Assembly: GCA_018303725.1 (NCBI GenBank)
Contig: JAGVXP010000053.1
Span: 1-35,779 of the forward strand
DNA from: Candidatus Woesearchaeota archaeon
GTDB taxonomy: Archaea > Nanobdellota > Nanobdellia > Woesearchaeales > JAGVXP01
DNA length: 35,779 nucleotides
Direction: 5' to 3'
A model generated the notes under the pieces. The model did not search any database. It worked only from the letters and a program-made list of their open reading frames with translations, and had not been told where the DNA came from. Made by a program: the position numbers and the translations under genes. This document shows, one piece after another, positions 1 to 35,779 of this stretch. The stretch's first letter is position 1. Every line of letters begins with the position of its first letter.

Positions 1-2253
1 AAGCATCTCTGCAATGCCGCATATCAGTCCAATTATTTCATTCCACTGCTCTAAACTTTCTATCTTTCCCTCTAAACCGCTTATATCTCCCTTAATAGAA
101 TTAACCTTATCCTGAGCAGCCTGTCCAATCTCGCCCAAGGCAATATTATACAGCTCGACTTCTGTCTCGATTGGCTCTGCTTCTTCGTTCAGATAAACCT
201 TCTGCCCGTATTGTATTTTCAAATACAACTTGCATTTAATATCTATATTCCCAACCTCATCTGAATCGTCATCTGATGAGCTGATCTTATTCAAATTTAA
301 AGCAATGTAAGGGCTGGTGCCGATATTCAGCAAATAAGGTGTTCCGGTGATATCAGAGCCCATCTCTGTACAGTCAACCCTTTGGGATAGTAGATTAGCT
401 CCGGCAGAGCTCGTGAGAGTTGGATGGACAAATAGCTTAACATTAACCTGGGAAGCTGCCCTTCTATCAACTTTGCCAGGCATGGTTTCAATAGAATCAA
501 CAGAAAAAACATTTGGTGTCTCGTTAGTTGCTTCATAAATTATAACATCAGTTATGCTTAATAGCTTGTTTCCTGCTGCATCCTCTGCTTGCAGGTATAA
601 TTTGCCTTCTGTATATTGGGAATTTAGGCTTGATATTGAAACAGAGCAGCTGTAATTCCCGGCTCCGCCGGAGCAGCTGACAGTTTTGGGGAATGCCTCG
701 CTGCTGATTGTCATGGCGCTTGCCAATACCTCTGTTGGGGAGTTATCAGCAACAGAAAAAGTTATGTCTAATGTTTCTAAAGAAGTCGGGTAAAGCGGGG
801 AAACATTCAAGTTAGTCAGCTGTGGCGCTGTTGAATCATAAACTGCGCTAAAGCTGTATTCCTGGGGAACTGGATTGCCCAGCTTATCGGTTGAATCAGT
901 GCCAATAGACATTGTTATGTTGCCATCAGCAGAATTTACATCCAAACCATACCAGTAGCAGACAGAGCTGGTTGTGCAGTTAGCTGCTTTATAATTTCCT
1001 ATATCACTCACAGAACCCTCTAACCCCCCAGCAGATGTTTTAAGGTAGAGGGTTATATCATCAGCACCAAGGCCGCTCTGGCTTTCATCAAAGGTTGCAA
1101 TAAATGTGTTGTTGGTTGCCCTTATATAGCTTACTCCGCTGGCAACTTCCCCTGTTTTTATTGAAGTTGCTGTTGGCCCAGTATTATCATAGCCAACATC
1201 CTTATTGATATTAACAGAGTTGTTATTGGCTGCATCGTCAGAAGCATTAACCTCTATTATTTTAGCCCCCCCTTCAGCTATCCTTACACTTATTTCCCAA
1301 TAGCATGTTGTAACGCTGTTAACGGTACCGCCGCAGGTTGCCTGCATCGCCTCATAACCAACAGGCAAGTTTGTATTAAGCGGTGTTAAATCAGCTGTAA
1401 CAGAATTTTTATCCAAATCATCCCCGGTTATATTGACATAAACAATAGCCGCGCTAACAACATCAGAGAAATAATTAAGCTCATCCCCATTGCTGTCTTT
1501 GATTATCAAGGAATTAGAGTCTATAACAGGGCCAACAACATCAACCTCAAATGATTGGCAAGAGGTGATAGCAGATGCCTGGTCAAAATTATCAATTGCC
1601 TTTATGCAGACTGTTTCTGTTCCTGTGCTGATGGATGAGGTGTATTGTTTGCTTCCGGTTACTGTGCAGTTAGATAAGTAAAGGTTGTCATAAGCAACTA
1701 AATTTGTTCCAGAGCTGTCATTATAAAACTCAACCCTCTTAACACCAGAACACAGGGTAATATCACTGGTTGTGTATGCATAATCCTGTATATTATAAAC
1801 CAAATCAACTGTTCCCGTATTTGTGGAAGCAGGTGATATGGAAAATAATGTTACAGCAGGAGCCTTATTATCAACTGTTATGTTTCTAGTAACACTATCC
1901 TCTAAAGTGCCTGTATCATTGTAAAGATTAATTGTAAAAAGTATATAAGTGCTAACGCCTGAAATAAACTTTTCAACATAACATTCAAAATTATTAAGGC
2001 CAAAAACACTGCCAGTGCAATTAAAACCAGTTTGCGTCCCTAATTTCAATTGGCTGGATGTAATCAGGCTGTCTCCAGTTATATTTGCCCTTGCCTCAAA
2101 TGTGGCATTGTCATCTATCCTCATATAACCGTAGATATTATCAGAGCCCTTTGCCCTTACATCGTTAAGCTCGGCAAAAACATCAGCTATGTAAAATGGG
2201 ATTGTCAATACCAAAACAATAAGGTAGATTGCAACAGTATGGATATATTTCAT
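1..2253 (-). CDS. Large secreted Ig-like/bacterial-surface-type protein, C-terminus truncated by window edge
   Basis: Reverse strand open from ATG at 2253 (MKYIHTVAIYLIVLVLTIPFYIADVFAELNDVRAKGSDNIYG...) to window start; signal peptide; repeated Ig-like segments (VTRNITVDNKAPAVTLFSISP..., VVGPVIDSNSL...). Absent from ORF track because it is open at the edge. AAGGAGGTG lies just upstream of ATG. Confidence 0.85.
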   Translation of the reverse strand, partial: MKYIHTVAIYLIVLVLTIPFYIADVFAELNDVRAKGSDNIYGYMRIDDNATFEARANITGDSLITSSQLKLGTQTGFNCTGSVFGLNNFECYVEKFISGVSTYILFTINLYNDTGTLEDSVTRNITVDNKAPAVTLFSISPASTNTGTVDLVYNIQDYAYTTSDITLCSGVKRVEFYNDSSGTNLVAYDNLYLSNCTVTGSKQYTSSISTGTETVCIKAIDNFDQASAITSCQSFEVDVVGPVIDSNSLIIKDSNGDELNYFSDVVSAAIVYVNITGDDLDKNSVTADLTPLNTNLPVGYEAMQATCGGTVNSVTTCYWEISVRIAEGGAKIIEVNASDDAANNNSVNINKDVGYDNTGPTATSIKTGEVASGVSYIRATNNTFIATFDESQSGLGADDITLYLKTSAGGLEGSVSDIGNYKAANCTTSSVCYWYGLDVNSADGNITMSIGTDSTDKLGNPVPQEYSFSAVYDSTAPQLTNLNVSPLYPTSLETLDITFSVADNSPTEVLASAMTISSEAFPKTVSCSGGAGNYSCSVSISSLNSQYTEGKLYLQAEDAAGNKLLSITDVIIYEATNETPNVFSVDSIETMPGKVDRRAASQVNVKLFVHPTLTSSAGANLLSQRVDCTEMGSDITGTPYLLNIGTSPYIALNLNKISSSDDDSDEVGNIDIKCKLYLKIQYGQKVYLNEEAEPIETEVELYNIALGEIGQAAQDKVNSIKGDISGLEGKIESLEQWNEIIGLICGIAEML

Positions 2254-2552
2254 TGTATCCACACCTCCTTTGCAGCAACCTTTATGTTTTTAGAGCTAAA
2301 AAAATTCTGAAACCTAACTGACTCTTCTATTGGAACTAAAACCAAATTCCTGCCAAGCTTTACGCCTTTATATTTCTGAAGAATGCCTTCATAGCTGTAA
2401 CTATTGCCATTTTTAAAGTCCTTATAGCCAAACAGCTCCCTAAGAACCTTAACCTTATCCTTTTGCTCCAAGCCAGAAAGGGAATATTGGATTAGAATGT
2501 GGCATCTAAGTCTTTTAGTATTATAAGGCCTAACAACACTATTTTCTAGCAT
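2250..2552 (-). CDS. Conserved hypothetical 100-aa protein, translationally coupled to downstream secreted protein
   Basis: ORF track; its stop overlaps the ATG at 2253 (caATGa); TATA-like TTTATAAAT about 25 bp upstream. Confidence 0.65.
   Translation of the reverse strand: MLENSVVRPYNTKRLRCHILIQYSLSGLEQKDKVKVLRELFGYKDFKNGNSYSYEGILQKYKGVKLGRNLVLVPIEESVRFQNFFSSKNIKVAAKEVWIQ
2261..2270 (-). promoter_or_regulatory. Strong Shine-Dalgarno (AAGGAGGTGT)
   Basis: acacctcctt on + strand, 8 bp upstream of the 2253 start codon and inside the end of the upstream ORF. Confidence 0.7.
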
Positions 2553-2590
2553 CTAGCCATCCCTTGCGGAAATTTATTTATAAAACTTTC

Positions 2591-2625
2591 TGTTATGCGT
2601 TACATATTCTCTGTTATTCATAACA
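2591..2625. promoter_or_regulatory. Two tandem operator-like palindromes (TGTTATGCGTTACA, TGTTATTCATAACA), 21 bp centre-to-centre
   Basis: Directly visible; located upstream of the TATA box of the 2552 gene. Confidence 0.5.
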
Positions 2626-2685
2626 GAATATATCATTTCAATTTTATTTTAGGCAGCTTTTTCTTTGGGCGGCTTTCTTTTTAAT

Positions 2686-2732
2686 CTCAAAGTTTGACAA
2701 ACTTTGAGGGGTTAAAGACCGTAGGTCTTTAA
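2686..2732. repeat. Two adjacent short hairpins: CTCAAAGTTT-GAC-AAACTTTGAG and TTAAAGACC-GTA-GGTCTTTAA
   Basis: Perfect 10-bp and 9-bp stems with 3-nt loops. Confidence 0.8.
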
Positions 2733-2800
2733 GCGAAAGTTGCTGACAGACAAGTTGCTTATTATCATATTATTTTTTGTGATATCCGATTTTTTTGGGC

Positions 2801-2947
2801 TGTCAAAAACCACCAGTCAGAGAATGGTGGAATGTATCTGTGAATTACAGCATCAGGTGGTTTTTGAGCATGCTCAGAAATTTTTCATCATCTGGATTGT
2901 GATTGGCTTTCAGCCACCACTCATAGAGTGGTGGAAAATTTCTGACA
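2801..2947. mobile_element. Palindromic element copy 1 (TGTCA...TGAGCATGCTCA...TGACA), 147 bp, MITE/REPIN-like
   Basis: TGTCAAAAACCACC...GGTGGTTTTTGAGCATGCTCAGAAATTTT...AAAATTTCTGACA; internal CCACCACTC-ATA-GAGTGGTGG hairpin. Confidence 0.65.
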
Positions 2948-3006
2948 TTTTACGGGAATGCGGCGCACTCAAAAACGAATAATATAAATAGGAGTATAAT
3001 CTAAGT

Positions 3007-4203
3007 ATGAAAACAAAGATGGTTGATGAAAAACAAATCAAGCAGTGGCTGAAAGAGGGTACAATCACCCGAGCGCAAGCCAAAAAGATGCTGGCTGATT
3101 CCTCTTCATATAAGAAAGAGCAAAGTTCAAATAAATTGATTGTTGCTGTTTCCACAATTGGCGCAATTCTCCTTGGCATTGGCGCAATTCTTTTCATCGC
3201 ATCCAATTGGAGAACAATTCCAAATATAGCCAAAACATTAATCCTGGTTGGAAGCACTTTTGGGGCATATTATGTTGGGTATTTGTTCAGATACCAAAAA
3301 CAAAATTTGCCAAAAGTCGGGGCATCATTAATATTCTTAGGCGCGCTTCTTTTTGGAGCAACAATATTCCTAATAGCCCAAATCTACAATATTAACGCAA
3401 ACTCGCATATGCTTATGCTTATATGGATGATAGGGATCCTGCCTTTGGTTTATGTGTTTATGTCATTGCCCATAGCGGGGTTATTGTCTTTATTATTCTT
3501 TATTTGGGTTTATCTCTTTTTCTTCTTAACAAGGCAGTCTTTCTTTGGGTGGCTGGAAGGATTTGCATCAAGATATTTCCCATTGATTTATGTTGTTGCT
3601 GGAGTAATGCTATTTGGGATAGGCGGGCTCCATTATTTATCAAAAAAACTGCACAATGTTGCTCGCATATACAGAATTGCGGGCCTTAAAGTCATGCTTT
3701 TTTCATTATTTTTGCTTACTTTTAACTTTTTCTCTCAATACCATGATTATTATGGAATCCAAACAGACGCCACCGGGAAATTTGCTGTAGGATTTGTTGC
3801 CTTCTCTGTTTTAGCCATATTAACAGGTGTAATAAACTGGTTTTTTAATAAAACGGAGCAAATCTCAAAAATTGAAGGCCCGGTTAGTTTAGGGCTGATG
3901 GCGTTAATGTTAATCTTTTATTATTATCCGTCCTCAACCACAATTTATGTTGTTATATTCAACTTAGTTTTAGCAGGAGTGATACTATTGCTTTTATATG
4001 CAGGATATGAGCGGGAAGATATGAAACTTGTAAATATGGGGATGTTTTGGGTTGCAGTTTTTATTGTGGTAAGGTATTTTGACTGGTTCTGGAGGCTTTT
4101 AGACAGGTCAATTTTTTTCATGGTTGGAGGGATTATATTATTGTTGGGCGGAATAGCTCTTGAAAGAAAAAGGCGGCAAATAAAAGCCCAATTCAAAGCT
4201 TAA
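3007..4203 (+). CDS. DUF2157 domain-containing multi-pass membrane protein
   Basis: N-terminal KQIKQWLKEGTITRAQAKKML followed by about 10 TM segments; adjacent to a GDYXXLXY protein, a common pairing. Confidence 0.85.
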   Translation: MKTKMVDEKQIKQWLKEGTITRAQAKKMLADSSSYKKEQSSNKLIVAVSTIGAILLGIGAILFIASNWRTIPNIAKTLILVGSTFGAYYVGYLFRYQKQNLPKVGASLIFLGALLFGATIFLIAQIYNINANSHMLMLIWMIGILPLVYVFMSLPIAGLLSLLFFIWVYLFFFLTRQSFFGWLEGFASRYFPLIYVVAGVMLFGIGGLHYLSKKLHNVARIYRIAGLKVMLFSLFLLTFNFFSQYHDYYGIQTDATGKFAVGFVAFSVLAILTGVINWFFNKTEQISKIEGPVSLGLMALMLIFYYYPSSTTIYVVIFNLVLAGVILLLLYAGYEREDMKLVNMGMFWVAVFIVVRYFDWFWRLLDRSIFFMVGGIILLLGGIALERKRRQIKAQFKA

Positions 4204-4204
4204 A

Positions 4205-4726
4205 ATGGAAAAGAAAAAGTTATTTCTGCTCATAGGCTTATTTTGGGTTATTATTATCTTTGGGTTTGTTGCATTCAAGGAATTTACCCTTCAAACAGGC
4301 GAGGAAGTTTTATTAAAAACCCGTCCAATTGACCCAAGAGACTTATTTAGGGGGGATTATGTTATCCTTGCTTATGAGATAAGCACTTTGGATGTAAACT
4401 CCCTGCAGAAAGATGTTGCTGATTTTAAACAGGATAATAAAGTGTATGTCTCTTTAAATAAGGTGGATAATTATGGTATTCCCTCAGGCGTTTATACAAA
4501 CAAGCCAAAAGAGGGTTTATTCTTAAAGGGAACTGTCAAAAACGTTCAGGGTGGCAGATTGTCCATGGAGTATGGTATTGAAAGTTACTTTGTTCCAGAA
4601 GGTAGAGGAAGAGAAATTGAAAGATATAGCGGAAGAAATCTTGATGTGAAAGTTGCTATTGATAAATTAGGCAATGCTGTGATTAAAGGGGTTTTAATAG
4701 ATGGAGATGTACTCAGATTTGAATAG
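4205..4726 (+). CDS. GDYXXLXY domain-containing protein
   Basis: N-terminal TM and motif RGDYVILAYEIS. Confidence 0.88.
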   Translation: MEKKKLFLLIGLFWVIIIFGFVAFKEFTLQTGEEVLLKTRPIDPRDLFRGDYVILAYEISTLDVNSLQKDVADFKQDNKVYVSLNKVDNYGIPSGVYTNKPKEGLFLKGTVKNVQGGRLSMEYGIESYFVPEGRGREIERYSGRNLDVKVAIDKLGNAVIKGVLIDGDVLRFE

Positions 4727-4769
4727 GCTCTTGAGTGTGCCAACAAAATAAGCCTCTTGACAAAAACAC

Positions 4770-6839
4770 TTATTTAACTTCTCCGCTAACTACCTTTTCT
4801 GCCTTGACATCCTCTTCTTTAGTGCCTAAAATTAAATTATTATATACCACCTGGCTGTCTTTAACAACCATCTTGATTTTTGAAAAATTATCGAAGCTTA
4901 TCATCCTGCTTGAATTTTCCAAGTTGCCGAATTTCACCCTTTCCCCAACCAGGCTTTTTTCAACAAACAACACCCCAACATCCTTTCCATTGTCAGCAGC
5001 CAACAGCATTCCTTCGCTCCTTACGCCCCTAAGCTTTGCATGCTCCAGATTGGCCACAACAATTACCTTCTTATTGAGCAATTGTTCTTTTTTGTAGTAT
5101 TGCCTTAGGCCAGCAACAAGCTGCCTCCTTTCCTTGCCCAGGTTAATTTTCAGGACATACAGCTTGTCAGCATCCGGATGGTCTTCAACAAAGTCAATCT
5201 GGGCAACCCTCAAATCTAAGGGAAATTCCTCTTTTGCTTCCTCAGCCATTTTTTTAATCAAAATTTCAGGCTTGTTCAGCTTCTTATTCTCAAATTTAAA
5301 ATCAATATCTTCCCATTTCAGCTCTTTAACACCCAGCTGCTCCTGCAGCCTGGCAGAAAAAGATGGAAATATGGGCTGTATGAGTATTGATAAATTCTTC
5401 ACTATGTTAACGCAAAGCCCGACTATCTTATGGGTTTTTTCCTTATCTTCTTTAACCAGCTTCCATGGCTCCTTGTTTTGGAAATACTGGTTGCCTAAAG
5501 AGCTTATTGCCATTATCTCCCTTACTGCCTCGTTTAGATTTACTTCAGAATAGCTTTCCTTTACTTTCTTTATTTTTTCATTGATATTTTTGATTAGTTC
5601 CCTGTCCTGAGAAATTTTTCCAACTTTGCCGTCAAAATTACTGCCTAAAAAAGATAATGTCCTGTAGCAGAAGTTGCCTAAATTAGCCACCATCTCGTTA
5701 TTCACTATGTCCCTGAGTTCCTTGAAATCAAGGTCAATATCGCTTAATTTTTTGCTTAAAACCCTAGCGTAATAAAACCTCAGGTACTCTGCATCATTCT
5801 CTTTTAAAAAATCCTCTGCAGTAAAGAAAGTTCCCCTAGATTTAGACATCTTCTCCTTGTTAACAGTTAAAAAGCCATGAACAGCTATATTTTCCGGCAG
5901 ATTAAAATCAGCCCCAATCAGCATAGCAGGCCAAAACAGGAAATGGAAATATGTTATATCCTTTCCGATAAAATGCATTATCTTTGCTTTATTCCACTCT
6001 CTCTCAGCTTTCTTAACATCCCCTTTCAATGTATTCGCAAAGCTGGATATATAGCCGATAGGGGCATCCAGCCAGACATAATAATACATATTTTCCTCAT
6101 TTGGGATTTTAAAGCCAAAATATGGGCCGTCCCTGCTTATGTCCCAGTCCTCTAAACCCTCTTTAATCCAATTCAAAACATAATTTTTTATCTCATCCTG
6201 CAAATTTTTATTCTCAACAAGCCATTTCTTTAATTTATCGGAAAAAGCTGAAAGCTTGAAAAAATAGTGCCTTGAAATCCTTCTTATTGGCTTGCTTCCG
6301 CAAACAACGCAATAAGGCTCAACCAAATCAGTTGTTTTGTAAGTTGCATTGCAGCTTTCGCAAACATCTCCATATTGGTCAGGAGCATTGCATTTAGGGC
6401 ATTTGCCTTTGACATACCTGTCTGGCAAAAACCTTCCGCACTTCCCGCAATAAGTCAGCTCAATTTCTTTTTGGTAAATCAAATTTTTCTTCTTCAGCCT
6501 TTCAAAGATCAAATCACTGAAATATTTGTTTTCTTTGCTGTTGGTGCTGTAATAAGAATCAAACTTAATATTAAAGCTGGTAAAATCCCTTAAATGATCT
6601 CTATGGAACCTGCCAATCAGTTCTTCAGGAACAATGCCAAGCTCCTTGGCTTTTATCTCAATCGGCGTCCCATGTGTGTCATCGGCGCAGCAATAGACAA
6701 CATCCTCTCCTATCAAGCGTAAAAATCTTACAAATATGTCTGTCTGGATGTACTCTACAAGATGCCCAATATGTATTGGGCCGTTAGCATACGGCAACGC
6801 GCTTGTTACAATTATTCTCTTCTTATTTTTCTTTGGCAT
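4770..6839 (-). CDS. metG: Methionyl-tRNA synthetase with C-terminal tRNA-binding (OB) domain
   Basis: PIHIGHL (HIGH), EKMSKSRG (KMSKS), Cys4 zinc knuckles, C-terminal VAQIDFVEDHPDADKLYVLKINLG. Confidence 0.97.
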   Translation of the reverse strand: MPKKNKKRIIVTSALPYANGPIHIGHLVEYIQTDIFVRFLRLIGEDVVYCCADDTHGTPIEIKAKELGIVPEELIGRFHRDHLRDFTSFNIKFDSYYSTNSKENKYFSDLIFERLKKKNLIYQKEIELTYCGKCGRFLPDRYVKGKCPKCNAPDQYGDVCESCNATYKTTDLVEPYCVVCGSKPIRRISRHYFFKLSAFSDKLKKWLVENKNLQDEIKNYVLNWIKEGLEDWDISRDGPYFGFKIPNEENMYYYVWLDAPIGYISSFANTLKGDVKKAEREWNKAKIMHFIGKDITYFHFLFWPAMLIGADFNLPENIAVHGFLTVNKEKMSKSRGTFFTAEDFLKENDAEYLRFYYARVLSKKLSDIDLDFKELRDIVNNEMVANLGNFCYRTLSFLGSNFDGKVGKISQDRELIKNINEKIKKVKESYSEVNLNEAVREIMAISSLGNQYFQNKEPWKLVKEDKEKTHKIVGLCVNIVKNLSILIQPIFPSFSARLQEQLGVKELKWEDIDFKFENKKLNKPEILIKKMAEEAKEEFPLDLRVAQIDFVEDHPDADKLYVLKINLGKERRQLVAGLRQYYKKEQLLNKKVIVVANLEHAKLRGVRSEGMLLAADNGKDVGVLFVEKSLVGERVKFGNLENSSRMISFDNFSKIKMVVKDSQVVYNNLILGTKEEDVKAEKVVSGEVK

Positions 6840-6875
6840 ATCAACCTAGAAGAAAATGTTCATTTATAAATATTG

Positions 6876-7760
6876 TTATATTTTTTGGTATTCATAAAAG
6901 AAAAGCCATTTGAGGCTTTCATAAGTTTCTATAAGAGCATCGTAGATGTTTTTATTGAACTCAGGAGTTGTAGGTTTTGGTTTTAATATTAGTTTGGTGG
7001 CATTTTTTTCTGCTATTTCTGTTGCCATTGGCAGCCCTTTTGTATCTATTTCTGTTTGAATTATTATAAAAAGACTATCTGCATTTAAAAAAATCTTATA
7101 GTTGCCGCTTTCAGCATACACATCATTCCTGGTTCCTTTTATCTTCCACAACCTATCAGAAGTTTCTTTTAGGCGGTTTCTAATCAATTTATAACCATAC
7201 TGGCTGGGTACAAAATAGCTCTCTATGAAATCATCTTTTCTGTAATGTGCCAAAGACACAGACCCTTCTTTCATCATTTCAAAAGAAGCAATTCTTTTTA
7301 TTCTGCCTTCGTTTTTTTTGCGAACATAATCATTCACGCCATAATATAGTTTTATTACAGGATTTTCAGAATAATCACGAAGGGTTGCGGATGTTCTTTT
7401 TGTCTCTTTTGGCCATTGTCCTAGGGTGGTATCTTCAGCTCTTATAATTGAATTGATTCCATATACGCCATGGACTGCACCCCTATCCATAGCTCCCCCT
7501 ACACTAAAATCAGGGCTTCCTATAGGTTTGTTAAATTTTCTTTTTAGCCTATCTTCTGATTTTAATTGCTGTAAAATATCCAAAATAATCGGGCTAGTTC
7601 CGGCTATTTCTGTGCCTATTGCCCCACTAACACTGCAAATAGGTTTTTCTCTTTTAAATGCTGCTGGACCAATAGCCTTATCTGGGCTTTCTACATATCT
7701 TTTAAATGTTGCTGGATCAATTTTCTTTTCAACAAGGTAGATACCTAGTTCTAATGACAT
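6876..7760 (-). CDS. Hypothetical protein (294 aa)
   Basis: Intact ORF in a co-directional cluster; no family recognised. Confidence 0.6.
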   Translation of the reverse strand: MSLELGIYLVEKKIDPATFKRYVESPDKAIGPAAFKREKPICSVSGAIGTEIAGTSPIILDILQQLKSEDRLKRKFNKPIGSPDFSVGGAMDRGAVHGVYGINSIIRAEDTTLGQWPKETKRTSATLRDYSENPVIKLYYGVNDYVRKKNEGRIKRIASFEMMKEGSVSLAHYRKDDFIESYFVPSQYGYKLIRNRLKETSDRLWKIKGTRNDVYAESGNYKIFLNADSLFIIIQTEIDTKGLPMATEIAEKNATKLILKPKPTTPEFNKNIYDALIETYESLKWLFFYEYQKI

Positions 7761-7809
7761 CTTAAAACAATAGAAATGAGATAGTATTTAAAAAATTAGT
7801 TTATTTTGG

Positions 7810-8226
7810 TTATTCAGCATCCTCCTCTTTTTTCTTCCCTTCCTTCATCTTTTTTGTAATGCCAATCTTTTTGCCGCATTTCTCGCAAACAAAAATATAG
7901 GCAGGAACGCCTTCAAAGTTTTTTCTTTGGTATTCCGTTGTTGCTTCCCCAACATTGCCGCAATAAGGGCATGTGTATTTAACTTCAACTTTAAGGAGCT
8001 TATCTGCTTCTCCTATTGGAATCTGATATTTGCACTCTGGGCATTCATAATATTCTGCTTTTTTATCGGGCTTGCCGTTTTTTTTGATTGGCTTTCCCAA
8101 TTTTCCTTTCTTGCATTTAGGGCATAACGGCCTGTAAACCCATGCCATTATTTTTCCTTTTTCTCCTAAAGTCCTGTTTGTGAAATAGATACATTCGTCC
8201 ATTGAGCTTGGCTCCTTTAATGCCAT
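7810..8226 (-). CDS. Zinc-ribbon protein, two CPxC pairs (start may be an internal Met)
   Basis: CPKCKKGKLG...CPECKYQIP...CPYCGNVGE...CEKCGKKIG. Confidence 0.75.
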   Translation of the reverse strand: MALKEPSSMDECIYFTNRTLGEKGKIMAWVYRPLCPKCKKGKLGKPIKKNGKPDKKAEYYECPECKYQIPIGEADKLLKVEVKYTCPYCGNVGEATTEYQRKNFEGVPAYIFVCEKCGKKIGITKKMKEGKKKEEDAE

Positions 8227-8240
8227 GTTTTATCACCTTT

Positions 8241-9074
8241 TTATTCCAGCCTTTTTACCTCAATGCTTATCGCATCGCAATTAACTTTTATATGCCTAAA
8301 AATGCCTTTCGGGCAAATTGTATATTCTAGGCTGTTTTTATCGCAGTAGTTTATAATCTTTTCTTTTTCTTTATCATTATCAAATTTAACAATAACATTG
8401 ATTCCTTTTTTGTCTTTGTGCAAGATATTGAAATCCCTTAAGTCTTTTTTTATTTTTTCCTTTTTTTCATTGAATAACTCATATCTTTTTTTCAAATTTT
8501 TCAATTTTTTTAATAATTCTGGCAAATATTCTCCATCAAAATGGATGGTATTAAAGATTTCCTTAGGCATTTCAAAATATTCTTTTTTTCTAGCAGACAA
8601 AAAACCGCCATAACATAAGTTGATGGGCTTCCATTCACCAAAAGAGCCCAAGCAAAAGTCAGCGTAATTGCCATCACAAAGTGCTGTTCCAATAGAGCCT
8701 GTAACATCCATTATAACCATGCATTTATTTTTATTGCAGACTTCATAAATCTCCTTTACTGGCTGCTCTGCATAGTAACCAGCAGGCTGGCTGTAGATAA
8801 AGCAATTGGCATTTTTGCTTTTTTCCTTTAAGTCCTTTAAGTCGATAACACCATAATCTGTCTTGACAGCTATTGGCTCTAATTCCAGCATTTTGGAGTA
8901 TTTATAGTAATTAACCCAGCCGCCCTGGTCTGGGTAGAGAACAATTTTTTTGTTTAACTGCAGTTTTCTTGTGCAATACAAAGCTGCGAATATTGCTGTG
9001 TTGCCTCTTTCTGTGAGCTGTATAAAATTATGATTGGTATACTTTTTTAATATGCTGGTTATCTCCTGCTGCAT
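8241..9074 (-). CDS. PLP-dependent fold-type I aminotransferase-like protein (DegT/DnrJ-like)
   Basis: LTERGNTAIFAALY, QPAGYYAEQPVKEIYEVC, MVIMDVTGSIG, LGSFGEWKPINLCYGGFL (candidate PLP lysine). Confidence 0.7.
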   Translation of the reverse strand: MQQEITSILKKYTNHNFIQLTERGNTAIFAALYCTRKLQLNKKIVLYPDQGGWVNYYKYSKMLELEPIAVKTDYGVIDLKDLKEKSKNANCFIYSQPAGYYAEQPVKEIYEVCNKNKCMVIMDVTGSIGTALCDGNYADFCLGSFGEWKPINLCYGGFLSARKKEYFEMPKEIFNTIHFDGEYLPELLKKLKNLKKRYELFNEKKEKIKKDLRDFNILHKDKKGINVIVKFDNDKEKEKIINYCDKNSLEYTICPKGIFRHIKVNCDAISIEVKRLE

Positions 9075-9110
9075 AGCCCAAAAGAAAATATGTCGGTATA
9101 TAAAAATATC

Positions 9111-9614
9111 TTATTTTTTACTAATTTCTTTTCCCAGCCTTATTGCTTCAATATAAACCTCTTCTGACATCCTGAAACCAACTTCAACCAAATCTAACAA
9201 ACAGAGAGTGTAATAATCATAATTTATTAAACCTTCTTTCAATGCTAATAACAAAACACGTATTGTTCCTTTTGGATTTATTCTTAATAATTTTGCTGCA
9301 TCCCTGGCATGATCCTGGTCTACTAATACTTCCAATTTCCTTTTATGGGCCAAAGAGATAGCCTCTGCTTCACCTGCATCTATACCTATCTTTTCAAGAA
9401 TAGGTTCAACTGCTATCTTTTGAACCTTTATCCACCCTTCATTGACAGCCTTTTCAATTTCAATCGCATCTATATAGTTTCTTTTTTTACCTTCATCAAT
9501 AACTTCTTTTTTTACTGCTTCTGGAATTAATATTTCACCAAATAATTCCTTCAGTAAATATAACCTATCTATTTTTGATAGATACACCAAAACAGTTGAA
9601 TTACAAACGATCAT
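9111..9614 (-). CDS. PIN-domain toxin, DUF3368/VapC-like
   Basis: MIVCNSTVLVYLSKIDRLYLLKELFG...GIDAGEAEAISLAHKR...VDQDHARDAAK; 4-bp overlap with upstream antitoxin. Confidence 0.82.
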   Translation of the reverse strand: MIVCNSTVLVYLSKIDRLYLLKELFGEILIPEAVKKEVIDEGKKRNYIDAIEIEKAVNEGWIKVQKIAVEPILEKIGIDAGEAEAISLAHKRKLEVLVDQDHARDAAKLLRINPKGTIRVLLLALKEGLINYDYYTLCLLDLVEVGFRMSEEVYIEAIRLGKEISKK

Positions 9615-9919
9615 TTTCCCTTCTTAACAGCCTCAAAATCCTCTCTTAACGATTTCAAGGAATATTGGAAAGGAATGCCTCTTTTAGACGCTATACTCAT
9701 CATCTCTCTCAGGTGCTTCCCTGCTATCTCGCCAGCTCTCCCTAATGTAATCTCGCCTTTTTTGTATAGCTCAAGGGCATAATCCAGTGTTTCTTCTTCC
9801 AATGCCCTGGCTAAAAGCCTTCTGGTTATAGTAGACCTGTCTAGCTTCTCCCTCTTGGCAAAAAAGTCTATCCCTTTTGCCATATCATCATCAACCCTTG
9901 TTGTAACGGTTTCTCCCAT
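9611..9919 (-). CDS. UPF0175-family/ribbon-helix-helix antitoxin
   Basis: TTRVDDDMAKGIDFFAKREKLDRSTITRRLLARALEE...ITLGRAGEIAG. Confidence 0.78.
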   Translation of the reverse strand: MGETVTTRVDDDMAKGIDFFAKREKLDRSTITRRLLARALEEETLDYALELYKKGEITLGRAGEIAGKHLREMMSIASKRGIPFQYSLKSLREDFEAVKKGK

Positions 9920-9935
9920 TTTTGATCACCTTTTT

Positions 9936-9976
9936 GTGTATTAAATTATAGTGTATTAAATACATATGATATGTAT
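9936..9976. promoter_or_regulatory. Putative antitoxin operator: GTGTATTAAAT direct repeat plus ATACATA-TGA-TATGTAT inverted repeat
   Basis: Direct repeats at 9936-9946 and 9951-9961; inverted repeat 9960-9976 immediately upstream of the 9919 start. Confidence 0.55.
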
Positions 9977-10035
9977 ACATATTTAAATCTTTTGGTTTTG
10001 GGGTTGAGAAACACAAAGCTTATATATTCATTGTC

Positions 10036-10053
10036 ATAGTTATACATAACTAT
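10036..10053. promoter_or_regulatory. Inverted repeat ATAGTTAT-AC-ATAACTAT
   Basis: Perfect 8-bp arms upstream of the AbrB-like small ORF. Confidence 0.55.
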
Positions 10054-10095
10054 ATAATATTTTATTTAATTAAAAATAGTTGAATATAGTAAAAA

Positions 10096-10108
10096 ATAGT
10101 TTAACTAT
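10096..10108. promoter_or_regulatory. Inverted repeat ATAGTT-T-AACTAT overlapping the start codon at 10107
   Basis: Perfect 6-bp arms; shares ATAGTT half-site with 10036-10053. Confidence 0.5.
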
Positions 10109-10256
10109 GACAGAACCCTTATCCTTCATAAAAAGGGTAGCCAAGTCAGGCAGAGGTTTTCTTATTTGGATTCCCAAAGATGTTTCTGATTATATGAGTC
10201 TTAAGGAAGATGATACAGTAGAAGTCAAGATAAGGAAGCTGAAGAAAAATGGATAA
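10107..10256 (+). CDS. AbrB/SpoVT-like 49-aa DNA-binding protein (below ORF-track cutoff)
   Basis: MTEPLSFIKRVAKSGRGFLIWIPKDVSDYMSLKEDDTVEVKIRKLKKNG*; overlaps the next gene start by 8 bp. Confidence 0.75.
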   Translation: MTEPLSFIKRVAKSGRGFLIWIPKDVSDYMSLKEDDTVEVKIRKLKKNG

Positions 10257-11268
10257 AAAGGGGCAGATAACATTGTTTATTATTTTGGGCATGGTTATTT
10301 TAGTGGTGGCTGGATTATTGTTCTATTTTAAGGATATTTTATTTGGGAAAGAGTTAGTGGCAACACAAGAAGAATTATTGGTAGAAACACCATTAGAGAT
10401 GCAGCCAATAAGGTTATTCGTTGATGAGTGTATAACAGAAGTTGCTAATCCCGCTGTTTATACACTTGCTTTGCAAGGCGGTTATCTCTACCCTATTCCC
10501 GAATACTCGTTAATCACTGAAAACACAATAATAGCTTATTATTATGATGAAGGTGAGATTACAGCCCCAACTTTAGACGAAATAAAGCAGCAGTTAGAGT
10601 TGTATATAATTGATGCATTGCCTGTTTGTGTTGATAATTTCTCTTCATTTGAAGGAAAAACAATAGAACAAGGGGAAATAACAGTTGAAACTAAAATTTT
10701 AAAAGATAAACTTTTATTCAGGATAAAATATCCGCTTACATTGATAGAAGACATCAGTAAAATAAAAACAGAAGATTTTATTATTAGCGTCCCGGTAAGA
10801 TTGGAATATGTTTATGGTATTTCTCAAGAGATCATTAATAAAATAAAAGAAGACCCAGACCACATAGACATGGCATATCTAGCTGATTTTGATGCAGAAG
10901 TAACAGTTTTACCTTATGATGAGAGTAATATTGTATATTCTATAATTGATGAAGAATCCAGTATAGAGGATGTTCCTTTGGTGTTTATGTTTGCTGCAAA
11001 AATATTTCCAAATTCACCCCCCACTTTAGAATTTATACCAGATTTTGTTTTAAACCAGGGAGAGCAATTTAGTTATGATGTTGATGCTGCTGATGCTGAT
11101 GGAGATAAAATCACTTATTATTCAGATTCTGCTTTGATTAATGTTGATTCTGAAACTGGTATATTCACATTTACGCCGCCTGATGTAGGAGATTATTTAA
11201 TTGAAATTTGCGCTAAAGATAGCTATGAAAAAGAAGACTGCAGGGAAATGAAATTTTTTATACAATAA
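10249..11268 (+). CDS. Membrane-anchored secreted protein with C-terminal Ig/cadherin-like domain
   Basis: MDKKGQITLFIILGMVILVVAGLLFYF N-terminal anchor; C-terminal LNQGEQFSYDVDAADADGDKITYYSDSALINVDSETGIFTFTPPDVGDYLIEICAKD. Confidence 0.75.
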   Translation: MDKKGQITLFIILGMVILVVAGLLFYFKDILFGKELVATQEELLVETPLEMQPIRLFVDECITEVANPAVYTLALQGGYLYPIPEYSLITENTIIAYYYDEGEITAPTLDEIKQQLELYIIDALPVCVDNFSSFEGKTIEQGEITVETKILKDKLLFRIKYPLTLIEDISKIKTEDFIISVPVRLEYVYGISQEIINKIKEDPDHIDMAYLADFDAEVTVLPYDESNIVYSIIDEESSIEDVPLVFMFAAKIFPNSPPTLEFIPDFVLNQGEQFSYDVDAADADGDKITYYSDSALINVDSETGIFTFTPPDVGDYLIEICAKDSYEKEDCREMKFFIQ

Positions 11269-11269
11269 G

Positions 11270-14200
11270 ATGGATGGATTAATAAAATTAAAAAGTGTAA
11301 TTTTGAGTTTGATAATCATATTTAGCTGTTTTAGCACGTCTGTGTTTGCTAATGGAGAAGCTGCCCCTTCTGGAACTGCTGCAACTGATGTTAAATATGA
11401 AGATTGGAAAGAGCAGGCAAAAAAAGATGCAAATGGCCTATCAGCAGCAGACATAACAGCACATGTTAATGAAGAGGATTTTAAGGTCAGCTATATCAAC
11501 AAAATACAAGATCCAACAAAAGTGCAAGCAGTATTAGAAGCAATGGACTCAAAAAAATTTGCTCTATACACGCAAGGAGCCGATCCAATTCAATTACAGC
11601 AGCAGCTGAATAAAGTAAGTGATTGGAGCAAAGTGCCTGATGAGAATGTAGCACAGATTAACAGCATTGAAGTTTTGGCTGGAGGTGCAGAACCAACAAT
11701 AACCAGAATGGGCAACAGAATTTCTGCTCTTAACCAGAAAACATTTGAAGATTCTATTAAAAAATTGACAAACACACAGAGTAGCCCTTATAGCTATGAT
11801 GTCAGCGGAAGCAAAAAATCATCAGTAGGAAAAGTTGGAGAAAAATGGGTTATAACTATTGAAGGTAGAACATTAGAGCCGTCAAATAAATTCGCAGAAG
11901 GCATTACAGGATGGATTGCTGTTGATGACCCAGCACATTTTAGGGCTGTAATGGACGAAGAGGACCCTAGTGTTAAAGCAGGGATAGAAGAAGCCGTGAG
12001 AATATTGCAGAACACAGAATTGGGTAAGAAAGCAACAGCCGGCCAGCCTTTAACACCTCAAGAGCAAGAAACCTTGAACTATTTAAAAGAAGAGCTGCAA
12101 AGAACAATCGATGAAGCTAACCAAAATATTAATTTAAATGTTCCAGTATATGCGGATTCTATCAAAGCGCTAAACGATGGAAGTTTAGAATTAACAGGCA
12201 ACCAAGTTGTTGTTATAGGCCATCTTAAAAATTTCAAAGTTAAAAACAATGGCAATTTAATCGCTGATGTTGTTGAAAACAGAGAAGGCTCTTTTGAAGT
12301 GGAGGGTTTCAACATAAAAGCTGATGATGCTGAAGCTTACACGCCTACTGATTATTTTGATGGAGGCTTTATAAGAACAATTACTGATGACAAGGCTGAT
12401 ATTGAAACACTTCCTTTAGCTGGAAGGCAAACAGTTTATGTTGATTTAACCGATCCAGACAATTTGATTGGAGGAGAAACAAGCGGGAGAAAAGTAAGAT
12501 GGCATAAAGAACAGCAAAGCCCTGATTCTATATTTTTTAGAGGTGAGATACCCAAAGAGGTTAAAGATAAAACTCAAAAAGCTAAAGAAAATATCCCTAA
12601 AGCCCAATCAGAAGAGGGTGAAGTTTGGATTAAAAGAGAAAAAGATAATTTATTTATTTACTCTACTGGCGCTGTGCAATTAAGCTCTTATCATTATGAA
12701 GGTGAAAAGCCAGTTAAAGACACAAACCCAAAATTCAGGTTTGTTGGTGTTGGGGCAGATTCAAAACTGGATTCTTTAACAAATAAGCAACTCGAAAGAA
12801 CAGAATCTTATGCCTATGGAAGATTTATTTATGAAGACAGGAATACAGCTTATGACAGCTCCCAATTTAAGGGTGAAAATCCTGAAATGATAAGTCTGAT
12901 AATATCAGGAGACGGTGGAGCTGAAAAAGTAAGGATTGACGGCCCAGAAGGCAGCTTTATGAGATATACCCAAAAAGGGCAGATAAAACATTGGATTTCT
13001 GAAGAGCAAATGCTTGTTAATGCTGAAGACAAATTAGGAAACTATGTTATAGAGTTAAAAAAAGAAGATGGAAAAATAAAATATTTGCCTTCTGCCAGCT
13101 TAGTTGGAAAAGAATTAAAAGAGAATGAATTCCTAGTTATAAACAAAATAACAATGATGGAATTAGACGACCAAGAGGACTACCTTGCAATTGAGCAGAA
13201 TGGCATTATTGCTTATGAACAATCAGATGGAGAAGGAAAATTAAAAGGCACTATCATCTCAGATTCAAAAAGCGTAAGATTTGCATTAGGACAAAATTTA
13301 GTTAGTGTAACTGATGAACAAGAAAGAGTATATAATAAATTAGTTGGCGGGGATTATGGGTTATCTAACGAGGAGCTTAAAACTTTAAAAGATAGTGAAA
13401 AGCTAAGAGGCCATATATTGGAGACTAGCGGGATAGTTGTAGATAGATTAACTGACGCAGCATACATTAATAAAATCAAAGAAAGCGATGAAGGAATTAA
13501 AAAAAGCGCTGAAATTGATGAACAAGCAAAAATAATCCAGCAACAGCTAATAGATAATGGTATTATTAATACTGATGGCTCTTTAAAAGATGGTTTAACT
13601 GAAACAATGCAAAACCAGCTCAATGAGCTAAAAGTTAAAAGGTATGAAGCGCAAAAGCAAAGAGTTGATGCTACAATAAGCCGTCTTCAAGCAGGTGGAA
13701 TTGATACAACAGATTTAGAGTTCAACTCAAAACTAATTAGTATGAACATAGATTATACTGAAGGGAGGGTTGGAGGGATTATTAGAGATGGATTAGATCT
13801 TTTAGCTGAAGCTAAAGGTGATAAAGAAAAAGAAAAAGAAGTAAGATATCTTCTTGGTCTAAGTTATCTAGAAGCTGCAAGAAGAGCGCCAAATTTGTAT
13901 CCAAATGGCGCACAGCTTGCAAGAATCAATTTTGAGAAAGTTGCTGACCTTGACCCTGATTCTTCTGAAGGGCAAACTGCCAAAGAAATTATGAGAGAGA
14001 TAGATATTTCTACTTTATCAATGATAGGAAAAGCACTTGGTGAAGAGCAAGGTGCAGCCATAGAAAGGATTGAGAACAAGCTTGGCTTAAAAAGAAAATT
14101 AGGCGGTGTTTTTACAAGGGGTGTTAGTGAATCTTTGTTAGGTCTTTTTGGAGGCGGAGCAATGTATGAAACAGCTATTTATCAAGAAGAAGGTTTAAGT

Positions 14201-17137
14201 GAGCAAGCTAAAGGAGTTATATTAATAAAAGGATTAATGAAACAAAAAAACCCAGCTACTGATGAATATTACACATTAAATGAAATAAGGCAACTTAAAA
14301 AAAGACAAATGGCAGAACTATTTAAATTAGAGATAGATAGTACAAACAAAGAGGAAAAAGATAGGGCTGTAAAAGCTGCTGTAGAGATGACATCAGCAAT
14401 AGGCACAGCATTCAATAATCCAGATATGGAAGTTTTAGCAAAAGGTGGAATAGGCAGTTATCAGTTTGGCAATTACTTGGGAGATGAAGAAAGGGCATGG
14501 TATGATGTTGGTTTAGATGTCACAAAACACATAAATGCTTTAAATGTTGCCTTATTTTTAGCTCCTGGTGCCACGGTTGGAAGAGGTACAGTTATGACTT
14601 ATATAGGTGTTGGTATAAAAACAATTCCAGGCGCAACAACAGCAGGTGGGGCTATAATTAAACAAATCCCGACTTTCCAAAAAATGGGAAGCGCGCTGGT
14701 AAGAGAAAGAGCCGTGCCTGGGTTATGGAAATTAACAGAAAGAGGACGTGCTATAAAAATAAATAACCTGGCATTAAAAGCTCAGGAATTATATAATACA
14801 GGAAAAACAACAGAGGCAGCAAAAGCATATGCTGAAGCTTCTAAATTATTAAAAGAAACAACTGTTCCGGGAGCAAGTCTTAATTTAGCAGCAGAAGCTT
14901 CTTCTGAATCTATAGCTGCCTTATTGAAAGAATCAAAAGCTGTACATGAAGCAGCAGTACAATCTGCACAAGCAGCAAAAGCACAATCATTCTGGCGTAA
15001 AGAAAGGTCAACATGGAATGGTGTAAAATCACTAGCACAAAAAACAGGAGAATTAGGAGGAAGCATAAGAACAAGTTTAGAAAACATAAATTTAAATGGA
15101 CTAAAAGCTCAACGTGAAGCAGCTAACATTAAATTAACCCAGTTAAGACAAGAAGCCCCTGTATTAAAAGTCGCTGAGCAAAAAGGAAAAGAGATGGGGA
15201 TAGAATTAAAAGGTAAAGCTGCTACTTACACTAATGATGCTGGAGGTGTAATTAAGGGTGATATAGAACAAGTTGTTGCTTCTGAAGGCAAATTATCAAA
15301 AATAACGTTAAAATCTGCTGAGGGAAAACTAATAGTTATTGAAGGAGAAGCTAATTTAGGTAGATTAACTGTCGGAACAACGAGTGAAGAAATAGTGCAA
15401 TTAGAAAAAACAATAGCTCAACTAGGGGCAGAAATTAAAGGAGCAGAACAAGCACAAGCTGCAAGAGCTACGATAATTGCAAAAGCAAAGGCTGCACAAG
15501 GTGTTGATAAAGCAAAATTGCCTCAAGCAGAAGCAAAAGCAGGAGCAGCAGAAGTAAAAAGAGCAGCACCAACTGCAGCTGGAGCTGAAGCAGCAGCACC
15601 TAAAAGTCTCGGAACAGTAAGGGATTACAATTTATTAACAAAACAGCAGGTAGATGATTTGGTAAAAGGGCTTTCTCCACAAGAGAAAAAATTCCTTAAA
15701 GCAATGTCAACACAAACCCCTAAATATGTTCAATCTGAACTTACATTGGAATCTCAAGGTGCTGCTATAACAAGAGATGATGTTATAGCTTATCTAAAAA
15801 TGGCTGAAAAAGATCCATCTGTATTCTCTTTAACTCAAGATAGGATGTTAACAACTATCTCTAGAGAGATTGAAACAACAATTACAGACATCGCCACAGG
15901 TAAATTAGTAAAAATAACTGAAGAAAATTGGATGAGGTATGGAAGAAGAGGCAGATATGTGGATGCACGTGATACATTAGGAGGAAAAATATCTGGTTTT
16001 GCAGATAATGTTCCTGAAGTAAAAGTTATGGGAGAAACCCTGCCAGAATTTGTCGCTCCTTTAAACGAACATTTAAGTGCATTAAAAAATACTAAGTTAA
16101 CAGGACAACAAAAATATGAACTGCTTCCTCTAGAAAGAAAACAAGCAGTAAATGATTTTGTAATGGGGGGCGGAAGTTTTGATGATGCAATTGCAGCAGA
16201 AGCTGCTAGAACACAAAATTTGATTGATTATGCTCCTAAGTTATTTGCTCAAAAAGCCGCATCTACACCAAAACCAACAACACCAGTAGCTGATTCAATC
16301 AAAACATTCAAAACAAGCGCAGAAGAGAGATTAAAAGAATTTGGATTTGGTGATAAAGCTGCAAAAGAAGCAGCAGGTAGAGCAGGAAATGATGCAGACG
16401 ATATAATAAGAGCATGGCAAAAGGACAAAGAGGCAAGCGCAAGATTCCTTAACCTAGATGGCACTTTAACTCGAGAAGGTATTATAAAATTAAAAGTTGA
16501 CATGCGCTCTAAAATTGGAGGAACCGTAGCAGGAAAAGGCACGCCAGGATTCACACAACCAGTTAGAGAAGAGATCACGGGCCTTTTTGATGATGCATTT
16601 AAACCAAAAGTTCCAAAAGCACTTCTAAAAATACAACCAGAACCAGTAATTGGGCCTGCTTATAAGGGCACAGGTATTATTTATCCGCCTTCTTTGCTCA
16701 GAGCATACAGAGAAGGTTATCTAGGCGCTCTTATGCTGCCTTACATAGATTTAGAAACAGGGGATACAACACCAATAGAGGTAACGCCAATACCTACTGA
16801 TGATATAACTGCTGATCAATTTAATATAAGAATTCCAACTGAACCAGCTGAAGAGGAACAAGAAGCTCCGGAAAGAAATGAAGATGAATTTGAAGTAAAG
16901 GTTGATGAAAAAGGGGAGGTAAAGGAAGTTGTAGATGTTAAAAAAAGAACGCTTGTAACAGAGCCTGAAAAACTAAAGGCAATACAAGTTATACTAACTC
17001 AATATTACACAACACCAGTCAGCTATTATGATTATTGCGATTCGATTGGAGGCAGCTGTGAAAAAGAGTGTGGTGAAGATGAAGAAACATTTAGCCATAC
17101 AGACTGTGCTGAAACATTCTTAGTTTGCTGTTTGTGA
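11270..17137 (+). CDS. 1955-aa secreted multidomain protein with six-cysteine C-terminal module
   Basis: Signal peptide; TPR-like segment; Ala-rich helical region; YYDYCDSIGGSCEKECGEDEETFSHTDCAETFLVCCL C-terminus; 1-bp gap to upstream gene. Confidence 0.85.
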   Translation: MDGLIKLKSVILSLIIIFSCFSTSVFANGEAAPSGTAATDVKYEDWKEQAKKDANGLSAADITAHVNEEDFKVSYINKIQDPTKVQAVLEAMDSKKFALYTQGADPIQLQQQLNKVSDWSKVPDENVAQINSIEVLAGGAEPTITRMGNRISALNQKTFEDSIKKLTNTQSSPYSYDVSGSKKSSVGKVGEKWVITIEGRTLEPSNKFAEGITGWIAVDDPAHFRAVMDEEDPSVKAGIEEAVRILQNTELGKKATAGQPLTPQEQETLNYLKEELQRTIDEANQNINLNVPVYADSIKALNDGSLELTGNQVVVIGHLKNFKVKNNGNLIADVVENREGSFEVEGFNIKADDAEAYTPTDYFDGGFIRTITDDKADIETLPLAGRQTVYVDLTDPDNLIGGETSGRKVRWHKEQQSPDSIFFRGEIPKEVKDKTQKAKENIPKAQSEEGEVWIKREKDNLFIYSTGAVQLSSYHYEGEKPVKDTNPKFRFVGVGADSKLDSLTNKQLERTESYAYGRFIYEDRNTAYDSSQFKGENPEMISLIISGDGGAEKVRIDGPEGSFMRYTQKGQIKHWISEEQMLVNAEDKLGNYVIELKKEDGKIKYLPSASLVGKELKENEFLVINKITMMELDDQEDYLAIEQNGIIAYEQSDGEGKLKGTIISDSKSVRFALGQNLVSVTDEQERVYNKLVGGDYGLSNEELKTLKDSEKLRGHILETSGIVVDRLTDAAYINKIKESDEGIKKSAEIDEQAKIIQQQLIDNGIINTDGSLKDGLTETMQNQLNELKVKRYEAQKQRVDATISRLQAGGIDTTDLEFNSKLISMNIDYTEGRVGGIIRDGLDLLAEAKGDKEKEKEVRYLLGLSYLEAARRAPNLYPNGAQLARINFEKVADLDPDSSEGQTAKEIMREIDISTLSMIGKALGEEQGAAIERIENKLGLKRKLGGVFTRGVSESLLGLFGGGAMYETAIYQEEGLSEQAKGVILIKGLMKQKNPATDEYYTLNEIRQLKKRQMAELFKLEIDSTNKEEKDRAVKAAVEMTSAIGTAFNNPDMEVLAKGGIGSYQFGNYLGDEERAWYDVGLDVTKHINALNVALFLAPGATVGRGTVMTYIGVGIKTIPGATTAGGAIIKQIPTFQKMGSALVRERAVPGLWKLTERGRAIKINNLALKAQELYNTGKTTEAAKAYAEASKLLKETTVPGASLNLAAEASSESIAALLKESKAVHEAAVQSAQAAKAQSFWRKERSTWNGVKSLAQKTGELGGSIRTSLENINLNGLKAQREAANIKLTQLRQEAPVLKVAEQKGKEMGIELKGKAATYTNDAGGVIKGDIEQVVASEGKLSKITLKSAEGKLIVIEGEANLGRLTVGTTSEEIVQLEKTIAQLGAEIKGAEQAQAARATIIAKAKAAQGVDKAKLPQAEAKAGAAEVKRAAPTAAGAEAAAPKSLGTVRDYNLLTKQQVDDLVKGLSPQEKKFLKAMSTQTPKYVQSELTLESQGAAITRDDVIAYLKMAEKDPSVFSLTQDRMLTTISREIETTITDIATGKLVKITEENWMRYGRRGRYVDARDTLGGKISGFADNVPEVKVMGETLPEFVAPLNEHLSALKNTKLTGQQKYELLPLERKQAVNDFVMGGGSFDDAIAAEAARTQNLIDYAPKLFAQKAASTPKPTTPVADSIKTFKTSAEERLKEFGFGDKAAKEAAGRAGNDADDIIRAWQKDKEASARFLNLDGTLTREGIIKLKVDMRSKIGGTVAGKGTPGFTQPVREEITGLFDDAFKPKVPKALLKIQPEPVIGPAYKGTGIIYPPSLLRAYREGYLGALMLPYIDLETGDTTPIEVTPIPTDDITADQFNIRIPTEPAEEEQEAPERNEDEFEVKVDEKGEVKEVVDVKKRTLVTEPEKLKAIQVILTQYYTTPVSYYDYCDSIGGSCEKECGEDEETFSHTDCAETFLVCCL

Positions 17138-18892
17138 GTTCAAATCAGCTGGTAGGAATACCATATAAGAATGTCCTGCTTCCTTAACAGGGTCTAAAAG
17201 GCTCGGCATCAGCATATGGGTCAAACCAGCAAATTGCACTGGCATGTAACCTTCTTCTGCTTGAGATAATATCATTTGTGCAAAAAAATTCCTGTTCCTT
17301 TTTTGAAGGGTTTCAAAATAGGCAGTATTATCCACCCTATACCTTTCTACTAATTCATTAAATTCTTTACTAGGCATCCTCTTAGGATCATAATCCACAA
17401 TCTCTTGAAATCTATCGCCAGCAGAGGAGTCATTACGAAACCCTTCATGTATAAGGGCTGTTGAATCATCAAAATATATAGGAATTCCTTTTCCTCTCAG
17501 CAATGCAATTACATCTTTAGTTAAAAATAATATATTATTATCTGTTGAATCTGTTTCTATTCTTCCTAAACCCCCTTCACTTAGTATAGATGGTTTTATA
17601 TGTGCGTCTGTATTTGCAATTCCTGTCAATAAATTGGTTATATCTTCTTCATTGTAAATTTTCCTGCTCTGTGGAAATAATACAAACTCCCTATCACTTA
17701 ATTTAACGTTATGACTATGACCAAAACCAAAAAACACTACATCAGGAGCCAATTTATTGTCAGGAGAATAAAAACTATACAGCTTGTAACCATTCTGCTC
17801 TGCTAATTGAACAAGGCTATTTGCATAAGGGCTTAGTTCAATATTGCTTCCTTTCAATGGATTTTTCCAGCCTTTTCTAACCCTGATTTCCTCATCATAC
17901 ACTTTTTTCATCAATGGAGTTAATGAATTCATAATAGCTGAGTTTTTTATTGATGTTTTTGAGCCAATAATATTATCAGCTAATCCGTCATAAACTGATT
18001 GTGGGATACTGGGTACCTCTATAAAAATTTGCGGCCTTTCATCTTTTTTCTTTGGTGGCTCAATTCTTGGTTGGGAAGCATGGTATATGTAAAAACCAAT
18101 ACCAGTCATTATAGCCAAGAATGCCAAAACAGATATTGTAACCCCAATCCTTTCATCCCTTTTTGTAAAAACGGCTCCCTCTTCGCCTGCATAGCGAGGA
18201 AATGTTACAATAGAAGAGCCATCTGTATATTTAGCTAAAGAAGAATAGTCAATTCCTAAGTTTTTAGGAACAATCATGGTATAAGGTATTTTTTCTCGGG
18301 TTAATCCATTAATAACAGATCCATCCAACAAATGCTCTATACCCATTACCCTATAACTCCTTCCTCCTTTCCTTATCGCTTTTTTTCCGCTTTTTATTAA
18401 ATTAGGTAGAGTAAACTTCTCATTATCGCTTTGTATCTCAACCAAAAGCCTGTTAAGTGCTGTGTTTCTTACAGCCATTGCGAATCTTACAGCACCGGGA
18501 TCATTCCCTGCTAAGATAGCCTCAAGTTCCTTTTCAGATTTCTCTAATTCTTTAGCAAGCCTGCTATTAAGGATATCAGTTGATGTATAAGAAAAATCGC
18601 CTTTAACAGATAAATCTCTCATTATTTTTTCAGCGCTCTCAGCAAAATGTCTTCTATAATCTATAATTAAGGTAACAACCGGATCACAAGAACCATCAAT
18701 AGTTAAAAGATTAGCTGGTTTATATCCATTAGAACAAGCTACATCAACAACTCTTTGCCCATACTGACTTAAATTGGCCTCTGCTAATAATGCTGTGTCA
18801 TCTACATCATTTATGCCCTTAATAAAACTCTGAATATGTTTGCTTAATTCATTGTTATCTAAAGCAAAACCTCCCATAATTTCAGATAACAT
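17120..18892 (-). CDS. 590-aa single-TM protein, possible TraB/GumN-like domain on each side of the TM
   Basis: TM VTISVLAFLAIMTGIGFYIYHA in mid-protein; RNRNFFAQMILSQAEEGYMPVQFAGLTHMLMPSLLDPVKEAGHSYMVFLP and similar N-terminal-half segment; 18-bp convergent overlap with the 11270 gene. Confidence 0.6.
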   Translation of the reverse strand: MLSEIMGGFALDNNELSKHIQSFIKGINDVDDTALLAEANLSQYGQRVVDVACSNGYKPANLLTIDGSCDPVVTLIIDYRRHFAESAEKIMRDLSVKGDFSYTSTDILNSRLAKELEKSEKELEAILAGNDPGAVRFAMAVRNTALNRLLVEIQSDNEKFTLPNLIKSGKKAIRKGGRSYRVMGIEHLLDGSVINGLTREKIPYTMIVPKNLGIDYSSLAKYTDGSSIVTFPRYAGEEGAVFTKRDERIGVTISVLAFLAIMTGIGFYIYHASQPRIEPPKKKDERPQIFIEVPSIPQSVYDGLADNIIGSKTSIKNSAIMNSLTPLMKKVYDEEIRVRKGWKNPLKGSNIELSPYANSLVQLAEQNGYKLYSFYSPDNKLAPDVVFFGFGHSHNVKLSDREFVLFPQSRKIYNEEDITNLLTGIANTDAHIKPSILSEGGLGRIETDSTDNNILFLTKDVIALLRGKGIPIYFDDSTALIHEGFRNDSSAGDRFQEIVDYDPKRMPSKEFNELVERYRVDNTAYFETLQKRNRNFFAQMILSQAEEGYMPVQFAGLTHMLMPSLLDPVKEAGHSYMVFLPADLNSQTAN

Positions 18893-18975
18893 ATCTAATT
18901 ATTTAAACCTTTTTATTAATGGCTCTTCTAGTATAAACAAAAATATTTAATAATAGGTATTAACTATTAAAATTT

Positions 18976-19509
18976 ATGACCTACTACGACTCAATCTCAG
19001 AAGGCTATGAAGAGCTCCATGGAGAAGAGCAGCTAAAAAAAGTAGCCTTAATAAAAAAACACCTTAAGCTAAAGCCAACAGACAAATTATTAGATGTTGG
19101 CTGCGGAACAGGTTTGACAACAGAGCCGTGGAATTGTAAAAGATATGGTGTCGATCCAGCAAAAAAATTATTGGAAAAAGCAAGGCAAAAACTTTCGAGT
19201 AAAAACGAGAAAGGTTTAGAAAAGGCAAAGCCTTTTCAAAAAGATAAAATTGAATACAAACTGGCTCCTGCAGAAAAAATACCCTATCCCGATAATTCAT
19301 TTGATGTTGTGCTCAGCATAACGGCAATACAGAACTTTAAGGACATAGAAAAAGGGCTGAAAGAGATTAAAAGGGTTGGAAAAAATAAATTTGTTTTGTC
19401 TTTTTTAAAAAAATCAAAAAAAGCTGATAAAATTAAAAAGCTGGTGAATAAATATTTCAAGGTTGAAAAAGCAGTTGAAGAGGATAAGGATTTGATGTTC
19501 TTTACATAA
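18976..19509 (+). CDS. Class I SAM-dependent methyltransferase
   Basis: KLLDVGCGTGLTTEPWNCKRYGVDPAKKLLEKAR...IEYKLAPAEKIPYPDNSFDVVLSITAIQNF. Confidence 0.9.
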   Translation: MTYYDSISEGYEELHGEEQLKKVALIKKHLKLKPTDKLLDVGCGTGLTTEPWNCKRYGVDPAKKLLEKARQKLSSKNEKGLEKAKPFQKDKIEYKLAPAEKIPYPDNSFDVVLSITAIQNFKDIEKGLKEIKRVGKNKFVLSFLKKSKKADKIKKLVNKYFKVEKAVEEDKDLMFFT

Positions 19510-19550
19510 TAACAAAATATAAATATAAGCTACCCAAAAGTCAATATAAA

Positions 19551-20051
19551 ATGGCCGCTATTTACAATCCAAGGCAGGTGATATTAGTAACCTGCAGAGC
19601 AGAGATGGACATACTTGGAAAAAAACAGCTAAAAGACGACATCATAACTCTATCATGGCACATGCCTGTTTCCTTTGATCCGGCTGTTTATGCTATAGCA
19701 ATTGGAACAGCAAAGTTCTCATCCAAGCTAATTCAAAAATCGGGTGTGTTTGTGGTTAATTTCATACCAAATGAACTGGAAAAACAGGCATTATTTTGCG
19801 GCACTCATCATGGAGAGCATATGGACAAGTTCAAGGAAACAAAATTAACAAAAGAGGAATCAGAGAAAATAAACTGTCCAAGAATAAAGGAAGCCTTGGC
19901 ATATCTGGAATGCGAGTTAATAAACACAGTAGAAGCTGGCGACCATTTTATATTTATAGGAAAAGTTATTAATTCGGCTGAAATAAAACAAGGGAAAAGG
20001 TTATTTCAGGGCCCTTCTGAAGCAGGCTATAAATTCACAACAACGGAATAA
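19551..20051 (+). CDS. Flavin reductase-like (FMN-binding) domain protein
   Basis: RQVILVTCRAE...DIITLSWHMPVSFDPAVYAIAIGTAKFSSKLIQKSGVFVVNFIP. Confidence 0.85.
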   Translation: MAAIYNPRQVILVTCRAEMDILGKKQLKDDIITLSWHMPVSFDPAVYAIAIGTAKFSSKLIQKSGVFVVNFIPNELEKQALFCGTHHGEHMDKFKETKLTKEESEKINCPRIKEALAYLECELINTVEAGDHFIFIGKVINSAEIKQGKRLFQGPSEAGYKFTTTE

Positions 20052-20053
20052 AG

Positions 20054-20596
20054 ATGACAGAAGACAAGATAAAAAAACTGGCAGAAACATTGCTTAAGTC
20101 AGGTTTGGCTACTTCTTACACCCTGGCAATAGAAAAAGCGAAAGAGATGCTTGATATACAGGAAAAAACAAAAATAAAAACAGATATAGAAATTGAGAAA
20201 AAAACAGATATGGAAGAGGAGGATAAAACAGTTGATGAGTTAATGGAAGAAGCGGGTGTTGATACAGAAGAAAACAAAAAAGATGAAGAAAAATCTGAAG
20301 AGATAGAAGAAGATACGCAGGAAGAGTTAGAAGGGGAGGAAAAAGAAGAGAGAAGCGAAGAAGAAAAGGAAGAAATGGAAGAGGGTATACAAGAAGAGCT
20401 GGAAGAGGAGGAAAAAGAAGAAAGAATAAAGGAAGTAAATGAAGAGGAGGAAGGGGAAGAAATAATAATAAAAGAGCAGACTGAAGAGATGGAGGAAGAA
20501 GAAGAAAAACCAAAAAAAGAGCTGAAAAAGCCAACCTATGGCGAGGAAAAGAAGATAGATCTTTCTGATGTTTTTAATTACGGGAAAAGGCAGTAA
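20054..20596 (+). CDS. Glu/Lys-rich low-complexity protein with N-terminal helical domain
   Basis: MTEDKIKKLAETLLKSGLATSYTLAIEKAKEML then acidic tract, C-terminal KKIDLSDVFNYGKRQ; 2-bp gap to upstream gene. Confidence 0.7.
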   Translation: MTEDKIKKLAETLLKSGLATSYTLAIEKAKEMLDIQEKTKIKTDIEIEKKTDMEEEDKTVDELMEEAGVDTEENKKDEEKSEEIEEDTQEELEGEEKEERSEEEKEEMEEGIQEELEEEEKEERIKEVNEEEEGEEIIIKEQTEEMEEEEEKPKKELKKPTYGEEKKIDLSDVFNYGKRQ

Positions 20597-20738
20597 TAGT
20601 TTCTAAACATCTTGAAATTATAATAATTATTATATAATCTAAAGAATAACCATAGTATATACAATGGTGTCGAAAACGTAAAGTTTATATATAACTTGTG
20701 ACTACTTCGGAATAAAAACACATTTGGGTGGTGTAACA

Positions 20739-22439
20739 ATGTTAAAAAAGCTGATAATTGTATTTTTAGCCTTATTTGTCATGGCATTTGGTGCTAGCGC
20801 AGCTGGCAACCTGAATCTTTACGGAACAACAGAAGACAGTTTAAACATATCAGGAACGCATAACTCAAATGTTACAGGAACCTTGAAAGTGGAAAACACA
20901 GGAGCAGCAAACCTGACTAATGTCAATTTAACTGCAACAAACCTTGTGTTTGGCTCTTACTCTATACCATCCTCTGCAATTTCTTTCAGCAATAACAATT
21001 TTTTTGTGGGGAACAACAGCAATGTAACAGGCATAATAGCAAGCATTATAGTCCCTTCCAGCCAATATGCAGGAACTTATTTGGGAACTATAACTGCAAA
21101 TGGAAGCGCGTCTGATTATGACACAATAAACCTAAACCTAACTGTAACCCCGTCTTATTCAATATCAGTTCCATCTTCAGTTACATTCCCTTCAGGCTCG
21201 CAAAACTCAACTGTAACAACAACATTCTCAATAGCTAATAATGGAAACCTGCCTATCAACAACATTGTAATTTCCCAAAATGCAGACAGCAAATATAGTA
21301 TAATTTTAAACCAAACATCCATCTCTTCATTGGGCATAAACGAAAACAAAACAATAAAGATTGATGGGTTCATTCCGCTAAAAGAGTCAACAACTGTCCA
21401 TTCAATTGGGACAATTTTTATAGTAAGCGATGAAAAAAACGCCTCTTCAACATTAAGCTTGGATGTGCAGGGTAAGCTTAGGATATCTGACTTGGATGTG
21501 AGGGTTGGCAACGGCGGCGATACAAACCTGGATGATGGGGATAAGATTGATGCTGATGCTGCGCCTGAAGATGAGCTCGAATTTGACCTTAAAATAAGCA
21601 ATGATTTCACAGATGATGATGACCTTAACATTGAAAATATAGTTGTGACAATAACGATAGAGGATATTGACAATGGCGATGATGTGGAAGAAGAAAGCGA
21701 TGAGTTTGATTTGGATGCTGACAGCTACACAAGAAAAGCTGTAAACCTTAAAGTGCCATTAGACGTTAAAGAGGATACATACGACATTGTAATAGAAGCA
21801 GAAGGAGAGGATGAGAATGGTGTTGAGCATAAGGTTAAATGGACAATTTATATGGATGTAAACAAAAAAAGCCATGAGGTAAGGATTCATGATGCAAGCC
21901 TTAATCCGGCCACTGTTGAATGCAGCAGGGAAACGATTTTATTTGTTGAGCTGATAAACATCGGCGCAAATGACGAAGATGATGCCAAATTAACAATAAA
22001 AAACGCCCAATTGGGGATTGATTCTGAAGAGAGCGATATAGAAATTGAAGAAGGCAGCGAGGATAATACCCATGAGAAATCATTGCCCGTTATAGTGCCT
22101 GCTAATTTTAGCGCAGGAACTTACCCCATTGAAATAAAGGCTTATTACAATAATAATATATTGGATGATGTAAAAACACTCGAGCTTGCAGTAAAAGACT
22201 GCAAAAAAGAAGAAACACCGGCAGCGCCTAAAGAAAACCAAACAACAGTTATAATCTCGCAGCCAGGAATAAACATAACAGGAATACCACTAGCCTCAAG
22301 GATAATAAGCTCAACAGAAACACCATTATTCCAGTCGCTTAAATCTCCATTGTATATAATTGTGCTGATACTGGGGAATGTAATAATTATTGGCGGGATC
22401 ATAGCAATAATAGCCAAAGTTTTACTTATAAGAAGTTAA
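20739..22439 (+). CDS. TM-anchored S-layer/COG1361-like secreted protein (paralog A); likely start 20739, not 20724
   Basis: Signal peptide MLKKLIIVFLALFVMAFGASAA; GGGTGGTG SD-like motif before ATG 20739; C-terminal TM; acidic two-domain unit shared with next gene. Confidence 0.85.
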   Translation: MLKKLIIVFLALFVMAFGASAAGNLNLYGTTEDSLNISGTHNSNVTGTLKVENTGAANLTNVNLTATNLVFGSYSIPSSAISFSNNNFFVGNNSNVTGIIASIIVPSSQYAGTYLGTITANGSASDYDTINLNLTVTPSYSISVPSSVTFPSGSQNSTVTTTFSIANNGNLPINNIVISQNADSKYSIILNQTSISSLGINENKTIKIDGFIPLKESTTVHSIGTIFIVSDEKNASSTLSLDVQGKLRISDLDVRVGNGGDTNLDDGDKIDADAAPEDELEFDLKISNDFTDDDDLNIENIVVTITIEDIDNGDDVEEESDEFDLDADSYTRKAVNLKVPLDVKEDTYDIVIEAEGEDENGVEHKVKWTIYMDVNKKSHEVRIHDASLNPATVECSRETILFVELINIGANDEDDAKLTIKNAQLGIDSEESDIEIEEGSEDNTHEKSLPVIVPANFSAGTYPIEIKAYYNNNILDDVKTLELAVKDCKKEETPAAPKENQTTVIISQPGINITGIPLASRIISSTETPLFQSLKSPLYIIVLILGNVIIIGGIIAIIAKVLLIRS

Positions 22440-22510
22440 CCTTAATAGTGACTACTCCAAAATACTCAAAAACGAAATATTTAAATATGACATCAGTTTC
22501 CATAAAATAG

Positions 22511-25500
22511 ATGGGGGGTTATAAATTGAAAAAAAGATTATTGTTTATTGTTATTTTACTGGTTATTCTATCGGTTAGTTTAGTTTCTGCTGAAGTTGTT
22601 ATCAACGAGTTTGTGTATGATCACTCTGATTGTAATGATAACTATTGTGAATTGATTGAGCTTTATAACAATGGCTCTTATGCAATAAACCTATCAACAT
22701 ATACCCTCTGTGGCGATGATTTAATAGAGGGCTATATAAATGAAACAGACTCCTCAACTATATATAATAACGGCGCAATCCTGAATGCATCTGGTTATGC
22801 TATTGTAACAGATGGTGGCTCTGGTTCAACAGCTTATGGCAATTTTTCAGTAAATATTAACTTTTCAAATATTATATCCTTACACGTAGATGCCTCAGCT
22901 ATGTGTGGTAATGATTTGAGTAACACAGGTGAAGAAATTAACATAACAAACGGCACTTATACAGATCATGTAACCTATAGTTCAGCATGGGGAGCATCTT
23001 CTAATAGTTATTCACTAGAAAGGATTTCTCCCTATTATATAACTAATACATCAGCTAACTGGAATCAAAGTAAGACAGTAAACGGAACACCAGGATATAT
23101 AAACTCTGTTTATGATGTAACTGGACCGGTTATATCAGGCGAGAATACAACTCCTGTAACTATATATAATAATGTCAATGTTTCCATAAACGCAACAATA
23201 AACGACAGCACAAATATCAGCGCAGTTTGGGTGGAAGGGAATTGGAATGGCAGCTTTGTTAATTATACATTAAGCCTTAATGATAACGGGAAATATAACT
23301 ACACAATTAATTCAGCTAACTTGTCAAACCAGGAAACGGTTTATTGGAGATATTATGCAAATGATACAGTTAACAACTTGGCTGTTGGCGCGCTGCAGAA
23401 CTTTACAGTGCAGAACAGGGAGCCTCAATTAGCCCAGGATATGGATAATTTCACATGGCCTGAAGACACTGTCTATTCATTCAATATAAACGGCAATTTC
23501 ACAGATGCTGATGGCGATAACATGACATGGAATGCCACAGCAACGGAAAACATAACAATAGCTATAAACCAAACAACAGGCATAGTCAATTTGACCCCAA
23601 AAGGCAATTTCACAGGAGCAGAATATATTAATTTCTCAGCATATGACGGGATTAACAGGACATTAAGCAACACATTAAAATTAAATGTGACTAACGTAAA
23701 TGATGCTCCTATCTTGGCCTCAATTGGGAATTATACACTGCCTCAGGACCAGCAATTGACGATACAGTTAAGCGCAATTGATATAGACCCAACGAATGAT
23801 AGCTTAACCTACGGAACAGATGCTGCATTTGGAGCATTAAATTCTACAACAGGTGTATTCACATGGACGCCAAACAGCTCCTATCACAGGGATTACACAG
23901 TAATATTTAATGTTAGTGATGGAAATGGCGGGGAAGCAAATGAAACTATAGGCATATTTGTTTACTCAACATTAAACATAACCGATGTTGATGTAGCTAT
24001 AAACCCAGCTTACAACAATATACGGGATGGGTATATAATACAGAATGTTTATCCAGGACAAAGAGTTGCGACAACCATAACAGTTTATAATAAGAATGCT
24101 GGCTCTCCGACTGAAAATAATATAGACCATGCTAATATAACTTTGAGTGTGGACAATTTTGGTGTGAGCGAAGTCAAACAGCTTACAGACCCGTTAACAC
24201 CAGCTAGTTCAGATACAGAAACAATATCATTTAACGTGCCTACTTTAATTGGAGAAGGGCTTTACACAGTAAGCATAGAAACAGAAGGGTATGACCATTA
24301 TCCTGTTGTGTACAGATATGGAAATTTTACATATTATATCAACATTACAAGGCAGACAGACAATGTAACAATAGAAAACGCAACCTTAAATGCAACTTCT
24401 ATCCAATGCGAATCTCCTTTAAACCTTACAGTTAATGTAACAAACAAAGGAAGAACAGATTTTGATGATGTTAATGTCACACTAACGCAAAGCAGCCTGG
24501 GGATATCACTTTACGAAGTTTTGAATATGACTTCTAATACATCACAGACAGTGTATTTTGCAATAGACACAGCAAACAAGCCGGCTGGCAGTTATAGCCT
24601 CAATGTTTTAGTTAAATATTATTCAGACACATTGCAGGACAGCAAAACAGCTACACTGGCAATAATAAACTGCGAGCCTCAAAACACAAGCATAATCCCA
24701 AATATAACAATTGAAGAGGATGGCTATAATGATACGATAAACTTGAGCAATTACTTCGCTGATTATAATAATGATAATTTGATATTCAGCAAAGAGGGCG
24801 CTTCAAATATAACATTCACCTTCTTATCCAATGGTATAGTTAACATAACGCCAAAAGGTGACTTTAATGGAACAAATTATCTTAATTTCACAGCAAGTGA
24901 TACAATCAATACAACAAAAAGCAACCAGGTTAAAATAACAGTAACGCCTGTTAATGACCCTGCAGCTGTAACTGCTATACCAGACCAGACAGCAGCGCAG
25001 GACTCTGAATTTATTTATGCTGTAATTGCTTCCGATGTGGAGAATGACACATTAATTTACAATTTGACTGTAAATGCCTCAATAAAAGCAAGGATAAACA
25101 GCTCAGGCTATATCTACAACTGGACTCCAACAAACAGCGAAGTTGGGAATATTTATGTATTCAATGTTTCTGTTAATGATACCAGAAATAAAACCTATGA
25201 AGACTTCAAGCTAACTATAACAAATGTGAATGATGCTCCTGTATTCAACACGGCTGTGCCAATACGAAACCTTACATGGCCGGAAGACACAACAAACAGC
25301 TCTCTTAACATATCCGGAAGCTTCTATGATATTGATGGGGACAGCCTTGCATATGAGGCATCTGGCGTTTCTGATATAACTGCAAGCATAGATTCAAACG
25401 GCATAGTAACACTAACTCCAGCAGCAAATTTCAATGGGACAAGGAATATAACATTCAGGGCTTATGACGGAAGCTTATACTCCAATTACAGCAACACAGT

Positions 25501-28435
25501 AAAATTGAATGTAACCAATGTAAATGATGCGCCAGCAATAGGCAGCTTCAGCCCATCAACAACAGCAGTAGTTGGCGAAACATATGATTATGATGTAAAT
25601 GCAACAGATATTGATGGCGACACAATAACATATTATGACAACACAACATTATTCAATATAAACAGCGCAACAGGAATAATCTCATTCACACCTGCAATTG
25701 GCGATATAGGCTCGCATACAATCAACATAAGCGCATCAGACGGCCAGCTAAATGATTCAAAGTTATTCACATTAAATGTTTATAACACCCTAAGTTTAAC
25801 AAATGCTCAGACAAGCATAAATGATGCGGCTTACAGCTCATTAAGCGAGGGGGCAACATTATCAGGAATAAGCCAGGGAGACAGCTTAAAGGTAAAAGTG
25901 GATGTCAAGAACTGGCTAAGCACATATGATATGGATTTGGTGAGGGTAAGCGCAACAATAATAGATGGATCAACCCTGGTTGCAACAAATTATTATGATA
26001 TATCAACGCTAGGAAAAGAGTCAACAGCAACAGCAACAATTAATTTAGGGGCTATAGGCTCGTCAATAGCAAACGGAAATTATGATCTAAGAATTAATGC
26101 AACAGCGCAGTACAATCCTTCAAGCCCTACAAAAGTCAATTCAACATGGAACGCAAGTGTAAGGATACAAAGCGAAGCGCATCAGATTTTGATAACCTCT
26201 GCTGTAGTAGGCCCTGCCAGTATAGCATGTAATAGATCAATTGTAGTTAATGTCACTGTAAAGAATCTTGACGCTTTCAATGGCAATCAAAACACAACTG
26301 TTACTGTAACAAAAACAAGCCTGGGGATAAATAAAGCTGAAACAAAAGAAATAAACTATGGCGCAGCTGAAATATTCTCAATACCAATTAACGTTTCTCA
26401 AAGCGCATCAGCAAACAACTACACGCTGTCAATACATGCAGAAACAGAAGAAGGCACAACAGCGGACACTACAAAAAATTTGGAGATAAATGCATGTGAG
26501 ATAACATACAATCCTGCTGAAGCAAGCCCTATTTTAAGCGGTAAGACAAACAAAACATTTAGCTTTGCACTGCCAGCAGAGCTGTCTTTGATATCCTCGG
26601 TCTGGAAAGAGAATGGGGTAGAAAAGAGCGCTTACCAGAATTCACTGAATTACACATTTGAAGCTAAAAACACCAATGGCGATTACCATATCATAGTTGA
26701 GATCACAGATGACCAGGGAGCCTCCCATACGCATGAGTGGTATCCAATAACAACCATGTATGCTATAGCCGACCCGTACACAACAGCTCCTGATTTGTCT
26801 GCATTAAACCAGTCCCAGCTTGAGAATGTAACACTTACTTTAAATAATGAAAATGCAAAAATTGAATTTTTAGAGCCTGTAAATCTTTCGGATATTGTAA
26901 CACTAGGAGACCATCTTTATATCCAGGGCTCAATAGCTGCTGTTAATGTATCTGGCGATTATTTTGTATTCAGCAATAAGCCAGCAAAGATAACATTGAC
27001 AGGCTTAACATATAATGAGGAGCCCAAGATTTATTACACTTCAACATTCACAACAGACTCTTCACAAATAACCTCCCTATGCCCAACAACCATATGCAGC
27101 CTAGTCAGCAGAACAGAGCCTCCAACTAACGGGGATGGCGTTGTTGTGTTTAATGTAACACAATTCTCAAGTTATAGGATAGGAACAACAGCCGCGCCAA
27201 CAACTAACCCTGTAGCTGTTGCTGGTTCAGACCAAACTGTGATAGTAAACTCGGTCGTTACGCTAGACGGCTCTGGCAGCTATGATGAAGATGGAACTAT
27301 CGCCAGTTATGCCTGGGCTCAAACATCAGGCACAACTGTAACCCTAAATAATGCTAACAATGATGTTGCAACATTCACACCATCGCAAACAGGAACATAC
27401 ATATTTGGATTGACTGTAACAGATGATGATGGATTGACTAATACAGACAGCATTACTGTTGATGTCCAAACAATTGCAATAGGCAATTTAACAATCTCAG
27501 ACTTGGATGTAAAGGTGGATGGCTCGGTTGATAAAAATATAGAGGGCAAAGCAGAAGGCTATAAAATAAGCGAAGAAGCCAAACCAGGCTCAGATATTGA
27601 GCTCAATATTCAAATTGAGAATTTATTTGATGAAGATACAGATATGGAAATAAAGGATATAGAAGTTATAGTAACAATTGAGGAGATTGATGATGGCGAT
27701 GATTTGGAGGAAGATGCTGACGAATTTGATCTTGATGCTGGTGACAAAGAGAAAATTACACTAAACTTTAACATACCAGACGATGCCGAAGAGGATGTAT
27801 ATGATGTTGTAATAGAGGCGGATGGGGATGATGATAATGGAAACACCCATTCCATAACAAAAACATTAAAACTTGAAGTTAAAAGAAAGAAGCACGAAAT
27901 AAAAGTTACCAATATTGATTTAGCCCCATCTGTTGTTGATTGCAGCAAAACCGCAAGATTAGACGTTGAAATCAAAAATATAGGCAAGGAAGATGAAGAA
28001 GATGTAACATTGGAAATCAAAAGCAGCGAACTAAGCCTGAACATAGAAGAAAAAGACATCGAACTTGACTCAGATACAGATGATGATAGTGAATACACTC
28101 AAACTGCGACGGTAAACGTACCGGCTGATTTGCCATTGGGAACATACCCAATAACCATAAAAACATATTATGATGATAAAGCAAGCGATACTGAAACAAT
28201 TAACCTATTGGTTGCTGAATGTAAGATAGGTGTTGGGGAAGAAGCAGTTGAATTAACCACAACAAAAGGCTTGCCGACAGAAGGGGAAGGAGCAACAGCA
28301 GAAGAGCTTCCGACTGCAAAAATATCATTCAGGGAAAGCGATGAATACATACTGATACTAGCGCTTGCCTTCCTTATACTAACAGGAGCTGTGATATTTG
28401 TGATAGGCGCTTTAGTGATTAAGCTGAAGAAATAA
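22511..28435 (+). CDS. 1974-aa TM-anchored adhesin/S-layer-like protein: lamin-tail (LTD), cadherin/Ig repeats, PKD, acidic stalk (paralog B)
   Basis: EVVINEFVYDHSDCNDNYCELIELYNNGSYAINLSTYTLCGDD (LTD-like); NVNDAPxxx cadherin-type repeats; NPVAVAGSDQTVIVNSVVTLDGSGSYDEDGTIASYAWAQTSG (PKD); C-terminal TM; many N-x-S/T sequons. Confidence 0.88.
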   Translation: MGGYKLKKRLLFIVILLVILSVSLVSAEVVINEFVYDHSDCNDNYCELIELYNNGSYAINLSTYTLCGDDLIEGYINETDSSTIYNNGAILNASGYAIVTDGGSGSTAYGNFSVNINFSNIISLHVDASAMCGNDLSNTGEEINITNGTYTDHVTYSSAWGASSNSYSLERISPYYITNTSANWNQSKTVNGTPGYINSVYDVTGPVISGENTTPVTIYNNVNVSINATINDSTNISAVWVEGNWNGSFVNYTLSLNDNGKYNYTINSANLSNQETVYWRYYANDTVNNLAVGALQNFTVQNREPQLAQDMDNFTWPEDTVYSFNINGNFTDADGDNMTWNATATENITIAINQTTGIVNLTPKGNFTGAEYINFSAYDGINRTLSNTLKLNVTNVNDAPILASIGNYTLPQDQQLTIQLSAIDIDPTNDSLTYGTDAAFGALNSTTGVFTWTPNSSYHRDYTVIFNVSDGNGGEANETIGIFVYSTLNITDVDVAINPAYNNIRDGYIIQNVYPGQRVATTITVYNKNAGSPTENNIDHANITLSVDNFGVSEVKQLTDPLTPASSDTETISFNVPTLIGEGLYTVSIETEGYDHYPVVYRYGNFTYYINITRQTDNVTIENATLNATSIQCESPLNLTVNVTNKGRTDFDDVNVTLTQSSLGISLYEVLNMTSNTSQTVYFAIDTANKPAGSYSLNVLVKYYSDTLQDSKTATLAIINCEPQNTSIIPNITIEEDGYNDTINLSNYFADYNNDNLIFSKEGASNITFTFLSNGIVNITPKGDFNGTNYLNFTASDTINTTKSNQVKITVTPVNDPAAVTAIPDQTAAQDSEFIYAVIASDVENDTLIYNLTVNASIKARINSSGYIYNWTPTNSEVGNIYVFNVSVNDTRNKTYEDFKLTITNVNDAPVFNTAVPIRNLTWPEDTTNSSLNISGSFYDIDGDSLAYEASGVSDITASIDSNGIVTLTPAANFNGTRNITFRAYDGSLYSNYSNTVKLNVTNVNDAPAIGSFSPSTTAVVGETYDYDVNATDIDGDTITYYDNTTLFNINSATGIISFTPAIGDIGSHTINISASDGQLNDSKLFTLNVYNTLSLTNAQTSINDAAYSSLSEGATLSGISQGDSLKVKVDVKNWLSTYDMDLVRVSATIIDGSTLVATNYYDISTLGKESTATATINLGAIGSSIANGNYDLRINATAQYNPSSPTKVNSTWNASVRIQSEAHQILITSAVVGPASIACNRSIVVNVTVKNLDAFNGNQNTTVTVTKTSLGINKAETKEINYGAAEIFSIPINVSQSASANNYTLSIHAETEEGTTADTTKNLEINACEITYNPAEASPILSGKTNKTFSFALPAELSLISSVWKENGVEKSAYQNSLNYTFEAKNTNGDYHIIVEITDDQGASHTHEWYPITTMYAIADPYTTAPDLSALNQSQLENVTLTLNNENAKIEFLEPVNLSDIVTLGDHLYIQGSIAAVNVSGDYFVFSNKPAKITLTGLTYNEEPKIYYTSTFTTDSSQITSLCPTTICSLVSRTEPPTNGDGVVVFNVTQFSSYRIGTTAAPTTNPVAVAGSDQTVIVNSVVTLDGSGSYDEDGTIASYAWAQTSGTTVTLNNANNDVATFTPSQTGTYIFGLTVTDDDGLTNTDSITVDVQTIAIGNLTISDLDVKVDGSVDKNIEGKAEGYKISEEAKPGSDIELNIQIENLFDEDTDMEIKDIEVIVTIEEIDDGDDLEEDADEFDLDAGDKEKITLNFNIPDDAEEDVYDVVIEADGDDDNGNTHSITKTLKLEVKRKKHEIKVTNIDLAPSVVDCSKTARLDVEIKNIGKEDEEDVTLEIKSSELSLNIEEKDIELDSDTDDDSEYTQTATVNVPADLPLGTYPITIKTYYDDKASDTETINLLVAECKIGVGEEAVELTTTKGLPTEGEGATAEELPTAKISFRESDEYILILALAFLILTGAVIFVIGALVIKLKK

Positions 28436-28463
28436 TTTTTTTCTTTATTTTTGGTGATCCCTC

Positions 28464-28769
28464 ATGTATGATTATGGTGTCTTTGTAGAAACAAAAAAAT
28501 CAAAGGAAGATGAAAGCTGTCTTGAGGTTATGATAAAACCTGCTAGCAAAAGGACAACTACCGAGCAGTTAGAGAGAGCAGCAGAAGAGTTCAAAATGAT
28601 GACGGGTTTTTACCCTGTTGATTTTAATTATGAGTGGAATCCAGAAGAAAGGAAAGAGCCTTATGTTATGTTCAGAATTCCTGGAAAAGAGATAGAAGTT
28701 GCAGAAACAAGATCAACCATAGGGAAAGCAATAGACGTGCTGACTCAAAGGCAGCTCAGCCCTTTATAA
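28464..28769 (+). CDS. Hypothetical protein (101 aa)
   Basis: Intact ORF; 25-bp convergent overlap with taw3-like gene. Confidence 0.6.
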   Translation: MYDYGVFVETKKSKEDESCLEVMIKPASKRTTTEQLERAAEEFKMMTGFYPVDFNYEWNPEERKEPYVMFRIPGKEIEVAETRSTIGKAIDVLTQRQLSPL

Positions 28770-29308
28770 AAAAACCCAATCTTTTCTTTATTCCTTTTCA
28801 TCTTCTTGTTGGCTTCCTCAGCTAGAACCTTGAGGTAATCATCATCAACAATAATCTTTCCGCTCTTAGCAGCTATGGTTTCAATATTTTCAGTGCTTAC
28901 AATCTCAACAACAATTTTTCTTTTTATAGACTGGATTCCTGTCCTTCTAAAACCAATATTCCGTGTCAAGTTAACCAGTTTCTGCGCATCATCTATGGTT
29001 CTGCAGGAAATATGAAATATAGAAGCCTCCTCCTTGAACCAAACATCCTGTTTTGGCAATCTCCTCAGTGCTTTTTTTAATTCATTAAAGCTAACTTTTC
29101 CATGCTTGGCAAACAGCCACTCGGTTTCATGCTTTTTCTTTCCCCTCCTAATAAGCAATAAAACCCTCCCGGCACAGCTAGAAGTGGTATAATAATTTTT
29201 TAAGGAATTTATCTTGTTAACCAATGGTTTGATAGCTTTATCAACAGAGCCCTTTTTGCTCTTGTCTATCTTCCTTAAAAAACATTTCTTGTCATTGTCG
29301 AAGTTCAT
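28745..29308 (-). CDS. taw3: tRNA wybutosine-synthesis protein TYW3/Taw3 family
   Basis: INSLKNYYTTSSCAGRVLLL..., KHGKVSFNELKKAL, FKEEASIFHISCRTIDDAQKLVNLTRNIGFRRTGIQSI. Confidence 0.9.
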   Translation of the reverse strand: MNFDNDKKCFLRKIDKSKKGSVDKAIKPLVNKINSLKNYYTTSSCAGRVLLLIRRGKKKHETEWLFAKHGKVSFNELKKALRRLPKQDVWFKEEASIFHISCRTIDDAQKLVNLTRNIGFRRTGIQSIKRKIVVEIVSTENIETIAAKSGKIIVDDDYLKVLAEEANKKMKRNKEKIGFFYKGLSCL

Positions 29309-29333
29309 TTTTAATTGACCCTGTTCATCAATA

Positions 29334-29503
29334 TGTCAGAAATCACCTTTCGTACACCATGGGCTTTAGCCCATGGAAAGAATAGCGATTTCTGAGCATG
29401 CTCAAAAACTCCGCAACACGCTCCGCACTCATAAAAAATGCGAAGCATTTTTGTGTGCTCCAAAATCTAAAGGATTTTTGACATTAGTGCGGAGTTTTTG
29501 ACA
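29334..29503. mobile_element. Palindromic element copy 2, 170 bp, ending 25 bp upstream of taw3 start codon
   Basis: TGTCAGAAATC...GATTTCTGAGCATGCTCAAAAACTCCGCA...TGCGGAGTTTTTGACA; internal CCATGGGC-TTTA-GCCCATGG (29357-29376) and AAAAATGC-GAA-GCATTTTT (29434-29452). Confidence 0.7.
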
Positions 29504-29532
29504 TTCTCTAATTTTGATTAACCGACAAAATT

Positions 29533-29653
29533 CATGAAGTGAATTTTGTCGTGGGGTCTGCCGGTCCGCCAGCTTATTGCTGTTCTGCATGATTTAGGCG
29601 GACCTTAAGGCGCCCTGTGAGCTTCGCTTTAGCGAAGCGAACAGCCTGGTTTA
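29533..29653. other. GC-enriched structured island (possible ncRNA or further palindromic element)
   Basis: GGTCCGCC...GGCGGACC stem, then CTGTgaGCTTCGC-TTTA-GCGAAGCgaACAG; stands out in an AT-rich intergenic region. Confidence 0.35.
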
Positions 29654-29708
29654 TCATTTTATTATTATAATTATTAACCAAGAAATACAACAAATTAATT
29701 AAACCTTC

Positions 29709-30512
29709 CTATTTCCCTTCAATGATCTTTCTCATCCTGGCTACAAAATCAGCAGCATCTACAAAGTGATTGTCAAACTCAGCCCCTTTTACCTCTTTTA
29801 TCTCCCTGTGCACTATCATTTTAGACAACCTGTAGAAATTCCTCATTATGGTTACATATCTTTTCTCCAACAGCCCTTTCCTGGCTAATTTCTCCTCTAA
29901 TAAATCTGCAACGTGTTCCGGAGTAGGAGGTATCTCGCCAATTTTCATTAAAGCGGCATGCGCAGAATCAATCACAGCCCAATACAAATCCAATGCTCCC
30001 TGTGAAATGTGCCACTTGCTGTTGTGCAAGGTGTTTGGAGCCCTTATAAAATAATTCCATATGCTTTCCTGTGTTGGCCTTATCCTTCCCCTTTTCAGCA
30101 GGGCCTGCAATGGATCAAAAAAACCAGTGTCAATTAAGGCAACGCCATCTCTTAAAATATTGATTCCAACAGGGTCCCCTGCCCTTATATATTCCCAGAA
30201 TGAGCTAAACCTCAATGTTATAACATGCAGCTTGGTGGAAGTCCTTGCAATTATTTTCTGGATAATAACCCTGTAAGCCTCAACAAGCTCCGGCGTCATG
30301 CTTATGGAGATGTCATCAACCACAACCAATATGTCGATATCTCCCCTTGCTGCCTTTGTTTTCCTTGCAGTGCTTCCAAATATTATAACTCCCTTTATAA
30401 AATTCTCAAGCTCTTTATGCAAATCAGAAGTAAAGTTATAGGCTATTCTAAGGTCTTCCTGGTTATAGCTTTTAATGTTAGGATTCTCCTTTCTCTTTAA
30501 TTCAAATTTCAT
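29709..30512 (-). CDS. Nucleotidyltransferase-domain protein (pol-beta-like)
   Basis: GVIIFGSTARKTKAARGDIDILVVVDD (GS...DxD). Confidence 0.88.
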   Translation of the reverse strand: MKFELKRKENPNIKSYNQEDLRIAYNFTSDLHKELENFIKGVIIFGSTARKTKAARGDIDILVVVDDISISMTPELVEAYRVIIQKIIARTSTKLHVITLRFSSFWEYIRAGDPVGINILRDGVALIDTGFFDPLQALLKRGRIRPTQESIWNYFIRAPNTLHNSKWHISQGALDLYWAVIDSAHAALMKIGEIPPTPEHVADLLEEKLARKGLLEKRYVTIMRNFYRLSKMIVHREIKEVKGAEFDNHFVDAADFVARMRKIIEGK

Positions 30513-30587
30513 CCATCCACCCTTTTATATTAAAATAATCTCTATGCTTTATAAAGATTTAGTTCTATTTTTGAATAGTGACAAAAA

Positions 30588-30597
30588 CACTTATATA
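30588..30597 (+). promoter_or_regulatory. TATA box for 30621 gene
   Basis: aaaacacTTATATAG about 30 bp upstream of ATG 30621. Confidence 0.5.
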
Positions 30598-30620
30598 GCA
30601 GTTGTGTTATAATTGATAGT

Positions 30621-31262
30621 ATGGATTCAAACAAGGATTTAGAGCGTGTTATCCAGGACAAAGTAAAGCCGATAATAGACACCTCAATGCAGAAATTCCT
30701 CGGCATTTCAATAAAAGAGCTCTCCGCAGATATTTCTGACAGATTAAAAAGAACGCCTTTATTAGATTTTAAAATTGATACATCTGTTCCGTTCAAAAAG
30801 GCAAAACAGCTCTTTAAAGAGGAGTATATAAAAAAACTGTTGCAGCTAAAGCAAGGCAACATATCAGATGTTGCCAAGCTGGCAAATATTGACAGAAGAT
30901 CTATACACCGGTTTGCAAAAAACCTGAAAAAAGAGGTTCAAAAATTCAGAAAAGATTTAAGCTCAGAGTACACAAAAGAAACAACAGTCAAATCCATCAT
31001 AGACGAAACATTAGACCAATTTAAGGATGTAATCAACCCAAAAAGGCTGGAAAAATTCTATAAAGGAGCGTCTGACTTGTCAAAGGAGATATTGAAAGAG
31101 CTCCCAACAGTGGAATTAACATTAAAGGAAGCCCTAACAGAGTTTGAAAAAGAATTTCTCAAAAAAGCCCTGAAAGAAAACCTGAACAATATTTCCAAAA
31201 CAGCAAAAGCAGTTGGCTTAAGGGCAGAAACATTGTTTAGGAAGATTAAAAAATATAGATAG
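30621..31262 (+). CDS. Protein with two Fis/NtrC-type helix-turn-helix domains
   Basis: VPFKKAKQLFKEEYIKKLLQLKQGNISDVAKLANIDRRSIHRFAKNL and LTLKEALTEFEKEFLKKALKENLNNISKTAKAVGLRAETLFRKIKKYR. Confidence 0.82.
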   Translation: MDSNKDLERVIQDKVKPIIDTSMQKFLGISIKELSADISDRLKRTPLLDFKIDTSVPFKKAKQLFKEEYIKKLLQLKQGNISDVAKLANIDRRSIHRFAKNLKKEVQKFRKDLSSEYTKETTVKSIIDETLDQFKDVINPKRLEKFYKGASDLSKEILKELPTVELTLKEALTEFEKEFLKKALKENLNNISKTAKAVGLRAETLFRKIKKYR

Positions 31263-31309
31263 AGTTGCTTAATATTCAACAAATTTTAGTTGTATACTAT
31301 TGCTGGGCT

Positions 31310-31721
31310 CTAATATATACTATCATGATGATCATAATCTAGAACTCTGACAATTTTATTATCTTCATCTACCTCATAAGTTAAAACGAAAGATTTATCG
31401 ATATGAACTCTTCTTGCACCATGCATATCACCTTTTAAAGGCTTAAAATGGTACGGATTGTCAAAAACCACCCATCAGAGATGGGTGGCATGCTCTGATA
31501 TAGCATCATCGGAAAGTGGTTTTTGATGCTCAGCATTCCACGAATCAGCGGTGGTTTTTGAGCACAACAGATTTCACACCACTCATCACAGATGAGTGGA
31601 ATGCTGTTGTTTCAACAATCTGTTCAATTTTCTTAAAAATTATCTGCAATTGTTTCGGATTTTTCTTTTTAAGTTTAGAGAAAATCTTATCCATATTGGG
31701 TTTGGTAGCAAGAGAGTACAT
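31310..31721 (-). pseudogene. RelE/YafQ-type toxin interrupted by 151-bp palindromic insertion
   Basis: Removing 31460-31610 restores 86 codons plus stop: MYSLATKPNMDKIFSKLKKKNPKQLQIIFKKIEQIVE|NPYHFKPLKGDMHGARRVHIDKSFVLTYEVDEDNKIVRVLDYDHHDSIY*. Confidence 0.85.
31460..31610. mobile_element. Palindromic element copy 3 (degenerate), 151 bp, inside relE-like gene
   Basis: (T)GTCAAAAACCACC...GTGGTTTTTGATGCTCAGCATTCCA...TGGAATGCTGTTGT; internal CCACCCATC-AGA-GATGGGTGG and CCACTCATC-ACA-GATGAGTGG. Confidence 0.75.
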
Positions 31722-31722
31722 T

Positions 31723-31965
31723 TTATTCTATGCCATATCTTTTCTTAAAGTTTTCCAAACTGCCAATATGGATAGTTTTTTGATTTCTAATTCTGTCAAG
31801 TTTCTTTAAATATTCTTTCTTCGCTTCAGGTTCTTCCTCAACTATAGATTTCATAAAAAAATCTATTTGTTTACTCATACTAATGCCATTACCCTTACAA
31901 AAACTAGAAAACTTTTTATACACATCTTCTTCCACATTAAATGTTTTTAATACCATTTTTTTCAC
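31723..31965 (-). CDS. RHH-like antitoxin, partner of disrupted RelE-like toxin
   Basis: MKKMVLKTFNVEEDVYKKFSSFCKGNGISMSKQIDFFMKSIVEEE; stop 1 bp before the toxin ATG. Confidence 0.75.
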   Translation of the reverse strand: MKKMVLKTFNVEEDVYKKFSSFCKGNGISMSKQIDFFMKSIVEEEPEAKKEYLKKLDRIRNQKTIHIGSLENFKKRYGIE

Positions 31966-31969
31966 CTTG

Positions 31970-32008
31970 TTATTTAATATTAAATAATATTATTTAATAC
32001 TATTTAAA
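31970..32008. promoter_or_regulatory. Putative antitoxin operator: palindrome TTATTTAATATTAAATAA and repeated TATTTAA(T/A)A half-sites
   Basis: Perfect palindrome 31970-31987; further TATTTAATAC at 31991 and TATTTAAATC at 32001. Confidence 0.5.
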
Positions 32009-32069
32009 TCTTTCGTTTTTTACCACTTTCAAGTTGATACATCTATATTTTTGAGAGAACTCAAAACTC

Positions 32070-32654
32070 TTACCCCTGCCTCATCACCTTAAACTCGCCA
32101 ATTGCTCCAACAGCCCTTGTTCCATCAGAGCATATCTGGTTTGAACAAGACTCGAATGTGCCTTGCATAAGGTCTGTTGTAAAGCTGCTGCTAAATTTAA
32201 TGATATCAGCTACTGTAAATTCTGCTCTTGAAGAGCTGACAGTTCCAGTTAACGGAAAAGATGGCTGCGCGCCTGTTGCGCCGCAAGGAACTTCGCCCTG
32301 ATTCCATTCCGCGGGAATAATATTAGTTATTATAGAAGTGAAAGTTCCTGTAAGAGTATTTCCATCTTGCTCAAAAGAAAATCGGAAAAAACCCTCATAG
32401 CTGCATGCCGGGTTTCCAACATTGTTGCGCCATTTTGCTGAACCGCTAAGCCCTTCCCAATCTCCTGTTAAATCCCTAGCAGGTGTTATTGCTGTGGTAA
32501 GCTCCCTTTCTTCAGATGGTGTTTCAGCAGCGCCTTCCTCGCCACCAGTTACAGGTCCAGACTCGGGGAGAAAGGTTGTACAACCGCTTATAATTATGAT
32601 GCTAATTAACAAAACTGCTAATAACCTAAATCTAATTATATTCATACCACACAA
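32070..32654 (-). CDS. Secreted lipoprotein (start may be MNIIRF, 32645)
   Basis: Signal peptide with lipobox IISGC and Gly/Glu/Thr-rich linker. Confidence 0.75.
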   Translation of the reverse strand: MCGMNIIRFRLLAVLLISIIIISGCTTFLPESGPVTGGEEGAAETPSEERELTTAITPARDLTGDWEGLSGSAKWRNNVGNPACSYEGFFRFSFEQDGNTLTGTFTSIITNIIPAEWNQGEVPCGATGAQPSFPLTGTVSSSRAEFTVADIIKFSSSFTTDLMQGTFESCSNQICSDGTRAVGAIGEFKVMRQG

Positions 32655-32699
32655 ATAGGTAAGCCATTATTTATAAAACTTTCCCAAAAGAGGTTGCTA

Positions 32700-32778
32700 T
32701 GACTTTTTTGTCACATTTTTTCCAATATATTTAAATAGTCCAAAACATACCTATAGTTAGAGTGTGACAAAAATGTCA
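32700..32778. promoter_or_regulatory. Paired inverted-repeat sites TGACTTTTTTGTCACA (32700-32715) and TGTGACAAAAATGTCA (32763-32778) flanking TATA box
   Basis: Second site is the reverse complement of the first with one mismatch; each is TGAC-N6-GTCA; AATATATTTAAA lies between. Confidence 0.6.
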
Positions 32779-32804
32779 TATAATTGCCAACCTTGTAGAG
32801 TAAA

Positions 32805-33830
32805 ATGGGATGCGGAAAATACTGCCAGGATGCAGGGCCAATTGAATTGGGAACAACCCAATCTTATTATGCAAATAGGCCCAAAACTATAACTCAAAAC
32901 CTAGATAGAACACCAATAGAACATTTATTAGGAAGAGAGCAAATTCAATATAATCATTTACATTATCAAAGAAAGCCAGCTATAAACCCGCAAAGCCAGC
33001 AGCAAAGCGCATTAGAGATGCTGGCATATTCAGCTATAGCCAATAATCATGCTCAGGCTTCTTTATCAAGGCCAAGCAATGCGCAAAATTATATTGCAGC
33101 TAATGAAAATCAGACTATAACATTGACTGAAGGATACATAAAAGAGCTAAAGCTGGGCTATTTATCATTAACAGTAGCAAAGGGTGAAGAGAAACAATCT
33201 TATCAATTATTGATAAGGTATGACAAAAGAAAAGAAAGAAGGATAGAAGCGGAGAAAGAGATAGCAGGAGAGATAGAAAAGCTCTCAAAAAGATTTGGCA
33301 AAAAAGATGAAGTTGATCAAAAAGATATAATTGAGACCTTAACAGCAACATTAAGAAGAAGAAAACTAAGGTTAGAGCTGACTGAAGAAGAGATTCATCT
33401 AATAGAAAGAACAAAAGAGAGCAAAGAGCTGCAGAAAAGAATCTGGCTGATAGACAAAAAGAAAAGAAGCTTTAAAAGATTAGAGATTGAAAGAGAGATT
33501 CAAAATGTAAAACAGCAAAGAACTTACAAAACCCCAACAACAACATTAAATTACTCAAAAAATGATAATTATACAGGAAGAATAGAGAGAGCAAGGAATG
33601 ATTTCACAAATCTAGTCCCTGCAAAAGATGTTCATAAATTTCCAATATCCCTGATGGGCGGTGTTTTAGGATTTACCTACATCGGAGATTCCTTTGTTGG
33701 CATCAGGGACGACCTGAATGATTATGAATCACACGAAGTAGAAATCCACGAAGCAATTCACACACCCGATGAGTATGAAACAAGAGTTATAACAAAGTGG
33801 ATGTTAGACGATAATACGCATTACCACTAA
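32805..33830 (+). CDS. Putative HExxH metallopeptidase-like protein
   Basis: C-terminal HEVEIHEAIHTPDEYETRVITKWMLDDNTHYH (HEAIH plus downstream E); coiled-coil middle. Confidence 0.65.
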   Translation: MGCGKYCQDAGPIELGTTQSYYANRPKTITQNLDRTPIEHLLGREQIQYNHLHYQRKPAINPQSQQQSALEMLAYSAIANNHAQASLSRPSNAQNYIAANENQTITLTEGYIKELKLGYLSLTVAKGEEKQSYQLLIRYDKRKERRIEAEKEIAGEIEKLSKRFGKKDEVDQKDIIETLTATLRRRKLRLELTEEEIHLIERTKESKELQKRIWLIDKKKRSFKRLEIEREIQNVKQQRTYKTPTTTLNYSKNDNYTGRIERARNDFTNLVPAKDVHKFPISLMGGVLGFTYIGDSFVGIRDDLNDYESHEVEIHEAIHTPDEYETRVITKWMLDDNTHYH

Positions 33831-33860
33831 TCATTAAGTGTTTTGGTCACTTTTCTGAAA

Positions 33861-33912
33861 TGTCAGAAATCGAAGATTTCTGAGCATGCTCAAGAACCGA
33901 AGGTTCTTGACA
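33861..33912. mobile_element. Palindromic element copy 4: minimal 52-bp core
   Basis: TGTCAGAAATC-GAA-GATTTCTGAGCATGCTCAAGAACC-GAA-GGTTCTTGACA. Confidence 0.75.
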
Positions 33913-33918
33913 AGTGAC

Positions 33919-33972
33919 GAGTTTGCGAAGCAAACTCCATATTTTCATCGATGTTTTTTGCGAAGCAAAAAA
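33919..33972. repeat. Two more C-GAA-G triloop hairpins: GAGTTTGC-GAA-GCAAACTC (33919-33937) and TTTTTTGC-GAA-GCAAAAAA (33954-33972)
   Basis: Perfect 8-bp stems. Confidence 0.8.
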
Positions 33973-33980
33973 GCTCGGAT

Positions 33981-34040
33981 GATTATGAAACAAGAGTTAT
34001 AACAAAGTGGATGCTGGATGACAATACGCATTATCATTGA
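33981..34040 (+). pseudogene. Duplicated 3' end of the HExxH gene
   Basis: DYETRVITKWMLDDNTHYH* in frame; 52/60 nt identical to 33771-33830. Confidence 0.8.
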
Positions 34041-34042
34041 TT

Positions 34043-34113
34043 ATTAATGCTCAAACCAACCCAAACAATGAGGGACATCTTCATTTGAAGATGTCCTTAA
34101 TTTTTTCTTTTTT
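34043..34113 (+). repeat. Direct repeat R1 with terminator-like hairpin
   Basis: ATTAATGCTCAAACCAACCCAAACAATGAGGGACATCTTCATTTGAAGATGTCCTTAATTTTTTCTTTTTT; second copy at 34817-34887. Confidence 0.85.
34073..34113 (+). terminator. Hairpin GGACATCTTC-ATTT-GAAGATGTCC plus T-rich tract
   Basis: Perfect 10-bp stem followed by TTAATTTTTTCTTTTTT. Confidence 0.65.
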
Positions 34114-34233
34114 GTATAAATAAAATACATCCAACTAGAAAACCAAAAAGTTTATAAATATCTTACCATTACTAAAGATATCTTAAAGGTGATTTAGATA
34201 TTCATAGAAAATTTATACTGGAAAGGCAAATTA

Positions 34234-34473
34234 TTGGTTTTCACATGGCATTTTAAAGAGGAATTTGAGAAATTAAGAAAACCAATCGAATTTGTGTTAG
34301 ACATTTTGGGCAATGGAGAGCATATACTTGTTTCAAAAAGACAGAACAAATATAATGTGTTTTATTCATTTAGAGGGAAATACCTATGTTTGTCATATGT
34401 GGAACATGAAAATATAGTTTTGATTCATATAAAACCAACAACTAAAAAATTTCAAAAAGGTGAGAAAAAATGA
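34234..34473 (+). CDS. MqsR/DUF4258-like toxin candidate (TTG start)
   Basis: TWHFKEEFEKLRKPIEFVLDILGNGEHILVSKRQNKYNVFYSFRGKYLCLSYVEHENIVLIHIKP; 4-bp overlap with zinc-finger/AbrB partner. Confidence 0.6.
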   Translation: MVFTWHFKEEFEKLRKPIEFVLDILGNGEHILVSKRQNKYNVFYSFRGKYLCLSYVEHENIVLIHIKPTTKKFQKGEKK

Positions 34474-34799
34474 AAAAGTTTATGAAAACATGTTATAAAT
34501 GTAAAACCAATGTTAAGGAAGCAACTGTAGTTAAGGATGGGATTAAATTAAAATGCCTCAAATGCCCAAAATGCGGAGAAGAGTACTTTACATCTAGCGA
34601 ATTAATAAGGTATGATATTCTAACTGGAAAAAGAAGATTGGTTAGGAAATTTGGCACTTTGGGCGTTTCCCAAATAATAAGGGTGCCAGACAAGGTTATA
34701 AAAGATTTCAAGATAAAACCAGGTGATTATGGAATTTTTGAAGAAAGACCAGACGGAATCCTCATAAAACCGCTTCATGCAAATGAATTAAATCCCTGA
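34470..34799 (+). CDS. YgiT/MqsA-type zinc-finger plus SpoVT/AbrB-like antitoxin
   Basis: CYKCKTNVKEATVVKDGIKLKCLKCPKCGEEYF followed by LGVSQIIRVPDKVIKDFKIKPGDYGIFEERPDGILIKPL. Confidence 0.7.
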   Translation: MKKFMKTCYKCKTNVKEATVVKDGIKLKCLKCPKCGEEYFTSSELIRYDILTGKRRLVRKFGTLGVSQIIRVPDKVIKDFKIKPGDYGIFEERPDGILIKPLHANELNP

Positions 34800-34816
34800 A
34801 TAACGCAAGTAATATC

Positions 34817-34887
34817 ATTAATGCTCAAACCAACCCAAACAATGAGGGGCATCTTCATTTGAAGATGTCCTTAATTTTTCTTTTTTC
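34817..34887 (+). repeat. Direct repeat R2 with terminator-like hairpin
   Basis: Near-identical to R1; hairpin GGGCATCTTC-ATTT-GAAGATGTCC at 34847-34870. Confidence 0.85.
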
Positions 34888-34916
34888 TTACTAAAAATTA
34901 GAAAGATTTATATATG

Positions 34917-34937
34917 TTAGTATACTTGGTATACTAA
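34917..34937. promoter_or_regulatory. Perfect inverted repeat TTAGTATAC-TTG-GTATACTAA between TATA box and start codon
   Basis: 9-bp arms; AGATTTATATATG upstream; ATG at 34941. Confidence 0.65.
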
Positions 34938-34940
34938 AAG

Positions 34941-35105
34941 ATGTCATTTATGAATAGTGATAATAAAGATACAACAATTAAAGTTAAAAGGGAAACTAAA
35001 GAACATTTAGCTAATTTGGATTTTGTTAAAAAAGAGCATACGTATAATGATATAATTCTGGAGTTGATGATGTTTTATATTAATAAAAAAAATGGCAATA
35101 AATAA
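34941..35105 (+). CDS. Small RHH-like regulator/antitoxin (54 aa; below ORF-track cutoff)
   Basis: MSFMNSDNKDTTIKVKRETKEHLANLDFVKKEHTYNDIILELMMFYINKKNGNK*. Confidence 0.7.
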   Translation: MSFMNSDNKDTTIKVKRETKEHLANLDFVKKEHTYNDIILELMMFYINKKNGNK

Positions 35106-35779
35106 AAAAATAATTTTTGTTTGGTTAGTATTTTTTGTAATTGTATCAATAAATGTTAATGGTTTTGATATAACAATAGACACAATTATTGATGGGTCTA
35201 TGATCAATACAAATTCAACTTGGTTAAATATAACAACTGATAAATATGCTGTATGCCAGTATAAATTAAATTCTGATCCCTATTTAGGTTTCTCTAGTAC
35301 TGACGTAGGTTACTGGAAAGCCGGAAGTAGTTATAACAAATTAGAGATTAGTGAAAAACTTAATCCCCCAGAAACCAATATAGAACAAATTATTAATATA
35401 ACAGAATTTATTGGTAAAAACGAATTAAATGGGCTAGCTGACAGAAGTATAACTAATGATAAAGGCACATTTGATTACAACCAATCTTTATATTTTGATA
35501 ATTCTCACCAAACAGGATATGTAATTTATACAGAAGACGATAATGATGTTACATCAGATTTTTTATATTTTAAAAGCGGGGAGCAAATAGCAAGGTATAA
35601 TTTAGAGTTTAATACGCCTTTTGAGAGTGACGTAGAAGATAGTAATGGAAATACAGACACAACAGGTCTTTATTTAGGTGACTATAAAAATAAAAAAATA
35701 AAGATATTAGGCAAAGAGTATGAAATAGTAAAAGCAAGGAGAGTCACTGCAACTGGAAATGATATCGACCTTACTTTGA
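35092..35779 (+). CDS. Secreted S-layer-like protein, truncated by window edge
   Basis: Open frame from ATG 35092 (MAINKKIIFVWLVFFVIVSINVNGFDITIDTIIDG...) to the end; YLGDYKNKKIKILGKEYEIVKARR resembles archaeal S-layer segments; overlaps the previous CDS by 14 bp. Confidence 0.75.
   Translation, partial: MAINKKIIFVWLVFFVIVSINVNGFDITIDTIIDGSMINTNSTWLNITTDKYAVCQYKLNSDPYLGFSSTDVGYWKAGSSYNKLEISEKLNPPETNIEQIINITEFIGKNELNGLADRSITNDKGTFDYNQSLYFDNSHQTGYVIYTEDDNDVTSDFLYFKSGEQIARYNLEFNTPFESDVEDSNGNTDTTGLYLGDYKNKKIKILGKEYEIVKARRVTATGNDIDLTL

Follow-up and report, generated by a model that had tools for sequence, protein, structure and literature searches.

A 52-bp sequence near the right end of the window (the whole stretch of 35,779 nucleotides analysed here, from a Candidatus Woesearchaeota archaeon) consists of two hairpins around a palindrome, which raises the question of whether it belongs to a mobile family and, if so, what kind of enzyme could move it. 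The first-pass annotation of this DNA had described a twin-hairpin architecture, and on re-reading the letters are exactly as claimed, namely, TGTCA, GAAATC-gaa-GATTTC, TGAGCATGCTCA, AGAACC-gaa-GGTTCT, and TGACA in that order, with TGAAA directly 5′ of TGTCA. Two types of arm occur in the family, distinguished by the bases that follow TGTCA, which are GAAA or similar in type A and A[A/G]AAC in type B. In the A arm of this element, base pairing is possible between TGTCA and the TGA(g)CA within the core, with the G left bulged. TGAGCATGCTCA occurs exactly three times in the window (at 2865, 29393, and 33881), and the recurrence of the architecture in two longer elements, also proposed from the first reading, is borne out by the exact cores at 2865 and 29393 and by paired arms (Table 1). 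The degenerate copy near 31460 was confirmed by the B-arm covariance model, R2 (E = 2.8e-11 on 31459-31564), with R1 giving E = 0.014 on 31527-31609. Copies 2 and 4 have a common left arm (TGTCAGAAATC/GATTTC) and different loop contents, as had been noticed. The 170-bp element carries a CTTTAG-loop hairpin within its A arm and more hairpins nested within its B arm, and its fold as single-stranded DNA has a free energy of -39.3 kcal/mol (z = -7.1). The window contains no match to Rfam.

Table 1. Positions of the elements and their parts in the window.
Feature	Position	Strand	Basis
Minimal element, 52 bp	33861..33912	+	Sequence, element catalogue, flank consensus
A (GAAA-type) arm of the minimal element, TGTCA + GAAATC-gaa-GATTTC	33861..33880	+	Sequence
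Central palindrome TGAGCATGCTCA, 12 bp, conserved	33881..33892	.	47 genome copies
B (ARAAC-type) arm of the minimal element, minus-strand reading TGTCA-AGAACC-ttc-GGTTCT	33893..33912	-	Sequence
Class I full-length element, 147 bp	2801..2947	-	TTTTA flank after TGACA
B arm of the 147-bp element with IS200 right-end-like hairpin	2801-2870		R2 E = 4.2e-19
Core of the 147-bp element	2865-2876		
A arm of the 147-bp element with left-end-like hairpin	2871-2947		R1 E = 2.3e-19
Element, 170 bp, core 29393-29404	29334..29503	+	
Degenerate copy, B arm 31459-31564, A-arm remnant to ~31609	31459..31610	+	

The draft genome (1,302,739 bp, 62 contigs, 81% complete) contains 47 copies of TGAGCATGCTCA, against 0.05 expected from base composition and none for a reversed-pattern control. 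This approximately 1000-fold excess over expectation rules out a chance origin of the 12-mer, and the element family proposed in the first-pass annotation stands in this respect. Most of the 47 cores carry a TGTCA-X...X′-core arm on both sides, where X and X′ are complementary, and a few are truncated at contig ends or degenerate; counts beyond the searched patterns rest on fetched stretches rather than the whole genome. The smallest arms are triloop hairpins and the longest exceed 150 nt; many of the loops harbour further, nested hairpin elements. The TGTC(A) tag faces outward in all complete elements and the inner tail is GAGCA, whereas stem and loop lengths are widely variable. Inspection shows that pairing between TGTCA and the TGA(g)CA within the core is possible and leaves each hairpin with a single bulged base. 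Few halves stand alone: of 214 detected half-hairpins, 197 are parts of full elements. What is conserved across genomes is thus TGTCA, TGAGCATGCTCA, and TGACA together with the complementarity of the arms, rather than the 52 bp as such.

Among the complete elements of the source genome, 30 of 31 combine an A arm with a B arm, a figure matched by none of 200,000 random pairings; A/A pairs are frequent in other genomes too (32/98 in the pooled set). When the elements are oriented with the A arm last, the flank after TGACA reads T (96%), A/T, T (86%), C/T, A (65%), which corresponds to 5′-TRAWA|TGTCAGAAA in the A-side reading, whereas the flank at the B-arm side is weakly biased. The elements are therefore polar, with one GAAA arm, one ARAAC arm, and a target preference next to the A arm. 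Between families, the long class I arms retain common sequences (TTTTCCACCAGT...ACTGGTGGCTGAAAGCCAA in A arms and ARAACCACCCATC...GATGGGTGGAATG in B arms). We also observed composite inserts in which a TGTCA hairpin is combined with an unrelated AATTG...CAATT hairpin (L195 at approximately 1158-1210, L183, and L194, and L018 and L020 near 1865-1920), which suggests alternative partner halves.

The GTDB contigs were scanned with a pattern that fixed TGTCA, the core, and TGACA and left complementarity free. Archaeal matches came from Woesearchaeota, Pacearchaeota, other Nanoarchaeota, and some contigs labelled "archaeon," and nearly all had paired arms. The twin-hairpin layout is thus present in DPANN archaea, chiefly Woesearchaeota. 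Matches outside DPANN archaea lacked hairpins, except for one Nomurabacteria (CPR) contig. When the nearest TGTCA was taken and pairing was disregarded in its choice, five complete outer base pairs were found in 106 of 118 archaeal arms (19 after partner shuffling) compared with 0 of 22 bacterial arms. The exceptional contig, labelled Candidatus Nomurabacteria, has a perfect element at 101-154 of L092, by mis-binning or transfer. A pattern scan of IMG/VR gave four matches, none with hairpins, and these are therefore attributed to chance. The 12-mer was carried by 72 of the 371 genomes of the phylum sample, including 64 of the 199 from the order of the source genome and 8 of the remaining 172. 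Copy number varies sharply within genera, as seen in G003, G038, and G064 (0, 7, and 16 copies) and in G309 and G024 (23 and 10). No description of the element family was found in the literature searched.

Mobility was seen in two relatives, G371 and G372 (JACQXV/JACRKM), in which a 54-bp element lies inside a larger host repeat that itself has two hairpins. This repeat family (ATCAT-hairpin-AGGATGCC-hairpin-GTGCAT, approximately 160-200 bp; L042, L056, and L278-L289) has the same architecture as the 54-bp element but different sequences. In a search of the host repeat that allowed 0 to 20 free bases at the junction, all 17 empty sites were exactly GATTTTTAGGATGCC, i.e., GATT-TTT-AGGATGCC, and at least 18 filled sites read GATT-[54 bp]-TTTAGGATGCC. 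Filled and empty sites thus differ by exactly 54 bp, without target duplication and with one base ambiguous. These exact junctions define the mobile unit as TGTCA...TGACA and show that its boundaries are exact and that no target duplication accompanies it. In a tree of the host repeat, filled and empty copies are intermixed, requiring at least eight changes, of which two are imposed by branches with good support. Such a pattern could come from repeated insertion, from excision, or from recombination between copies. A further insert, of 53 nt, splits a B arm of G309 at GGTGGTT^TTTGAGCATGCTCA, again without duplication, and one half of it is a TGCTCA-hairpin-TGACA arm. The element family is therefore mobile, and variation in presence, whose absence between related genomes the first-pass annotation had named as grounds for refutation, is found both at the exact filled and empty sites of G371/G372 and in gatA.

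Of the 47 elements, 38 are located outside ORFs of 120 aa or more, although 69% of positions drawn at random land within ORFs of that size. With fetched relatives included, nine elements are located within ORFs of 150 aa or more, and the length of every one is a multiple of three, compared with 57 of 117 elements outside. Their hosts include GatD (108 bp), GatE (54 bp), GatA (54 bp), and a YgiQ-family radical SAM protein (147 bp). In gatA of the source genome, an in-frame element of 54 bp, flanked as TGATA|TGTCAG, adds exactly 18 residues; it is missing from all 12 aligned orthologues, of which the nearest is 72% identical. The element peptides of GatA and GatE are nearly alike (MSEIQRISEHAQKPLVFDK and MSEMQSISEHAQKPLVFDK), and alignments to the solved structures of GatD, GatA, and GatE break at the element-encoded residues. 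In the PpsA case of G024 (L203), the element may lie upstream of the true start. Copies borne by genes would persist if their length is a multiple of three, and housekeeping proteins would then gain peptides of at least 18 residues. Such in-frame protein-coding copies are beyond what the first reading foresaw. Those in GatA, GatD, and GatE represent a route by which peptides are added to conserved housekeeping proteins of reduced genomes, and peptide addition by in-frame palindromic elements has hitherto been mainly a Rickettsia phenomenon.

A search of the genome for an IS200/IS605 or RAYT-like transposase, which had been recommended along with the original description, was successful in part: a partial IS200-type Y1 remnant is present (the 3′ part of one gene, the sole trace of Y1 in the source genome), but no RAYT-type gene is linked to the elements. 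Over 31 Y1 loci, the B-arm model gave one match, on the 3′ side of this remnant (E = 0.012). At 30 loci of the remnant's relatives, the B-arm model detected additional hairpins, most of them immediately 3′ of tnpA, and some of these loci also gave upstream hairpins with the A-arm model. As judged by reading the sequences, left-end (LE) hairpins like AATCAGAAT-TCCACCGGTtctttgACCGGTGGA resemble the A arm TGTCAGAATTTTCCATCCAGTctttgACTGGTGG, and right-end (RE) hairpins like CCCAATCtctGATTGGG-AGTTGTTTACA resemble the B arm CCCATCtctGATGGGTGGTTCTTGACA, in both position and orientation. There was no match at loci of other TnpA subfamilies, and the hairpins of more distant subfamilies differ. The long arms are thus homologous to the end hairpins of a single IS200 TnpA subfamily. 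The core is commoner in genomes with this subfamily (9/14 versus 55/185; Fisher p = 0.014), a modest association that is uncorrected for kinship and relates to a subfamily delimited by an E-value cut-off chosen after looking; the presence of Y1 across the whole phylum showed no clear link to the elements. None of the 31 loci scanned had a TGTCA-hairpin half beside tnpA, so that the scan yielded no autonomous copy bounded by precisely these ends. Model searches of G000 and G309 likewise gave no autonomous copy with a gene between A and B arms, the widest separations being short nested inserts. In five high-copy genomes (G024, G040, G064, G160, and G240; 10-16 copies each, completeness 91-99%) no Y1 gene was detected, and neither arm model matched the Y1 loci of G371/G372, where minimal triloop arms without an IS200-like inner hairpin are nevertheless mobile.

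We consider it probable that the family consists of non-autonomous hairpin elements of the IS200/IS605 type, similar to REPINs and PATEs (palindrome-associated transposable elements), that are moved in trans by a Y1 TnpA as single-stranded DNA. In this view, the A and B arms correspond to the left and right ends, respectively, of an IS200-like transposon and are joined around TGAGCATGCTCA without an intervening transposase gene. In the single-stranded state, each arm would form a hairpin with TGTCA and TGA-g-CA paired at its base, apart from a single bulged nucleotide; both hairpins would be bound in trans by a Y1 (HUH) TnpA, which would excise the element as single-stranded DNA, and insertion would occur 3′ of a short target (approximately 5′-TRAWA) next to the A arm, without target duplication. 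We infer the action of TnpA, the single-stranded intermediate, and the sufficiency of triloop-only arms for the same enzyme. Because of the high-copy genomes in which Y1 was not detected and the unmatched loci of G371/G372, IS200/IS605-type movement is regarded as likely, whereas mobility itself is shown. The five high-copy genomes lend some weight to an alternative that we regard as unlikely, in which a different enzyme (e.g., a domesticated recombinase or another HUH protein) reads TGTCA-hairpin-TGAGCA structurally and the IS200-like hairpins of the long arms are later nested captures. The mobility of minimal elements without inner hairpins would also fit such an enzyme, as would arm classes that differ in their inner hairpins but have TGTCA and the core in common. 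However, class I arms match IS200 left and right ends, each on the side and in the orientation expected, and the lack of target duplication, the one-sided target, and the bulged hairpins form the IS200/IS605 pattern. Furthermore, transposase genes of Haloquadratum decay beside elements that are still polymorphic (PMC3119063). An equally doubtful possibility is a mainly structural transposition signal, in which any perfect hairpin, from a triloop upward, between TGTCA and the 12-bp palindrome would serve, arms would be swapped or nested freely, and an enzyme other than the classical IS200 TnpA would act; the elements would then be a standing source of in-frame peptides in DPANN housekeeping proteins.

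Two further explanations have far lower probability. The strong conservation of the core and ends across genera and the preference for positions outside ORFs of at least 120 aa might indicate immobile sites maintained by the host (terminators, nucleoid-binding sites, or recombination sites) and dispersed by old duplication. We reject this very improbable reading on the filled and empty sites and the gatA comparison; exact sites in paralogous and orthologous contexts have already largely refuted it, and nested insertions, insertions in genes, and the patchy copy number in the genus of G003, G038, and G064 also contradict it. A classical MITE of a DDE transposase with 5-bp terminal inverted repeats, the least probable of the explanations considered, would account for short complementary ends (TGTCA/TGACA) in a non-coding, multicopy element. 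It is contradicted by the absence of target-site duplication in clear filled/empty comparisons, and the target preference is one-sided.

IS200/IS605 elements (TnpA Y1, subclass 1.1) have subterminal hairpins and a one-sided conserved target and do not duplicate it (PMC6006769). The Woesearchaeota elements resemble them in that the target is conserved at the left end alone and the long arms correspond to the ends of a single Woesearchaeal TnpA subfamily, but they are gene-less, and their ends are fused and extended by complementary stems. The PATEs of Haloquadratum are archaeal, non-coding elements with near-terminal palindromes related to IS605-type ends; they show no target duplication, 52-bp terminal-only forms, frequent nesting, and transposases that are often decayed (PMC3119063). 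The present family shares these features, the match to IS200-type ends being that of the class I arms rather than the minimal arms. By contrast, PATEs are defined without terminal inverted repeats (PMC3119063), whereas the ends here are complementary, TGTCA/TGACA, and abut at a fixed 12-bp palindrome with arms that shrink to triloops. REPINs, or GTAG-tagged REP dimers, are inverted hairpin pairs that are mostly intergenic and for which Y1-mediated movement has been proposed (PMC3116915, PMC6006769). The REPIN resemblance suggested in the first-pass annotation holds for the inverted hairpin pair as one mobile unit, the tags outside, the compensatory stem changes, the dispersed family, and the location mostly between genes; REPIN membership does not, since the tag is TGTCA rather than GTAG/GTGG and no RAYT-type gene is linked. 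The archaeal host, the non-identical A and B arms, and a centre of fixed sequence instead of the variable spacer of REPINs are further differences. The correspondence between the long arms and the ends of an IS200 TnpA subfamily brings the family nearer to IS200/IS605-derived PATEs, with a REPIN-like layout.

CGTC-tagged REPs, including TGTC variants, have been described in bacteria and have stems of 8-9 bp starting with AT, loops of 4-5 nt, and a CCA tail; RPE-4 and RPE-6 of Rickettsia belong to this group (PMC3733652). Likenesses are the TGTC terminal motif, the prevalence of head-to-head dimers, the common heterodimers, the lack of a linked transposase, and the copies in genes (PMC3733652), whereas the Woesearchaeota stems are 5-11 bp, the loops range from 0 to more than 150 nt, and there is no CCA tail. 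Rickettsia palindromic elements are also found in frame within metabolic or housekeeping genes (PMC10969869) but differ in sequence, host domain, and size, the Woesearchaeota minimal unit adding 18 residues. The family is best called intermediate between the REPIN, CGTC-REP, PATE, and Rickettsia palindromic kinds, and it brings DPANN archaea within the range of REPIN/PATE-style mobility. Exact boundaries, a target, empty sites, and a candidate parent transposon are available for it, so that the mechanism of REP-like elements can now be tested in archaea.

Other repeats were noticed in the window. Around the minimal element there are direct repeats of gene 3′ ends, 87-89% identical (33768-33837/33978-34047 and 34040-34123/34814-34897), accompanied by a terminator-looking hairpin with a T-run. 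Numerous short hairpins tipped with GCGAAGC and without TGTCA tags, e.g., TTTTTTGCGAAGCAAAAAA, occur at 33925-33975, 29440-29475, and elsewhere. Two very long ORFs with internal repeats (11270-17137 and 22511-28435; 1955 and 1974 aa) possibly encode surface proteins.
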